64,000 nucleotides of DNA from Hymenobacter sp. BRD128 (GTDB taxonomy: Bacteria > Bacteroidota > Bacteroidia > Cytophagales > Hymenobacteraceae): assembly GCF_013256625.1 (NCBI RefSeq), contig NZ_CP053908.1, forward strand, positions 310,001 to 374,000, written 5' to 3'. The notes under the pieces are model-generated. The model did not search any database. It saw nothing but the letters and a program-made list of their open reading frames with translations, and was not told where the DNA came from. Position numbers and translations under genes: made by a program. Below, piece by piece: positions 1 to 64,000 of this stretch. Each line of letters opens with the position of its first letter. Positions within the stretch are counted from its first letter, which is position 1.

Positions 1-1
1 C

Positions 2-625
2 GCCTACCTCGATACCGGGGCTATGTACCGGGGCGTTACGCTTTTCCTGCTGGAAAACGGGATTGCCTTCGATGATATGCCCCGCGTGGAGCAGGCCCTG
101 CGCGATGATATTCACCTCAGCTTCAAGCGCAACCGCCGCACCGGCCGCAATGAGCTGTGCCTGAACGATAGAATCCGGGAAGACGATATCCGCCAGATGC
201 GCATTTCCAACTCCGTGAGCGAGGTATCGGTGATAGCTCAGGTGCGCCACGCCATGGTGGCCCAGCAGCAGCGCATGGGCCGCAAGCGCGGCGTGGTGAT
301 GGACGGCCGCGACATCGGCACTACGGTTTTTCCCGATGCCGAGGTCAAGATTTTTATGACTGCCGAGGTCGAAGTCCGGGCCCGCCGCCGCCAGGAGGAG
401 CTAGCCGCCAAGGGCGAGCACGTGGAGCTGGCCGATATTATCGAAAACCTGCGCAAGCGCGACCACATCGACTCGACCCGCGTCGAAAGCCCCCTGCGCC
501 GCGCCGCCGATGCCGTGCTACTCGATACTACGCACATCACTATTACCGAACAGGTTGATTTTGTGCTCGATAAAGTATCGTCGGCATTGTTTGCCGCCTA
601 CGCTCACAAAGTGAGTGCCCGCTGA
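2..625 (+). CDS. cmk: Cytidylate kinase, 5' end outside the window
   Basis: Phosphorylates CMP and dCMP using ATP in the cytoplasm (pyrimidine nucleotide metabolism). The frame is open from the left edge, so the N-terminus and P-loop are missing; the first visible residues read AYLDTGAMYRG, the nucleotide-binding TGAMYR motif of the family. Further on, RGVVMDGRDIGTTVFPDA matches the conserved VxDGRDIGTxVxPxA block of CMP kinases, followed by the Arg-rich lid segment. About 207 residues are visible, close to the usual 220-230, so only some 20 residues are cut off. In many Bacteroidota cmk lies close to ispH; here two envelope genes on the opposite strand lie between them. Identification is by motif recognition. 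Confidence 0.95.
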   Translation, partial: AYLDTGAMYRGVTLFLLENGIAFDDMPRVEQALRDDIHLSFKRNRRTGRNELCLNDRIREDDIRQMRISNSVSEVSVIAQVRHAMVAQQQRMGRKRGVVMDGRDIGTTVFPDAEVKIFMTAEVEVRARRRQEELAAKGEHVELADIIENLRKRDHIDSTRVESPLRRAADAVLLDTTHITITEQVDFVLDKVSSALFAAYAHKVSAR

Positions 626-687
626 GTAGTTTGAGTAATATTATTCAAATCAGCAGAACGACATTACGCAGCCCACGCTCGGTACTC

Positions 688-1658
688 TCATTGGAGCCGG
701 GCAATATCGGCGGCCAGGCGCCGGCTGAATTGCTCGGCCGCGCCGCGCGTGATGTGGTTGCCGTCGTTGGTAGGATAAGGCTGGTCGAGGTAGTTGAGGT
801 AAGGCACGCCTAGCGAACGGGCAAGGCTGCTCAAGGAGCGGTCGAATGCAGGTTGATATTCTTTTTCGAGCGCGGCCATCTCGGGGCCGGTGGGCAGCCG
901 CACCAGCACTACCTGGCCGTGTTTTTTCAAAAACGCGATAGTCTGCACCAAGCTACCCTCGCGGGCGGCTGCCACCGTGCTGGTAGCCGCCAAAGAACGG
1001 TAGGTAGCCAGTTTTTCGGCGGTGCGGCGGCGCAGCAGCGCCGGGTTGGCAGTGGGGGGGGCAGGGCTATTTCGAGCCAGCCGTCGGGGTGCAGGCGCTC
1101 CACTACCCGGGCGGTGTCGGTGGCGAGTAGCAGCTGGTAGAATGGCTTGTGCAGGTAGTGCGCCAGGTAGTCGAGGTTGGGGTTTTGACTTACGCTGGCT
1201 AGCCGGCTCACCATGGAGTTAGTTTCGGGAAAAACGATGGCTTTAGTCCGGCTGGCTGATTTTGCGAAGCCTACCGTATCGCGGGGCTGCCCTTCTTTCG
1301 GTAAAGACAAGGACCACGGGTCAACGGCCAGCACAAATAAGCCGTGCCGCGTGCCAGGCGCCAGCTTGCGCTCGATACTGCGCAAGTAGCCCGGCCCGTA
1401 GGGCGACTCGGCCAGCGTGAAAGCGTAATTGAGCCACGGCCCGGTAAAGCGTGCGTTCAGCCGCACGGCCAGCACGCCGGGCTTGATGGCCTGCGCGGCC
1501 CGCGAGGTGCCCAGTACCAGCGAGCCCGCCGCCGGGCACGTGAAGCGCGCATAAAAGGCATCGACGTAGCCGCGCCGCAGGCCTGCCGCCAGGCCCAGCC
1601 CGCCCACTAGCCCCACTATGCCTAGCAACAGCCCCAGGCGCAGCACCAGCTTCAGCAT
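688..1658 (-). CDS. SGNH/AlgJ-DltD-like partner of the MBOAT acyltransferase, frame disrupted as sequenced
   Basis: Two reading frames make one protein: an N-terminal part (1658 down to about 1062) starting MLKLVLRLGLLLGIVG, a single membrane anchor, and a C-terminal part down to 688. They join if one base is added to the run of eight G at 1054-1061 (C8 on the coding strand). The N-terminal part has a GTSR motif after the anchor (SGNH block I-like) and the C-terminal part ends with DGNHITRGA, matching the catalytic DxxH of SGNH hydrolases. It lies 21 bases downstream of an MBOAT gene, the usual arrangement of membrane acyl-transfer pairs such as AlgI/AlgJ. The inferred role is periplasmic transfer of acyl groups to a polysaccharide. 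The shift may be a sequencing error or a phase-variable tract. Confidence 0.7.
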
Positions 1659-1679
1659 AGCGAGGAGTCTTTGGTTAAG

Positions 1680-3146
1680 TTAGAATTGGAAATAAATGAA
1701 TTGGCTGCTACCAAAAATACCGAAATACAGGATGGCCAGCAGCAGCCCGGCGTAGCTGGCCCAGCGCCCGGCGGCTGGCCACCGGGCTAGCCAGGCCGCC
1801 ACCGAGTCGCGCTCGGCGCGGTAGTCTACGGCCGCCAATATCCCCACGGCCCCCGCCGCCGCCAGCAGCTCGGCGGCAAAGTGCCGGCCCAACCCAGCTA
1901 GTGCCGCGGGCAGCTGGGTGGCAGGAGCCTGGCCCCAACCTCGCAGCACATGCGTGCTGATGTAGCAGGCATCGGCTAGGGTGTTGGCCCGAAAAAAAAT
2001 CCAGGCGTAGCTCACCAGCAACAGCGTGCTGGCCATGCCCAGCGCGTGCAGCAGGCGCGGCCGGCTGGCTAGCCCCAGCCCGCGCGCCAGTGCGGCGCGG
2101 GCCGGCTGGGTAAAGGCTTCGGCCACCAGATACAAGCCGTGCAGGGCGCCCCAGGCCACAAACGTCCAGCTGGCGCCGTGCCACAAGCCACTTAACAAGA
2201 AGACGGTAAACAGGTTGGCGTAGCGCCGCACGGGTCCGCGCCGGTTGCCGCCCAGCGGAATGTACACGTAGTCGCGAAACCAGCCGGAGAGCGACATGTG
2301 CCAGCGCCGCCAAAAATCGCCGACCGAAGTGGCGAAGTAGGGTTGCCGAAAGTTGAGCACCAGCTGGTACCCGAGCACCCGCGCCGCGCCGCGCGCCAGG
2401 TCGGTATAGCCCGAAAAGTCGGTGTAAATCTGGCCCGTAAACGCGGCCACTGCCAGCACCAGCGGCAGCCCTTCGAAGCGGTGCGGGTGGTTGAATACCG
2501 GGTTGGCAAGTAGCGCCAGGCGGTCGGCAATCACCACTTTCTTAAACATGCCCCAGGCCATGAGGCGCAGCCCGCTAGCCACCCGGCCGTAGTCGAAGCC
2601 GTGCGGCCGCCGCAGCTGCGGTAGCATTTGCCCGCCCCGCTCAATGGGCCCCGCCACCAGCTGCGGCCAGAACGCCACGAACAGCGCAAACCGCCCCAGA
2701 TGCTGCTCGGCCTTGAGCTTGCCCTGGTACACATCCACGATATAAGCCACCGACTGAAACGTGTAGAACGACACGCCCACCGGCAGCGCCAGCGCCAGCG
2801 TGGGCGCCGCCAGCGGCACGTGCAGCGCGGCGGCCAGCGCCACGGCCGTATCGCGGAAGAAATTGAAGTACTTAAAAATGAACAGCGTGCCCAGGTTGCT
2901 GGCCAGGCTGAGGTAGAGCCAGGGCCGGCGCTGGGCGGGGCTGGCCAGCCGGCTCATGCGCACCCCGCTGAAGTAGTCGAGCAGGGTAGTGGCCGCCAGC
3001 AGCAGGCCGTACACGGGCTTCCAGCTCAGGTAGAAATAGTAGCTCGATACCAGCAGCAGCGGCGCCCGCCAGCGCGCCGGCAGCGCAAAATAGAGCCCGA
3101 CGACAACCGGGAAAAAAATGAGAAAGTGAAGCGAATTAAAAAGCAT
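1680..3146 (-). CDS. MBOAT family membrane-bound O-acyltransferase (AlgI-like)
   Basis: Multi-pass inner-membrane O-acyltransferase of 488 residues. The start at 3146 (MLFNSLHFLIFFP) is the typical N-terminus of this family; the frame stays open upstream but that extension has no family character. The core contains DFWRRWHMSLSGWFRDYVY and, about 40 residues later, LLSGLWHGASW, whose His is the conserved MBOAT active-site residue. About 10-12 hydrophobic segments are apparent. Family members move acyl groups (often acetyl) across the membrane to alginate, cellulose, peptidoglycan or teichoic acids; the acceptor here cannot be told from sequence. It precedes the SGNH-type partner on the same strand, suggesting one operon. 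Confidence 0.93.
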   Translation of the reverse strand: MLFNSLHFLIFFPVVVGLYFALPARWRAPLLLVSSYYFYLSWKPVYGLLLAATTLLDYFSGVRMSRLASPAQRRPWLYLSLASNLGTLFIFKYFNFFRDTAVALAAALHVPLAAPTLALALPVGVSFYTFQSVAYIVDVYQGKLKAEQHLGRFALFVAFWPQLVAGPIERGGQMLPQLRRPHGFDYGRVASGLRLMAWGMFKKVVIADRLALLANPVFNHPHRFEGLPLVLAVAAFTGQIYTDFSGYTDLARGAARVLGYQLVLNFRQPYFATSVGDFWRRWHMSLSGWFRDYVYIPLGGNRRGPVRRYANLFTVFLLSGLWHGASWTFVAWGALHGLYLVAEAFTQPARAALARGLGLASRPRLLHALGMASTLLLVSYAWIFFRANTLADACYISTHVLRGWGQAPATQLPAALAGLGRHFAAELLAAAGAVGILAAVDYRAERDSVAAWLARWPAAGRWASYAGLLLAILYFGIFGSSQFIYFQF

Positions 3147-3285
3147 GGGCCGCGGGTGGGGCCGTAAAGTTCGGCCGAAAGGCTCAAGCGGCCCGCTATG
3201 GCCCGCCTGGCTAGCCCTGCAAGCCGAAAAATGAGCTGCCGCCCGACATTTTTGCCAGGCTGCCCGCAACCACTGACCGGCTGCG

Positions 3286-3293
3286 TACCTTTG
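3286..3293 (+). promoter_or_regulatory. -7 promoter element upstream of ispH
   Basis: TACCTTTG matches the Bacteroidota sigma-A -7 consensus TAnnTTTG. It ends 43 bases before the ispH ATG at 3337. No clear -33 TTG is seen at the usual 17-23 base spacing. Confidence 0.55.
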
Positions 3294-3336
3294 TGGCTAC
3301 GAACCCAAGGGCTTATCGGGGGGTTTGATAGCCACT

Positions 3337-4223
3337 ATGCAGGTAACCATCGATAAAAACTCGGGTATTGTTTTGGGGTCGAATTCGCCATCCAGATGGC
3401 CGAAGACGAGCTGAGCCACAGCGACAACCACACGCTGTATTGCCTCGGCGATATCGTGCACAACCGCATGGAGGTGGAGCGCCTGCACCAGCAGGGCCTG
3501 CGCGTGATTGACCGCGAGCAGCTCGGCACCCTGCACGACTGCAAGGTGCTCATCCGGGCCCACGGCGAGCCGCCCGAAACCTACCAGCTAGCTTTGCAAA
3601 ACAACCTGGAGCTGATTGATGCCAGCTGCCCGGTAGTGCTCAAACTGCAAAACCGGGTGAAGCACGCCTTCGACGCTACCACCCGCGAAAATGGCCAGAT
3701 TGTGATTTACGGCCAGCCCGGCCACGCCGAAGTCATCGGCCTCACCGGCCAGACGCGCAACCAGGCGCTCATCGTGATGACCGAGGCCGACCTCGACCAG
3801 ATTGACTTTACGCGGCCCGTCACGCTCTTCAGCCAGACCACCAAAAGTACGGCCGGCTTCTACAAGATGAAAGCGCTGATTGAGGCGCGCATTGCCGCCG
3901 CCGGTGGCGCGCTCGAAAGCTTCGACGCCAACGACAGCATTTGCCGGCAGGTGAGCAACCGCGAGCCCCAGCTAGCCCGCTTTGCCCAGGAGCACGACGT
4001 AATTCTGTTCGTAAGCGGCCGCAAAAGCTCGAATGGCAAAGCCTTGTTTTCGGTCGTAAACGCGGTGAATACGCGGAGCTACTTCATTGAAAACGAAGGC
4101 GAAATCCAGGAAGGGTGGTTTGCCGGCGCTAGCTCGGTAGGCATCTGCGGCGCTACCAGCACCCCGCTGTGGCTGATGCGCCAGGTGCAGGAGCGCGTGC
4201 AGGGGCTGGAGGTAGTCGCGTAG
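3337..4223 (+). CDS. ispH: 4-hydroxy-3-methylbut-2-enyl diphosphate reductase, frame disrupted near the start as sequenced
   Basis: Last step of the MEP isoprenoid pathway: a 4Fe-4S enzyme converting HMBPP to IPP and DMAPP. The ATG at 3337 opens MQVTIDKNSG, the expected N-terminus, but the frame is lost at 3367-3374. Adding one T (giving ATTTGTTTT) restores GICFGVEFAIQMAEDELS, including the first cluster cysteine. The remaining frame (from 3396) carries the other two cluster cysteines in ASCPVVLKL and NDSICRQVSNRE. The repaired protein would be about 295 residues, typical for the family. The gene is normally essential when the MEP pathway is the only isoprenoid route, so a sequencing error is the likeliest reading; a start at an internal codon would drop an essential cysteine. 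Confidence 0.9.
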
Positions 4224-4235
4224 GGCCCGCCAGCT

Positions 4236-4485
4236 TCAGGCGGGGCTAGCCAGCGCCTGCTCATACACGCGCTTGTTCTCCTCATCGAAAACAACGAAAA
4301 CCGCTTCCTGCGGCCACGCGTGGGTGGCTAGCCACTGCCGTGCCTCGCGCACGGCAATGGCGGCCGCCTCGGCTTTCGGGTAGCCGTAGATGCCGGTGCT
4401 GATGCCGGGGAAGGCTACGGATTCCTAGAGCTAAACTGTTGTCGCCCTGCACAACGCGCAGGTGGGTAAAGGAGGCGTCGGACAT
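4236..4485 (-). pseudogene. Macro-domain (ADP-ribose hydrolase-like) remnant with internal deletion
   Basis: The start MSDASFTHLRVVQGD is the typical first strand of a macro domain. It is followed, in another frame, by AFPGISTGIYGYPKAEAA and then FVVFDEENKRVYEQAL, the conserved C-terminal part (the substrate-loop GIYGYP and final strand). Roughly the middle 100 residues, including the NAAN catalytic loop, are missing and the ends are out of frame, so no working enzyme can be made. Intact relatives remove ADP-ribose or O-acetyl-ADP-ribose. It is convergent with ispH, only 12 bases away. The deletion is too large for a read error. Confidence 0.82.
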
Positions 4486-4579
4486 AAACCTAATACGATT
4501 GAGAGGGCTGGCTACGCAACGCCCGGGCCCTGATTTTTGCCGCTTGAGGGCCGAAAATTATCGCTTGAGCAAGCGTGAA

Positions 4580-4611
4580 TTGCGAAGGGCTAGGCCAAAA
4601 ATCTACATTTG
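4580..4611 (+). promoter_or_regulatory. Promoter for the 2TM-domain gene
   Basis: A -33 TTG (4580-4582) and a -7 TACATTTG (4604-4611) are separated by 21 bases, within the Bacteroidota sigma-A range. The ATG follows at 4648, leaving about 30 bases of leader. Confidence 0.6.
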
Positions 4612-4647
4612 ACCATCACTTCCAACCACCGCTAGCCCCCATACGCC

Positions 4648-4962
4648 ATGCAGCCCCTCCGCCCCGTTACCGCCGACCCCCTCCGCGACCAGCGCCTGTG
4701 GCAGATTGCCAAGGCCCGTACCAAATTTCAGAGCCACCTGGTCACTTACCTGCTGGTGAATGCGGGGCTGTGGCTGCTGTGGGCCTTCACCACTCGGCCC
4801 TTCGAGGCGCATCAGCACGACTACCTGCCTTGGCCCATCTGGGCGACCGTATTTTGGGGCGTGGGCGTGGTAGCCCAGGGGCTAGCCGCCTACGGCAGCC
4901 TCAACCGGGGCGAGCGCACCCAGCGCGAGTATGAGCGCCTGCTGGCCCAGGACCAGCGGTAA
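4648..4962 (+). CDS. 2TM-domain small membrane protein
   Basis: A 104-residue protein. A basic, amphipathic segment (DQRLWQIAKARTKFQSHL) precedes two membrane helices, around residues 34-50 and 64-82, followed by a charged tail (RGERTQREYERLLAQ). This layout, with the first helix entered by KxxFxxHLxxYLxVN, matches the 2TM domain family found next to regulators or alone in Bacteroidota. Function is unknown in this context. It has its own promoter and lies immediately before a large palindromic element. Confidence 0.75.
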   Translation: MQPLRPVTADPLRDQRLWQIAKARTKFQSHLVTYLLVNAGLWLLWAFTTRPFEAHQHDYLPWPIWATVFWGVGVVAQGLAAYGSLNRGERTQREYERLLAQDQR

Positions 4963-4974
4963 TCCCCGATTTGT

Positions 4975-5085
4975 TAATTGCGCGCGCAATGAAATGGCGC
5001 GCGGCAATCCTTCCTTTGTCGTCAGGGGAGTACCCTGGCTAAAAAGAAAGACTGCCGCGCGCCATATTCGTTGCGCGCGCAATTA
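4975..5085. repeat. Palindromic intergenic element with about 32-bp inverted arms
   Basis: Left arm 4975-5006 and right arm 5053-5085 are inverted copies differing by one substitution and one indel. Both contain TAATTGCGCGCGCAA at the outer end and ATGGCGCGCGGCA at the inner end. The 46-base centre is unrelated to the arms. The structure resembles a REP/MITE-type unit or a very strong RNA hairpin. It fills the gap between the 2TM gene and the RimB-like gene. Confidence 0.75.
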
Positions 5086-5110
5086 TACAAAGGTTCTGTT
5101 TTTTGATTGC

Positions 5111-5617
5111 ATGAAAAAGCGCCCTGATAAACGCCTGCTCGGCCGCCGCGAGCTGATTGACCTGCCCGCGCTCGGCCTGCTGGGCGTGGTGGCCAAGGTC
5201 GATACCGGCGCCTACACCAGCGCCATTCACTGCGCTGACCTGCACCTGGAAACGGACCCCGCCACCGGCCGGCCGGTGCTGCACGTGCGCCTGCTCGACC
5301 CCGAGCACCCCGCCACCGACGGCCAGCCGCTAGCCTTCCATGAGTTTGCCGAGCGCAATATCCGCTCTTCCAACGGCGAGGTGCAGGCGCGCTACGTCAT
5401 TCGCACGGTGGTGCAGCTCTACGGCGAAGACTTCAGCACCGAGTTTTCGCTGGCCGACCGCTCCGACCTCAAGCACCCGGTGCTGCTGGGGCGCTCGCTG
5501 CTGCGCCAGGGCCGCTTCGTGGTCGATGTGGCCCGGCGCGATATGGCATATCAGGCTGAGCGCCGGGCTGCTGCGAAAAACGCCCTGCCGAGCGCCGCGC
5601 CCGGTGGGCCGGTTTAG
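5111..5617 (+). CDS. RimB-like ATP-dependent zinc protease / retropepsin-like aspartic protease
   Basis: A 168-residue protein with GVVAKVDTGAYTSAIH near residue 28, the DTGA catalytic signature of the retropepsin-like family often annotated as putative ATP-dependent zinc protease (RimB in Pseudomonas). A second conserved block, HPVLLGRSLLR, follows near residue 130, then the FVVDV end typical of the fold. The ATG at 5111 was chosen because the family begins just before the GRRELIDLP strand; the upstream open frame runs through the palindromic element. It precedes rimK by about 130 bases on the same strand. In Pseudomonas RimB acts with RimK in ribosomal S6 glutamylation; a similar role here is inferred. 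Confidence 0.85.
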   Translation: MKKRPDKRLLGRRELIDLPALGLLGVVAKVDTGAYTSAIHCADLHLETDPATGRPVLHVRLLDPEHPATDGQPLAFHEFAERNIRSSNGEVQARYVIRTVVQLYGEDFSTEFSLADRSDLKHPVLLGRSLLRQGRFVVDVARRDMAYQAERRAAAKNALPSAAPGGPV

Positions 5618-5750
5618 GCGTAGTTTGGTGCTAAAATTCAGGAAAAAAATACTGAATCTGCCGGGTAGTACCCGCCCCGGCAGCGCTTAAAGTTCGTTAT
5701 CCGCTACCGCTACCGCTATCCTGCCCTGGGCCCTGCCTATTCCACTTGTT

Positions 5751-6695
5751 ATGAAACTGGCAATTCTTTCGCGCGAGCCGCAGTCATACTCCACCCAGCG
5801 GCTGGTGGCGGCGGCCATCGAGCGCGGCCTCGAAACGCAGGTCCTCGACCACCTGCGTTGCAATCTGGTACTCGAAAAAGGCCAGCCCAGCATCCTTTAT
5901 CAGGGCCAGCCGCTGGCTAGGCCCGACGCCATTATTCCGCGCATCGGCGCCTCGGTCACGTTCTACGGCACGGCCGTAGTGCGGCAGTTTGAGATGATGA
6001 AAGTGCGCACGGCCGTTGATAGCCAAGCCATTGTGCGCTCGCGCGACAAGCTGCGCTCGATGCAGATTCTGAGCCGCGCCGGCGTGGGCATGCCCAAAAC
6101 GGCCTTCACCAACGACACCGACGAGCTGCCCGCCCTCATCGAGCACGTGGGCGGCGCCCCGGTCATTATTAAGCTCCTGGAGGGCACGCAGGGGCTAGGC
6201 GTGGTGCTGGCCGAAAGTGCCAAAGCTGCTCAGTCGGTTATCGAGGCTTTTCACAACCTCAAGGCCCGCATTCTGGTGCAGGAGTTCATTGGCGAAGCCA
6301 AAGGCGCCGATGTGCGCGCCTTCGTGGTCGATGGCGAGGTGGTGGGCGCCATGCGCCGCCAGGGCAAGGAAGGCGAGTTTCGCTCGAACCTGCACCGGGG
6401 TGGTACCGGCACGCTGGTCAAGCTGAGCCGCGCCGAAAAGGCCGCTGCTTTGCTTGCCACCAAGGCATTGGGGCTAGGGGTGGCCGGCGTCGATATGCTG
6501 CAAAGCAAGCGCGGCCCGCTGGTGCTGGAAGTCAATTCGTCGCCCGGCCTCGAAGGCATCGAAAAAGCTACCGGCCTCGACATTGCCGGGCGCATCATCG
6601 ACTACACCGCCGCCCTCACGCTGCGCAAGCGCGGCGGTAAAGCCAAGCCCAAGCGTAAGAAAGCCGCCCCCGACCCGGCCCCCGGTGCGGCCTAG
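5751..6695 (+). CDS. rimK: RimK-type ATP-grasp ligase (S6 glutamate ligase family)
   Basis: An ATP-grasp enzyme of 314 residues that joins glutamate to a protein C-terminus, classically ribosomal protein S6. [18 protein letters not shown] matches the family N-terminus; [18 protein letters not shown], the ATP-binding [10 protein letters not shown] loop, and [14 protein letters not shown] (metal-binding DMLxS...EVNxSPG block) are all present. The C-terminus has a Lys/Pro-rich tail ([15 protein letters not shown]) of about 20 residues not seen in E. coli RimK. It lies between a RimB-like protease and an aspartoacylase-like enzyme, a recurring trio. The true acceptor could be another protein or peptide. 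Confidence 0.9.
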
Positions 6696-6811
6696 CGCCA
6701 AGCCCAGCCGTAGGTGCGGGTAATGGAGTTGGCCGGATTCTTGAGCGGCGGCTGGCTTTCTGGTACCTACCGGTGGGCTAGCCTGCTCTGAGGCGCTGCC
6801 GGCCTTTGGCG

Positions 6812-7768
6812 ATGACAACTGACAATTATCTGGCCCTGAATGGCCTACGTATTCAACCCGGCGAGCGGGTGCTCACGCGCCTGGTCATTTCGCGCCTACC
6901 CTCCGGGGCCGTTATCGACGTGCCGGTGCATGTTATCCGGGCTACTGAGCCCGGCCCGGTGCTGCTGCTGATGGCCGGCATGCACGGCGACGAGGTAAAT
7001 GGCGTCGAAACCATCCGGCGGCTCATCCGGCGCGATTTGTTGCAGCCCACGCGCGGCACCGTCATCGCCATTCCCATTCTCAACATCTACGGCTTTCTCA
7101 ATTTCAGCCGCGAGGTGCCCGACGGCAAGGACGTCAACCGCTCGTTTCCGGGCCACCCGCGCGGCTCGGTGGCTAGCCGGGTGGCTTACCGCTTCATGCG
7201 CGAAATCATGCCGCTGGTAGATTATGGCATCGACTTTCACACCGGTGGTGCGGCCCGGGCCAATCATCCGCAACTGCGCTGCGTGCTGGGTGAGAACGCT
7301 GGCATCGATGCGCTGGCGGCGGCCTTCGCGGCGCCGTTTACGCTGCATGCGCGCCTGCGCACGGGCTCGCTGCGGGCCACGGCCCACGCCCTGGGCAAGC
7401 CTATTATCGTGTACGAAACCGGCGAAAGCCTGCGCTTCGACGAGGCCGGCATCGAGGAAGCCATTGCGGGCACGCTGCGGGTGCTGCACCACCTGGGCAT
7501 GGGCCCCGAAGGCCCGGCGCCGGCCCGGCCCAACATCGTGTGCCACCGCCACCGCTGGCTGCGGGCACGCTACGCGGGCTTGTTTCGGGCGCACGTAGCG
7601 CTGGGCGATTTTGTGACGGAAGGCCAGATTTTTGGCTCCATTGCCGACCCCTACGGCGAGCAGTCGGTACGCCTTGAAGCCAGGGCCAGCGGCTACGTCA
7701 TCGGCCTCAACTACATGCCGGTAGTAAACCAGGGCGACGCGCTGCTGCACCTGGCTATGCCGGTGTAG
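6812..7768 (+). CDS. Succinylglutamate desuccinylase/aspartoacylase family metal-dependent hydrolase
   Basis: A zinc carboxypeptidase-like amidohydrolase of about 318 residues. GMHGDEVNGVE carries the HxxE zinc ligands, DGKDVNRSFPG the substrate-binding NR motif, and DYGIDFHTGG the third zinc ligand His. The C-terminal region (from about residue 235) is the beta-rich domain usual in the family. The ATG at 6812 is used; a TTG six bases upstream is also in frame. Substrate is unknown: relatives remove acyl groups from glutamate or aspartate. Its place after rimK suggests action on glutamyl conjugates, which is inference only. Confidence 0.85.
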   Translation: MTTDNYLALNGLRIQPGERVLTRLVISRLPSGAVIDVPVHVIRATEPGPVLLLMAGMHGDEVNGVETIRRLIRRDLLQPTRGTVIAIPILNIYGFLNFSREVPDGKDVNRSFPGHPRGSVASRVAYRFMREIMPLVDYGIDFHTGGAARANHPQLRCVLGENAGIDALAAAFAAPFTLHARLRTGSLRATAHALGKPIIVYETGESLRFDEAGIEEAIAGTLRVLHHLGMGPEGPAPARPNIVCHRHRWLRARYAGLFRAHVALGDFVTEGQIFGSIADPYGEQSVRLEARASGYVIGLNYMPVVNQGDALLHLAMPV

Positions 7769-7850
7769 TGGAAAGTAGAATTGGGAATTAGCGCTTGGCG
7801 ATTGGGATAATTCTTCACTCCTCATTCTGAATTCCAAATTCAACTCGTTC

Positions 7851-7858
7851 TACCTTTG
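7851..7858 (+). promoter_or_regulatory. -7 promoter element abutting the OmpH-like gene
   Basis: TACCTTTG (consensus TAnnTTTG) ends only five bases before the ATG at 7864. Transcription would start at or next to the start codon, so the message would be leaderless or nearly so. Confidence 0.6.
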
Positions 7859-7863
7859 CGAAC

Positions 7864-8550
7864 ATGAAAAACCCTGCCCAACTAGCTTTTAATGCCGTGC
7901 TGCTGCTTGCAGTGGCCGTGCTTTACTTTCTGCATTTCAGCCAGCGCCCGGCCGCCGCGCCCGTTGTAGCCCCGGTAGCCGCCACCGAAGACGCTGCCCC
8001 CGCGGCCGCCGATACCACCACGGCTAGCCCCGCCGTAGTCGCCGCCCCCGCCGAAACCGCGCCCGCAGTGGCTGCCGGCCCGGCCCCGGCCGCCGGGGCT
8101 ATCGTGTACGTCGAATCGTCGAAGCTGCTCGATGGCTACCAGGGCATGAAGGATGCCCGCCGCTCATTTGAGGGCAAGGCCAAAGGCTGGGAACGGCAAA
8201 ACCAGGCGCTCGTAACCAGCTTCCGCACCGCTGTGGAGGCGTACCAGAAAACCGCCGCCAGCCTCACCCCTGAGCAGCGTGCCGCCGCCGAACAAAAGCT
8301 GCAAGCCCAGCAGCAGCAAGGGGCCGCCGAGCAGCAAAAGATTCAGCAGCAGGCGCAGGAGGCCGAAGCCAAGCTTACCCAAACCGTGCTTGGCAGCGTA
8401 AATAAAAAGGTGGAAGCTTATGGTAAAGCCCATGGCTACAAGATGATACTCATCGCAGCGCCCAGCGGCACCATCGCCTACGGCGAAAAAGGACTCGACA
8501 TAACGGCCCCCGTGCTAGCGTACCTCAACAGCGACTACCGCAAAAAATAG
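7864..8550 (+). CDS. OmpH/Skp-like periplasmic chaperone with N-terminal anchor
   Basis: A 228-residue protein. Residues 8-24 (FNAVLLLAVAVLYFLHF) form an uncleaved-looking membrane anchor; residues 30-78 are an Ala/Pro/Thr-rich linker; residues 80-228 form the OmpH domain beginning AIVYVESSKLLDGYQGMKDA. A long Gln/Ala/Glu helical hairpin (QAQQQQGAAEQQKIQQQAQE) and the closing GTIAYGEKGLDIT strand fit Skp-type chaperones that carry outer-membrane proteins through the periplasm. The domain normally follows a cleaved signal peptide, so the anchored form is a variant. A -7 element sits directly before the ATG. Confidence 0.85.
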   Translation: MKNPAQLAFNAVLLLAVAVLYFLHFSQRPAAAPVVAPVAATEDAAPAAADTTTASPAVVAAPAETAPAVAAGPAPAAGAIVYVESSKLLDGYQGMKDARRSFEGKAKGWERQNQALVTSFRTAVEAYQKTAASLTPEQRAAAEQKLQAQQQQGAAEQQKIQQQAQEAEAKLTQTVLGSVNKKVEAYGKAHGYKMILIAAPSGTIAYGEKGLDITAPVLAYLNSDYRKK

Positions 8551-8564
8551 GCGAGCTCAGTCTA

Positions 8565-8652
8565 GCTTTTAGGCTGCTACGCTCACTAACCGAAACGGCT
8601 GCTCCGCTGCGCTTGCGCGGCAGAACAGCCGTTTCGGTTGATGGCTAAAAGC
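8565..8652. terminator. Bidirectional hairpin terminator between convergent genes
   Basis: AACCGAAACGGCTG and its exact inverse CAGCCGTTTCGGTT surround a GC-rich loop. Outer arms GCTTTTAGGC and GGCTAAAAGC extend the stem. It separates the OmpH-like gene from the oxidoreductase coming the other way. Confidence 0.7.
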
Positions 8653-8657
8653 AAACC

Positions 8658-9659
8658 CTAGCAAGTCAGCACCACTTTGCCGAGCTGCTGGCCGGCTTCG
8701 AGGTAGCGCAGGGCGGCTTCGCCTTCGGCCAGCGGGAAAGTCTTATCGACTACCGGCACCAGCTGGTGCGTGTTTACGAAGGCGAGCATATTGTCAAAAT
8801 CCTGCTCCGAGCCCATCGACGAGCCCAGGATGCTGAGTTGCTTCCAGAATACCTTGGCCGGCGGCAGCTGCGGGATGTTGCCCAGCGTAGCACCATAAAA
8901 CACAATGCGCCCGCCCGGTGCGGCCACGTCGAGCAGCGCCCCGAAGGCATCGCCGCCCGCGCTGTCGATAATCACGTCGAAGCCGCCCGAGTTTTGCGTG
9001 AGGGTGCGGCCCCAGTTGGCTTGCTTGTAGCTGATGCCGCCGCGCAGGCCTAGCGGCAGGGCCAGGGCGCGGGCTATTTTCTCATCTTCGCCCGAGGTCA
9101 CCCACACCTCGGCCCCGGCGGCGGCGCAAAACTGCGCGGCTACTTGGGCCACGCCGCCGCCTACGCCCGTCACCAGCACGCGCTCGCCGGGCTGCACCTG
9201 CGCCCGCCCGAAGGCCGCCCGGTAGGCCGTGAGGCCAGCCAGCGGCAGCGCGGCGGCCTGCTCCCAGCTGAGGTGGGCGGGGCGGGGGCGCACGTAGCGG
9301 GCCGCCACGGTGGTGTGCGTCGCAAAAGTGCCGGGGTCGGGCATGCCGAGCACCCGAAAATTGCGGCCCTGTGTGCGCTCATTGTCGCCCCATTCTACGC
9401 CGGGATAAATAATAACCGGCGCGCCCACGGTCCAGCCTGCGACGCCCGCGCCCAGGGCCGCGATTTCGCCCGCGCCATCGGCCCCGAGCGTGCACGGCAG
9501 CTTGATGCCCGCGTACTGGCCTTTCTGAATCCAGACATCGCGGTGATTGAGGGCCGCGGCGTGCAGCTTTACCAAGACCTCGCCGGCGGCGGGCTGGGGC
9601 GTAGGAATATCGCGGGCCACGGCGGGCTGGTGCGGGGCGTCTTGCTGAAGAGCGAGCAT
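8658..9659 (-). CDS. Medium-chain dehydrogenase/reductase, quinone oxidoreductase-like
   Basis: A 333-residue cytoplasmic NAD(P)H-dependent MDR enzyme. The N-terminal GroES-like domain contains AAALNHRDVWIQKGQY and LGADGAGEI; the nucleotide-binding domain has VLVTGVGGGVAQVAAQF (GxGxxG/A Rossmann loop) near residue 160. The structural-zinc cysteine cluster of classical alcohol dehydrogenases is not apparent, which suggests the zinc-free quinone oxidoreductase type. The start at 9659 (MLALQQDAP) fits the family's first strand; an in-frame start eight codons upstream is less likely. Substrate unknown. Confidence 0.85.
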   Translation of the reverse strand: MLALQQDAPHQPAVARDIPTPQPAAGEVLVKLHAAALNHRDVWIQKGQYAGIKLPCTLGADGAGEIAALGAGVAGWTVGAPVIIYPGVEWGDNERTQGRNFRVLGMPDPGTFATHTTVAARYVRPRPAHLSWEQAAALPLAGLTAYRAAFGRAQVQPGERVLVTGVGGGVAQVAAQFCAAAGAEVWVTSGEDEKIARALALPLGLRGGISYKQANWGRTLTQNSGGFDVIIDSAGGDAFGALLDVAAPGGRIVFYGATLGNIPQLPPAKVFWKQLSILGSSMGSEQDFDNMLAFVNTHQLVPVVDKTFPLAEGEAALRYLEAGQQLGKVVLTC

Positions 9660-9748
9660 AAAAAACGGTGAGCAGTAAACCAAAAAGAGTTGGCCTGACT
9701 AGGCGGGCAACTGCTTAACGGAAAAAACGAAAAAGTGATAAGTGGGGG

Positions 9749-10591
9749 CTACACCCGCCGCATAGATAGTTGAATCGGGACGGCTACCAGCAGGCCCATC
9801 AGCAGCCCGCCGAGGTGGGCAATGTTATCAATATTGCCAGTCAAACCCGAAATTAAATTACTGAGCACCAAGTATAAAACCAATCCGAGCATGCCGCGCC
9901 GGTCCCACTTGTCGAGCGCAATACGCTTGCTGAGCAGCAGCACCAGCAGCAGGCCATACAGCCCAAAAATGGCTCCGCTAGCCCCCGTCGAGTTGATGCC
10001 GCCGCTGTGGTACCAGAGCGTGGCGGCCGAGGCGGCCACGCCGCTAGCCAGGTAAGCGGCCAGCAGGCGCCCGCCGCCGGTGCGGGCCTCCAGCAGCACG
10101 CCCAGCAGCCAGAGGCTAGCCATATTGAGCAGCAAATGCGTGATACCGCCGTGCACAAACAAGCTCGTAACCAGCCGCCAGGGCTGGCCCGGCCACGTCA
10201 GGCCCGTCACGTTGGAGCCCCAGCGGGCCAGCGCGTGGCCGGTAGGCGCCGTGGCCGACACGCCGCTCAGCGTCATGGCTAGCCACACCAGCAGGTTGAG
10301 GTCGATGAGCACGGGCACGGCCCAGCACTGGCGCGTGGGCCAGAACAGGCCGCGCAGCACTGGCAGCAGCACTTGGCCCCAGGTTTCGTCGGGCTCGCTC
10401 GCGGCCGCGGGGGCGGGTGGGGGAGGTGGCGCGGGCGCCTCGGGTACCAGGCCCCGGCGTTGCAGCTCGGCCACGGCGGCGGCGCCCACGGCAGGCGGGT
10501 AGCGGCTGGCGTGGCGGGCCAGGTAAAGCAGCTCGGCATCGGGGCGCTGGGCAAAGTGCGCGGCGGCCGCCTCGGGGGTGGAAACGTCCAT
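9749..10591 (-). CDS. Rhomboid family intramembrane serine protease with N-terminal extension
   Basis: A 280-residue inner-membrane protease. The catalytic Ser is in GASGAIFG (Ser205) and the catalytic His in AHLGG (His259); HGGITHLLLNM around residue 147 is the conserved HxxxHxxxN-type loop. Six to seven membrane helices span residues 90-275. Before them, residues 17-48 form a short module (DAELLYLARH...AELQRRG) and residues 52-66 a Pro/Ala linker. The same module opens the neighbouring upstream gene, so the two are probably functionally linked. Rhomboids cut membrane proteins within or near their helices; the substrate is unknown. Confidence 0.92.
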   Translation of the reverse strand: MDVSTPEAAAAHFAQRPDAELLYLARHASRYPPAVGAAAVAELQRRGLVPEAPAPPPPPAPAAASEPDETWGQVLLPVLRGLFWPTRQCWAVPVLIDLNLLVWLAMTLSGVSATAPTGHALARWGSNVTGLTWPGQPWRLVTSLFVHGGITHLLLNMASLWLLGVLLEARTGGGRLLAAYLASGVAASAATLWYHSGGINSTGASGAIFGLYGLLLVLLLSKRIALDKWDRRGMLGLVLYLVLSNLISGLTGNIDNIAHLGGLLMGLLVAVPIQLSMRRV

Positions 10592-10660
10592 TATGCTTGC
10601 TTAACCGCCGGGCGGGGCGCTTGGGTTTCGCGCTAGCCTGCTCGCCGTTGCCCGGCCCGC

Positions 10661-11494
10661 TTAAAGCTTAATTTCCAATACGGTAGCCCGGTAAGGCTTG
10701 CCCGTAACGGGCGATACCTGGCGCAGGCCGGCCAGCCAGTCCTGCACGTCGGCTTCGCGGGCCTGCATTTCTTTGTCGGTCAAAAATTTACGCCCCGCCA
10801 GTAGCTCCGGAAAATTGGCCAGGATGTGCTGCTGGCTGCTGGCCGTGCTCGCCATGCGGTCGAGCTGGTCGCGCATTTTGGGCCCAAAGCGGTAGCTGTA
10901 CACCACGGCCTTGTTCCAGTCGCGCCAGGTTTGGCGCACCACCAGGGTTTGCTCGGCAAACATGGGCCCGGCCTGGCCGGCGCGCGCCTGCGAAGTCAGG
11001 AACTCGGTCTGCGTTTCGGCGGTCCAGAAGCGGCGGCACAATCCCCGAAACTGGCGCAGCTCTTGGTCTTTCTGCTTTTCGGCGGCCGGCACGCGGGCCA
11101 CCTGCTCCTGCACTATTTTATCCACGTCGAACGTCGGAATGGGCCGCGCCGCCACGGTTTCCAGCTTCAGCGAATCGGGCGAGAGGTGGCCCGGCTGGCT
11201 GGCGGCCAGTGGCTGGGCGGCCGGCCGGCTAGCCCAGTACACAGCGCCGCCCGCTCCCGCAAACCCCAGCAGTGCCGCCGCTAGCAGCCCGGGCCGCCGG
11301 CCGGGGCTCGAAGCTTCTGCCGCGGCGTAGTCGGCCACGGGCTCGCTGGGGCGTGGGGCGGAGCCAACCCCGCGCCGCCGCAGCTCCTGGCGGGCGGCGG
11401 CCACGAGGTCGGCGTGGTAATAGCCGGGGTTATCAACGAAAAATTGCAGCTCCGCGTCGGTTTTGGCGCGTAGTACGTCGGTAGCAGTAGTCAT
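10661..11494 (-). CDS. Single-pass membrane protein sharing the rhomboid's N-terminal module
   Basis: A 277-residue protein I do not recognise as a known family. Residues 11-43 (TDAELQFFVDNPGYYHADL then AAARQELRRRG) resemble the N-terminal module of the rhomboid protein encoded 69 bases downstream. One membrane helix, around residues 69-88, is rich in Gly and Ala (LLGFAGAGGAVYWA) and preceded by RR, predicting a cytoplasmic N-terminus. The remaining 185 residues are charged and mostly helical, with several Trp-containing segments (FWTAETQTEF, QTWRDWNKAV). Same strand and close spacing suggest an operon with the rhomboid. It may be a substrate or regulator, but this is inference. Confidence 0.7.
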   Translation of the reverse strand: MTTATDVLRAKTDAELQFFVDNPGYYHADLVAAARQELRRRGVGSAPRPSEPVADYAAAEASSPGRRPGLLAAALLGFAGAGGAVYWASRPAAQPLAASQPGHLSPDSLKLETVAARPIPTFDVDKIVQEQVARVPAAEKQKDQELRQFRGLCRRFWTAETQTEFLTSQARAGQAGPMFAEQTLVVRQTWRDWNKAVVYSYRFGPKMRDQLDRMASTASSQQHILANFPELLAGRKFLTDKEMQAREADVQDWLAGLRQVSPVTGKPYRATVLEIKL

Positions 11495-11620
11495 AGCCAG
11501 GGGCAGACAAAGAGGTTGATGGGGCTTAGGGCGGTAAGATGGGTATAAATCTTCGGATACCCAAGACTAACCACCCGCGCCAGGCTGCGTACACCACGCA
11601 CACCCTTTGCCACGCGCCCC

Positions 11621-11932
11621 ATGCCCACCACCCGCCCCGAAAAAGAACAGGCCACCGAGTCCCCGCAATCGGACGGCTACCAGCCCCTGGGCCGCCAGGA
11701 GGCACCCACTAACCCCGATGCCCTTTACGGCGGCAACGCCGACGACAACTCGGGCAGCGGCGGCAACGCCCATCCCAGCAGCAATGCCCAGGACAAGAAA
11801 GCTGCCGCGCTCGAAACCGACGCCGACGGCAACGCCCAAACCGATGAAGAGAATGACGGCGGCATTGGCGGCCCCGGCGCCAGCGGCGGCACGGGCGTGA
11901 GCGGTGGCAGCGTCGGCCAGGTAAATCTTTAG
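11621..11932 (+). CDS. Small acidic, Gly/Asn-rich disordered protein
   Basis: A 103-residue protein with no recognised domain, signal peptide or membrane segment. It is rich in Gly, Asn, Asp, Ala and Ser (NADDNSGSGGNAHP, GGIGGPGASGGTGVSGG) and poor in hydrophobic residues, so it should be intrinsically disordered. It is the first of two tandem proteins of this type (20 bases apart). Such proteins resemble stress-related hydrophilic proteins, but no function can be assigned. The frame is supported by coding-like third-position GC and its conserved style with the next gene. Confidence 0.6.
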   Translation: MPTTRPEKEQATESPQSDGYQPLGRQEAPTNPDALYGGNADDNSGSGGNAHPSSNAQDKKAAALETDADGNAQTDEENDGGIGGPGASGGTGVSGGSVGQVNL

Positions 11933-11952
11933 CATTTAACAACTACTTACTC

Positions 11953-12252
11953 ATGGTAACTCCTAATCCCGCCCCCGATTCCGGCCGCCCGTCGGAAATT
12001 GAAGAAGGTAAAACGCCCAGCACCGCCGGCTCCATCACCAACCCCGCTGCCGACCCGGACCCCAACGCCAGCGGCAATCCGGAGGCCGTGACTCAGCAAG
12101 ACCTGGCCAAGAGCGACGGCGCCGGTATCCGGGGCGACTACGGCGATGCCGAGCAAACCAACGGCCTCGAAGGCGGCGAGCAGTCAGTCACCGACGCTGG
12201 CCCCGACCGCGCCGATAAAAACCCGACCAACGCGCCCCAGGAAGAGGTTTAG
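11953..12252 (+). CDS. Small acidic disordered protein, second of a tandem pair
   Basis: A 99-residue protein rich in Asp, Glu, Asn, Pro and Gly, with no hydrophobic stretch and no cysteine. It shares composition with the preceding protein but little direct alignment. Motifs such as GIRGDYGDAEQTNGLEGGEQ are typical of unfolded, soluble stress-type proteins; no family is recognised. A good hairpin terminator lies 20 bases after its stop, so the pair probably forms a two-gene transcript. Confidence 0.6.
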   Translation: MVTPNPAPDSGRPSEIEEGKTPSTAGSITNPAADPDPNASGNPEAVTQQDLAKSDGAGIRGDYGDAEQTNGLEGGEQSVTDAGPDRADKNPTNAPQEEV

Positions 12253-12271
12253 ATAGCTAAGCCGACCCGCT

Positions 12272-12304
12272 AAAGCCCGTTTTGCAGCGCAAAGCGGGCT
12301 TTTT
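12272..12304 (+). terminator. Rho-independent terminator after the acidic protein pair
   Basis: AAAGCCCG on the left pairs with CGGGCTTT on the right around a short TTTTGC/GCAAA inner stem, followed by T residues. Confidence 0.75.
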
Positions 12305-12307
12305 GCG

Positions 12308-14176
12308 TTGAGCCTGCGAAGTAAGCGGGCTAGCTGCCCGTACTTTGTGCTTGTGCTGAGTCTTTGGTTTTTCTGCCCCCGCCGCGTTTTCTGCTACTTA
12401 CTTTGCCTGCTGCCGCTTGCCTTGCGCGCGCAGGTGCCGCCCACCCTCGGCGCCATTGCCGGCCAGGAAGACCTGCGCCCCGCCCCGCCCAAGCGCGAAT
12501 TGCGCGGCTTCTGGGTGGCTACGGTGGGCAATATCGACTGGCCCAACCAGCGCGGCGAGGCCCCCGAGCACTACCGGCGCGAGTACCGCCGCCTGCTCGA
12601 TGCCGGCCAGCGCGCCGGCCTCAACGCGGTGTTCGTGCAAATCCGGCCGGCTTCGGATGCTTTCTATAAGTCGGACCTGGAGCCCTGGAGCAAGTACCTG
12701 ACCGGCCGCCAGGGCAAGGCGCCCGGCGAGGGCGACGACCCGCTGCCCTTCCTCATTGCCGAGGCGCACCGCCACAATATGGAGTTCCACGCCTGGTTTA
12801 ATCCCTACCGGGCCACGATGGACACCCTCACGCGCGCGCTAGCCTCGCTGCACCCCTACAAGCGCCACCCCGACTGGTTTATCAAGTACGCGGGCCAATA
12901 CCTCTACAACCCCGGCCTGCCCGACGTGCGCACCCACATCAGGCGCGTGATAATGGACGTGGTGCGACGCTATGATATTGATGGCGTGCACTTTGATGAT
13001 TATTTCTACCCGTACCCCGAGCCCGGCCAGGTTTTTCACGACGAGCAGGCATTCCGCCAGTACAACCCCGACAGCCTGAAGCTACCCGACTGGCGTCGCC
13101 AGAACGTGAACGTGCTCATCCGCGACCTGCACGACAGCATCCGGCTAGCCAAGCGCTGGGTAAAATTCGGCATCTCGCCCTTCGGCGTGTGGATGAACAA
13201 GAGCAGCGACCCGCTAGGCTCCGACACCCGCGCCGGGCAGCCCAGCTACTCCAACCTCTACGCCGATTCGCGCCTCTGGCTCCAGCAGGGCTGGGTCGAT
13301 TACATTCTGCCGCAGCTTTATTGGAGCACCAAGTTCCGGCTCGTGCCCTACGCCACGCTACTGGAATGGTGGACGCGCAACCACTTTCAGCGCCACCTCT
13401 ACATCGGCCACGGCACCTACCGCATGCTCGAAAGCACCCGCTCGGACACCGCCTGGCGCAATCCGCGCGAGCTGCCCCGCCAGCTGCGCCTCAACCGCGA
13501 CTACCCCGACGACGTGCAGGGCAGCGTATTTTTTTCGGCCAAGTCGCTGGCCACCAATCCGCTGCATACTACCGACTCCTTGCGCCAGGATGCCTACCGC
13601 GCCCCGGCGCTGGTGCCCGTCATGCCCTGGCTCGACAGCCTGGCCCCGCGCCCGGTGCGCGCGCTGGCTCTCACTCGCCGGGGCCACACCGCTAGCCTCA
13701 CCTGGCAGCCCGACCTGGTGCCCGCCGCCGATGGCGACCTCGCTGCCTACTACGTGCTCTACCGCTTCGAGCGCGGCCAGGTGATGGGCCCCAACGACCC
13801 GCGCCGCATCCTCACCATTGTGCGGCCCGGCGCGCTGGCCCAGCCCGGCACCTACGCCGACACCACGGCCCTGCCCGGCGTGGCCTACGCCTACTACCTT
13901 ACGGCCGTCGACCGCCTGCACAACGAAAGCCTGCCCGTGCGCATCTTCACCGAAGGCAAACTGCCCGTCGAAACCCTGGCCGCCGCCCCGCCGGCCCAGG
14001 GGCCGCCCGTGGCCGCCGCCCGCCCGGCGCCCCGGCCGCAGCCGCCCGTGGCCGCCGCGCCGCATCCGCAGCCCCGCCCGGCCCCTGTCGTAGCCGAAAC
14101 AGCTGCTACCAAAGTGAAAATCAAGGAGAAGCCCCGGCGGCGCGGCTTCTTCGCCAGGCTCTTTGGGTTGAAGTAG
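12308..14176 (+). CDS. Family 10-like glycosyl hydrolase (GHL10), secreted
   Basis: A protein of about 620 residues. After a hydrophobic signal-like segment (FCYLLCLLPLALRAQ) comes the GHL10 domain: KRELRGFWVATVGNIDWP, then AGLNAVFVQIRPASDAFY, FHAWFNPYRA, and YDIDGVHFDDYFYP, all characteristic of this putative glycosidase family acting on cell-wall or extracellular glycans. From about residue 430 a fibronectin-type-III-like region follows, then a Pro/Ala-rich linker and a basic tail (KIKEKPRRRGFFARLFG). The start is uncertain: TTG at 12308, or GTG at 12347 or 12353; TACTTTG at 12341 resembles a promoter and would favour the GTG codons. Substrate unknown. Confidence 0.85.
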   Translation: MSLRSKRASCPYFVLVLSLWFFCPRRVFCYLLCLLPLALRAQVPPTLGAIAGQEDLRPAPPKRELRGFWVATVGNIDWPNQRGEAPEHYRREYRRLLDAGQRAGLNAVFVQIRPASDAFYKSDLEPWSKYLTGRQGKAPGEGDDPLPFLIAEAHRHNMEFHAWFNPYRATMDTLTRALASLHPYKRHPDWFIKYAGQYLYNPGLPDVRTHIRRVIMDVVRRYDIDGVHFDDYFYPYPEPGQVFHDEQAFRQYNPDSLKLPDWRRQNVNVLIRDLHDSIRLAKRWVKFGISPFGVWMNKSSDPLGSDTRAGQPSYSNLYADSRLWLQQGWVDYILPQLYWSTKFRLVPYATLLEWWTRNHFQRHLYIGHGTYRMLESTRSDTAWRNPRELPRQLRLNRDYPDDVQGSVFFSAKSLATNPLHTTDSLRQDAYRAPALVPVMPWLDSLAPRPVRALALTRRGHTASLTWQPDLVPAADGDLAAYYVLYRFERGQVMGPNDPRRILTIVRPGALAQPGTYADTTALPGVAYAYYLTAVDRLHNESLPVRIFTEGKLPVETLAAAPPAQGPPVAAARPAPRPQPPVAAAPHPQPRPAPVVAETAATKVKIKEKPRRRGFFARLFGLK

Positions 14177-14199
14177 CTAGGCCGGAAATAGGATAAACG

Positions 14200-14234
14200 G
14201 ACCGTCATGCTGAGCTTGCCGCAGCATGACGGTC
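14200..14234. repeat. Short palindrome related to the 42.2-kb palindromic element
   Basis: Exact 13-bp arms (GACCGTCATGCTG and its inverse) surround AGCTTGCCG. GTCATGCTGAGCTT also begins the palindromic element at 42240-42353. An ATG at 14226 falls within the right arm. Confidence 0.7.
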
Positions 14235-14240
14235 TTTTCT

Positions 14241-15380
14241 ATGGCTACTTCTTCCCTCACCCCATCCGCCCGCCTGGTTTCGCTCGATGTCTTTCGGGGC
14301 CTCACCGTCATGTTGATGACGATAGTAAATAATCCCGGCGACTGGGGCCATATCTATCCGCCCCTTGAGCACGCCGAGTGGAATGGCTGCACGCCCACCG
14401 ACCTGGTGTTTCCATTCTTCCTTTTCATCGTGGGCGTGAGCCTGGCTTATGCCCTGGCTGGCGCCCGGCGCGAGCAGGTGCCACTCGGCCCGGTGCTGGC
14501 TAGGGTGGCGCGGCGGGCGGCTATTCTGTTCGGGCTAGGGGTGCTCACCTCGCTCTATCCGCACTTCGATTTTAGCACGGTGCGCATCATGGGCGTGTTG
14601 CAGCGCATTGCGTTGGTGTACTTCGGGTGCAGCCTTATCTACCTGGTAAGCAGCTGGCGCACGCAGGTTATCCTGCTGATAGTCTTCTTAATAAGCTACG
14701 CCGCGCTCATGCAGCTGGTGCCCGTGCCCGGCGTTGGTCCGGCCAGCCTGGAGCCCACTACCAACCTCGGCGCCTGGCTCGACCGCACCGTGCTCACCGA
14801 GCCGCACCTCTGGAAAACCTCGCGCACCTGGGACCCCGAGGGCCTGCTCGGCACCCTGCCGGCGCTGGGCACCGGGCTGCTCGGCCTGCTGGCCGGCCAA
14901 TGGCTGCGCTGGCCCGGCCCGGCGCGCCTTGGCAAGCCGGCCGGCCTGGCGCTGGCCGGCGGGCTAGCCCTGGCGCTGGGCCTGGTTTGGAGCCACTGGT
15001 TTCCCATTAATAAAGCGTTGTGGACCAGCTCCTACGTACTCTTCGCCGGAGGGCTGGCGCTGGGCTTGCTGGCGCTGCTCTACTGGCTGTGCGATGTGCG
15101 CGGCTACCGGCGCGGGTTGGGGCCGGTGCTGGCCTTCGGCGTCAATGCCATTGCGGTGTTTTTTGGCTCGGCTATTCTCTCGCGCACATTAGGCCTGCTG
15201 CGGCTAGCGGGGCCGGGCGGGCAGCCGGTGGGCGGTAAGGAGTGGCTCTACGAGTGGGGAATCGCACCGTTTTTCAGCGACCCGCGCAATGCATCGCTGG
15301 CTGGCGCGGTAGTATGTTTGCTCATCTGGCTGGTCGTGCTCAGCTGGCTGCGCCACCGCAACTGGGTCTGGAAAGTATAA
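14241..15380 (+). CDS. HGSNAT/NagX-like transmembrane acyltransferase family protein (DUF5009-type)
   Basis: A multi-pass membrane protein of about 379 residues. The opening RLVSLDVFRGLTVMLM followed by HAEWNGCTPTDLVFPFF is the signature of the heparan-alpha-glucosaminide N-acetyltransferase-related family; the His in HAEW corresponds to the family's acetyl-carrying His. About ten hydrophobic helices follow. In relatives the protein moves acetyl groups from cytosolic acetyl-CoA across the membrane to amino sugars; the acceptor here is unknown. ATG 14241 is preferred over ATG 14226, which lies in a palindrome arm. Confidence 0.85.
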   Translation: MATSSLTPSARLVSLDVFRGLTVMLMTIVNNPGDWGHIYPPLEHAEWNGCTPTDLVFPFFLFIVGVSLAYALAGARREQVPLGPVLARVARRAAILFGLGVLTSLYPHFDFSTVRIMGVLQRIALVYFGCSLIYLVSSWRTQVILLIVFLISYAALMQLVPVPGVGPASLEPTTNLGAWLDRTVLTEPHLWKTSRTWDPEGLLGTLPALGTGLLGLLAGQWLRWPGPARLGKPAGLALAGGLALALGLVWSHWFPINKALWTSSYVLFAGGLALGLLALLYWLCDVRGYRRGLGPVLAFGVNAIAVFFGSAILSRTLGLLRLAGPGGQPVGGKEWLYEWGIAPFFSDPRNASLAGAVVCLLIWLVVLSWLRHRNWVWKV

Positions 15381-15528
15381 GGTCGGGCTAATGGCAGCAA
15401 TGTTGCATTTTGTTCGATAACATTTTTGCATCAATGTTGCGTTTTTATAAGTATTTGTTAATTAACCTAAAAGCTCTGGCGTAGTGTGCTTGCCACTTGG
15501 CTAGCCATCCAGCCGCTGGGCATCTTGC

Positions 15529-16329
15529 ATGAAAATTCTCATCATCGGCGGCGGCAACATGGGCCTGACCTACGCCCGCAGCTTCGTGCGGGCCCACGTT
15601 ACCTCGCGCCTCGACCTGCGCCTGCTAGCCCGCTCGGCCGAGCGCGTGCCCGCGCTGGCCGCCCACGAAATCGGCACGGTGTGGGCTAGCCCCGCCGACT
15701 GCGTGCCCGGCGCCGACATCATTATTCTGGCCGTGAAGCCCCAGGATTCGGCGGCCCTCTTTGCGCAACTGCGCGGGCTGGTGCAGCCGCAGCAAGTCAT
15801 TCTCAGCATCATGGCCGGCGTGCGGATAGCGACGCTGCGCGAGGCGCTGGGCACGCCCAAGATTATCCGGGCCATGCCCAACCTGCCGGCCCAGATTGGT
15901 ATGGGTATGACGGCCTTTACGAGCACCGACGAGGTGACCCGCGCCGAGCTGGTGCAGGTGCAAAACCTGCTCTCAACCACCGGCAAAACGGTGTATGTGG
16001 AGCAGGAAAGCGCCATTGATGCCAGCACGGCCATCTCGGGCAGCGGCCCGGCCTACGTGTACTACTGCATGGAAGCCCTGATGGCCGCCGCCGCCCAAAT
16101 GGGCTTTGCGCCCGCCGAGGCCGAGCTGCTGGTGAGCCAGACCTTTCGCGGCGCAGTGGAATTGTATAGTCAGGCCGGCCTTAGCTGCCAGGACTGGATT
16201 GCCCGTGTGGCCTCTAAAGGCGGTACCACCGAGGCGGCCATGCACGCTTTCGGCAGCGGGGCCGTGCGCGAGGGCCTGATGGCCGGCGCCGAAGCCGCCC
16301 GCGCCCGCGCCGAGGAGCTAGGAAAATAA
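15529..16329 (+). CDS. proC: Pyrroline-5-carboxylate reductase
   Basis: Last step of proline synthesis: reduces pyrroline-5-carboxylate with NAD(P)H in the cytoplasm. 266 residues, the usual length. MKILIIGGGNMGLTYARSF is the Rossmann GxGxMG start; AVKPQDSAALF, IRAMPNLPAQIGMGMTAF, and SAISGSGPAYVYYCMEAL with the catalytic-site GSGPAY motif are all present. The C-terminus has the expected VASKGGTTEAAM block. It stands alone on this strand with an AT-rich 148-base upstream region. Confidence 0.96.
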   Translation: MKILIIGGGNMGLTYARSFVRAHVTSRLDLRLLARSAERVPALAAHEIGTVWASPADCVPGADIIILAVKPQDSAALFAQLRGLVQPQQVILSIMAGVRIATLREALGTPKIIRAMPNLPAQIGMGMTAFTSTDEVTRAELVQVQNLLSTTGKTVYVEQESAIDASTAISGSGPAYVYYCMEALMAAAAQMGFAPAEAELLVSQTFRGAVELYSQAGLSCQDWIARVASKGGTTEAAMHAFGSGAVREGLMAGAEAARARAEELGK

Positions 16330-16408
16330 GCTGGACTCAACGCCCGCCCAACGCCTGCGTAAGCAAGAGCCGGCCCAGGAATCGGCCGCCGACTCGTAAG
16401 CCTCATTT

Positions 16409-17053
16409 ATGAAAAAAACTGCTTTACTCGCTGGCGCTACCGGGCTTGTTGGTAGCGCATTACTACCCTTATTACTTGCCGCCGACCGCTACGCCAAAGT
16501 GATAGTGGTGGGCCGCCAGCCAGTGGCGATGGAGCACCCTAAGCTCGTGCAGGTAGTCACGGCGCTCGACCAGCTGGAGCACGAGCGGCTGCGGCTCATT
16601 GCCGACGACGTGTATTGCTGCCTGGGCACAACTATCCGGCAGGCGGGCTCGCAGGAAGCATTTTATATAGTTGATTTTCTGTACGTAGTGCGGCTGGCCG
16701 CCCTCACGGCGGCCAATTTTGCGGCTCAGTTTCTGGTGGTTTCGGCGCTGGGCGCCGACCTCGACTCGCGCTTCTACTACAGCCGCGTAAAGGGCGAGAT
16801 GGAAGAAGCCGTGCGCCAGACGCCCTTCCGGGCCATTCATATTTTTCGGCCCTCGCTGCTGCTGGGCGCGCGCGCCAAACCCCGCCTGGGCGAGCGGCTA
16901 GGGGCCGTGGTGCTGGCCCTGGCGCGCCCGCTGCTGCGTGGCGGCTGGCGCAAGTACCGGCCCGTAGCCGCCGCCACCGTAGCCCAGGCCATGCTGCACG
17001 CCGCCGAAGACGACGGCGGCGGCGTGCGCATCCACAACTCCGAAGCCTTGTAA
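16409..17053 (+). CDS. NAD(P)-binding Rossmann protein, atypical SDR (HTATIP2-like)
   Basis: A 214-residue protein opening with LLAGATGLVGSALLPLLL, a GxTGxxG Rossmann loop. DDVYCCLGTTIRQAGSQEAF matches the CLGTT..KAGS block of the atypical SDR group that includes HTATIP2/TIP30. SALGADLDSRFYYSRVKGEME supplies the YxxxK active-site pair. The substrate is unknown; relatives are annotated as oxidoreductases or NAD(P)H-binding proteins. A strong terminator follows. Confidence 0.82.
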   Translation: MKKTALLAGATGLVGSALLPLLLAADRYAKVIVVGRQPVAMEHPKLVQVVTALDQLEHERLRLIADDVYCCLGTTIRQAGSQEAFYIVDFLYVVRLAALTAANFAAQFLVVSALGADLDSRFYYSRVKGEMEEAVRQTPFRAIHIFRPSLLLGARAKPRLGERLGAVVLALARPLLRGGWRKYRPVAAATVAQAMLHAAEDDGGGVRIHNSEAL

Positions 17054-17085
17054 AATTTTCATTACCAAATCAACGCCCACGAAAA

Positions 17086-17114
17086 AGCCCCGGTAACCGT
17101 TAGGCTCCGGGGCT
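17086..17114. terminator. Hairpin terminator between convergent genes
   Basis: AGCCCCGG pairs with CCGGGGCT around a 13-base loop. An A-run on its left gives a T-tract for the minus-strand gene. Confidence 0.7.
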
Positions 17115-17145
17115 CTTCAAGTCAAAAACCACGTCGGGCATTGCG

Positions 17146-17442
17146 CTACCAGCGGCGGCCCCAGCCCCGCCCGTAGTACGGCCGCGGCGCATAATACACG
17201 GGGCGAGGAGCATAATATACCGGGGCCGGCGCGTAGTACACGGGCCGGGGCGCGTAGTACACCGGGGCCGGCGCATAGTATACGGGCGGCGCTACTACTA
17301 CCGGGGCTACCGGCGGATAATACCCGCGCCCGTAGTAAGAATAAGGCCGGCCCACTTGAGCACTAATAACAACTTGGGCCGAAGCTGTGCCTACGCCGAC
17401 TAACGCGAGCACCAGGGCGAAAAACAAAGGACGAAGACGCAT
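17146..17442 (-). CDS. Small secreted Tyr/Pro repeat protein
   Basis: A 98-residue protein with a clear signal peptide (LFFALVLALVGVGTASA, cleavage after ASA). The mature part is made of about six copies of a seven-residue unit, PVYYAPR or PVYYAPA, between residues 50 and 90, flanked by YSYYGRGYYPP and a basic YYGRGWGRRW tail. No enzyme motif is visible. Tyr/Gly/Pro-rich proteins of this kind are usually predicted to be envelope or matrix-associated. The neighbouring minus-strand gene encodes a similar Gly/Tyr/His-rich lipoprotein, so the two may work together. Confidence 0.7.
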   Translation of the reverse strand: MRLRPLFFALVLALVGVGTASAQVVISAQVGRPYSYYGRGYYPPVAPVVVAPPVYYAPAPVYYAPRPVYYAPAPVYYAPRPVYYAPRPYYGRGWGRRW

Positions 17443-17546
17443 GGCTTACGTGGTGCCGGAGCACCTAAAAAAATAAGGGAATTCGGAAATCGGGAAAACT
17501 TCGGGTTTAGGGTTTAGTATAAGCAGCAACTCACTAAACAGGCTAA

Positions 17547-17813
17547 TTAGCGGCCCCGACGGCCACCATACCCCCCACGGCCACCATCGCCGTGCCAGCC
17601 GCGGTCACCGTGCCAGCCACCGTGGCCATGCCAGCCCCCACCATAGCCGTAGGCCGGCGCGACAATAAGGGGGCGTGGTGCGTAGTAGCCTCCGCCATAG
17701 TAGGGGTAAGGAGCCCCGTAGTTGACCCCGGCGTACACGCCGGGCGCGCAGCTACTCAGGCCCAGGCCGAAGCCTAGAAGCAGCAGTAAAGACAAAAACA
17801 GATTGCGACGCAT
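17547..17813 (-). CDS. Small Gly/Tyr/His-rich lipoprotein
   Basis: An 88-residue protein starting MRRNLFLSLLLLLGFGLGLSSC, a lipoprotein signal peptide with lipobox LSSC. The mature chain is low complexity: Tyr/Pro/Gly (YPYYGGGYYAPRP) then three GWHG repeats rich in His and Asp that could bind metal ions. An in-frame upstream extension to 17873 is rejected because it lacks a signal sequence. It lies upstream of the Tyr/Pro repeat gene on the same strand. No family function recognised. Confidence 0.68.
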   Translation of the reverse strand: MRRNLFLSLLLLLGFGLGLSSCAPGVYAGVNYGAPYPYYGGGYYAPRPLIVAPAYGYGGGWHGHGGWHGDRGWHGDGGRGGYGGRRGR

Positions 17814-18099
17814 GACAAGTCGGGACTCAAACTCCCGCATTAAAGTTGTGAAGAACAACCAATGGTTAGACAACAGTAAAGCCGGCTGGTTTAATTTCTT
17901 CCACCAGAACTAGTGGAAAAATAAAGCAAGAGCCGGACGACTTGGATGGTACCAAAACCTTGCCAAAAAACCAGCCTTGAAATCGGTAATAAAAACTTTA
18001 TTTGTTTCTGATTATAAGCAAGTTAAATATAAGGGCGGGGGAATCTATGGTCAGTTGCTGCTGTTAATAGGGCAGACAATTTTTTGCCTTACTTCCCGC

Positions 18100-18369
18100 A
18101 TGAAAAACCCTGCTGATTACCTGGCCGAACGGGTGTTTGAGGCCCGCCGCCCGCGCCGCGAACTGCAGCCCGTAGTGGCTTATGCCGACGCCGTGCAGGC
18201 CATTGCGCAAGCCCTGGCAGACGCTGAGAAATACAAGTATCTGCTGCTGCGTGCCCTGCGCCGCCACCACGACGAGCTAGCCGCCACCGCCCCGCAAGCT
18301 GCTGCCCCAACCCCGGCCGAAACGCGCGTGCTACCGCTGTACCCAGCCGGTCTGCCAGTAGCCGCCTAG
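18100..18369 (+). CDS. Small hypothetical cytoplasmic protein
   Basis: An 89-residue protein, unrecognised. ATG 18100 (MKNPADYLAERVFEARRPRR) is chosen because the upstream open frame is AT-rich and not coding in character. Residues 25-60 form a likely amphipathic helix (AYADAVQAIAQALADAEKYKYLLLRALRRH); the last 30 residues are Ala/Pro-rich. No membrane segment. It ends in a shared bidirectional terminator. Confidence 0.55.
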   Translation: MKNPADYLAERVFEARRPRRELQPVVAYADAVQAIAQALADAEKYKYLLLRALRRHHDELAATAPQAAAPTPAETRVLPLYPAGLPVAA

Positions 18370-18396
18370 GTCGCTGGCGCATTTGTATTTAAAAAG

Positions 18397-18437
18397 AAAA
18401 AGCGCCACGCTGGCCATGGCCGGCGTGGCGCTTTTTT
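18397..18437. terminator. Bidirectional terminator, near-perfect palindrome
   Basis: AAAAGCGCCACGC and GCGTGGCGCTTTT flank GGCCATGGCC, giving a stem with one mismatched pair and T-tracts on both strands. It serves both convergent genes. Confidence 0.8.
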
Positions 18438-19845
18438 AGGGCTGCGGGGCGCGGTAGCGCTGCGCGAGCACCTCGGCCAGGGCGGCAGCCTGCTGCCGTA
18501 GCTCGGGCACGGCCGTCGATTCAAAGTACGCCGGCCGCCGGCTAGCCCCCAGCGTGAACAAGCCGCCCGCGCTGGGCTGCCCGGTGGGCCCCAGCAGGGC
18601 GCCGCTAGCATCGGTGCTAATGCCCAGTTGCAGCGTATCGGGCACGAGGCAGCCATCGGCGCGCAGCTGCGCCACCAACGGCACCTCGATGCGGCTATAA
18701 TCGAGCAGCGGCCCGGCGCAGCAAACGACGTGCGGCGCTATCAGCCACTGCTGGGGCTGCCCAGCCTGCGCCACGCCCACGCGCAGCAGGTGCCCGGCGG
18801 GTAAAATCTCCACGGCGCGCCCCGCCAGGGTTTGCAGCTGCCCGCTAGCCGTCAGCTCGGCTAGCAAAGCCGAGTGGCCCGGCGCCATGCGGTGCCGCAC
18901 CCGGGCCCAGCGCCCCGCCAGGTGCCGCAGAAACCGCGCTTGCTCGGCCAGCGGCCAGCCCGCCCAAATAAGACTCAGGTCGGGCCGCAGGGCATCAACA
19001 ACGGCCCGCCAGTCGATGCCCTGCGCCGCCGCCAGGGCCACGTGGCGGCGCAGCTGGCGGAGGGTACCGGCCACCGTAGTTTCGGCCGCCAGTTCAGGGT
19101 AAAAAGTAAGATAAGCCGGCGCGTCGGCCGGGCCGTGGGCGGCGGGCCAGTGGCCGCGCCGGGCTACTACCTGCACCGGGGCGCGGTGGCCCTGGGCGTG
19201 CAGGGCCAGCAGCATATCCACGGCCGTGAGGCCCGCGCCGATAAGTACTACCGGCTCATCGGGGCCGATGCGGGCCAGCGTGCCGGGTGCCCAGGGGTCG
19301 GCGTGGTAGCCGGGGTGGTGCCGGTAGCGGTGGTCGGGCCCGGTGGGTGGGGGCGGCGGAAAATTGCCGAGCGCCAGCACCGTGGCGTGGCTAGCCAGGG
19401 TGCGGCCATCGGCGAGCTGCACGGCGCGGCGGCCATCGGGCAGCAGCGGTGCCGCCAGCGCCTCCGTGGGGTAGTGCCTGATACGCACGCCATTGGCCGC
19501 CGGGCTAGCCAGTACGGCGGCTAGCTGCTCAGCCAGGTAGCGGCCGTAGGTGGCGCGGGGCGCAAACTCGGGTACGCCGCCGGCGGCTTCGGGCTGCCGG
19601 GCTAGCCAGTGGGCAAAATGCGCGGGCTCCTCGGGCCACACGCTCAGGTTGCGCAGCCGCACATTGAGCAGCAGCTCGGGCCAGGGTGCTGAGTAAGCCA
19701 GGCCGGGGCCGGGCGCGGGGCGCGGCTCTACCAAGGCTACTTCAATCGGCAGTGGGCCGGCCTGCCGCGTGAGGTGCAGCGCCAGCGCCGCGCCCGCAAA
19801 GCCGCCGCCAATAATCGTGACCGTGTAGGGAGCAGCCAAGGGCAT
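18436..19845 (-). CDS. FAD-dependent NAD(P)-binding protein (FAD_NAD_binding_9 family)
   Basis: A 469-residue flavoprotein. TVTIIGGGFAGAALALHL is the N-terminal FAD dinucleotide-binding loop; ALVEPRPAPGPGLAYS follows as in the HI0933/HCN-like FAD-NAD(P)-binding family, and VVLIGAGLTAVDMLLAL near residue 190 is a second nucleotide-binding loop. Family members are broadly annotated as hydroxyacylglutathione-like or pyridine-nucleotide oxidoreductases; no substrate can be named. ATG 19845 gives the standard N-terminus; the frame extends upstream over tsaB's 5' end but that part is not coding. Divergent from tsaB. Confidence 0.85.
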   Translation of the reverse strand: MPLAAPYTVTIIGGGFAGAALALHLTRQAGPLPIEVALVEPRPAPGPGLAYSAPWPELLLNVRLRNLSVWPEEPAHFAHWLARQPEAAGGVPEFAPRATYGRYLAEQLAAVLASPAANGVRIRHYPTEALAAPLLPDGRRAVQLADGRTLASHATVLALGNFPPPPPTGPDHRYRHHPGYHADPWAPGTLARIGPDEPVVLIGAGLTAVDMLLALHAQGHRAPVQVVARRGHWPAAHGPADAPAYLTFYPELAAETTVAGTLRQLRRHVALAAAQGIDWRAVVDALRPDLSLIWAGWPLAEQARFLRHLAGRWARVRHRMAPGHSALLAELTASGQLQTLAGRAVEILPAGHLLRVGVAQAGQPQQWLIAPHVVCCAGPLLDYSRIEVPLVAQLRADGCLVPDTLQLGISTDASGALLGPTGQPSAGGLFTLGASRRPAYFESTAVPELRQQAAALAEVLAQRYRAPQP

Positions 19846-19935
19846 AGCGGGTGGGTTAGGGCATTTCAAACGGACAATTGCGCCGCAAGTTGGTTTGTAA
19901 ATACCTGCCATTCGGCCGGAACTTGCCGGCTGCTT

Positions 19936-20640
19936 ATGTCCATGCTCCTGCTTTCGCTCGAAACCTCGTCGCCCATCTGCGCCGTGGCCCTGCACCACAT
20001 TCCCGACGGCCGCCTGCTCGGCCAGTCCGAACTGCGCCTCGAAAAGTCGCACTCCACCCACCTCACCGTGCTCATCGAGCAGCTGATTAGTAATGCCGGC
20101 TACGTCCTCACCGACCTCGGGGCCGTGGCCGTGAGCGATGGCCCTGGCTCCTACACCGGCCTGCGCATTGGGGCTGCTGCCGCCAAGGGCCTGTGTTTTG
20201 CCCTCGATATTCCGCTGCTGGCCGTGGGCACGCTGCCCGCGCTAGCCCACCAGGTGGCCGCCCGCACGCCCCGCGCCGACGCCTACCTCTACGCGCCCAT
20301 GCTCGACGCCCGCCGCCAGGAGGTGTACACCGCCCTCTACCGCGCCGATGGCACCGAGGTGCTGGCGCCCACCAATCTCATTCTCGACGCCGGGGCGCTG
20401 GCCGAACATTTGGCCCACTCGCCGCTGTTATGCTTTGGCTCGGGCGCGGCCAAGTTTCAAGCCTTGGCCGGTGACCAGACTAATACGCTTTTTCTACCCG
20501 ACGTGCAGCCCTCGGCCGTGAGCACCGGCGAGCTGGCCCTGGCGGCTTACCATCGCCAGCAGTTTCAGGATGTGGCTTACTATGAGCCGTTCTACCTGAA
20601 GGAAGTGTACACAACCACGCCGAAGTCAGTAAGCAAGTAG
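19936..20640 (+). CDS. tsaB: tRNA threonylcarbamoyladenosine biosynthesis protein TsaB
   Basis: Partner of TsaD and TsaE in making t6A37 in ANN-decoding tRNAs. 234 residues. LLLSLETSSPICAVAL is the family start, and VSDGPGSYTGLRIG the conserved dimer-interface/ATPase-fold motif. YAPMLDARRQEVYTALY follows as in TsaB from many bacteria. The ATG at 19936 was chosen because it directly precedes the first strand; a second Met two codons on is equally possible. It is followed, 71 bases later, by a DUF2480 gene. Confidence 0.95.
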   Translation: MSMLLLSLETSSPICAVALHHIPDGRLLGQSELRLEKSHSTHLTVLIEQLISNAGYVLTDLGAVAVSDGPGSYTGLRIGAAAAKGLCFALDIPLLAVGTLPALAHQVAARTPRADAYLYAPMLDARRQEVYTALYRADGTEVLAPTNLILDAGALAEHLAHSPLLCFGSGAAKFQALAGDQTNTLFLPDVQPSAVSTGELALAAYHRQQFQDVAYYEPFYLKEVYTTTPKSVSK

Positions 20641-20711
20641 TACTTATTAAGACTTGCCGACTTGCCAGCTTATCCAATCACTACTCATTAGTTAACTATT
20701 CACTGATACTT

Positions 20712-21245
20712 ATGGAACCGCTTTTCGTCAACCGGGTGGCCGCCAGCGGCCTCGTTACACTTAATCTGGAGGAATATATTCACCCCGGCGACCGGGTGGT
20801 GTACGATATCAAGGACAACCTCTTCCACGGCCTGATGCTGCGCGAAAAGGACTTCCGCGAGTTTGTGAAAACCCACGACTGGGCGCAGTACGACGGCCAG
20901 AACGTGGCGATTATCTGCTCGGCCGATGCCATTGTGCCCACTTGGGCCTACATGCTGCTGGCTAGCAAGCTGCAAGGCCACGCCCACCGCTACGTGTTTG
21001 GTAATCTCGAAGCCCTGGAGCAGTCGCTGTTTGAGGACGCCATCGCTAGCCTCAATCCGACTGATTATCAAGATGCCAAGCTGGTCATCAAAGGCTGCGG
21101 CGACAAGCCGGTACCCACGTTTGCCTACGTGGCCATCATGCAGCGGCTGCTGCCGGTGGCGGCCAGCATGATGTATGGCGAGCCGTGCAGCACCGTGCCG
21201 CTCTATAAAAAGCCCAAGGCCGCCGCGACCGTAGCCGAAGGGTAA
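20712..21245 (+). CDS. DUF2480 family protein
   Basis: A 177-residue cytoplasmic protein. VASSGLVTLNLEEY-type start, then FHGLMLREKDFREFVKTHDW and AIVPTWAYMLLASKL, match the DUF2480 family of Bacteroidota, whose function is unknown. Near the C-terminus, VIKGCGDKPVPTFAYV has a conserved CGD motif; family members often lie close to SUF iron-sulfur assembly genes, but none are in this window. No membrane segment. Confidence 0.85.
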   Translation: MEPLFVNRVAASGLVTLNLEEYIHPGDRVVYDIKDNLFHGLMLREKDFREFVKTHDWAQYDGQNVAIICSADAIVPTWAYMLLASKLQGHAHRYVFGNLEALEQSLFEDAIASLNPTDYQDAKLVIKGCGDKPVPTFAYVAIMQRLLPVAASMMYGEPCSTVPLYKKPKAAATVAEG

Positions 21246-21287
21246 GGGCCGGGCGGGCGCATCTTTGCAGGCGCTAGCCTTCCTTCG

Positions 21288-22640
21288 ATGCCTGACTCTC
21301 CCAGTTCTTATAAAATAAATTTTCGCGCCGGCACCGCCATCGTCATCGCCAGTATGGTGGGTACCGGGGTTTTTACCAGCCTGGGTTTTCAGGTACTGGG
21401 CATCCAGAGCGGCTTTGCGCTGCTGATGCTGTGGGCGGTGGGCGGCCTCATTGCGCTGTGCGGCGCCGTGAGCTACGGCGAGCTGGCCGCCGCCATGCCG
21501 CGCTCGGGCGGCGAGTACCATTACCTGAGCCAGATTTATCACCCGGCGCTGGGGTTTTTGTCGGGTTGGGTGTCGGCCACGGTGGGCTTTGCCGCGCCCA
21601 CGGCTTTGGCCGCGCTGGCGCTGGCCCGCTACTCCCAGGGCGTGTGGCCGGAGCTAGCCACGCCGCTCGGCGCGGGCAGCGCCTACACGTGGGCCACCGT
21701 GCTGGCCGTGGCCGTTGTGCTGGGGCTAGCCCTGGTGCACGGGCGCAGCACCCGCGCCGGCAGCCGCTTGCAGGTAGTCATTACCACCGTTAAAGTGCTG
21801 ATACTCGTGGCATTTATTGGGGCTGGCCTGGTGTTGGGTAAGCCCCAGCCACTGACGTTTGCGCCCGATGCGGCGGGTTGGCGCGCCTTGCTCAGCCCCA
21901 CATTTGCCGTGTCGCTGGTCTACGTCAGCTACGCCTACTCGGGCTGGAATGCGGCCGTGTACCTGACCGGTGAAATCGAGCGCCCGCAGCGCAATCTTTC
22001 GCGCATTCTGCTCACGGGCACGGCCGCCGTGCTGCTGCTGTACGTGGGGCTGAACTACGTTTTTCTGCGAGCCACGCCGCTGGCCGTGCTCAAGGGCCAG
22101 CTCGAAGTGGGCTATCTGGCGGCCAGCTGGGTGTTTGGCCCGGCGCTGGGCCGGCTCATGGGCGGCGTCATTGCGGCGCTGCTGGTGTCTACCATCAGCG
22201 CCATGATTTTTGCCGGTCCGCGCATCGTACAAACGATGGGGGAGGACCTACCCGCCCTGGGCTGGCTAGCCGGCCGCAGCCGGGCGGGTATTCCGGTGCG
22301 GGCGCTGCTGCTGCAAGTGGCTATTACCCTGGTATTTATTCTGAAACCTGATTTTCAGGCCGTATTGGTTTACGCGGGCTTCGTACTCAATTTATTCACG
22401 TTTCTGACCGTGCTGGGGGTGTTTGTGCTGCGCTGGCGGCAGCCCGAGCTGCCCCGCCCGTACCGGGCCTGGGGCTACCCGGTTACGCCGCTGCTTTTCC
22501 TGGCCCTCAGCGCCTGGACTTTGGTATTTATTATCAAGGACAAGCCGACCGAGTCGCTCTACGGGTTTTACACCGTGGCCAGCGGCTTGCTCCTTTACTT
22601 TGCGGCGCAAAAGCTGCGCCCGGCCGTTCGGCCTACCTAG
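21288..22640 (+). CDS. APC superfamily amino acid permease
   Basis: A 450-residue inner-membrane transporter with about 12 hydrophobic helices. FRAGTAIVIASMVGTGVFTSLGF is the first helix with the GxGIF/GTGVF motif of APC family amino acid permeases; AAAMPRSGGEYHYLSQIYHP matches the PxSGGxYxYL block. VYVSYAYSGWNAAVYLTGEIERP also matches helix 6 of the family. Likely an amino acid/proton or exchange transporter; substrate not predictable. CATCTTTG at 21258-21265 is one base off a -7 element and may be its promoter. Confidence 0.92.
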   Translation: MPDSPSSYKINFRAGTAIVIASMVGTGVFTSLGFQVLGIQSGFALLMLWAVGGLIALCGAVSYGELAAAMPRSGGEYHYLSQIYHPALGFLSGWVSATVGFAAPTALAALALARYSQGVWPELATPLGAGSAYTWATVLAVAVVLGLALVHGRSTRAGSRLQVVITTVKVLILVAFIGAGLVLGKPQPLTFAPDAAGWRALLSPTFAVSLVYVSYAYSGWNAAVYLTGEIERPQRNLSRILLTGTAAVLLLYVGLNYVFLRATPLAVLKGQLEVGYLAASWVFGPALGRLMGGVIAALLVSTISAMIFAGPRIVQTMGEDLPALGWLAGRSRAGIPVRALLLQVAITLVFILKPDFQAVLVYAGFVLNLFTFLTVLGVFVLRWRQPELPRPYRAWGYPVTPLLFLALSAWTLVFIIKDKPTESLYGFYTVASGLLLYFAAQKLRPAVRPT

Positions 22641-22718
22641 CCGCTGCCTTTTCACCTCCTTATTATTTCGCTGCGCCGCTCCTGCCTATTTCACAGGGTA
22701 GGGCGTCTTTCCAAGCTA

Positions 22719-23978
22719 ATGCGCCTTTCTCTGCTGCCGCTGCTGCCGGCCTTTGCCCTGCTCGCCGCTTGCTCCAACTCTGCGCCCGAGCAGCAAGCCA
22801 CGACCAAAACCGAAACGATGGCCGACACGGCCAACAAAGTAGCTAGCGGGCGCCCCGCCGTGCCCGCCACCCAGGCCGATAGTGCCGCGCCCACCACTCC
22901 GCGCCCGGCCGCCGCCCGCCAGGCCCCCGATATGGCCAACGTGCAAAACGTAGCCGACTACCTGGCTGGCCTGCCGCCCCAGGCTGGTACTCCGCTAGCC
23001 GAGCTAGCTGCCCAGCCCGCCTGGCAGGCCTTCGCCAAAGACCAGGATAAAAGCTGGGCCAAGTACCGCACCACGCACACCGACCGCATGAACCACTGGG
23101 CGGCCACCCAGCTCGATTCGGTGCGCCAGGCCACCTCCACGCTGTTTTACCCCTTCAGCGGCCCCGATTTTCTGAATGCCTTCACCCTGTTTCCCACCGC
23201 CAGTACCTACGTCATGTTTGGGCTGGAGCCGGTGGGCAGCGTGCCTAGCCGCGAGAACCTCGAAAACCCGGCCATCTTACCCGCCATCAAGAAATCGCTC
23301 TGGTCGGTGCTGAATTTCAGCTTCTTCCGCACTAATGACATGGCGGTGGACCTTAAGTCGGTGAACCTCGACGGGGCCGTGCCGCTCATTATGCTCTTCG
23401 CCGCCCGCACTGGCAATCATTTGCAAAGCGTGCAGCCGGTGCAGCTCGATGCCCAGGGCCAGCTCCACGCCGTCACCGATACTACCCGCGCGCCCGGCTC
23501 CAAAGCCATTCAGGGCGCCGAGTTGAAGCTGCAAGCCGCCGACGGCACCGAGAAGACCGTCTACTACTTCTCGGCCGACCTCAGCGACTGGAAGCTGAGC
23601 ACCAAAAGCGCCCCGCTAGCCTACGTGCGCACCCTCGGCCCGCTCACCACCTACGTGAAGTCGGCCACCTACCTCATGCACAAGACCTATTTCTCCAAAA
23701 TCCGCAACTTGGTGCTGGAGCGCAGCAATTACCTGCTGCAAGACGACAGCGGCATTGCCATGAAGTATTTCCCGAAAGATGCCTGGCAATTCACGTACTA
23801 TGGCACCTACCGGCGCCCCATCAACCTCTTTGCCAAGCAGTATCAGCCCGAGCTAACCGCTGCCTACCACGACAGCCTGCGCCGCGCCCGCCCGCTGCCC
23901 TTCGGCACTGGCTACAACTGGCGCCAAACCGATAGCAACCTGCTGCTAGCTAAGCGCCGCGCCCCCATCAGCAAGTAG
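22719..23978 (+). CDS. Lipoprotein of unknown function
   Basis: A 419-residue protein beginning MRLSLLPLLPAFALLAACSN, a lipoprotein signal with lipobox LAAC. Residues 25-75 are an Ala/Thr/Pro-rich linker. The main domain (from about residue 80) begins VADYLAGLPP and contains LFYPFSGPDFLNAFTLFP and AMKYFPKDAWQFTYYGTYRRP, blocks I associate only with uncharacterised Bacteroidota lipoproteins. No catalytic motif is obvious. Function unknown. Confidence 0.75.
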   Translation: MRLSLLPLLPAFALLAACSNSAPEQQATTKTETMADTANKVASGRPAVPATQADSAAPTTPRPAAARQAPDMANVQNVADYLAGLPPQAGTPLAELAAQPAWQAFAKDQDKSWAKYRTTHTDRMNHWAATQLDSVRQATSTLFYPFSGPDFLNAFTLFPTASTYVMFGLEPVGSVPSRENLENPAILPAIKKSLWSVLNFSFFRTNDMAVDLKSVNLDGAVPLIMLFAARTGNHLQSVQPVQLDAQGQLHAVTDTTRAPGSKAIQGAELKLQAADGTEKTVYYFSADLSDWKLSTKSAPLAYVRTLGPLTTYVKSATYLMHKTYFSKIRNLVLERSNYLLQDDSGIAMKYFPKDAWQFTYYGTYRRPINLFAKQYQPELTAAYHDSLRRARPLPFGTGYNWRQTDSNLLLAKRRAPISK

Positions 23979-24010
23979 ATAAATGGGCTGAAGCCCCCGC
24001 ATCAATTTTC

Positions 24011-24043
24011 GGAATGCCGTGATATTAGCTATCACGGCATTCC
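24011..24043 (+). terminator. Hairpin terminator after the lipoprotein gene
   Basis: Exact 13-bp arms (GGAATGCCGTGAT and its inverse) with a seven-base loop, followed by TTCTTAT. Confidence 0.75.
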
Positions 24044-24075
24044 TTCTTATATACTGTATCAAAATCCGTTTAGCT

Positions 24076-25323
24076 ATGAAGTTTATCCTAGTCGCGCTGC
24101 TGCTAATTTCCATCTCTGCCCAAGCGCAAACCAATCAGTATCCTGATTCCCCTCTCCTCGACAGTCTTCTCCACACTAATCCGGCCCTGGCTAGGGTACT
24201 CAGCCATCCCGAAGCCTACCAGCTCCAGCTTATTTACACCCAAATAAACCGTGACGCCCACAACGTCCCACATTTTACCCCGCACACCTACCACCTCAAT
24301 CCCCGTCAGTATTTCAATCCCGCTAGCCTCGTTAAGCTTCCCGTGGCGCTGCTAGCGCTCGAAAAACTTCACACGCTGCCCGCACCTATTGATAGGAGCA
24401 CCATTATGTCTACAGGAGTTGCGGGGCGCTGCCAAACGCCCGTCCCCTTCGCTGCCCCCGCCGATTCCGACCGCCTAGCCACCGTCGGCAATTATATCAA
24501 GCGCATGCTCCTGGTCAGCGATAACTTGGCTTATAACCGCCTGTATGAGTTTTTAGGTCAGAAAGCAATCAACGACCGTCTCCAACAGCTAGGCTACACT
24601 GGCAGCCGCATCGTGCGCCGTTTCGCCCCCTGCGATACCGCCGCCAACCGCACTACCAATCCCATTGCTTTCCACACGCTTAATGGCGATACTATCTACA
24701 AGCAGCCGGCCCAAACTAACCCCCGCACCCCCGCACCCCCGCTAGGGCCCGTATTTGCCGGCCGCGCCTACAAAGTCGGCGACCGCCTCGTCCGGCGTCC
24801 CTACGAGTTCACTACTGCCAACAATCTCCCCCTGCCCGACATTACGGCCCTGCTCCAAACTGCCCTTTTCCCCGCGCCCCTCCTTGCCACCCAACGCCCG
24901 CAACTTACGCCCACCGACCACGCCTTTCTCCGCCAATACCTGCACCTCACACCGCACGCCAGCTATTTTACCGCCTATGCCACCCCCAAATACTTCGATG
25001 CCTACAAAAAATACCTCTATTACGGTCGCCTCCCCGAAGCCCAGCCCCAATCCGGCCTCCGCATCTTTAATATCGTGGGCATGTCGCACGGCTATCTCGC
25101 CGATGTTGCCTACTTCGCCGATTCCCTCCACCAGTCCGAATTCCTACTGAGCGCCGTCCTCTACGTCAACCAAGACGGCATTATCAACGATGCCAACTAC
25201 GAATACGACACCATCGGAGAGCCCTTCCTAGCTCAGCTAGGCCAGCTTTTCTACCAATACGAAGCTCGCCGCCCCCGCCAATACCGCCCCGACCTCACCC
25301 TTTTCTTCGAAAAATATCTCTAG
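24076..25323 (+). CDS. Secreted serine hydrolase of beta-lactamase (class A) fold
   Basis: A 415-residue protein with signal peptide MKFILVALLLISISAQAQ. NPASLVKLPVALLAL holds the SxxK active-site pair (Ser84, Lys87), and LLVSDNLAYNRL the SDN motif (Ser148-Asn150) of class A beta-lactamases and related serine hydrolases. The family's usual KTG triad is not obvious. At 415 residues it is much longer than a class A beta-lactamase (about 290), so drug hydrolysis is not implied; it may act on peptidoglycan peptides. Its coding strand is unusually rich in C and T and poor in G compared with its neighbours. Start ATG 24076 fits the signal peptide. Confidence 0.82.
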   Translation: MKFILVALLLISISAQAQTNQYPDSPLLDSLLHTNPALARVLSHPEAYQLQLIYTQINRDAHNVPHFTPHTYHLNPRQYFNPASLVKLPVALLALEKLHTLPAPIDRSTIMSTGVAGRCQTPVPFAAPADSDRLATVGNYIKRMLLVSDNLAYNRLYEFLGQKAINDRLQQLGYTGSRIVRRFAPCDTAANRTTNPIAFHTLNGDTIYKQPAQTNPRTPAPPLGPVFAGRAYKVGDRLVRRPYEFTTANNLPLPDITALLQTALFPAPLLATQRPQLTPTDHAFLRQYLHLTPHASYFTAYATPKYFDAYKKYLYYGRLPEAQPQSGLRIFNIVGMSHGYLADVAYFADSLHQSEFLLSAVLYVNQDGIINDANYEYDTIGEPFLAQLGQLFYQYEARRPRQYRPDLTLFFEKYL

Positions 25324-25435
25324 GCCTAAATTTTTTTCAATCCCACCCGGTTGGCTAACCGGCTGATTGCTAATGGCAGCACCCGCCCCCGGCTTTCCAG
25401 CAAAGCGTCATAGTACGAAAAAAGCCGGCCCATCG

Positions 25436-25467
25436 TTACCAACGCGGCCCTTCCAGCCGTACTTTTG
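25436..25467 (+). promoter_or_regulatory. rRNA promoter P1
   Basis: -7 TACTTTTG at 25460-25467, followed by CACTCCCAAA. A weak TTA at 25436 could serve as -33. Confidence 0.55.
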
Positions 25468-25534
25468 CACTCCCAAATCGAACGGACGCGGGCACTCCCA
25501 AACGAGCAACGAGTCACAAACTCAAAAAAACTCC

Positions 25535-25567
25535 TTTGGAAATACCGACATTCTTAGCCTATCTTTG
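25535..25567 (+). promoter_or_regulatory. rRNA promoter P2
   Basis: -33 TTTG at 25535-25538 and -7 TATCTTTG at 25560-25567, with a 21-base spacer. Confidence 0.7.
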
Positions 25568-25640
25568 CACCCCCGTTCCAGCAACGGTCCATCGGAATCG
25601 CCGAAGAAGAGGTTGAAAAACCAAATTTTTTCGCCTCAAA

Positions 25641-25671
25641 TTTGGCAAGTCAAAAAAAACCACTACCTTTG
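25641..25671 (+). promoter_or_regulatory. rRNA promoter P3
   Basis: -33 TTTG at 25641-25644 and -7 TACCTTTG at 25664-25671, with a 19-base spacer, followed by CACTCCCAAA. Confidence 0.75.
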
Positions 25672-25812
25672 CACTCCCAAACAAAACGGAGCACGTGAAA
25701 CGCCGGCAACAGCAACGTAGTTTACAAACAGTTGCACACCAAAAGCTAGTTTAGTCGAAACTGGCACGACAATCAAACGAAACGAGAAACCTTAAAAATT
25801 TCTCCTTTTAAT

Positions 25813-25842
25813 TTTGAAAGTCAAAAAAATTTCTTACTTTTG
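25813..25842 (+). promoter_or_regulatory. rRNA promoter P4
   Basis: -33 TTTG at 25813-25816 and -7 TACTTTTG at 25835-25842, with an 18-base spacer. Confidence 0.7.
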
Positions 25843-25913
25843 CACCGCGATTCAATCGAAAGCCACTACAAACAATTACGAAGCGAAAGCAATAAATTTT
25901 TTTCGCCTAGAAC

Positions 25914-25943
25914 TTACAAAGTAAAAAATTTCTCGTACCTTTG
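25914..25943 (+). promoter_or_regulatory. rRNA promoter P5, closest to 16S
   Basis: -7 TACCTTTG at 25936-25943 followed by CACTCCCAAA. The -33 is a weak TTA at 25914. Confidence 0.65.
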
Positions 25944-26030
25944 CACTCCCAAATAAAACAGGGCGCTGCAAACAGCGAAACTGGGCAGCCGACGCAGCCC
26001 ACCATGTTGCCTCAATTGGAAGCAACAAAC

Positions 26031-26039
26031 GTTCTTTGA
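26031..26039 (+). promoter_or_regulatory. boxA-like antitermination site before 16S
   Basis: GTTCTTTGA, about 140 bases upstream of 16S. The same nine bases recur before 23S at 27941, as expected for a boxA element of an rRNA antitermination complex. Confidence 0.65.
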
Positions 26040-26173
26040 ATGACTGGAAAAGACAAATGGTAAGTATGCTTACGCAAGTAAGCAGAAACGTAACATTAAA
26101 AATTTAACTCGTCAATACGAGTCGGATTGGCACTCGACATCAGCCCATGTTCGCATGGGTGCAGGAATATTTT

Positions 26174-27691
<1,518 letters not shown>

Positions 27692-27781
27692 GGAGCAATC
27701 TCGACTCGTGAGTTCAAAAATGTTACGTGGTACTATACCACGCGTCTTTTCCATCATTCAAATAATAAAACTTGGTATGTT

Positions 27782-27855
27782 GGGCTTGTAGCTCAGGTGG
27801 TTAGAGCGCTACACTGATAATGTAGAGGTCCGTGGTTCGAGTCCACGCAGGCCCA
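27782..27855 (+). tRNA. tRNA-Ile (GAT anticodon)
   Basis: A 74-base cloverleaf: acceptor GGGCTTG pairs with CAGGCCC (one G-T pair), the anticodon stem-loop reads CTACACTGATAATGTAG with GAT, and the T-arm has GGTTCGAGTCC. CCA is not encoded. It is the only tRNA in the spacer. Confidence 0.97.
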
Positions 27856-27940
27856 CTCTGCCATCTTATACTAAGTAAGAGTTTGGTTTAGCCTGAAGTA
27901 ATTCAGCTATTCCACAATTGCTACCGATTGGGTAGTAAAC

Positions 27941-27949
27941 GTTCTTTGA
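27941..27949 (+). promoter_or_regulatory. boxA-like antitermination site before 23S
   Basis: GTTCTTTGA, an exact repeat of the site at 26031, about 100 bases upstream of 23S. Confidence 0.6.
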
Positions 27950-28047
27950 CGTAAGGGAAAACAAGAAAGAGAAGTACAAAGCGGGTGTGTCCGTCACAGA
28001 CGGATGCACAGTTCTCCTACACTTCGAGTGTAGAGAATCGCAAGCGA

Positions 28048-30958
<2,911 letters not shown>

Positions 30959-31041
30959 CCCACTAGCTTTCTACTTCTTTTTCTTTTCCCTTATGTCAAC
31001 GGTTTTGCTATTGGTCCCTGAACACGACCAGTAACGCCAGC

Positions 31042-31152
31042 AATGGTGGCTTTAGCCCGGGTGTTCACCTCTTCCCATTCCGAACAGAGTCGTTAAGCCC
31101 CGGTGCGCCTATGGTACTGCCCTCACCGGTGGGAGAGTCGGTCGCCGCCAAC
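31042..31152 (+). rRNA. rrf: 5S ribosomal RNA
   Basis: CACCTCTTCCCATTCCGAAC and TAAGCCCC are the conserved loops. TGGTGGC at the 5' end pairs with GCCGCCA at the 3' end. Ends approximate. Confidence 0.95.
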
Positions 31153-31162
31153 TTTTTTGCAA

Positions 31163-31211
31163 CAAGAGTCCTCCTGCTTCGCTTTCACCAGCGCTAGCAG
31201 GAGGACTCTTG
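31163..31211 (+). terminator. rRNA operon terminator
   Basis: Exact 16-bp arms (CAAGAGTCCTCCTGCT and its inverse) separated by 17 bases, directly after 5S. Confidence 0.8.
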
Positions 31212-31332
31212 CGTTTATCTCTACTGCAGAATTTCTGCAATGAGCATTCTTAATCCATGATTACGTCGGCTGTGCAATTATTGCGAAAAATCACGTTAGA
31301 ATTTAATTCAGCATCAAGGTGAATAAAACGGG

Positions 31333-31340
31333 TAGTTTTG
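31333..31340 (+). promoter_or_regulatory. -7 promoter element of the BatA-like gene
   Basis: TAGTTTTG fits TAnnTTTG and ends 43 bases before the ATG at 31384. Confidence 0.5.
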
Positions 31341-31383
31341 TAGTTCTAGCCTAGCGTATACAGTCAGGTAAGATTACAAGCGA

Positions 31384-33438
31384 ATGCAGTTCGTATATCC
31401 AGGTTTTTTGTGGGGATTATTGGCCATATGTATTCCTATCACTATTCATCTGTTGCAACTGAGGCGGCCGCAACGAATATTTTTTACTAATACTGGCTTT
31501 ATTAGAGAGGTTGAGCTGACCACCATGCGTCGACGCCGGTTGCAGGAGTTACTGGTGTTATTAACGCGGGTATTAGCAGTAGTGGCCTTGGTTTTGCTGT
31601 TCTGTCAGCCTTTTATTCCGGTAGCTGATAATGCGGTTAAGACTGTTGGAGAAACAGTTAACGTGCTGGTTGATAATTCAGGTAGTATGCAAGCCGCTGG
31701 AATGGTGCAGTCGCATGTGGCGCAGGAAGCAGCGGCTGGTGCCATTACCTTGGGTAAAAATTACGTATCCAGCGCTCATTTCAAGCTTCTGGGGCAGCGG
31801 GGCAATAGTTTAAGTGAGGCAGCATATAGGGATGCGGTGGCTAGCCAGGTCGCGGCGGGGAGACAGGTGGGTTGGGGGGCGACGACCGTGCGCGACGCTT
31901 TGCAGGATGAGCAGCAAGGACCGCTCTATTTATTTAGTGACTTTCAGAAAAATGAGGCAAATCCACAACTGTGGCAGCACATTCGGCGGGGCGGAGAGGT
32001 GGTATTGGTCCCGCAAGTGGCACGACCGGCCGGTAATATTTATGTAGATAGTGTGTGGCTGAATGATGCCTTTGTGCGCGCGCATACTAATGTTGGGTTG
32101 CACATTAGGTTACGCAATGGCGGTAGCGAAGCGGTAGCTGCTTGCCCGGTGAAAATATTGCTGGGAACGCAGCAAGTGGCTACTTTTCAAGTGACAGTGG
32201 GTGCTGGCCAAGCTAGCGAGGTAACAACTCAGGTACAACTGCCGAATGCCAACCTGGCGCTAGGGCAAGTATTGACTGGTGATGCTCCCGTGATTTTTGA
32301 TAATACTTACTATTTCACCTTGCAGCCGGCCGCCGCCATTCGGGTGCTGGAAATAGGGCCCGAGCCTGTTGCGCAACAGGCATATGCGGGTGAGCCATTA
32401 TTTACGTACTCGTTCGCTAAGCCTCAATCGGTGAATTACGACGAGATGCGGCGGGCTGACTTGGTGTTGCTGCGCGAAGTGCCCCAAGTAGATACTGGGT
32501 TGCGCGAGGCGCTGGCGGCCGTGGTGCGGCGGGGTAAATGCGTAGTGGTAGTGCCACCGGCTAGCCCGTCCGCTCGAACTTCTTACCACGAAATATTCCG
32601 GGCGTTGGGAATTGGGGGAGAGCAGTGGGAAACGCCGAGTGCCAGCGGCGCGGCGCGGCAGGAGGTAGCTATGCCTAGCGCAAGCAATCCATTCTTTAAA
32701 GACGTGCTAGGGGCGCAGCCACGGCAAGTAGTGATGCCAACTGTAACTGCCGTAGTGCGGCTAGGTCGCGGAGGCACCGATATTCTGCGGCTGCGCGACG
32801 GCGATGGCTTCCTCACCGAGTTCAGCAGCGGGGCCGGGCACGCGTATGTATTTGCGGCGCCCTTTGCAAAAGAGTATTCCGACTTCACAATGCATTCGCT
32901 CTTTGTACCGGTGCTTTACCGGTTGGCAATGCTTAGTTACCACAGCGACCAGCCGCTAGCTTATCGGCTCAGCACGCCCGCCTTGACCTTACCGGTGCCG
33001 CTGGCTGCCAGCCGCACTGCCGATGAGGCTAGCTACCGCCTGGTGCGCGACAGCCTAACCTATATTCCGGCGCAGCGCCTGCTCGGGGGGCAACTGCACT
33101 TAGATGTGCCGACTGGCCTGACAACCCCAGGCTTTTACAACTTAACCAAACAAGGCAAGGTGCTGACAACGCTAGCCTTTAACGCGGATAAGCGTGAATC
33201 GGAACTGGCGGCTTACTCCGCGGCGGAGTTGCGGCAGCTGCTTGGCTCCAACCACCCCAATGTACGGGTGCTGGAGGGCGGCGCGCAGCCCGAAACGGTA
33301 GCGCGCTACCGCGCCGAGCAAACCGGCCAGCCGCTTTGGCGCTATTGCCTGCTGCTAGCCTTGGCTTGCCTGTTGGCCGAAGCACTGTTGCTACGCTTTG
33401 GCCGGTCGCGCACCGGCGCGAGTCTGGCCGCAGCCTAG
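31384..33438 (+). CDS. BatA-domain (aerotolerance N-terminal) membrane protein
   Basis: A 684-residue protein. MQFVYPGFLWGLLAICIPITIHLLQLRRPQ is the BatA N-terminal domain: a membrane helix followed by the LxRR motif. A second helix lies near residue 60-80, then a VWA-like segment (VNVLVDNSGSM, with the DNSGSM metal site start). A long periplasmic part follows, and a final helix lies near residue 655. The family is common in Bacteroidota and linked to stress or aerotolerance, but its role is not settled. The first half uses more A/T-ending codons (tta, gta, ggt) than the neighbours. Confidence 0.88.
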   Translation: MQFVYPGFLWGLLAICIPITIHLLQLRRPQRIFFTNTGFIREVELTTMRRRRLQELLVLLTRVLAVVALVLLFCQPFIPVADNAVKTVGETVNVLVDNSGSMQAAGMVQSHVAQEAAAGAITLGKNYVSSAHFKLLGQRGNSLSEAAYRDAVASQVAAGRQVGWGATTVRDALQDEQQGPLYLFSDFQKNEANPQLWQHIRRGGEVVLVPQVARPAGNIYVDSVWLNDAFVRAHTNVGLHIRLRNGGSEAVAACPVKILLGTQQVATFQVTVGAGQASEVTTQVQLPNANLALGQVLTGDAPVIFDNTYYFTLQPAAAIRVLEIGPEPVAQQAYAGEPLFTYSFAKPQSVNYDEMRRADLVLLREVPQVDTGLREALAAVVRRGKCVVVVPPASPSARTSYHEIFRALGIGGEQWETPSASGAARQEVAMPSASNPFFKDVLGAQPRQVVMPTVTAVVRLGRGGTDILRLRDGDGFLTEFSSGAGHAYVFAAPFAKEYSDFTMHSLFVPVLYRLAMLSYHSDQPLAYRLSTPALTLPVPLAASRTADEASYRLVRDSLTYIPAQRLLGGQLHLDVPTGLTTPGFYNLTKQGKVLTTLAFNADKRESELAAYSAAELRQLLGSNHPNVRVLEGGAQPETVARYRAEQTGQPLWRYCLLLALACLLAEALLLRFGRSRTGASLAAA

Positions 33439-33490
33439 CCAGCAAGGGGGCGCCCCAACGAGCCGTATCTTGCGGGCCGATTTGTAGGTT

Positions 33491-34051
33491 ATGCAGCCAG
33501 AAGATTTAAAAGGTAGTGCCAGTGTCAGGGGGGCAGCTGCCCCAGGGCTAGTGGGGCAGTTGGGGCTGCGCTTTGGCGTGGGAGCCGGGCTAGTGTGTGC
33601 CGCCTGGCTGCTTTTTTTGCAGTGGTCGGGTAATAATCCATTCAGTCCCAAGCAGATAATGGGCCTGCTGGTGGTGCCCTTCGTGGCGGCGGGCAGCCAG
33701 TGGTTTTTGCGCTATAAGCTAGCGCCGGCCCGGCCTGGCGTGGGCCGGACCCTGGCCGTGGGCGGCCTGACCGTACTGCTGGCCGCCAGCATGGCCGCCG
33801 CCAGCGTGTGGGCGTTGGCCCACACCGTGGGCGAGCAAGAACTGGCCCGTAACCGCAGCGAGCTGATTGAAATAACTAAGGTGCAGCAGCGGCTGCGACC
33901 CAAGGAAAAGCGCAACGCCGCTTTTGAAAAACAGGAGTTGGCGCAAGCAGGTGCCTTGTCAGTGAATGACTTGGCTAGGGGTACATTTACGTGGACTATT
34001 TTGCTGGGCCTGCTGCTGGCGGTGCCGAGTGGTATATTTTTGCGCAAGTAG
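33491..34051 (+). CDS. Membrane protein, probable DUF4199-type
   Basis: A 186-residue protein with four hydrophobic segments: around residues 25-45, 56-75, 90-112 and 160-182. Between the third and fourth lies a charged, helical stretch (RNRSELIEITKVQQRLRPKEK) like the cytoplasmic or periplasmic helix of DUF4199 proteins. It directly precedes a clear DUF4199 gene (29 bases), which supports the assignment. Function unknown. Confidence 0.7.
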   Translation: MQPEDLKGSASVRGAAAPGLVGQLGLRFGVGAGLVCAAWLLFLQWSGNNPFSPKQIMGLLVVPFVAAGSQWFLRYKLAPARPGVGRTLAVGGLTVLLAASMAAASVWALAHTVGEQELARNRSELIEITKVQQRLRPKEKRNAAFEKQELAQAGALSVNDLARGTFTWTILLGLLLAVPSGIFLRK

Positions 34052-34079
34052 CTTCTTTCACCTCTTTTCCTATTGTATC

Positions 34080-34607
34080 ATGCAAACTGCTACGCCTTCT
34101 GTTTCTACTGCCGCCGTGGGTGGGCGGTATGGCCTGCTCACCGGCCTAGTGAGCGTCATCGTTTCGTTTGGTATCTACGCCTTGCATCTGGAGCAAAACG
34201 CGGCCGTGCGCTTTTTGACAATGGCGGTGCTGGTGGTGGGCATTATTCTGGCGATGCGCAGCTTTAAAGAGCAAAATGCCGGATTTATGAATTACGGTCA
34301 GGGCCTAGGTGTCGGCATGACAGTAGCTGGTGTAGTAGGGTTGTTGAGTGCGGCATTCACGTATGTCTACACCACGTTTGTAGACCCCGAAATGATGACA
34401 CGCGTGATGGACAAGGCGCGGGCCGATATGGAAGCCAAAGGCACCATGTCGGATGCGCAAATAGACCAGGCGATGGCAATGTCAGCCAAGTTCACGACTG
34501 GGCCTTTTATGTTGATTTTTGCCGTAGTAGGTACTCTTGTCTTAGGATTGATTATCAGCTTAATAGCGGCCGCCTTTGTTAAAAATCCCAAACCCGAGTT
34601 TGAATAA
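34080..34607 (+). CDS. DUF4199 family membrane protein
   Basis: A 175-residue protein with four membrane helices; the loop after helix 3 is FVDPEMMTRVMDKARADMEA, and the SDAQIDQAMAMSAKF region leads to helix 4 (FMLIFAVVGTLVLGLIISLI). This matches the DUF4199 layout. Start ATG 34080 is chosen because the upstream extension runs into the previous gene. The stop overlaps the likely start of the next glycosyltransferase (TTGAATAA). Often paired with polyisoprenyl-phosphate glycosyltransferases in Bacteroidota. Confidence 0.85.
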   Translation: MQTATPSVSTAAVGGRYGLLTGLVSVIVSFGIYALHLEQNAAVRFLTMAVLVVGIILAMRSFKEQNAGFMNYGQGLGVGMTVAGVVGLLSAAFTYVYTTFVDPEMMTRVMDKARADMEAKGTMSDAQIDQAMAMSAKFTTGPFMLIFAVVGTLVLGLIISLIAAAFVKNPKPEFE

Positions 34608-35577
34608 GCTAGCTGCCAGCTTTCCGGTGGAGCTTTCCATCGTTATTCCCCTGCTCAATGAAGCCGAATCCTTGCCCGAGCTCACGCGCTGGATTCAGCG
34701 CGTGCTCACGGCGCGGGGCCTTTCCTACGAGGTTATTCTGATTGACGACGGCTCGACCGACGATTCGTGGGTAGTAATTGAGGCGCTGGCGGGCCAAGAC
34801 ATGGCCTTGCGTGGTATTCGCTTCAATCGCAACTACGGCAAGTCGGCGGCGCTGAACGTGGGCTTCAGCGCGGCGCGCGGCCGGGTGGTGTGCACCATGG
34901 ATGCCGACCTGCAAGACTCGCCCGAAGAGTTACCCGAGCTCTACCGCATGATAACCGAGGATGATTACGACCTGATAAGCGGCTGGAAGCAAAAGCGTTA
35001 TGACCCGCTCTCTAAAACCATTCCGACCAAGCTGTTTAACGGGGCTACGCGGGCAATTTCAGGCATTCAGCTGCACGATTTTAACTGTGGCCTCAAGGCC
35101 TATGACCAGCGCGTGGTAAAGAGCATCGAGGTCTACGGCGAGATGCACCGCTACATCCCGGTCATTGCTAAGTGGGCGGGCTTCAGGAAGATAGGTGAAA
35201 AAATAGTGCAGCACCAGGAGCGCAAGTACGGTGTAACCAAGTTTGGGCTGGAGCGCTTCATCTACGGCTTTCTCGACTTGGCTAGCATCACCTTCGTGAG
35301 TCGGTTTCGGCGGCGGCCGATGCACTTTTTTGGTACGCTGGGCACGCTTTCCTTTTTCCTGGGCATGATACTCACGTTGTGGCTCACGGGCGAGAAGGTG
35401 TGGCTGTCGCTGCACAACCTGCGGGCGCGCAACGTGACCGAGCAGCCACTGTTTTTTCTGTCGCTGGTGGCAGTTATAATTGGGGTGCAGCTATTTTTGG
35501 CCGGGTTTCTGGCCGAGATGGTGCAGCTCAACGGCCCGCGTCGCAACGACTACCTGGTCCGCGAAACCCTGCGATGA
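34600..35577 (+). CDS. Family 2 glycosyltransferase (DPM1/GtrB-like)
   Basis: About 325 residues. LSIVIPLLNEAESLPEL opens the GT-A domain; LIDDGSTDDSW and TMDADLQDSPEEL hold the nucleotide-sugar and metal-binding acidic motifs; YGVTKFGLERF and two C-terminal membrane helices (FFGTLGTLSFFLGMILTLWL, FLSLVAVIIGVQLFLAGF) match enzymes that transfer sugar to undecaprenyl phosphate. Start is uncertain (TTG 34600, overlapping the previous stop, or TTG 34576, or GTG 34627). The next gene overlaps it by ATGA, so the two are probably translated together. Confidence 0.9.
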   Translation: MNKLAASFPVELSIVIPLLNEAESLPELTRWIQRVLTARGLSYEVILIDDGSTDDSWVVIEALAGQDMALRGIRFNRNYGKSAALNVGFSAARGRVVCTMDADLQDSPEELPELYRMITEDDYDLISGWKQKRYDPLSKTIPTKLFNGATRAISGIQLHDFNCGLKAYDQRVVKSIEVYGEMHRYIPVIAKWAGFRKIGEKIVQHQERKYGVTKFGLERFIYGFLDLASITFVSRFRRRPMHFFGTLGTLSFFLGMILTLWLTGEKVWLSLHNLRARNVTEQPLFFLSLVAVIIGVQLFLAGFLAEMVQLNGPRRNDYLVRETLR

Positions 35578-36716
35578 AAGTGGTCATCATCGGCCCGGCT
35601 TACCCGCTGCGCGGCGGGCTAGCCACCTACAATGAGCGCCTGGCGCGGGCTTTCCGCGCGGCGGGCGATGAGGTGCGCATCATTACGTTTTCGCTGCAGT
35701 ACCCTGATTTTCTGTTTCCTGGCCAAACGCAGCTCAGCACCGAAGCAGGGCCAGCCGACCTCGACATTGAAGTCAGCCTGAACTCGGTAAATCCACTGTC
35801 GTGGCTGGCCGTGGGTCAGCGGCTGCGGCGCGAGCGGCCTGATTTGGTGGTATTTCGGTTTTGGCTGCCATTTATGGGCCCGGCGCTGGGCACGGTGGCG
35901 CGGCTGGCGCGCGGCAATGGCCACACCCGCGTGGTGGCTATTACCGACAACGTGATTCCGCACGAGAAGCGCCCCGGCGATGGCCCGCTCACGCGCTATT
36001 TCCTGAGCGCCTGCGATGGCTTCGTGACCATGAGCCGCGCTGTGCTGGCCGATTTGCAGCGCCTGGGCTTTGGCCGAAAGCCCGCGCTCTACCGGCCGCA
36101 CCCACTCTACGACAACTTTGGCCCGGCCCGGCCCAAAACGGAGGCCCTAGCCGCGCTGGGCTTGGCGTCGGAGTTTCATTACGTGCTGTTTTTCGGGTTT
36201 ATCCGCGCGTATAAAGGCCTGGATATCTTGCTCGAAGCCCTGGCCGATGCCCGCGTGGCCGCCCTGCCGGTGAAGCTCATCATTGCCGGCGAGTTTTACG
36301 AAGATGCCGCACCCTACGAAGCGCTCATCAAAAAATACGCCCTCGAAAGCCAGTTGGTACGCGCCACCGATTTCATTCCGAATGAGCGCGTGGCCGACTA
36401 CTTCAGCGCCGCCGACCTTGTTATTCAGCCCTACAAGAATGCCACTCAGAGCGGCGTGTCGCAGGTGGCCTATCACTTTGGCCGGCCCATGCTGGTGACC
36501 GACGTAGGTGGGCTAGCCGAGCTGATTCCGGCCGGCGTGGTAGGGTATGTGGTGCCGCCCACAGCCGGGGCCATTGCCGACGCACTGGTTGATTTTTACA
36601 CGCACAACCGCGAGGATGCCTTCGCGGCCGGCGTGCGTCAGGAAGCCAAAAAGTTTTCGTGGGAAGTGATGGTGGCCGCGCTCAAAGAGGTGGCGCGGGC
36701 AGAAGACAAGCGCTAG
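35574..36716 (+). CDS. Family 4 glycosyltransferase (GT-B)
   Basis: A 380-residue GT-B enzyme. MKVVIIGPAYPLRGGLATYNERL carries the GGxxxY acceptor-side glycine loop; FFGFIRAYKGLDILLEAL and the LVIQPYKNATQSGVSQVAY / FGRPMLVTDVGGLAEL block (EX7E-like region) mark the C-terminal donor domain. The ATG overlaps the stop of the GT2 gene (ATGA), strong evidence for an operon. Donor and acceptor unknown; an envelope glycan role is likely. Confidence 0.92.
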   Translation: MKVVIIGPAYPLRGGLATYNERLARAFRAAGDEVRIITFSLQYPDFLFPGQTQLSTEAGPADLDIEVSLNSVNPLSWLAVGQRLRRERPDLVVFRFWLPFMGPALGTVARLARGNGHTRVVAITDNVIPHEKRPGDGPLTRYFLSACDGFVTMSRAVLADLQRLGFGRKPALYRPHPLYDNFGPARPKTEALAALGLASEFHYVLFFGFIRAYKGLDILLEALADARVAALPVKLIIAGEFYEDAAPYEALIKKYALESQLVRATDFIPNERVADYFSAADLVIQPYKNATQSGVSQVAYHFGRPMLVTDVGGLAELIPAGVVGYVVPPTAGAIADALVDFYTHNREDAFAAGVRQEAKKFSWEVMVAALKEVARAEDKR

Positions 36717-36748
36717 CCTGCCGTTGTGCACCTGGTGGCCAGCTAATG

Positions 36749-37885
36749 CTAGCTCGGTATGGCTAGCGGCACGCTCTCTACTACTGCCCCAAACACTTTT
36801 TCGGCCGGCAGGTCTTCCATACAGCTGGTGCCTAGCCGGCAGGTGCCGCGGTAGAAGCATACGCACTGCTTATTGGGCTGCACGAGCTGGCCCCGGCCGT
36901 AGAGGTCAAATTCGTGTGGGTTGAAGATATTATTCATCAAAATCGTGGGCTTGCGCAGCGCAATGCTAATGTGCATACCCATCGTCACCTGCGTCACGAT
37001 GCCTTGCATCTGGTTCATCAGGTTGATGAATTGGGGGAGGGGAAACGTACCGAGGTAGGTGGCGCCGGTGGCGGCTTGCAGCTCCAGGTTGCGCGGGTGC
37101 TCGGCCTCGCCGCCCAATAATACCGGCGCATAGCCGGCAGTTTGTAGCTTGGTTATCAATTCAATCCACTTCTCAGTGCTCCAGAGGCGAGTGGTCCAGC
37201 GGTCGCCGCAGCCGGTGTTGAGGCCGATGCGCGGGCCGGCGCTGGCGGGCGGCAGCTGGCGCCAATCGTAGCCTTTGTCATCGTGCGTGTCAAACACGTA
37301 CTCCTCGCCCCGGAAGTCAAAGCCGCAGAGCTCGAAAATCTCCTGCACGTAGGGCTTGGTATTGCCCAGGCTCAGCTGGTCGAAGACACCGGTAAGATAC
37401 TTATGGTCGGCTAGCTCGTTGATGGGCCACGGCACGCCGTCGTAGGGGCGCAACGTGTAGCCAAACTTGCTGGAAGCCTGCACATTGAGCAGCAGCGCGC
37501 AGGCTTCCTTCTCCTTATCGAGATTGATGGCGATGTCGAACTGCCGGGCTTGCAACTGCAAGGCACTGGCATAGTCGAACTTCAATATCTCCTCAATCTG
37601 CCCCTGCGGCAGGATGGCCGGCGTGAGGGTAAGCCAGGTGATGTAGCAGCCCGGATACTCCTGCCGCAGCCGCCGCAGCAGCGGCGTAGTGCGGATAACA
37701 TCGCCGATGGCCCCGAGCTTAATGAGCAGAATACGCTTCGTAACCGGCTCATACACCGGGCAGTCGCCGCACATGTAGTCGTGTTCTTTATTAGGACGGC
37801 AGGGCAGGTCACCGCGAAAGAAACGGCAATCGGGGCAAACGGGGATGTCGTGAAGAAGTTGAGCCACGGAGAAGCAGGGAATCAA
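36749..37885 (-). CDS. Family 9 glycosyltransferase with Cys-rich N-terminus
   Basis: A 378-residue heptosyltransferase-like GT9. RILLIKLGAIGDVIRTTPLL is the family N-terminal motif, and GLNTGCGDRWTTRLWSTEKW the donor-binding region. Before the GT9 domain lie five cysteines (17, 20, 29, 39, 42) spaced C-x2-C-x8-C-x9-C-x2-C, and the C-terminus has CVCFYRGTCRLGTSC, so a metal or Fe-S site is possible. TTG 37885 or GTG 37867 are the candidate starts; the latter gives the simpler N-terminus. Most GT9 enzymes lack the Cys clusters. Confidence 0.85.
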   Translation of the reverse strand: MIPCFSVAQLLHDIPVCPDCRFFRGDLPCRPNKEHDYMCGDCPVYEPVTKRILLIKLGAIGDVIRTTPLLRRLRQEYPGCYITWLTLTPAILPQGQIEEILKFDYASALQLQARQFDIAINLDKEKEACALLLNVQASSKFGYTLRPYDGVPWPINELADHKYLTGVFDQLSLGNTKPYVQEIFELCGFDFRGEEYVFDTHDDKGYDWRQLPPASAGPRIGLNTGCGDRWTTRLWSTEKWIELITKLQTAGYAPVLLGGEAEHPRNLELQAATGATYLGTFPLPQFINLMNQMQGIVTQVTMGMHISIALRKPTILMNNIFNPHEFDLYGRGQLVQPNKQCVCFYRGTCRLGTSCMEDLPAEKVFGAVVESVPLAIPS

Positions 37886-37917
37886 ACAAACAGTAAAAAT
37901 AGCACGCTCCGCCAGGC

Positions 37918-39249
37918 TTATCGCCCCACGTAGCCGCTCGGCGTGAGGGCGCGCAGTTCAGCTTTTACATTTTCAGGCACCGCCAGTTCTTCCACAAAGC
38001 GGGCTAGCGTGGCGGCCGAAATGGCCTCGCCGGTGCGCGTGAGCTGCTTGAGGGCATTGTAGGGGTCGGGGTAGTTTTCGCGCCGCAGGATGGTCTGGAT
38101 AGGCTCGGCCAGCACGGCCCAGTTCTGGTCGAGGTCGCGGGCCAGGGCGCTTTCGTCGAGCGCCAGCTTGCCCAGGCCCCGCCCGATGGCCCCGAGCGCG
38201 ATGAGGATGTGCCCGAGCGGTACGCCCAGGTTGCGCAGCACCGTGGAGTCGGTGAGGTCGCGCTGGAGGCGCGAGATGGGCAGTTTGGCGGCAAAGTGCT
38301 CGAGCAGCGCATTGGCCACGCCTAGGTTGCCTTCGGCATTCTCAAAATCAATGGGGTTGACTTTGTGCGGCATGGCCGACGAGCCTACTTCGCCCGCCTT
38401 GAGCGTCTGCTTGAAATACCCGAGCGAAATATATTGCCACACGTCGCGGCACAAGTCGATAAGAATGGTATTCAGGCGCTTCCAGCCGTCGCAGAAAGCC
38501 GCCAAGTTATCATATGGCTCAATCTGGGTGGTCGGAAACGTGCGGGCTAGCCCCAGCTTCTCGTTCACGAAATCATCGGCAAAGGCGTGCCAGTCGTGGG
38601 TCGGATACGCCACAAAGTGGGCATTGAAGCCGCCCGTAGCTCCGCCAAACTTGGCCGCGTAGGGCACCTGGTTGAGCAGCGCCACCTGGCCAACCAGCCG
38701 GGCCACGAATACTTCTAATTCCTTGCCCAAGCGGGTGGGAGAGGCGGGCTGGCCGTGGGTACGGGCCAGCATGGGCACCGTGGCCCAGCCCGCGGCTAGG
38801 CTGGCTAGCTGCTGCTGCATGGCCGCGAAGCGCGGCAGCAGCACGTCGGTCATGGCATCTTTCAGGCTGAGCGGAATGGCGGTGTTGTTGACATCCTGCG
38901 AGGTGAGGCCGAAGTGAATGAATTCGAGATAATTGCTCAGGTTGAGCTTCTTGAACTCGTCGCGCAGGTAATATTCTACCGCCTTCACGTCGTGGTTGGT
39001 CACGGCTTCGTGGGCTTTAATGGCTAGTCCCTCAGCTTCGCTAAACTGCTCGTAGAGCCCTCGCAGCGCCGGAAACACGCTGGCCGGTACGCCCGCCAAC
39101 TGCGGCAGCGGCAGCTGGCACAAGGCAATAAAGTACTCGACTTCGACCCGTACCCGGTAGCGCATCAGCGCCAGTTCGGAGAAATATGGGCCTAGCGGGG
39201 CGGTTTGGCGTTGGTAGCGGCCGTCGAGCGGCGAAAGGGCAGTTAGCAT
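37918..39249 (-). CDS. purB: Adenylosuccinate lyase
   Basis: Cleaves SAICAR and adenylosuccinate in purine synthesis; cytoplasmic tetramer. 443 residues. MLTALSPLDGRYQRQTAPL is the PurB start; HFGLTSQDVNNTA and the family signature GSSAMPHKVNPIDFENAEG (with catalytic Ser in the flexible loop) are present. ATG 39249 is preferred over a start four codons upstream. TAGTTTTG on this strand (plus coordinates 39281-39288) is a plausible -7 element 31 bases before the ATG. Confidence 0.96.
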   Translation of the reverse strand: MLTALSPLDGRYQRQTAPLGPYFSELALMRYRVRVEVEYFIALCQLPLPQLAGVPASVFPALRGLYEQFSEAEGLAIKAHEAVTNHDVKAVEYYLRDEFKKLNLSNYLEFIHFGLTSQDVNNTAIPLSLKDAMTDVLLPRFAAMQQQLASLAAGWATVPMLARTHGQPASPTRLGKELEVFVARLVGQVALLNQVPYAAKFGGATGGFNAHFVAYPTHDWHAFADDFVNEKLGLARTFPTTQIEPYDNLAAFCDGWKRLNTILIDLCRDVWQYISLGYFKQTLKAGEVGSSAMPHKVNPIDFENAEGNLGVANALLEHFAAKLPISRLQRDLTDSTVLRNLGVPLGHILIALGAIGRGLGKLALDESALARDLDQNWAVLAEPIQTILRRENYPDPYNALKQLTRTGEAISAATLARFVEELAVPENVKAELRALTPSGYVGR

Positions 39250-39280
39250 AAAGAGGAGCACGCAGGCTGGGTTGCACCCG

Positions 39281-39288
39281 CAAAACTA
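39281..39288 (-). promoter_or_regulatory. -7 promoter element of purB
   Basis: TAGTTTTG on the minus strand, consensus TAnnTTTG, 31 bases before the purB ATG. Confidence 0.5.
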
Positions 39289-39408
39289 GCGCTTAAGCAA
39301 GCGTGGAGCGGGCTAGCCTAGCCGGCGGCCAACGGAGGCGCCATTGAAAATGTGCGTAAAACCGCAGTCTTCGGAGTAAAAAGCCGAAACCAGAAACCGC
39401 TGACCGGG

Positions 39409-39416
39409 TAACTTTG
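39409..39416 (+). promoter_or_regulatory. -7 promoter element abutting the GT51 gene
   Basis: TAACTTTG ends five bases before ATG 39422, implying a leaderless or nearly leaderless message. Confidence 0.6.
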
Positions 39417-39421
39417 CGGGC

Positions 39422-41581
39422 ATGCGCGTATCCGCCCTTGCTAAAAAACGAATTATTTACGCCCTGGGCGGCCTGCTGGCGGTGTTGCTGCTAGCCTTGG
39501 TGGTCTTTTTGTGGAAGCGCCAGCAGCTGCTCAACTACGCGCTGGTGCAGGTGAAAGCCAAAGTTGAGGCGAAATACCCGGTGACGCTCACGCTGGGCCG
39601 GGCCCGCTTTACGGGCCTGAAAACCGTCGAAATCGGCGGGATGAGCCTGGTGCCCACTGCGGCGGCGGGCCGCGCGGCCGCCGGCGATACTTTGCTTACT
39701 GCCCGCCGGCTGCAAGCGGGCCTGAGTTTGCGCTCGCTGTTCGCGGGCCGGCCGGTGTTCAGTGAGTTGCAGATTGACCAGGCCCACCTCACGGCGCACA
39801 AGGATGCGCGGGGCGGCAACAATTTTTCTTTTTTGCTGAAGAAAAAAGGGCCGGCCCCGGTGGCGCGCGACACCGCGCACGGTCGCAACTATGGCCTGTT
39901 GCTCAACCAAGTGCTCGACGCCACCTTCGGCAACGTGCCGGGCGCGGCCGATTTTCGGCAGTTTGTGGTGAGCTACGCCAGCCCCCACCACCGCGTGCAG
40001 CTTACCATGCCGCGCCTCAGCATTGACGAGGGCCAGGTGCAGGGGCGCCTCACGGCCAGCGTCGACTCGGTGGTGAATGAGCTGGGCGTGAGCGGCACCA
40101 TTGAGCCTAGCGACGATGCGCTGAACCTGCGCTTATTCGGGGTAAATGGCTCGGTGCAAGTGCCCTACGTGCCGCGCAAGTTTGGCGCACTGGTGTCGTT
40201 CGATACCATTCGGGTGCAGCTGACCGGCAAGGATTTTAAGGCCGACGACCAGACGGGCGGGCAGCTTACGGTGCGCGGCTCGGTGGCGGCCCGCAATTTC
40301 AGCTTCTTTCACAAGCGGCTGTCTTCGGAAGACATCGTGGTGCATCGGGGCCAGCTCGACTTCGTGGCTACGCTGGGCCGCGGCACCGTGTCGCTCGACC
40401 CCGGCACGCGCGCCGTGCTCAATCAGCTCGTCTTTCACCCTGAAATCGCGGTGCGCCTCAAGCCCAAGCTAGCGGTAAATCTGAAAATAGATTCGGACCC
40501 CACGGCCACCAACGCCTTCTTCAACTCGCTGCCCGAGGGCATGTTCGACGTGGTGGCCGGCACGGCGGGCACTGGCACGCTCGCCTACCACCTGCGGGCC
40601 GACGTGGACCTGGCCAGGGTCGATAGCCTGCACTTAACCTCGTCGCTGCAGCCAAGCAAGGATTTCAGCATCACGCACTTCGGGGCCGAGGACCTGAGTA
40701 TGCTGGAGCGTGAGTTTCCCTTCACGGCCTACAACGACAAGGGAGACTCGCTGCGCACCTTTTTGGTGGGGCCGAGCAACCCCGATTTTACGCCCTTCGC
40801 CGAGGTATCGCCCTTCATGCCGGCCGTCATCCAGACTACTGAGGACCCGCAATTCTTTCGGCATCATGGCTTTATGGAAAAGGCCTTCGTGAACGCGGCC
40901 ATCCAGGATATCAAGGAAAAGCGCTTTGCGCGCGGCGGCAGCACCCTGAGCATGCAGCTGGTGAAGAACGTATTTCTGAGCCGCGAAAAGACCGTGGGCC
41001 GCAAGGCTGAGGAAATGCTGATGGTGTGGCTCATTGAAAACTGGCTGGTGGCCGATACGCACACGCTCACCAAGGAGCGCATGTTTGAGATTTACCTTAA
41101 CATCGTGGAGTGGGGGCCTACCGCCTACCGCTGGCCCAGCGGCAAGCGCGGCGTGTATGGCATTCGGGAGGCGGCCCTTTTTTACTACGCCAAGCGGCCC
41201 AGCGAGCTCAACCTGGGCGAATGCATCTACCTGGCTAGCATCATCCCCAAGCCTAAGTACTACCGCGAGTCGTTCAATAAATACGGCGAGCTGCGCGGCA
41301 CCACGCGCTGGTTTTTCCGCTTTATCGCCGACATTATGCAGGACAAGGGCCTGATAACGCCCGGCCAGCGTGATAACCTCAATTATTCGGTGAGCCTCAA
41401 AGGCCCGGCCAATAAGTACATCGTGCGGGCCATCCGCGACACCGTGCGGGCCGTGCAGCCCGGCGATACCGCCGAGCTAGCCCCGCTCAACCTGGTAGAC
41501 TTGCTCAATACCGGTGCCACGCCCGCCCCGGCGCCCGCTACGGGCACGCCCCCGGCGCCGGCACCCGGCACCCGGCCTTAA
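39422..41581 (+). CDS. Peptidoglycan transglycosylase (GT51) with AsmA-like N-terminal region
   Basis: A 719-residue envelope protein. A membrane helix lies at residues 10-29. Residues 30-440 form a long beta-rich periplasmic region resembling AsmA/DUF748 proteins (VKAKVEAKYPVTLTLGRARF start). Residues 450-650 are a GT51 domain: TTEDPQFFRHHGF with the catalytic Glu (about residue 474), RGGSTLSMQLVKN, and GIREAALFYYAKRPSEL. No penicillin-binding transpeptidase domain follows, so it polymerises glycan only. The C-terminus is Pro/Ala-rich. The fusion is unusual compared with the short monofunctional MtgA. Confidence 0.88.
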   Translation: MRVSALAKKRIIYALGGLLAVLLLALVVFLWKRQQLLNYALVQVKAKVEAKYPVTLTLGRARFTGLKTVEIGGMSLVPTAAAGRAAAGDTLLTARRLQAGLSLRSLFAGRPVFSELQIDQAHLTAHKDARGGNNFSFLLKKKGPAPVARDTAHGRNYGLLLNQVLDATFGNVPGAADFRQFVVSYASPHHRVQLTMPRLSIDEGQVQGRLTASVDSVVNELGVSGTIEPSDDALNLRLFGVNGSVQVPYVPRKFGALVSFDTIRVQLTGKDFKADDQTGGQLTVRGSVAARNFSFFHKRLSSEDIVVHRGQLDFVATLGRGTVSLDPGTRAVLNQLVFHPEIAVRLKPKLAVNLKIDSDPTATNAFFNSLPEGMFDVVAGTAGTGTLAYHLRADVDLARVDSLHLTSSLQPSKDFSITHFGAEDLSMLEREFPFTAYNDKGDSLRTFLVGPSNPDFTPFAEVSPFMPAVIQTTEDPQFFRHHGFMEKAFVNAAIQDIKEKRFARGGSTLSMQLVKNVFLSREKTVGRKAEEMLMVWLIENWLVADTHTLTKERMFEIYLNIVEWGPTAYRWPSGKRGVYGIREAALFYYAKRPSELNLGECIYLASIIPKPKYYRESFNKYGELRGTTRWFFRFIADIMQDKGLITPGQRDNLNYSVSLKGPANKYIVRAIRDTVRAVQPGDTAELAPLNLVDLLNTGATPAPAPATGTPPAPAPGTRP

Positions 41582-41649
41582 ACCCGGCCAAACCTCCGGC
41601 CCGGTTGTTGGTTATCAGCAGCTTTCACGTCTTTAATTTACTGCTTATC

Positions 41650-42225
41650 ATGAAATTCTCCGTTCTGGCCCTGGCCGCTGCCGCGTCGCTGGGTTTGGCT
41701 TTCACCACCCATCGCCCCGCGCCCATGCACCCCACCGAAACCGCCGCCAACCCTGGCACCGTGTACGATTACACCGTGAAGACTATCGACGGGAAGGAAG
41801 TAAAGCTGAGCAAGTACAAGGGCAAGAAAATCCTCATCGTGAATACCGCCTCGAAGTGCGGCTTCACTCCGCAATACAAGGAGTTGGAGGAGCTCTCGAA
41901 GAAATACGCCGGCAAAGTGACCGTGCTGGGCTTCCCGAGCAACAGCTTCAACCAGGAGCTAGCCTCGAATGCCGAAGTAGCCTCGTTTTGCGAGAAGAAC
42001 TACGGCGTGACGTTCCCGCTTTTTGACACCGCGCCGGTAAAGGGTGACGATGCCCAGCCGCTTTATAAGTTCTTGGCCGACAAGTCGAAAAATGGCGCCG
42101 TGGGCGAAGCTCCGAACTGGAATTTCTGCAAGTACCTGGTCGATGAGAAAGGCCACGTGGTAGCCTTCTACCCGTCGAAGGTGAAGCCCAGCGACCCCGA
42201 GCTGGTAGCAGCCATCACGAAGTAA
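41650..42225 (+). CDS. Glutathione peroxidase family thiol peroxidase
   Basis: A 191-residue protein with an N-terminal signal-like segment (FSVLALAAAASLGLAF). NTASKCGFTPQYKELEEL holds the peroxidatic Cys (Cys70); SFCEKNYGVTFPLFD and the PNWNFCKYLVD motif (catalytic Trp/Asn) are present. The usual FPCNQFxxQE block reads FPSNSFNQEL, so the tetrad Gln seems replaced by Ser. Bacterial members usually take electrons from thioredoxin. Start ATG 41650. A palindromic element lies directly after the stop. Confidence 0.9.
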   Translation: MKFSVLALAAAASLGLAFTTHRPAPMHPTETAANPGTVYDYTVKTIDGKEVKLSKYKGKKILIVNTASKCGFTPQYKELEELSKKYAGKVTVLGFPSNSFNQELASNAEVASFCEKNYGVTFPLFDTAPVKGDDAQPLYKFLADKSKNGAVGEAPNWNFCKYLVDEKGHVVAFYPSKVKPSDPELVAAITK

Positions 42226-42239
42226 CCCAGGTCTTTTGG

Positions 42240-42353
42240 ATAAAAAGAACGTCATGCTGAGCTTCGCGAAGCATCTTGCCTGAATCGTTAGGATAGCAAC
42301 CCTAGCGGCGCGAGTGAGATGCTTCGCGAAGCTCAGCATGACGTTCTTTTTAT
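42240..42353. repeat. Palindromic intergenic element with exact 37-bp arms
   Basis: Arms 42240-42276 and 42317-42353 are perfect inverse copies, separated by 40 bases. Each arm contains AAGAACGTCATGCTGAGCTT and the small palindrome GCTTCGCGAAGC. The outer ends are A/T-rich. It resembles a REP/MITE unit and shares GTCATGCTGAGCTT with the palindrome at 14200. It could also act as a terminator for the peroxidase gene. Confidence 0.85.
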
Positions 42354-42390
42354 TGATTGTTCTCTGATAACCGCTAATTGCTCACTGTTT

Positions 42391-43308
42391 ATGTCCCCCT
42401 GGATTTCCGCGTTTCGCCCGCGCACGCTGCCGCTGGCGCTGGCTAGCATCCTCACCGGCGGCTTTCTGGCGAAGGCTACCGGGCATTTTAATGGCCCGGT
42501 GGTGGCGCTGGCCGCCCTCACCACCATCTTGCTCCAAATCCTGAGCAATCTCGCCAACGACTACGGCGACTCGCAAAATGGGGCCGACAGCGTGCACCGG
42601 CAGGGCCCGCAGCGCGCCGTGCAGAGCGGCGCCATCACGCCAGCCGAGATGAAGCGCGCCATGTGGGGCTTCGGCGCGGCGGCCCTGCTGAGCGGTGTTG
42701 CGCTGCTGCTGCTGGCGCTGGGGCTAGCCGGCGCGTGGGTGCTGCTGGCGTTTTTCGTGCTAGGGCTAGCTGCCATCTGGGCGGCAGTGAACTACACGGC
42801 GGGCAGCAATCCGTATGGCTACGCCGGGCTGGGCGACCTATCAGTATTTCTGTTTTTTGGTATCGTGGGCGTGTGTGGCACCTACTTCTTGCAGGCCTAC
42901 TCGCAGGAGCATACCCTAGCCCACGCCCTGCCACTGACGGTGCTGCTGCCGGCGGCCGCGCTAGGGTGCTTTGCCACGGCGGTGCTGAACGTCAACAACA
43001 TCCGCGACATTGTGTCGGATAAGCTAGCTGGCAAAATTACGGTGCCGGTGCGGCTGGGGCCGGGCCACGCCCGGCGCTATCACTGGCTGCTGCTGCTGCT
43101 GGGCGTGGGCTGCGCGGTGCTTTACGTAGCGCTCACCTACCACTCGCCCTGGCAGTGGCTGTTTGTGCTCAGCCTGCCACTGTTCGCTTTCAACGGCCTG
43201 CAAGTGTGGCAGCGCCAGGAGTCAATGCGGCTCGACCCCTTGCTCAAGCAAATGGCGCTGAGCACCTTAGTATTCACGGTATTGTTTGGGCTGGGGCAGG
43301 TGTTGTAG
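42391..43308 (+). CDS. menA: 1,4-dihydroxy-2-naphthoate polyprenyltransferase
   Basis: Adds a polyprenyl chain to DHNA in menaquinone synthesis; inner membrane. 305 residues with about eight to nine helices. WISAFRPRTLPLALASILTGG is the family start, and NDYGDSQNGAD (near residue 54) the magnesium/prenyl-diphosphate-binding DxxxD motif. VNNIRDIVSDKLAGKITVPVRLG holds the second acidic motif. Start ATG 42391. It is convergent with the DUF3160 gene, only five bases away. Confidence 0.93.
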   Translation: MSPWISAFRPRTLPLALASILTGGFLAKATGHFNGPVVALAALTTILLQILSNLANDYGDSQNGADSVHRQGPQRAVQSGAITPAEMKRAMWGFGAAALLSGVALLLLALGLAGAWVLLAFFVLGLAAIWAAVNYTAGSNPYGYAGLGDLSVFLFFGIVGVCGTYFLQAYSQEHTLAHALPLTVLLPAAALGCFATAVLNVNNIRDIVSDKLAGKITVPVRLGPGHARRYHWLLLLLGVGCAVLYVALTYHSPWQWLFVLSLPLFAFNGLQVWQRQESMRLDPLLKQMALSTLVFTVLFGLGQVL

Positions 43309-43313
43309 CCCAG

Positions 43314-45905
43314 CTATTTTCCCTGGGGCAGGTTGAGGGAGCCTGCGTAGTCAGCATTACTATTCTTGTTGAGCGCGGGTACCGGTACTATCAGGTCGCG
43401 CAGCCAGGTGGGGCGGGGCGGGGCTTGTTTGCTCAGTCGCGCTTTCCACTCTTCGTCGGTGAGGCGGGTAGTGCTGGGAAACTCGTAGTAACTGAAAATG
43501 GCCCCGCGCGCCAGCACCGCCGTACCGTTAATGGGCACTACCACATAGAGCGCATCGGCTGCTCCGACGGCTTCTTCCAGCGCCGTATCATTGAAGCTGT
43601 ATACGTCGGCTACCTGACCCATATGGCGCTCGCGGTCAGGTAGCTGAGCAGTTTTGAGAATTTCAATGAGAAGCTGCTCCGCTTCCGCGCCGATGTGCAC
43701 CAGGTCGTTCATCTCGTCGGTTGTCAGGGGTTGGTGGGCTACTTCCTTTTGGGCCAGCTTTTGTAGCTTGACTACCAGGTCGCGCAGGCTGACGTTTAGC
43801 CCATCGAGGTGCGGCGTATTGACGTGGAGCTGGCGCAGGGTTTTGTCCTGAAACGCCAGCAGGGCCAGCGCCCGCTCCCAGAAGGGCAGGTTAGGTTCGA
43901 CATAACCCAAGTGATTGGGCTCGGGCGGCCCGCCATCCGGGCCGCCTCCTTCGGCCCCCATTGGCTGCTCGGTGTATAGCAGCAGGTCGTGCTTTAGCTC
44001 GGCCCAGCCGCCGAGGGCAGTGCTGAGGTTGCGCCGCTGCCAGGCTGGGGTGCGGGCAAAGTAAGGCAGAGCCGTATCAGGCTGAGGCGAGTTTAGCCCT
44101 AGTAGCAACTGCATAGTCTTAGTATAGAGATTCTGGTCCCAGTTGGTATAGCTGGCAAACTGCCGTTGCACTACCCGCAGCGTATCGGGGTAGGCGGGCC
44201 AGTGGGCGGCCTCCTGGTAGTGGTTGAGCAGAACGTCTTCGGCTGTGTGGTCGCCGAAGGCCGCAAAAACATCCAGGCCCTTCGGGAATGGCCGCTTGGG
44301 GGCGGGCTCGCGTAGCACTTCGGTAAGGCGCGACAAAATCTCGCCATCAAACGTGTAGCGTCCGGCCGTGAACAGGAGCGCCGGTCGGGTTTCGGCCCCG
44401 GCCCCCTTGGGCCGGATGCGGTCGGTGCCAGTGGCGAGCAGTGCCTGGCGGAGACTGGCCAGCTTGGCCGGCGCCGTCAATTGGTCGAGCGACTGCCCGG
44501 CGTAGTCGGTTGCCAGCAGGCGCAGCAGATGGGTGAGCGAGCGGTTGTCTTCGTCGCCTACCAGCACGTCGAGCACGTGGGTCAGGCTCTGAAAGCTCTG
44601 GGTGGCGGCCGGGCTAGCGGCCAGTGCTTTGGCCAGCGCCAGCGCCCGCAGCAGCCCGGCATCCGAGTCCAGGAAGACCGGGGCCGTATTCAGCCACTTC
44701 ACCGCCCGGAAGTAGCGGCGCGTGGTATCGGTGCGGGTGTACAGCCCCCGCGGCTTAAGCCCGCCGTATTGGAAACCAGGGGCTTGCAAAAAGGTTGAGC
44801 CGCTGCCCTCGGCTAAGGTGGCGTGGGCTACCTCGTTGGGCACCTGGTCGGCGTAGGCCCCGGCCACGGTGGCCCGGCCGCCCGTGAGGAGATTGCGGCC
44901 GATGGCGTAGTAGGCGGCTGCCCAGTCGGCCGCGTCGCGGGCCTGGGGGTTCTGGCACTGCCGGGCCAGCGCCTGCGCCTGGGTGGCGCCCTGGCTCATT
45001 AGCTGGGTTACCACGGGCACCAGCCGCACCTCTTCCACATCGCTCAGAATCCCATTCAGATACTTGTGCAGCAGTTGCAGCACCAGGTCAGTGGTGACGA
45101 AATTGGGGGTGTAGTCGTATTCGCTCTGGTCGTAGCCGTAAAAAAGCTGCTCCTCCCGAGTGGGCACTATCACGAAATTGTGGCGGGCCAGCACCTGCTG
45201 CATGGCCGGGGTAAAGGGACCTTGGCGTTGGTTTACCACAAAATCGAGGGCTAGCATCGGGTAGCCATTCTGGGTTACGACGCGGTGGGCTAGCAGCCGT
45301 TGCTCCTGGTCATGAATCTGCTGGGCAAAAGCCGCTTCCTGCTTGTTCAGCGGCACCGGGATAGGCTGGGCGGCGGCTACTTTCTTGCCGTCAACCCAGG
45401 TTTCGTCGTTCCAGACCGGGCGATACCACTTTTTGGCATCAAAAAAGCGCCGCACCGTGGCGTTCATAAAGCAGTAGCCGTTGCGGGCATACAGCTCGTT
45501 GCGCAGCAGCAGCAAATCGAGGTACGACTTGCCGGCCAGCGACTGGGTGAAATTCAGCGGGGGCGGCGGGGCGTGGTGCGCGGTCATCGGTTCATCGCCG
45601 CCTGGCCCTTCGCCCGCGTAGTATTCCTTGATGTCGGGCCGCTGGTACAGGTGGGCCAGCTCCTTTTTATCCTCCGTCAGCACAATGGGTACCTGCTCCC
45701 CAAAGCCGTTGTCGTGGGTCGTATCGGCTAGCCGCGTAAGTTGAAACGTAGTATCCGCTGCGCTAACTGTAGTACGCGCCGGCGAGCCGGGGGCCGCCAC
45801 CGGGGCTTTGGTAGCTGGCGTAGTCGGCCGCGCCCAATAATAGCCCAAGCCGGCCACTACCAGCAGCAACACTGCCAGTCCGGCGAGTAAACGTCTGCGA
45901 TTCAT
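43314..45905 (-). CDS. DUF3160 protein with YARHG domain
   Basis: An 863-residue envelope protein. A membrane anchor or signal (LLAGLAVLLLVVAGLGYYWA) is at residues 5-25. LRNELYARNGYCFMNATVRRFFD is a YARHG domain, around residues 130-165, and is followed by the long DUF3160 region (NFVIVPTREEQLFYGYDQS and onward to the C-terminus). Both domains are extracellular in other bacteria and of unknown function. No catalytic motif is recognised. Confidence 0.85.
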   Translation of the reverse strand: MNRRRLLAGLAVLLLVVAGLGYYWARPTTPATKAPVAAPGSPARTTVSAADTTFQLTRLADTTHDNGFGEQVPIVLTEDKKELAHLYQRPDIKEYYAGEGPGGDEPMTAHHAPPPPLNFTQSLAGKSYLDLLLLRNELYARNGYCFMNATVRRFFDAKKWYRPVWNDETWVDGKKVAAAQPIPVPLNKQEAAFAQQIHDQEQRLLAHRVVTQNGYPMLALDFVVNQRQGPFTPAMQQVLARHNFVIVPTREEQLFYGYDQSEYDYTPNFVTTDLVLQLLHKYLNGILSDVEEVRLVPVVTQLMSQGATQAQALARQCQNPQARDAADWAAAYYAIGRNLLTGGRATVAGAYADQVPNEVAHATLAEGSGSTFLQAPGFQYGGLKPRGLYTRTDTTRRYFRAVKWLNTAPVFLDSDAGLLRALALAKALAASPAATQSFQSLTHVLDVLVGDEDNRSLTHLLRLLATDYAGQSLDQLTAPAKLASLRQALLATGTDRIRPKGAGAETRPALLFTAGRYTFDGEILSRLTEVLREPAPKRPFPKGLDVFAAFGDHTAEDVLLNHYQEAAHWPAYPDTLRVVQRQFASYTNWDQNLYTKTMQLLLGLNSPQPDTALPYFARTPAWQRRNLSTALGGWAELKHDLLLYTEQPMGAEGGGPDGGPPEPNHLGYVEPNLPFWERALALLAFQDKTLRQLHVNTPHLDGLNVSLRDLVVKLQKLAQKEVAHQPLTTDEMNDLVHIGAEAEQLLIEILKTAQLPDRERHMGQVADVYSFNDTALEEAVGAADALYVVVPINGTAVLARGAIFSYYEFPSTTRLTDEEWKARLSKQAPPRPTWLRDLIVPVPALNKNSNADYAGSLNLPQGK

Positions 45906-45936
45906 GCAAATAACTAAAAATCAGTAAGTGAAGCCG

Positions 45937-47454
45937 TCACTGGTGCACGAATGCCCGATACGCGCCGGCCTTGCTCAGGCCCCGCTCTTTGAAGCTAACC
46001 AACCCCAGCCCGAAGCCTTGCCAATAATACTGCCCGATGCAATAGTGCCCGTCCGGCTCCTGCTCCAGACTAAGCACGTAGGTGCGTCTTTGATGAGCTA
46101 TTAATTTGAAATATAATAACTTATACGCCAAACGCGAACCGCGCCAGCGCGGCTGCCACCGCCCGGCGCTGTCGAGGCTATACACGAAGAGCCGCCGCTG
46201 CACTGTGGTATCGAGCGGCGTGCGTTTGATGGGACCGATAAGCAAGTCGGCCTGCCCGTCCTTATCAACGTCGCCTTGCGTCAGGCGGTACAGTGGAAAA
46301 CCCAGCGGCAATACAGCGTCCACATCACCGGTGCGGGCGCGCACCTGATACTCGCGGCGGTGAGGCAGGTAGCGCAGACGCACGGTGGTACGGCTGTTGC
46401 CGGGCCCGGTCAGCGTGAGATGCGGCACCAAGTAAGCGGGCAGCGAATTGGCAGTAGGGACGGTGGGCCGGGCCAGCCAGCCAGCTGCTTCGGAGGCAAG
46501 AATGGCGCTGCCATCGGCTGGCGTGAGACGCTGCGTTAATTGCTGCCTAGTGGCGCCAGCCAATTGCGGAATGGCCCCAGCGAGCTGCAACGGCCGAAAA
46601 TAAGTAGCCACTACCCAGCCCTGGCGGCAATCGAAATCGACTTGCGCGGCCAGCGAAGTAACGCCGCCGCGCTGGTCGAATAGAAAATTTCCCAGGCTGT
46701 ACACTATCGGCCGGCCCCGGTAAAACTCCACCGGCTGCACCACGTGCGGGTGCGCGCCCACCACGGCCGCCGCGCCCGCATCGAGCAGGTCGTGCGCCTG
46801 TTGGCGCTGCTCGGGGCTGGGCTGAGCGGCGTATTCGGTGCCCCAGTGCAAGTACACAAGCACGGCTCGCTCCGGAAACAGCGTTTTATACGTGGCTACC
46901 CGCTCGCAGAGCGTAGCGAAGTCGCGCCCGCACACGCAGCCCTCGCCCGCTAAGCCTTGCCGCAGTGCCGAGAAAGCGAATACCACCACGCTGCTATCGG
47001 CCCCGAGCACGGTGGGCAGGCAGCCGGCTAGCGAGTCGGGCTGGTAGCCCAGCGGCCCTAGCCGGGCCGCTTTTGCGGCGCGGGCGGTGGCCCGTAGGCC
47101 GAGCAGGTGCTGGTCGAGGGTGTGGTTATTCGCCAGCGAAAAGTGCGTGAAACCCAGGCTGTGCAGCCACGCCGCCCAGTGCGGATTAGCTTGAAAAACA
47201 AAGACTTTGTGAACTGGCTGGGCCGTGTCAGTGAGCGGGCATTCCAGGTTACCGATGACGTACCGGCTGCCAGCCCACAACTGCCGCGTGGTGCGGCGCA
47301 GGGCGGCGCTATCGCGGACCAGGGCGGCGGGCACGGCGCGGGCCAGCAGCACATCGCCCACTACGCTCACGCGCAAGGGTGGTGGGGCCGGGGCTTGCGC
47401 GTGGCAGCCAGCCAGGGCCAGCAGCCCCAGCCAGCAGCGCTTAAAAATCCGCAT
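45937..47454 (-). CDS. CapA-like lipoprotein (PGA_cap metallophosphoesterase-fold family)
   Basis: A 505-residue protein. The start MRIFKRCWLGLLALAGC is a lipoprotein signal with lipobox ALAGC. VSVVGDVLLARAVP, YVIGNLECPLTD, and FSLANNHTLDQ are metal-site motifs of the CapA family (poly-gamma-glutamate synthesis and related proteins); VGAHPHVVQPVEFYRGRPIVYSLGNFLFDQ completes it. The last 170 residues are beta-rich and unassigned. Its ATG overlaps the end of dnaX by 14 bases, suggesting coupled translation. In this setting it may act on an envelope polymer rather than gamma-PGA. Confidence 0.88.
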   Translation of the reverse strand: MRIFKRCWLGLLALAGCHAQAPAPPPLRVSVVGDVLLARAVPAALVRDSAALRRTTRQLWAGSRYVIGNLECPLTDTAQPVHKVFVFQANPHWAAWLHSLGFTHFSLANNHTLDQHLLGLRATARAAKAARLGPLGYQPDSLAGCLPTVLGADSSVVVFAFSALRQGLAGEGCVCGRDFATLCERVATYKTLFPERAVLVYLHWGTEYAAQPSPEQRQQAHDLLDAGAAAVVGAHPHVVQPVEFYRGRPIVYSLGNFLFDQRGGVTSLAAQVDFDCRQGWVVATYFRPLQLAGAIPQLAGATRQQLTQRLTPADGSAILASEAAGWLARPTVPTANSLPAYLVPHLTLTGPGNSRTTVRLRYLPHRREYQVRARTGDVDAVLPLGFPLYRLTQGDVDKDGQADLLIGPIKRTPLDTTVQRRLFVYSLDSAGRWQPRWRGSRLAYKLLYFKLIAHQRRTYVLSLEQEPDGHYCIGQYYWQGFGLGLVSFKERGLSKAGAYRAFVHQ

Positions 47455-49441
47455 CCAACCCTAGCCGCTGCTTCATTTCCTGCAAGGCGGGGTACTTCTC
47501 GGCCAAGTAGGCAAACTTATCGTTGGAAGTGTAAAGCTTGCGGCCGGTGGGCGCCGCACTAGCCACTTCCGTCTGCACCGTGAGGCCCGGGTGGCCGGTG
47601 CGGCGCCGCAGCTCGGCCATAAACTCGGCCCGAAAGTCGTTAAACTGCACGACCTGCACCGGGTTATCGACGGTGAGCGTGATGACGTGGCCCGCATCAG
47701 CTGCCACCGGCCGGTTCAGCACCATAAACTCGCTCATCTTGTCCTGGGCGCGGCGCTCTTCGGCCAGCTGCTGCCACACGGCTTGCAGCAGCTCGGGGGC
47801 AATGGGGGCTAGCGGGCCGGTGGGGGCCGGTGCTGCCGTTGGCTCGGCGGCGGCCGGGGTGGCGCGGGCGGCGGGCGCAGCAGTAGGCGTGCCCACATCG
47901 CGTAGGCCAGGCAGGCGGCTGCCTAAGCTGGGCAGCTTAGGCAGGGTCGGCAGCGGAGCGGGCGCGGCGCTAGGGGCCGCAATGGTGCCGGGGCGCACAT
48001 CGGTGGGCCGCTGGGTGGGCTCCAGGCCCTGCATGCTGGGCCGGCCGGTTTCGACGTGCGGGAGGGTGTCGCGTACCTGGTGGCGCGGCGTCACGGGCTC
48101 GCTAGCCTCCGGCTCAATGCTGGGCGTGGCATGCAGCTCAACTACGCCGCTCTCGACGGGCAGCGGCTCAGGGCCATCGGCAGGCACATTGGTCTCGGGC
48201 GCTTCGTTGAGGGGTAGCGCCTTGGGAGTTGGGCTAGCGGCGGGCAGACTAGCCGGGACCGGGCTAGCCGCGCCGTTAGCTAGGCTGCTAGTTTTTTTTT
48301 TAGCCTCGCCAGTGGCGGCGGGCGTCAGGTCGCGCACAAACTGCACGGCGCCATTGAGATACGCCAGCTTCATGAGGGCTAGCTCGACGTGCAGGCGCTG
48401 GTTTTTGGCTTGCTTGAACTCGCGGTCGCACTGGCTCACCAGGTTCAGGGCCGAGAGCAGGAAAGGCAGGGGCGCGGCCTGGGCTTGGCGCACGTACTGC
48501 TGCCGAATATTATCCGATACTTCCAGCAGCTGCACCGTCACGGCGTCTTTGCACACCAGCAGGCCGCGCAGGTGCTCGGCGGTGCCTACCACAAAATTAT
48601 GCAGGTCAAAGCCCTGCTGCATCACTGAGTCGAGCAGCAGCAGCGCCTGCGACAGGTTTTCGCGCAGCAGCGCGTCTACCAGCCGGAAATAGTAGTCGTA
48701 GTCGAGGATGTGCAGATTTTGCACCACCTCCTTGTAGGTCAAGTTATTGCCGGCAAACGTTACCTGCTGGTCAAACATCGACAGGGCGTCGCGCAGGCCA
48801 CCGTCGGCTTTCTGGGCTAGCAGGTGCAGGGCGTCATCGTCGGCCGCCACGCCTTCGCTCGTGGCCACGTAGCGCAGGTGCTCCCGAATGTCTTCGACCC
48901 GGATGCGGTTGAAGTCAAAAATCTGGCAGCGCGACAGGATGGTGGGGATAATCTTGTGGCGCTCAGTGGTTGCCAGAATAAAAATGGCGTAGCTCGGTGG
49001 CTCCTCCAGCGTCTTCAAAAAGGCATTGAAGGCCGCATTCGAGAGCATGTGCACCTCGTCGATGATGTAAATCTTGAAGCGGCCCTGTTGCGGCGCGTAG
49101 CGCACCTGCTCCACCAGCGAGCGAATGTCCTCGACCGAGTTGTTCGACGCCGCATCCAGCTCGTGCACGTTAAAGGAAGCGTTTTCCTGAAACGCCACGC
49201 ACGAGGTGCACACGCCGCAAGCCTCGGCTTCGGGCGTGAGGTTGGTGCAGTTTATCGTCTTGGCCAGGATGCGGGCGCAGGTGGTTTTACCCACCCCGCG
49301 CGGCCCGCAAAACAGAAACGCCTGCGCTAAATGCTGACTCTGAATAGCGTTCTGCAGCGTGGTAGTGACGTGCTGCTGCCCCACCACGCTGCGAAACGTG
49401 ACCGGACGATATTTACGAGCCGAAACAACAAAATTTTCCAT
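47441..49441 (-). CDS. dnaX: DNA polymerase III subunit tau/gamma, with A10 slippage tract
   Basis: Clamp-loader ATPase of the replisome, 666 residues (tau). Walker A GPRGVGKT is at 46-53, a zinc-binding cysteine cluster (CGVCTSC) follows, the Walker B IIDEVHM region comes next, and ILSRCQ is the arginine-finger segment. The collar domain ends at about residue 370; after it comes a Pro/Ala-rich linker and the C-terminal tau region. A run of ten A (coding strand; plus 48292-48301) starts exactly at codon 381; slippage by one base either way brings a stop within about six codons (KKKN* or KKKLAA*). That would give a gamma-like protein of about 385 residues. An in-frame start further upstream is rejected as it overlaps ssrA. 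Confidence 0.95.
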   Translation of the reverse strand: MENFVVSARKYRPVTFRSVVGQQHVTTTLQNAIQSQHLAQAFLFCGPRGVGKTTCARILAKTINCTNLTPEAEACGVCTSCVAFQENASFNVHELDAASNNSVEDIRSLVEQVRYAPQQGRFKIYIIDEVHMLSNAAFNAFLKTLEEPPSYAIFILATTERHKIIPTILSRCQIFDFNRIRVEDIREHLRYVATSEGVAADDDALHLLAQKADGGLRDALSMFDQQVTFAGNNLTYKEVVQNLHILDYDYYFRLVDALLRENLSQALLLLDSVMQQGFDLHNFVVGTAEHLRGLLVCKDAVTVQLLEVSDNIRQQYVRQAQAAPLPFLLSALNLVSQCDREFKQAKNQRLHVELALMKLAYLNGAVQFVRDLTPAATGEAKKKTSSLANGAASPVPASLPAASPTPKALPLNEAPETNVPADGPEPLPVESGVVELHATPSIEPEASEPVTPRHQVRDTLPHVETGRPSMQGLEPTQRPTDVRPGTIAAPSAAPAPLPTLPKLPSLGSRLPGLRDVGTPTAAPAARATPAAAEPTAAPAPTGPLAPIAPELLQAVWQQLAEERRAQDKMSEFMVLNRPVAADAGHVITLTVDNPVQVVQFNDFRAEFMAELRRRTGHPGLTVQTEVASAAPTGRKLYTSNDKFAYLAEKYPALQEMKQRLGLDADF
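48292..48301 (-). promoter_or_regulatory. A10 slippage tract in dnaX
   Basis: Ten consecutive T on the plus strand (A10 in the message) encode Lys381-Lys383 of DnaX plus the first base of the next codon. Both alternative frames stop almost at once. Confidence 0.65.
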
Positions 49442-49454
49442 AGTCGATACACCA

Positions 49455-49462
49455 CAAAGATA
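49455..49462 (-). promoter_or_regulatory. -7 promoter element of dnaX
   Basis: TATCTTTG on the minus strand ends 13 bases before the dnaX ATG at 49441. Confidence 0.6.
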
Positions 49463-49583
49463 CCGCCGCCGGGGCGTGAGGCCGCGCGCTGGCCGGCTGC
49501 GAAAGGGGGCCGCCGCTAGCCCCGGCCAGCGCGCTCCTAACGGAACAAAAGCCAGTCTCAAAACATTTACTAGCCCAGGCGCG

Positions 49584-49591
49584 TATCTTTG
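49584..49591 (+). promoter_or_regulatory. -7 promoter element of ssrA
   Basis: TATCTTTG followed by CGCC, about 40 bases before the 5' end of the tmRNA. Confidence 0.6.
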
Positions 49592-49630
49592 CGCCCCGCT
49601 CTTCGGCGCGGAACTCGTTCTTTCTAATTT

Positions 49631-49999
49631 GGGGATGACCGGAATTGACAGCTTGCGTAAGTCGCGGGTAAGCGTGCCGGGAGTTGATGGAAGCTCTCCC
49701 GCCAAAAAATCTATCAAACAACAACTGGCGACTATTCGTACGCCATGGCTGCCTAGTTTAGAACTACGCACTGCCATCGTTCCACTCGGGTAAGTTTTTA
49801 CACCTGGGAGTCTGGAGCGTCGTAAGTAGAAACTAGCCGTCGAAGAGCCGTGATTCGGCGGCGAAACCCAACTGCGGATAAGGGAAGTTCAAGGGCCTGA
49901 TGTGCGCCTGGACTTCTTCGAAAAATCAAGCATAGATACGCACGTAGAAAGCACGTCGGCTTCCTTGTCTGGACCAGGGTTCGAATCCCTGCATCTCCA
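49631..49999 (+). ncRNA. ssrA: tmRNA (trans-translation)
   Basis: The 5' end GGGGATGACC and 3' end GGTTCGAATCCCTGCATCTCCA form the tRNA-like domain: acceptor GGGGATG pairs with CATCTCC, and the T-arm is GGTTCGAATCC. The discriminator A is 49999 and CCA is not encoded. Near 49725 the reading frame GGC GAC TAT TCG TAC GCC encodes the tag GDYSYAMAA followed by TAG. The 369-base length is normal for a one-piece tmRNA. Confidence 0.96.
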
Positions 50000-50003
50000 C
50001 TTT

Positions 50004-50037
50004 AAACCCGCCTAGAGTGATTCTAGGCGGGTTTTTC
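50004..50037 (+). terminator. ssrA terminator
   Basis: Exact 13-bp arms (AAACCCGCCTAGA and its inverse) with a five-base loop and a T-tract. Confidence 0.85.
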
Positions 50038-50345
50038 TATTTTAGTGAAGACAAGCACAGCTAGAGTTGGCTTGCGTGGTGGCCAGTGTTGCCTGCGCTG
50101 GATTGGTAACTACTCAACGGGTTAGATTGCAAGAGTAATAAGCAGGGTGCGCCAACCAGTGCCGACGGTGTACCGGGCCTTATGCCGAAGCAAGTGACCC
50201 TAGCCAATAGCTTCGCCGGGTAATCGGGATAAGCGGCGAGCCGCGTAGACTGCGCCAGGAATAGGACTCTGCCCGCCACGTAAGTAGGATTATAACGAAT
50301 ATAAGTGCTTGTGCGTAAAATAATTATATTTTAAATACTTGTGCC
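50038..50345. other. Intergenic stretch without recognised genes
   Basis: About 300 bases between ssrA and the next gene. No credible coding frame, tRNA or repeat is seen. The last 40 bases are A/T-rich and may hold the promoter of the following gene; TACTTGTG at 50336-50343 is a weak -7-like match just before its ATG. Confidence 0.5.
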
Positions 50346-50687
50346 ATGACCAATGCCTATCTGCGGAGCCTCGGCTTCTCGCCCACCGCCCGCACCCCCG
50401 TAAGTGGCCCTGCTTCCTTTGCGCACGCTTGGCGCTATCAGTTCGACCACTTGGCTGCCGATGGTTCCAGCTTGTTTCTGGAGCATCCGCTGGGAGTTGA
50501 TGCCTGCCGGCTTAGCAGCCGCGAGGCTCCGTTGGCCGCCCAAGATGTATTTGCCAGCGTAGGCTTGCACGACCGGCCCGCCCTGGAGGCCGCGATGGCC
50601 GCCTTCTACGCGGCCCACGGCGGTATGGGGGCTCCGCTACCAGTCGCAACTGGTAGTGCTTTTCAGGCCTTTCGCCGGCAGCTTTAG
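50346..50687 (+). CDS. Small hypothetical protein
   Basis: A 113-residue soluble protein I do not recognise. It begins MTNAYLRSLGFSPTA and contains AWRYQFDHLAADGSSLFLEHPLG, a beta-strand-like pattern, and an Ala-rich helical segment (LEAAMAAFYAAHGGMG). No signal peptide or membrane helix. A hairpin terminator follows. The coding call rests on ATG, GC-rich codon positions, and the bounded gene space. Confidence 0.6.
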   Translation: MTNAYLRSLGFSPTARTPVSGPASFAHAWRYQFDHLAADGSSLFLEHPLGVDACRLSSREAPLAAQDVFASVGLHDRPALEAAMAAFYAAHGGMGAPLPVATGSAFQAFRRQL

Positions 50688-50752
50688 GTAGCGCCGGGGG
50701 CCGGGCACTAGCCCCTAATACCTCGCGAATAAAACAGGCAGTAGCCTATCCA

Positions 50753-50780
50753 AAAGTCCCGTGCGAACGGGGCTTTTTTT
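50753..50780 (+). terminator. Rho-independent terminator
   Basis: AAAGTCCCGT pairs with ACGGGGCTTT (with one weak position) around GCGA, followed by a T-tract. Confidence 0.75.
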
Positions 50781-50935
50781 GTGCCGTTTAGCTAGCCAAG
50801 TGGTGATTTTTTCGCCTCTCGAAGGCAGGCTGGCCTGCCAAATGCCCGACCCGGGGTAACAAGCCCAACGAAATAAGCCTATTTTCGGCCGGGCAATCTG
50901 GGGCTCTTGCCTACCCGCACCGAAATTTTCTCCGC

Positions 50936-52543
50936 ATGAGCATTTTATTCCAAGCCAGTCGGCTCTTTTTGTTATTGTTGCTGAGTGCTTTGTTTGGTAG
51001 CAGCTGCCAGCAGGCCGCGCGCGAACAGCCGGTAGCGCATGTGCCTTTTGAGGTGGCGGAGGCGTCGATAGAGCAGGTGCAGCAGGCACTTCGGCGGGGC
51101 GACTGCAACTGCGAGCAGCTCGTGCGGGCCTACCAGGCGCGCATTGCGGCCTACGACCAGCCTACCCAACTCAACGCTATCGTCGTTACCAATCCGGAAG
51201 CCCTGGCTGCGGCCCGGCAGCTCGACGCCGAATACCGGCGCACCGGCAAGCTGCGCCCGCTGCACTGCACGGCCTTAATTGTGAAGGATAACTACAACAC
51301 AGCCGGCCTGCAAACGGCGGCCGGCTCGCTAGCCCTCAAAGGCTTTGCGCCGAACACCGATGCCACAATGGTAAAGGCGCTGAAAGCGGCCGGCGCCATT
51401 GTGCTGGCCAAGTCTAACATGGCCGAATGGGCCTTCAGCCCAATGGTAACGATTAGCTCCCTCGCGGGCGAAACGCGCAACCCCTACAACCTGGAGCACG
51501 TGCCGGCCGGCTCGAGCGGCGGCACGGCGGCGGCCGTGGCGGCTAGCTTCGGCACGGCCGGCCTGGGCACTGACACCGGCAATTCGATTCGGGGGCCGTC
51601 GTCGCACAATGCGCTGGTAGGTTTCCGGCCCACGCTGGGACTGCTGAGCCGGGCCGGCATCGTGCCGCTGTACCTGCGCAACGATACCGGCGGCCCCATG
51701 GCTCGCTCGGTGGCCGATGCCACCCGCCTGCTCGACGTGCTGGCGACCGGCCCCGACCCGGCCGACCCGCTCACGAGCTATAGCGCCGGCAAAATTCCGG
51801 CGCGGGGCTACCGGCAGTTTCTGGACCCTAGCGGCCTCAAAGGCGCCCGCATTGGGGTGTTGCGTACCCTGAGCGAGCGCCACCCCGACCCGCAGGTGAA
51901 GGCGCTATTTGAGCAGGCCATGGCCGACCTGCGCCGGGCTGGGGCCACGGTGGTAGACGTTGAAATCCCGGACTTCGACCGCGTGAGCGCCGGGCAGTGG
52001 AGCTCGGTATTTAAGCACGACGTAAATCAATACCTGGCCGACCAGGGGCCGAAGGTGCCGGTAAAAAACATCGATGAGGTACTGGCTTCGGGCAAGTATT
52101 CGGCCTACATCAAAGAGAATTTGCAGGATGAGCTGGCCCACGGCGTGGCGCCGAGCCCCCGCCAGCCCGGCCGCGGCGAGGCCTACACCGACCCGCGCCG
52201 GCTAGCCTTTCGCCAGGCCGTGACGGCCGTGATGGACCGCTACCGCGTAGGCGCGCTGGTGTACCCGACCTGGAACAACCCACCCGCCAAAATCGGCGAT
52301 TTTAAAGGGTATAAAGGCGATAACAGCCAGCTCATTGCCCCGCACACGGGCCAGCCCGCCTTCACCGTGCCGATGGGTTTTACCTACGATAATCTGCCGG
52401 CCGGCTTGCAGTTTCTGGGCCGCTCGTTTGACGAGCCGACGCTGATAAAGTATGCCTACGGCTACGAGCAGGCCACCCACCACCGCCGGGCGCCGGCCCG
52501 CTTCCCGGCCCTGCCGGCCCCGGCCAAAAAAGGCCAGCCCTAG
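50936..52543 (+). CDS. Amidase-signature lipoprotein
   Basis: A 535-residue protein. The start is a lipoprotein signal (LFLLLLLSALFGSSC). It belongs to the amidase signature family: ALIVKDNYNT holds the catalytic Lys (about residue 117), AGSSGGTAAAVAA the cis-Ser (about 192), and GNSIRGPSSHN the nucleophile (about 216). These enzymes hydrolyse C-N amide bonds. Export as a lipoprotein suggests extracellular or periplasmic amides or peptides. Its stop codon overlaps the opposite gene's stop by four bases (CTAG). Confidence 0.92.
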   Translation: MSILFQASRLFLLLLLSALFGSSCQQAAREQPVAHVPFEVAEASIEQVQQALRRGDCNCEQLVRAYQARIAAYDQPTQLNAIVVTNPEALAAARQLDAEYRRTGKLRPLHCTALIVKDNYNTAGLQTAAGSLALKGFAPNTDATMVKALKAAGAIVLAKSNMAEWAFSPMVTISSLAGETRNPYNLEHVPAGSSGGTAAAVAASFGTAGLGTDTGNSIRGPSSHNALVGFRPTLGLLSRAGIVPLYLRNDTGGPMARSVADATRLLDVLATGPDPADPLTSYSAGKIPARGYRQFLDPSGLKGARIGVLRTLSERHPDPQVKALFEQAMADLRRAGATVVDVEIPDFDRVSAGQWSSVFKHDVNQYLADQGPKVPVKNIDEVLASGKYSAYIKENLQDELAHGVAPSPRQPGRGEAYTDPRRLAFRQAVTAVMDRYRVGALVYPTWNNPPAKIGDFKGYKGDNSQLIAPHTGQPAFTVPMGFTYDNLPAGLQFLGRSFDEPTLIKYAYGYEQATHHRRAPARFPALPAPAKKGQP

Positions 52544-53637
52544 CGCACGGGCTTTTCGGTGAGGGCCAGCAGTTCCAGCAAGTAGCTGCCCCAGATGCTG
52601 GGGTTGGAGTGCGTGCCGTGGCCGGTTGTGAGGTCGGTGATGGGCAGCAGGATGTAGCGCCCGTGCGGCACCTTCTTGATTTCAGCGTCCAGGATGCCAA
52701 GCTCGGGCGGGTTCACCTGGTCGTCGGCCGAGTTGATGGCGAATAGCGGCGCCTTAATGGCCGCTAGGTGCGGCGCCGGATTGTAGTCGCGCGAGGCATC
52801 GAACTGGTAGATAAAGTCATTGGCATCGAGCGAGCTATACAGGCGGCTTTCGGTCTGGGCCAGGGCGGCCTCGGCCTGGGCGCGGGTGGGAGCCAGCTTC
52901 TGCATCTGCTTGGGGCTGCTGGTCATAAAAATCAGCGACGACGCGGCCCCGGCTAGCCCTACTTTAGGCTCGGTGGTGTAGTTGCCGCCCTGCCAGGCGG
53001 GGTCCAGCTCTATCATATCGATGGCCATTTTGCGCAGCATACGGTTGCGGCCCCCAATCTCCACGGGCAGGCTAGCCAGTGGCAGCAGCGCATCCATGTA
53101 GTCGGGGTATTTGTAGCCCCACACCCAGGTTTCCATGCCGCCCATTGAGGTGCCCATCACTAGGCGCAGGTGCCCGATACCCAGCTTCTCGGTGAGCAGA
53201 CGGTAGTTGGCCACTACCATGTCGTCGTAGGTGTACTTCGGAAACTGCATGTGCAGCCCGTTGCTCGGCTTGCTCGACTTGCCGTGGCCGATGGCATCGG
53301 GCAGAATAATGTAGTACTTGGCCGCATCCAGCGGCTGCCCCGGCCCAAACAGATGGCCCGCAAACAGCTCGCTCAAAAAGCTGGTGCCCGCGCCCGTGGT
53401 GCCGTGCATAATGAGCACCGCATTCATAATATGGCCGGCTTTGTCGCGGCGCGGCTGGCCCACGGTGGTATAGTGCTGGTTGAGGCTAGGCAGGCTCTCG
53501 CCGCTGGCAAAGCGAAAATTAGCCAGCGCAAAATCGCTCTCTACCGGGGTGGGGTAGTGGGCAGGCGCCTGGGACTGGGCCAGGCTCAGGAGCGGCCCTA
53601 GCCAGCAGCAGAAAAAGACAAGTCGCAGAATGGGCAT
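52540..53637 (-). CDS. Secreted alpha/beta-fold hydrolase (homoserine O-acetyltransferase-like)
   Basis: A 365-residue protein with signal peptide (ILRLVFFCCWLGPLLSLAQS). NAVLIMHGTTGAG is the oxyanion-hole region, and LVMGTSMGGMETWVWG the nucleophile elbow (GTSMGG). YIILPDAIGHGKSSKPS and the late GHGTHSNPSIW (His) complete the MetX/homoserine-acetyltransferase-type fold. Because it is exported, a metabolic MetX role is unlikely; it is probably an esterase. Start at 53637. It is convergent with the amidase; stops overlap in CTAG. Confidence 0.85.
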   Translation of the reverse strand: MPILRLVFFCCWLGPLLSLAQSQAPAHYPTPVESDFALANFRFASGESLPSLNQHYTTVGQPRRDKAGHIMNAVLIMHGTTGAGTSFLSELFAGHLFGPGQPLDAAKYYIILPDAIGHGKSSKPSNGLHMQFPKYTYDDMVVANYRLLTEKLGIGHLRLVMGTSMGGMETWVWGYKYPDYMDALLPLASLPVEIGGRNRMLRKMAIDMIELDPAWQGGNYTTEPKVGLAGAASSLIFMTSSPKQMQKLAPTRAQAEAALAQTESRLYSSLDANDFIYQFDASRDYNPAPHLAAIKAPLFAINSADDQVNPPELGILDAEIKKVPHGRYILLPITDLTTGHGTHSNPSIWGSYLLELLALTEKPVR

Positions 53638-53745
53638 AGAAAAAACCGACTGGCCCGAAGTAAGCAGCCAGCCAGTTTTCAAATGACGCACAAAAAAAGT
53701 GGCCCGCCAACTGGGCTGAAGTTAAACGGAGGCGAGATTGTACTA

Positions 53746-53753
53746 TATCTTCG
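53746..53753 (+). promoter_or_regulatory. Probable -7 promoter element abutting the next gene
   Basis: TATCTTCG (one mismatch to TAnnTTTG) ends five bases before ATG 53759. Confidence 0.4.
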
Positions 53754-53758
53754 GCGCG

Positions 53759-54217
53759 ATGAAACACACTTTCCTCGTGGCCGGCTTGCTGGGCCTCACT
53801 TTTTCGGCCCGGGCCCAGTACGTGCCGGTAGGCGGCCTGGTCACGCTCGGCGTGCGCGCCCTGAGCAACCGCGATGCACCGCAGCAAAAAGCCACGCTGT
53901 TCGTGACGCCGGCTACCTACCAGGCGCACGCCTTTCCGCAGAAGCGCACCCCCGCCAAAAAGCTGCCCAAGCCCGACAAGGGCGGCACCGAAATCGCCGC
54001 TATCGAGCAGCTGTTGGCTAGCCGCTTTGCCGCCCTGCAAGCCGACTCGACCGCCCTGGTACTGGATGTGGCGCAGGAAAAGGAGTTCAGCCGCCTGCGC
54101 ACCAACCTCGAAACCTTCAATCCTTTCTGGAACACCGACCCCTACTCGCAGGAGATGAGCCTGTACCGGCAGCACGACGATGTGCGCCGCCGGCTAGCCC
54201 GCTCGCAGCCTAAGTAG
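53759..54217 (+). CDS. Small secreted protein of unknown function
   Basis: A 152-residue protein with signal peptide MKHTFLVAGLLGLTFSARAQ. The mature part is mostly charged and helical (AIEQLLASRFAALQADSTAL, EFSRLRTNLETFNPFWN). No family recognised. It is divergent from the alpha/beta hydrolase gene and has a promoter-like match five bases before its ATG. Confidence 0.65.
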   Translation: MKHTFLVAGLLGLTFSARAQYVPVGGLVTLGVRALSNRDAPQQKATLFVTPATYQAHAFPQKRTPAKKLPKPDKGGTEIAAIEQLLASRFAALQADSTALVLDVAQEKEFSRLRTNLETFNPFWNTDPYSQEMSLYRQHDDVRRRLARSQPK

Positions 54218-54306
54218 CGCAGGAAGCGTGCCCAGGTAAGGTAGTTTGCGGAACATCAGCCATCGTTTCGCACCGCTGGCTGGCCTGCCCGCGCGGCCCC
54301 ATTAGC

Positions 54307-55278
54307 CTACCAGAAGGGGTCGGGGCAGGCCGGGCGGGGCACTTTCTTGAGCTTGATACCCAAGATGACTTCGTGGCTACCCCACTGGTAGGCCGAGATG
54401 GCCGTGGTGCTGGCGTCGTAGGAGTAGCTCAGGCTGCCAAAGCTGAAATCGACGCCCACCATGCCTACAAAGGCATTGGTGGCCCGCCACGAGGCGCCCG
54501 CCCACAGCAGGTCCCGAAACTTGAGCTTCATGTTGAGGTCGACGGACACGGGCGCGGGCTTCATATACTTGACCAGTACCGAGGGCACCAGCGACAGGTC
54601 TTCGCTGATGGGCAGGCGCCCGCCGGCCGTGGCAAAATAGTGGCGCTCCAGCTTGTTGGTGTACGTGACCTGGTTGACGGGCGAATAGGCGAGGTCGAGC
54701 TGATTGCCCAGGATTTGGGCCGACGAGGCGCCCACGTAAAAATCGGGGCTATAGAGCCACAGGCCAATCGTGGCGTCGGGCACCCGCGATGACTGGCTAG
54801 CCGCAATGTAGCCGCTGTGAAATTGCAGCTGCGAGCCATCGACGGCGAACTGCTGCATGCCCACCGACGCGCCCATTGCCAGGCGCACGGTGCGCGACAG
54901 GGCCAGGTTATAGGTGTAGGAGCCGTAGATACCGGTGCGACTGGTGGGGCCGGTTACGTCGCTGTACACAATGCCGCCCACGGCGTGAAAGCCGCGCGCC
55001 CAGTCGTGCTTGGTGCGCTTGGACTGCGAGCGCAGGCTGCCCAGCGAGGAGTTGGCGCTGGCGTAGTAGGTGCGGGGAGCGCCCTCCAGGCCGGCCCACT
55101 GCGCCCGGTAGCTAAACTTGAGGTCGATATAATCCTCGGTGCCGGCCACGGCGGGGTTGAGGATATAATTATTGTTCATGTACTGGCTGTATTGCGCCAG
55201 TTGCTGGGCCTGTCCCGGCCGGGCCGCCCCGGCTGCTAGCAGCAGCAAAAAGAAAAGGCCGGGTAAGTTTTTTTTCAC
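54307..55278 (-). CDS. PorP/SprF family type IX secretion system membrane protein
   Basis: A 323-residue outer-membrane protein. Signal peptide, then QQLAQYSQYMNNNYILNPAVAGTEDY, the family N-terminal signature (QxSQYMNNxYxxNPAxAG). Repeated beta-strands and the C-terminal GSHEVILGIKL complete the barrel-like fold. PorP/SprF proteins attach or anchor T9SS type B cargo; this one lies directly downstream of such a cargo gene on the same strand, which is a common arrangement and suggests a dedicated pair. Confidence 0.93.
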   Translation of the reverse strand: MKKNLPGLFFLLLLAAGAARPGQAQQLAQYSQYMNNNYILNPAVAGTEDYIDLKFSYRAQWAGLEGAPRTYYASANSSLGSLRSQSKRTKHDWARGFHAVGGIVYSDVTGPTSRTGIYGSYTYNLALSRTVRLAMGASVGMQQFAVDGSQLQFHSGYIAASQSSRVPDATIGLWLYSPDFYVGASSAQILGNQLDLAYSPVNQVTYTNKLERHYFATAGGRLPISEDLSLVPSVLVKYMKPAPVSVDLNMKLKFRDLLWAGASWRATNAFVGMVGVDFSFGSLSYSYDASTTAISAYQWGSHEVILGIKLKKVPRPACPDPFW

Positions 55279-55320
55279 TGAGCAGGATTGCTAGGGAGGT
55301 AGTCGGGAGGAAATGAGCGA

Positions 55321-55356
55321 CTTAGCGGAGCCGGCGGGCTAGCCGGCTCCGCTAAG
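55321..55356. terminator. Hairpin between T9SS cargo and PorP/SprF genes
   Basis: Exact 14-bp arms (CTTAGCGGAGCCGG and its inverse) surround CGGGCTAG. There is no strong T-tract, so it may modulate rather than stop transcription. Confidence 0.55.
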
Positions 55357-55367
55357 CGCCTGATAAG

Positions 55368-58300
55368 TTAATACACTACCGTCACAGGGCCACTATACGC
55401 CTTGCCGTTGCCGAGCGTAATGACGTAATAATAAGTGCCAAGGGGGCCGGCTGCCCCCCAATAGTACCATTCCACTCGGCCGCGTGGCTGTAGCCCGAAG
55501 CCTCAAAAATCTTGCTGCCCCAGCGGTTGAATACCAGCACATGGTTGCCACTATAGCTGCCGATGTTGTCAATTTCCCAGGTGTCGTCGTGGCCATCGCC
55601 GTTGGGGCTGATGGCCGTGGGGATGCGCACGCGCGGCGTCACGGTCACGGTCACGGGGCTGCTGTCGGCGCAACTGCCGGTGCCGGCCGACAGCGTGTAG
55701 GTGGTCGTGATGACGGGTGAGGCAGTGGGCCGCAGCGGGTTATTGCCAAACGTGAGACCCGCCAGGGGGCTCCACGTCACCGGGTAGTTGCCGTCGGCCT
55801 GGCCTTCCAGCTCCACCTGGTCGCCTTCCATAATGGTCTTATCGGGGCCGGCCACCACATGCACCACCGGGCTGATGCTGACGCGCACGCCGCTGGCAGC
55901 AGCCGTGACCGGGCCGCACACCGTGGCGGCGCGCAGCAGCAGCGTCACGGTCTGGCCATCGCGCAGGGTGCTGCTGGTAAACACCGGGGTTGTGGCCCCG
56001 GCCACGTCCTTGCCATCTACCTGCCACTGATACTGCGGGCTAGGGCCGGGGTTAGTAGCCTTGTCGAGGCTGAAGGTGACGGGCACGCCCGCGCACACCG
56101 GCAACGTGGTTTGCAGGGTCATCGTTACGGCGGGCTGGGCCACCGGCGTCAGGCTTATCGTAACGGTAGCCGTGGCCGGGCCACTGGCGCAAAAGCCTAC
56201 GGTGGGCGATAATTCTACCTGTACCTGGTCGCCATCGCGCAGCGTCGTGCTGCTGAAGGTGGGACTGGTCGCCGCCAATACCCCATTCACAAACCACCGG
56301 TAGGTGGGCGCCGCACCGGCATTGGTCGGCGAGGGCGCAAAGGTGAAGGCCGTGCCGGCGCACTGCGCCGGCGGCGTAGCCAGCGCCACCCCCGACACAA
56401 GCAGTGGCTGCAGCTGCACCGCTACCACATTGGAATAGGCCGTGCCGCAGGTGGCCGTAGCCTGCCGCCGGTAGTAAGTGGCGGCATTTACCGGGCCGGG
56501 CGCGTAGCCAGGGTCGGTAGCGCCCGCGATGGCCGTCCAGGTCGAGTTGTCGGGCGACGATTCCCACTGATAAGTATAGGTGTTGGGGCCGCTGCCAACC
56601 CCGGTCGTACCCGTAAACGGCGCCGGAGCAGTGCCCGAGCACACCGTTTGGCTAGCGCTGATGGTGCCCGCCGTCACGGCCGGGTTTACCGTCACGGCCA
56701 CCGTATTCGTAGCCTGGCACCCACTGGCATTGGTTTCGGTGAGGGTATATGTGGTGGTAGTGGGCGCAGCGCCCGTGTTGATAAGCGTGACGATAGGGTT
56801 GGCTACCGTGCTGCTGCTGAGGCCCGCAGCTGGGCTCCAGCTATACGCAGAGCCCGCTACGGCCGCTGCCCCGATGGTAATCGGGATGCCCGAGCAGGTA
56901 CTGCGCGCCGAAATACCCACGCTGGCAGCCGGCACGGGTAGCAGTGTCACGGTTACCTGGCCGGTAGCGCCGCAGCTGTTGGGGGCCGCCGCACCAGTAA
57001 TGGTATAGGTAGTAGTGGCGGTAGGACTAACCGTAAAAGGTCCGGGCCCGGTAATAATGCTAGGCCCCCGCTAACGGTGTACGGGGCCGTGCCGCCCGCC
57101 ACGGTCAGGGTAGTGCTGCTGCCCTGGCAAATGGCGAGCTTACCCGTAATGGCTAGCGTAGCAGTTTGCGACACCCTGATACTTTGCGCAACTGAGTCGG
57201 TGAGGCAGCCATATTTGGTCAGGCCCCTAGCCACTATGGTGCCGGTGCCCGCCCCGCGCCACTGCACCTGCACCGGATTGGCGGTGGGGCTACCCACGAT
57301 GGTGCCGCCCACCGCGCGCCAGCTTACCTGAGGAGCCGTGCCGCCGCTGGCCGTGTAGCTGCGGGTAGCATTGAGCCCGCACACGAGCTGGTCGCCGCTG
57401 ATAGCAGTCGGTCCGGTGGGCTTCGTTACAGTGATGTGCAGCACATCGGCTATTGTTTTGCCGGCGCAGCCATTGTCTTTCACCGTAATAGCTACATCGT
57501 AGGGCGTGGCACGGGCGGCATCGCAACCGGCCGTGTACACAAAGGTGCCGGATACGACGCCGTTGATGCCCGACACTACCGCCGTGCCCGTGGGGTTGCC
57601 AGCCAGCCGCGTACCGGGGTCCCCGTTCAGCGTGGCAGTATAGCCCCCCGCGCCGTCGAGCAGCACGCTGTTCAGAGTCAGGGCTAGGGGGTGGGCATCG
57701 GCCTGCGTAGCCGTGACGGGAATGGTAAGCGTACTGCCCGCCTCAATAGTATAGTCGCGCGGCATCACGCTGATGGGTGGCAGCAGCGGAATTTTAGTAG
57801 GTGGGCACGTCGCCACTGCCAGTTGCAAATCGCGCCGCGTGACCCCAATGAGCACTTCCTGCCCCGCGATGGTGCGGTATTCCTTTACATCGACCGCCAC
57901 CACGTACTTACGCCCCGCCGTGGAAGCGCCGTACTTGGCTAGCCCCGTTGAAGGATTAAGGAGGGCAAAGTTGCCCGTCATAGTGCCAAAGGGCGTGGTG
58001 GGCGTATAATTGGCTCCCCCACTGTAAGCGGCTAGGGCAGGGGGCGGGGTAAAGGTAGTAAAGGGTAAGATGCCCAGCCCCCCAGTAGTAGCATAGGGCT
58101 GTCCAAACGAGTACACCAAGCGGTCGCCGTCGGCATCGACGGCATTATTGAGCAGGTACGTCGTATCGTTGGCGCAGATGATAGCCACGGCAATATCCGA
58201 AAACACTGGCGAGTGGTTGGGCAACGTCGGCGGAGCCATGGCCGTGTACAAGGTCAGGGACTGGGCGCTGGGGTCATACAGGTTGGTGATATCAACATTG

Positions 58301-58791
58301 CGGTTGCCGTCCGTAAACAAGGCGTAGTAGCCTTTGCTCGTATTTGGCAGATTGACGACCCCAACAAATTTTTGCAGCTGGTAAGGCTGCGACACGCCCG
58401 AGATGGTGCAGCCCGGCGGAATAGGCGGCGAAATACACGCGGTAAGCGACGTCTGCGGAATGCTCATCATGCCCGTTTGCCCCACAAACGTCGAGGTAGT
58501 GGGATAATTAGTAGCATTCAGAATAATTCTGGCCCCAGTGGCCTGGTCATAAATGCCGACGCCAGCCGTAGTACGGGGCGAGGCAATACCCGAAATGCCG
58601 CAGTTATTGTACAGCGTCACCGTTATCTCGTAGCGGAGTGGAGCCGCCGCCGGCCCTTTATTATCGAGGTAGCGATACGTCATTTCTCCCCCTAGCAGGT
58701 GGGTGGCCCGCGCCGGTCGGGCGCCGGCTAGTAACAGCAAGAAAAGAAGCCCTGGCAGTATTCCCGCCCGAGAAAGTAAGCTTGTGAGCAT
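55368..58791 (-). CDS. Large T9SS type B cargo protein with Ig-like repeats, frame disrupted as sequenced
   Basis: About 1140 residues if repaired. Signal peptide (LPGLLFLLLLAGARPARA), then THLLGGEMTYRYLDNKG, a recurring N-terminal block in Bacteroidota surface proteins, several Ig/PKD-like modules (CxGxxxT patterns), and the type B sorting domain: PTAISPNGDGHDDTWEIDNI, VLVFNRWGSKIFEASGY, and finally YYYVITLGNGKAYSG. Two single-base losses break it: one in the C5 run at 57065-57069 and one in the G5 run at 55442-55446; one extra base in each restores a continuous frame to the TAA at 55368. ATG 58791 is the start. It is probably exported by T9SS and held on the surface. Confidence 0.85.
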
Positions 58792-59512
58792 AGACGAAGA
58801 GAGGAGTGGCAGAGAATCAAAGCGTAGAAGCAAGTAAGCAAACGGCCGCCGAGCTGGTGGCTAGCGCAGCTTAAGCGCCAGAATGCCAGTAGCGCAATCA
58901 CTAATCAGTGATAAGGCAAATTATTGATTATAAAAGAAGGCGAAAATGTGGCTGCTAGACGGCCCCGGGTAGCAGGCCGCGCCGGACAGAATAAGCCGGC
59001 AAAACCGGAGTGTACCCTGCCGCTGGCAAGGCGAGGGCCATTATACCTTCCCGGGCAGCAACGGCAAGTAGCAACTTATTAGCCAACGGTAGTGTCAGGG
59101 CCATAAAAGGGCAATAAATGCAGCGTGAAAGTAGGTGTTTCCCAAGCAGTTTCTGAGCTGTAAAATTTAGCGCAGCAAAAAACCTCCTAAATCGTGAACA
59201 ATAAAAGTCTTTTAATAAAAACTACGAAATATTTTATTCTGAGCCTAGCGTGGCCCCGCCGGGTTGCAGTAGCGGCGCTTTTCGCCGGCCGGCTGCTAAT
59301 GCGCTTAAAAATGCTAATGCGCTTAAAAAATAGAGAGTATTTATTTCTGGGGATAAGTGCGTAGGAATGAGTTAGTGGCTGCACCAGCAGTGCCGGGCTT
59401 ATCAGGTGATTGAAGGAAAATGTCTGGTAATCAGGTAACAATCATGGTGGTAGGACACGTAAAAGTCGCAGCTGATTAGCTATTATTTTCCTCAACTTCC
59501 TTCCTGAAAGTC
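58792..59512. other. Intergenic region with an 18-bp tandem duplication
   Basis: About 720 bases without a credible gene. Contents are AT-richer than its surroundings in parts. The only repeat I see is TGCTAATGCGCTTAAAAA twice in tandem (59294-59329). Confidence 0.6.
59294..59329. repeat. Tandem 18-bp duplication
   Basis: TGCTAATGCGCTTAAAAA occurs twice, head to tail and identical. Confidence 0.9.
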
Positions 59513-59794
59513 ATGAAATCCACCTTCCTTTTCCTCGCTGCTGCCTTCGCGCTGAGTGCCAACGCCGCTTTTGCCCAGACTACCCCCACCACGGGTACTA
59601 CCACCTCGGGCACGATGAACCAGACGCCCAGCTCGGGCACCATGAACAACGGTACAATGGGTGCCGACCGAAGCAGCATGAACAACGGTACAATGGGTAC
59701 TGACCGTGCCACCATGCGCAGCAACCGCCGCATGAACAAAGGCTCGAAAATGAAGTCGAAGTCGACCAACGGCACCACCAAAACGACGATGTAG
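59513..59794 (+). CDS. Small secreted Thr/Met/Asn-rich repeat protein
   Basis: A 93-residue protein with signal peptide ending in ALSANAAFA. The mature chain carries MNNGTMGADRSS and MNNGTMGTDRAT, two copies of a ten-residue unit, after a Thr/Ser-rich part, and ends in a Lys/Ser/Met-rich basic tail (GSKMKSKSTNGTTKTTM). No family recognised. A terminator follows. Confidence 0.65.
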   Translation: MKSTFLFLAAAFALSANAAFAQTTPTTGTTTSGTMNQTPSSGTMNNGTMGADRSSMNNGTMGTDRATMRSNRRMNKGSKMKSKSTNGTTKTTM

Positions 59795-59826
59795 TAGCTA
59801 CTAAGCTATATCCATCGTATGAAGCA

Positions 59827-59861
59827 AAGCTGGTTGGTCCGTTGGGCTGACCAGCTTTTTT
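59827..59861 (+). terminator. Rho-independent terminator
   Basis: AAGCTGGT pairs with ACCAGCTT around a 15-base loop, followed by a T-tract. Confidence 0.7.
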
Positions 59862-59889
59862 CAGTATTTCAGTTTAACGCGTCTGCGCC

Positions 59890-60300
59890 ATGAAACGCCT
59901 TTACCTTCTATTTTTCAGTGTGTGTGCTGTGGCTACGGCGCACGCCCAGACTGTGCCCTTCGATGCCACGGCGCCCATGCGCGGCGGCTCGCAAAACCAA
60001 ACGGTGGTGCCCCCGGTAAACCCGGCCCTGAACCAGAGCACCATTCAGGGGCCTTCGCAGGTGCAGCGCACCACTACCAGCTACGACGCCCAGCCTAGCC
60101 GCCCGCCGGTAGGCACTGCCCCAGTAGCGGGCACCCCCGAGCAGTCGCCCACGACGCTGCCTGACGTGCGTGAGCAGGGACTTATTCCGCAGCAGCAGCG
60201 GCGGCAGTCGAGCGATGTAGTACCGAACCGCAGCTCCAGTTCGAGCAACATCAATCAGCGCCGCAGCCCGCAGCCAATGGGCGGGACTAGTCAGCCCTGA
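59890..60300 (+). CDS. Small secreted Gln/Pro/Ser-rich protein
   Basis: A 136-residue protein with signal peptide MKRLYLLFFSVCAVATAHAQ. The mature chain is low complexity, rich in Gln, Pro, Ser, Thr and Asn (PVNPALNQSTIQGPSQVQRT), likely disordered. No family recognised. It ends 29 bases before a very long perfect hairpin. Confidence 0.6.
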   Translation: MKRLYLLFFSVCAVATAHAQTVPFDATAPMRGGSQNQTVVPPVNPALNQSTIQGPSQVQRTTTSYDAQPSRPPVGTAPVAGTPEQSPTTLPDVREQGLIPQQQRRQSSDVVPNRSSSSSNINQRRSPQPMGGTSQP

Positions 60301-60328
60301 TTTTTCCGGCCGGCTTAATGCTACCAAC

Positions 60329-60397
60329 CCTGATACAACGAAAAAGGTGGGGCGGGCTTTCTCAAAAAGCCCGCCCCACCTTTTTCGTTGTATCAGG
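60329..60397. terminator. Exceptionally long bidirectional hairpin terminator
   Basis: Exact 32-bp arms (60329-60360 and 60366-60397) with a five-base loop. The middle of each arm holds AAAAAGGTGGGGCGGGC or its inverse, so both strands give a GC stem with a T-tract. It separates two convergent genes. Confidence 0.85.
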
Positions 60398-60405
60398 CCT
60401 ATGGG

Positions 60406-60747
60406 CTAGCCAGCAGCGTGGGCCAGCAAGTCGTGGCCGTGGCGGCGTAGCGTATCGGCCAGCTTGAGCAGGTCGGCCTTGAGGTCGGCGGGCGCGTGGT
60501 GGCTTACCTGGCTGGTCTGGTCGCCGAGCATATTAAGCGAGTGGCCGACGGCCGTGGCACTGAGGCTACCGCTGCTGAGCAGCGATTGCAAGTTGCCCAT
60601 TTCGCGGGCAATGTCTTGCAGTTCAGGCAGGCCGCTTTGCAAAAATTGCTGCTGCCAGGTTTCGGTATTATCCATTGCCGAGCCTAGCGGTAAGCTGGTC
60701 AGGCCATTTTGCAGCCCGGATAGGGTTGCGTGCAGAAGGTCATTCAT
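60406..60747 (-). CDS. Small hypothetical helical protein
   Basis: A 113-residue soluble protein, start MNDLLHATLSGLQNGL at 60747. The upstream open frame is Arg-rich and looks non-coding, so it is excluded. Residues 35-110 form two to three likely helices (GLPELQDIAREMGNLQSLL, ADLKADLLKLADTLRRHGHDL). No signal or membrane helix. It is 40 bases downstream of uvsE on the same strand. Function unknown. Confidence 0.6.
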   Translation of the reverse strand: MNDLLHATLSGLQNGLTSLPLGSAMDNTETWQQQFLQSGLPELQDIAREMGNLQSLLSSGSLSATAVGHSLNMLGDQTSQVSHHAPADLKADLLKLADTLRRHGHDLLAHAAG

Positions 60748-60787
60748 CGATAAAAAGGGAAATGGGGGTAAGCGAAACGGAAATAAA

Positions 60788-61771
60788 TCAAGCCTTGGCC
60801 TTAGAAGCACGCGGCTTGGGTGGCGCCGGCGCCGCGCGTGGCGCAAAAACCGGCGGCGTATAGCCGGCCGGCGCCGCTGGCACCAGACCCGCCTGACGCG
60901 CCAGTTGCAGCGCCCGCACGGCGCTAGCCTCTTTGTCTTTGATTTCAAGCATCATGTCTGTTTCCAGGCCGTCGAGGTCAATCAGGAAGGCTTGAAAAAG
61001 CTCGGGCACCAGGGTAGCGGTGTGCTTGCCGCGGCGCTCGCCGGGCGCCTGCGAGCTGTAGTCCATCATCAGCACGCCGTCGCGGGTGGGGTGCCAGGTA
61101 GCGGCGGCCAGGCGCAAGGCTAGCCGCATGGGTTCGCCGTGGTTGAGGCACTCGTGGTGAAAGTTATCGAACAGAATAGGCACGCCCGTTTCGTCGTGCA
61201 GGCTCAGGCACTCGCGCAGGCTGTAGAGGCGGTCGTCGTTTTCAACCACCAACCGGGCCTTTACCGCCTCGGGCAGCATGGTGTGGAAGGTATCGACCCA
61301 GCGGGCCAGCGCCGCGCCTTTATCGCCGTAGGCGCCGCCGGCGTGAATTTGCAGCTTGGCCGTCGAGTCCAGCTCCATCAAGTCGAGCATCGAGCCCTGG
61401 TATACGAGCTCGGCAATGCTGCGCTGCACAATGGCCGGGTCGGGCGAGTTCAACACCACAAACTGGTCGGGATGAAACGAGATGCGCAGGTCGTGCTGCC
61501 GCACGTAGTCGCCGATGGCCCGAAACTCAGTCTTAAAATGCGCCTGCCACGGAAATGTATTGATTTCGTGCGAGCCAAACGGCACAATGCCCGAGCCCAT
61601 GCGAAAAAAAAGCAGCCCGTGCGCCACATTCCACTCCAGGATTTGCTGGAGGCAGGCCAGGTTGGCGGCCACCGTGGGTACCAGGCGCTCGGCCGAGTAG
61701 GAGGCTAGCCGAAAGGTGCCGGCCGCGCTGCACGGCAGCGTCTCATTCACGCAGGGATATCCGATTTTCAT
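60788..61771 (-). CDS. uvsE: UV DNA damage endonuclease
   Basis: Cuts DNA 5' to UV photoproducts and some other lesions, starting an alternative excision repair route. 327 residues. MKIGYPCVNETL is the family start; FFRMGSGIVPFGSHE, RISFHPDQFVVLNSP, QIHAGGAYGDKGAAL, and VVENDDRLYSL are the metal-ligand and active-site blocks of the TIM-barrel UVDE family. The C-terminal 30 residues are a Pro/Ala/Lys tail. Such enzymes help tolerate strong sunlight. Confidence 0.95.
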   Translation of the reverse strand: MKIGYPCVNETLPCSAAGTFRLASYSAERLVPTVAANLACLQQILEWNVAHGLLFFRMGSGIVPFGSHEINTFPWQAHFKTEFRAIGDYVRQHDLRISFHPDQFVVLNSPDPAIVQRSIAELVYQGSMLDLMELDSTAKLQIHAGGAYGDKGAALARWVDTFHTMLPEAVKARLVVENDDRLYSLRECLSLHDETGVPILFDNFHHECLNHGEPMRLALRLAAATWHPTRDGVLMMDYSSQAPGERRGKHTATLVPELFQAFLIDLDGLETDMMLEIKDKEASAVRALQLARQAGLVPAAPAGYTPPVFAPRAAPAPPKPRASKAKA

Positions 61772-61872
61772 CTTCTGGGCTTACGCCAGAAGGGAGCCGT
61801 GCGTTTTACTTTGGAATAGGAAGGGCGAATCGCCTCGGCAATAATTCTTCGTTTCTTATTCTAAAGTAAATT

Positions 61873-62619
61873 TTACTCATAGCCCCGGTTGTCGCGGAAG
61901 GCCTTGTTATACTCGGCCCGCTTCTTGGCGGCGGCTTCGGCCGCGTCGCGGGCTTTGACCTGCTCCATCTTGCGGCGCTCTTTGCCCTGGCGCGAAAACT
62001 GGTCGTAGAGCCAGTCTACGTTGGAGCCGCTGATGGTGGGTGCCTCGGGCCGGGGCGCGGTCGAATCGACGGCAAACAGCGGCTTGGGCTTGGGGCCCTT
62101 CTTGGGAATTTTGACTACTGGCGGGGTGGGGCGCTTCATGTTGCGTAGCGCCCGGTTGATAATGGCGCGGTCGGGGCGGTCGGCCGTCACGCGCACCTCG
62201 CCAAGCTGGATGGAATCGCGCACCAGCTTCACCTGCACCACCAGCTGCGAAAGCGTGGTGCCGCCCAGCACCAGCCGGTGCGGCTTGTAGCCCACGGCCC
62301 GAAACAATACCGTATCGGTGGGTAGCGCCACAATAAAAAAGTCGCCTGCACCGTCGGCCGCCACGCCCCGGCGCGTGCGCTGAATTTGCACCGTGGCCCC
62401 CGGAATCGCCTGCTTATTCTCGGCGGCCGAAACCCGGCCACTCACGCGCACGGTGGGCGTGGGGCTACCCGCCTGGGCCTGCACCCTGGTGGCGGCCAGG
62501 GAGGTAATAAGCAGCAGGCTGATAGCTAGTAACCTGCGCTTAAGAAAAAGGGGGGCGGCCAGCAAAAACACGAATCTTTTAACGCAACTTTCCTGCAAAG
62601 CTGCCACCAAATGAGCCAA
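61873..62619 (-). CDS. Secreted carboxypeptidase-regulatory-like domain protein
   Basis: About 248 residues. A signal segment (LLAISLLLITSLAATRVQAQA) precedes a CarboxypepD_reg-like Ig-fold domain (VSGRVSAAENKQAIPGATVQI, then FRAVGYKPHRLVLGG), common at the front of Bacteroidota outer-membrane receptors. The remainder is charged (a basic Lys/Pro part, then an Ala/Lys/Glu helix). No TonB box or barrel follows. The start is uncertain: TTG 62619 or a downstream GTG/TTG before the signal. Function unknown. Confidence 0.75.
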   Translation of the reverse strand: MAHLVAALQESCVKRFVFLLAAPLFLKRRLLAISLLLITSLAATRVQAQAGSPTPTVRVSGRVSAAENKQAIPGATVQIQRTRRGVAADGAGDFFIVALPTDTVLFRAVGYKPHRLVLGGTTLSQLVVQVKLVRDSIQLGEVRVTADRPDRAIINRALRNMKRPTPPVVKIPKKGPKPKPLFAVDSTAPRPEAPTISGSNVDWLYDQFSRQGKERRKMEQVKARDAAEAAAKKRAEYNKAFRDNRGYE

Positions 62620-62622
62620 AAA

Positions 62623-62652
62623 AAACCCGCGCCGTTGCAGACGCGGGTTTTT
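62623..62652 (-). terminator. Terminator of the 62.7-kb lipoprotein gene
   Basis: AAACCCGCG pairs with CGCGGGTTT around a ten-base loop; the minus strand has eight T after the stem. Confidence 0.8.
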
Positions 62653-62687
62653 TGCAGACTAACAAGCCGCTTTCGCCGCCCGGGGGC

Positions 62688-63377
62688 TTACATTTTAGCT
62701 TTATTGCCGGCGGCATCCTTCACTTTTACGGTGCCGTCATTTTTTACTTTTACCTTCGAGCCATCGGTCATTTTCGACTTGCCCTTGGCTACGGCCGCGC
62801 CGCTGCCCATCGAGTTGTCGTCGGTGGTGGTCGTGGTGGTAGTTTCGGTAGTAGTCGAGCTGCTCATCGCCGACGAGCTGCTATCTGACGGCATGGTGGC
62901 GCTCGACGAGGCGGCCGTCTGGCCGCTGGTATCGAGGTTGTTAGCCTCATCGTATTCCGGGCGCGACGACTGATAGGCCTGATACTGCTCGGGTACTACC
63001 AGGATAGTCTGGAATTCCTTATCGGTATCGGCATAATACTGGCGGCGGGCGGCGCCGAAGCCAGTCGTATCGGCCTTATACTTAGCCATCAGGGCGTCGT
63101 AGCGCTTCGAGCGCTCGTAATAAGCCTGGCGCAGCTTTTCGCGGGTAGCGGCGTCTTTGATTTTCATTTTCGTCGCAAAGCGGTCGGCCATGCGGTTGCC
63201 CCGCGCATGGTAAGCTTCGTCCGTCATCGGGCCGGTCGAAGCCGTGCTGGTGGTAGTGGTAGTAGCCGTCGAGTCCGACGGCGTGCCGGTAGTAGTCGTG
63301 GTAGAAGTCGAGTTCGATGAGCACGAACCCAGCGAGAAAGCTGCGGCGCTGGCCAGCAGCAACAAGGCATTTTTCAT
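62688..63377 (-). CDS. Ser/Thr-rich lipoprotein
   Basis: A 229-residue protein with lipobox LGSC (MKNALLLLASAAAFSLGSC). Residues 22-50 are Thr/Ser-rich; a charged helical core (MTDEAYHARGNRMADRFATK, LRQAYYERSKRYDALMAKY) follows, then a second Ser/Thr-rich stretch (residues 150-195) and a basic tail with VKVKNDGTVKVKDAAG. The core resembles small periplasmic proteins but no family is recognised. Ends in a strong terminator. Confidence 0.7.
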   Translation of the reverse strand: MKNALLLLASAAAFSLGSCSSNSTSTTTTTGTPSDSTATTTTTSTASTGPMTDEAYHARGNRMADRFATKMKIKDAATREKLRQAYYERSKRYDALMAKYKADTTGFGAARRQYYADTDKEFQTILVVPEQYQAYQSSRPEYDEANNLDTSGQTAASSSATMPSDSSSSAMSSSTTTETTTTTTTDDNSMGSGAAVAKGKSKMTDGSKVKVKNDGTVKVKDAAGNKAKM

Positions 63378-63486
63378 GGGAAGATGGGGAAATTTGAAGA
63401 GAACGGGTGTTTTGGTTCCGCGCTTTAACGAAATTGCCCCGTCGGGGGTTACCGCTAGCCCCTGACCTTCAGCGCGCGGCCGCTGG

Positions 63487-64000
63487 CTAGGCCCGCCGCA
63501 GCTCGAGCAGCGTTATTTCGGGCAAAAAGCCCATCCGGCCCGGAAAGCCCAGGTAACCCAGCCCCACGTTCACGTAAAGCTTTTGGGCGCCCTGCTCATA
63601 AATGCCGGCCCACTGCGGATAGGAGTACTGCACTGGGCTCCACTTGAAGCCGGGCAAATTGACTCCAAACTGCATGCCGTGGGTGTGGCCGCTGAGCGTG
63701 AGGTCGATGTCTTTATAGCCGAGCACCTGCGCTTCCCAGTGCGACGGGTCGTGCGAGAGCAGCAGCTTAAACGGCGCCTGGCCGCTGCCAGCGTGCGCCT
63801 GCGCCAGGTTACCGTGCTTGGGAAAGTTGGGGTGGGCGCTCCAGTTTTGCACCCCCAGCACCGCCAGCTCATCGGCCCCGCGCCGGATGGTGTGGCATTC
63901 ATCGAGCAGCAGCCGCCAGCCGATTTTGGCGTGGTTGCGGGCTAGCCGCTGCAGGTTTGCGCGCTTGGCCTCCGGGCTTTCCCACTGCACGTAGTCGCCG
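63487..64000 (-). CDS. Metallophosphoesterase, 5' end outside the window
   Basis: The C-terminal part of a calcineurin-like phosphoesterase, open to the right edge. KLLLSHDPSHWEAQVLGYKDIDLTLSGHTHGMQFG contains the two late His motifs (LSHDP and SGHTHG) of the family. GMGFLPEI-type ending (RMGFLPEITLLEL) is typical of membrane-associated YkuE-like phosphoesterases. About 170 residues are visible; the N-terminal metal ligands lie beyond the edge. Confidence 0.88.
   Translation of the reverse strand, partial: GDYVQWESPEAKRANLQRLARNHAKIGWRLLLDECHTIRRGADELAVLGVQNWSAHPNFPKHGNLAQAHAGSGQAPFKLLLSHDPSHWEAQVLGYKDIDLTLSGHTHGMQFGVNLPGFKWSPVQYSYPQWAGIYEQGAQKLYVNVGLGYLGFPGRMGFLPEITLLELRRA

Follow-up and report, generated by a model that had tools for sequence, protein, structure and literature searches.

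A conserved A10 run in Hymenobacter dnaX as a probable transcriptional slip site, and related sites in other Bacteroidia

The dnaX gene of Hymenobacter sp. BRD128 carries, past the part encoding the collar domain, a run of ten adenines closely followed by stop codons in both non-tau frames; the run is conserved throughout the genus, and the near stops in most of it. The A10 run is probably a programmed transcriptional slip site at which gamma, the shorter dnaX product, would be made alongside tau, and a predicted RNA hairpin lies directly upstream of it.

The A10 run in dnaX of Hymenobacter

In the 64-kb stretch of Hymenobacter sp. BRD128 DNA analyzed here (the window), dnaX matches the NCBIfam models PRK14971 (776 bits, cut-off 685) and TIGR02397 (435 bits, cut-off 250). 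Its coding strand reads GAG GCT AAA AAA AAA ACT AGC across the run, the plus strand being T10 at 48292-48301. The initial annotation had placed ten adenines after GCT, past the collar and within Ala-Lys-Lys-Lys-Thr from codon 380, which the coding-strand sequence and a collar end at residue 363 confirm. It had further predicted that either slip would truncate the protein to about 385 residues, and eleven A indeed give 384 amino acids ending in KKKN, nine A 386 ending in KKKLAA. With the clamp-loader and collar parts preceding the run and TAG in both other frames (Table 1), the suggestion of a gamma-type truncation with stops on both sides is supported as well. A tmRNA gene (window 49631-50000, plus strand; tag ADKGSSRA) lies about 190 bases from the dnaX start, in the opposite direction.

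Table 1 Features of the dnaX gene in the window.
Feature	Position	Strand	Basis
dnaX, DNA polymerase III tau subunit, 666 aa/codons	47441..49441	minus	ORF and NCBIfam
Collar domain, model DNA_pol3_gamma3, residues 238-363	48353..48730	minus	Profile match
A10 run, codons 381-383 and first base of codon 384	48292..48301	minus	Sequence
Predicted RNA hairpin, 3' end one base 5' of A10, -11.4 kcal/mol	48303..48323	minus	Folding
TAG reached after gain of one A or a -1 ribosomal shift; 384-aa product ...KKKN	48288..48290	minus	
TAG reached after loss of one A; 386-aa product ...KKKLAA	48280..48282	minus	
Tau-specific tail, absent in both short products	47444..48291	minus	

The run is the sole A or T run of at least nine within the window, and at least as many nine-mer matches occurred in 10 of 100 dinucleotide shuffles of the window; counting both strands, the whole 4.88 Mb genome holds 21 runs of A≥9, which account for 27 nine-mer matches. 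Since the run is unremarkable by the window shuffles, the evidential weight lies on its conservation. Each of the 120 Hymenobacter genomes in the search, among them that of the window, gave a match, and the dnaX genes of 118 were taken, two weak matches (G095, G099) being left out. In the preset test of whether relatives keep the A-run, 117 of these genes had A9-A11 (106 A10, 8 A11 and 3 A9) and one had A8, with stops near in both other frames in most. That 106 of 118 genes carry exactly A10 makes a homopolymer read error, which the initial annotation had allowed for, an unlikely origin of the run. Four A11 genes are in frame, a neighboring codon supplying one A (L069, L115, L081, L100), and eight genes are out of frame: four with A11 (L080, L085, L118, L119), three with A9 (L088, L101, L116) and the A8 gene, L120. 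These counts, like those for the relatives considered below, come from related genes, and the values are not independent.

The surroundings of the run vary more than the run does. It lies 48-105 nt from the collar in 117 genes and 174 nt in L084 (genome G093), where an AT-rich in-frame insertion adds roughly 100 nt between collar and run, which is still A10 followed by CTAG. Elsewhere in the examined parts of Hymenobacter dnaX, lysine is encoded by AAA in 765 of 2359 codons (32%) and the longest other A-run does not exceed 6. In 102 of 117 genes (L084, with its run farther from the collar, was left out of this count), both non-tau frames meet a stop no more than 11 nt past the run, compared with 163 of 16146 downstream control positions (1.0%). 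Of the 15 remaining genes, 12 have the later of the two stops at 15-27 nt, and the others are L108, L121 and L120. In L108 and L121 a further frame break, unrelated to the run, is found in the dnaX tail within about 150 codons after it, and would reflect a read error or decay. A part of the genus also has an insertion near dnaX residues 58-70 that splits the alignment to the DnaX of the window (33 codons in G051; G051:C15:184807-184905).

Spread over Bacteroidia and the frame of the tau tail

From the 67 genomes of the same family outside the genus, 49 dnaX genes were taken, 18 of genus g3 being left out. A10 was found in 32 of them (g4, g5 and g6, the last being Rufibacter) and A6-A7 in the remaining 17, which belong to the sister genera g2 and g3. 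Among other Bacteroidia, A9-A11 was present in 48 of 52 dnaX genes (27 best matches and 25 picked across families), and among named Bacteroidia records A9-A13 in 60 of 76, three Hymenobacter and one Rufibacter record not being counted; these records may partly duplicate species among the other genomes, and a gene whose 300-nt collar was identical was removed. Overall, 140 of 177 non-Hymenobacter Bacteroidia dnaX genes, of one-ORF and two-ORF form, have a run of at least nine. In 15 dnaX genes from other classes of the phylum, no A7 or longer run was found within 260 nt.

Outside the family, the run can start in any codon phase, with phases 0, 1 and 2 counted in 16, 56 and 36 of 108 genes. In four sets of genes, 109 of 117, 30 of 32, 39 of 48 and 50 of 60 had a stop no farther than 18 nt in each of the two non-tau frames, against 1.7, 2.1, 10.6 and 11.0% of the respective controls; the last two sets lie outside the family. 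We also compared the frame of the tau tail with that of the collar in the 257 genes having a run of eight or more, the tail frame being that with the best alignment score, which is not really callable in a few distant genes (e.g. L340, L343). In 213 of these genes the tail follows in frame; 38 would need an additional base and 6 the removal of one. Among the 38, L108 and L121 owe their frame to the second break, and four of the 6 are single Hymenobacter assemblies, which may be misread. The two-ORF form is common to all seven genes examined in f2. Following the argument made in PMC3711429, tails in both shifted frames favor slippage by the polymerase, because a -1 ribosomal shift serves one direction only; the weight of this argument is moderate, given that four of the six one-base-less cases are those single assemblies. 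The fewest ORF-state changes over 226 proteins came to 33, a number inflated where the tail frame of a distant gene cannot be called and where reads may be wrong.

Sixteen named records lack a run within 190 nt of the collar. Twelve of them are titled Bacteroidales or as a group within the Bacteroidales. The 16 also include L348, whose dnaX ends shortly past the collar, and L305, which has A10 at 274 nt from it. Two other arrangements were seen in genes without an A-run. In three of them, L335 and L342 with Bacteroidales in the title and L347 with Bacteroidetes, the collar is directly followed by a TAG in frame and then ATT-GC(A/T)-AGG, and the tau tail beyond the TAG is best matched in the same frame as the collar, making this TAG between gamma and tau a candidate for stop-codon readthrough or TAG reassignment; a pattern for the TAG-ATT-GC(A/T)-AGG site found no match in 395 genomes of the class. 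L319, L327 and L363, and in changed form L233, L236 and L354, share GGGCGTAGC or a variant of it directly past the collar. In L327 and L363 the sequence GGGCGTAGCCC is an inverted repeat, the -1 frame of which has a TAG, and this site is possibly a third kind of slip site.

Predicted hairpins at the run and the sites of two sister genera

Folding of the sequence upstream of the run yielded hairpins with a 3' arm reaching up to the run or close to it. When the best hairpin ending at each of 41 positions was determined per gene, the run start was the best position in Hymenobacter (mean -10.6 versus -3.5 kcal/mol elsewhere; n=117), g5 (-16.0 kcal/mol, n=8), g6 (-13.2, n=16), g4 (-6.9, n=8), f7 (-5.2 versus -0.7, n=19) and a mixed set (-2.9 versus -1.0, n=56). 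It ranked second in f2 (n=7), third in f4 (n=13), its hairpins stopping some three bases short of the run, fifth in g2 (n=2, -6.6 kcal/mol), 20th in g3 (n=15) and 25th, at background, in f5 (n=13); from the named records grouped with each, we infer that f7, f4 and f5 are of Flavobacteriaceae, Sphingobacteriaceae and Chitinophagaceae type, respectively. The share of genes in which at most one of 20 dinucleotide shuffles folded as well was 100% in g5 (8/8), 94% in g6 (of 17), 84% in f7 (of 19), 50% in g4 (of 8), 43% in f2, 38% in f4, 35% in Hymenobacter (40 sampled), 34% in the mixed set, 7% in g3 and 0% in f5.

For the gene of the window, 16 of 100 resamples gave an equally good hairpin, which is not significant in that gene alone. 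Within the genus, the hairpin is weaker than -6 kcal/mol in 14 of 117 genes and scores 0 in two. The Hymenobacter mean remained at -7.2 kcal/mol with resampled 5' arms (linker codons) and at -8.4 with shuffled codon order, so that much of the signal is due to the GC-rich 3' arm. Against resampled arms, 79% of the 117 genes beat the median and 32% had at most 5 of 100 resamples as good; for shuffled codon order, the values were 77% and 20%. Hairpin sequences differ between families. The fourth pair of the g6 hairpin is G-C or C-G, both sides switching together, in 15 of 16 genes (L189 breaks the pair), with the encoded residues changing too, and g4 is without this pair. In a joint alignment of g4 and g6, 93.5% of cells are paired compared with 35-63% when the alignment is slid, and covariation was as high in 440 of 500 shuffles. 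The suggestion that a hairpin tends to adjoin the run draws on its predicted position and on its recurrence with different sequences in different families.

The sites of g2 and g3 are built differently. Both g2 genes (L178, L179) have A_AAA_AAG and a two-ORF dnaX; the 15 g3 genes (L204-L218) have A_AAA_AAA_G, except L204 with A_AAA_AAG and a shifted tail, and tau is the shifted product in g2 and L204. The strongest hairpin of the profile lies downstream in g2 and g3 (-13.8 and -10.7 kcal/mol), ending about 30-33 nt after the run, and its stem begins about five bases after the heptamer. The spacer between heptamer and stem in E. coli dnaX resembles that of g2 and g3. For the 50 nt downstream, z-scores were -2.57 in g2 (n=2), -0.98 in g3 (n=15) and -1.01 in g6 (n=16); since that of g3 is no lower than that of g6, the ribosomal case for g3 draws on the hairpin profile and the near-constancy of the stem, which varies so little that covariation is uninformative. 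Judged from these features, the g2 and g3 sites look ribosomal, similar to that of E. coli, rather than like polymerase slip sites. Near stops in both non-tau frames are present in g3 as well, a point against reading such stops in Hymenobacter as a mark of slippage. In a family tree of 96 proteins, used as support only, the outgroups are long-run, 11 ORF-state changes are counted and the short run needs two changes; a single change is possible, because g2, g3 and the other members of the family branch off together in a polytomy.

Slippage by the polymerase, alternative explanations and meaning

In the proposed mechanism, RNA polymerase on the T10 template would hold an RNA-DNA hybrid made up entirely of rA:dT, which could realign; the hybrid measures 9-10 bp according to the available part of PMC5009743. 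The nascent RNA directly upstream would fold into a hairpin at the exit channel and should help the hybrid to shear, and a part of the dnaX mRNA would gain or lose one A. Ribosomes on slipped mRNA would then reach a stop one or three codons past the run, giving a gamma-type product of 384 or 386 residues that would keep the clamp-loader and collar domains and be without the tau tail, and mRNA with ten A would yield tau. What the sequences show is the run, the stops and their conservation, the domain order and the predicted hairpin with its position; that slippage occurs and at what rate, that the hairpin forms in the nascent RNA and assists, and that gamma serves the cell is inferred.

An unlikely alternative is -1 ribosomal frameshifting at A_AAA_AAA within the A10 run, as at A_AAA_AAG in E. 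coli dnaX, which would give the 384-residue product only. The heptamer is present in A10 in every phase, a -1 shift leads to the same KKKN end, its stop lies one or two codons past the run in nearly all Hymenobacter, and g2 and g3 of the same family look ribosomal. Where they do, however, as in g3, the adjoining hairpin is at background and the strongest hairpin lies downstream, g2 with its two genes and some upstream hairpin being less clean. In Hymenobacter, by contrast, no excess of structure was found in the 50 nt downstream of the run (z -0.19, n=117), and the hairpin profile at +27 to +36 is near background. A Shine-Dalgarno sequence is one of the two stimulators of E. coli dnaX frameshifting. 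GGCGAGG ends two bases before the run in the dnaX of the window, but Bacteroidia ribosomes, according to the available part of PMC9976891, fail to recognize ordinary Shine-Dalgarno sequences, very strong ones being used by a subset of ribosomes. Without a downstream stem and probably without use of an ordinary Shine-Dalgarno sequence, the polymerase is favored over the ribosome in Hymenobacter. Frameshifting also leaves open why the run is held at 10 though 7 would suffice for a -1 shift, why a stop is kept in the one-base-loss frame, and why tau tails occur in both shifted frames. Furthermore, refolding of a hairpin upstream of a frameshift site is described as attenuating -1 frameshifting in human cells (PMC6321510, available in part), and this, if valid here, would speak against the ribosomal reading as well.

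The tRNA-Lys set was considered as a discriminator between slippage and frameshifting and was rejected. A pattern search of 23 genomes, drawn from slippage-like as well as frameshift-like genera, detected tRNA-Lys(UUU) as the only kind in every one, ARAGORN confirming 13 of the loci, and such a set would suit frameshifting too. A looser pattern for tRNA-Lys(CUU) in 11 genomes gave seven hits, about the control level and none of them a tRNA, and a gene missed by both patterns is possible. In Thermus, the presence of two tRNA-Lys kinds is given as a reason for preferring slippage over frameshifting (PMC5009743, available in part); with UUU as the only kind found, this argument is inapplicable here.

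It is very improbable that no recoding takes place and that a lysine-rich linker and near stops coincide by chance. The linker is variable, and the run alone is not rare by the window shuffles; the constancy of the run, the choice of AAA codons, the two-sided stops in 102 of 117 genes versus 1.0% of control positions and the spread over the class all speak against such a coincidence. Hardly more credible is a read or assembly error, or variation of the run length in the DNA (phase variation), in place of slippage in the RNA. The 12 Hymenobacter genes (of 118) that deviate from ten A, eight of which are out of frame, would fit this, but the large majority of assemblies agree on A10, and the two-ORF form shared by all f2 genes examined would be expected from neither. 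Slippage by the polymerase is the reading we favor as probable for the A10 run.

The closest known system is dnaX of Thermus thermophilus, in which an A9 run, with a near stop in each of the two other frames, causes transcriptional slippage in a single tau ORF and about half of the product is full length (PMC5009743, available in part). The gene, the single tau ORF, the long A-run past the gamma part and the near stops on both sides are shared (PMC5009743, PMC1088944, as far as available). In contrast to Thermus, the run is A10 instead of A9, a predicted hairpin often adjoins it, of which the available parts of PMC5009743 and PMC1088944 make no mention for Thermus, and Hymenobacter has, by pattern, tRNA-Lys(UUU) instead of the two tRNA-Lys kinds named in PMC5009743. 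The proposal of a Bacteroidota counterpart of Thermus slippage is supported by the conservation found here, but the idea is not new to dnaX: a GeneTack study of 2013 reported 10 As in 9 of 17 two-ORF dnaX genes with poly-A and interpreted them as transcriptional slippage (PMC3711429, available in part). The arrangement in f2 and other two-ORF genes is like the one in that study; there, a slip is needed for tau, in the window for gamma, and the available part of PMC3711429 does not mention a hairpin. For a Roseiflexus IS630 transposase, polymerase slippage is described as being enabled by a stem-loop of the nascent RNA, formed from an inverted repeat immediately 5' of the slip motif (PMC5009743, available in part). 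The hairpin predicted for the window, a candidate for such a layout, ends one base 5' of the run with 16 of 100 resamples as good, and over Hymenobacter, g4, g5, g6 and f7 the run start is the best position; unlike the T5C5 motif of Roseiflexus, with its one-base deletion only, a homopolymer is expected to slip both ways. E. coli dnaX, with its -1 frameshift at A_AAA_AAG and a stem-loop, shares gene and outcome, and g2 and g3 have both heptamer and downstream stem; Hymenobacter differs from it in having a longer run and no downstream stem. Slippage in Thermus dnaX, two-ORF dnaX with 10 As and hairpin-assisted slippage in an insertion sequence are thus already known. Neither the adjoining hairpin, the class-wide spread nor the within-family change was found described in the open-licence literature, judged largely by title or start of abstract, which is weak evidence, and that literature yielded no example of hairpin-assisted polymerase slippage in a core replication gene.

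A wider reading is offered tentatively, with somewhat less than even confidence. A composite slip module, consisting of a nascent-RNA hairpin and A9-A11, would make gamma and tau at transcription in much of Bacteroidia dnaX; the tau tail would have drifted between frames repeatedly, because the polymerase can slip either way; and one or two genera of the window's family would have swapped to a ribosomal module, in which A_AAA_AA(A/G) is followed after about five bases by a stem-loop. The upstream hairpin kept to some extent by the two g2 genes weakens this reading.

These observations suggest that two-ORF Bacteroidia dnaX genes, which could look short or broken, are intact. They also provide many natural variants of the gene, with a slip site that hardly changes amid changing surroundings, bearing on why gamma arises by different routes, and two apparently different mechanisms that can be compared directly within one family. 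If the adjoining hairpin works, it would constitute hairpin-assisted polymerase slippage in a core replication gene. If the wider reading is true, recoding of this gene would have moved between RNA polymerase and ribosome within one bacterial family, while its outcome stayed the same.
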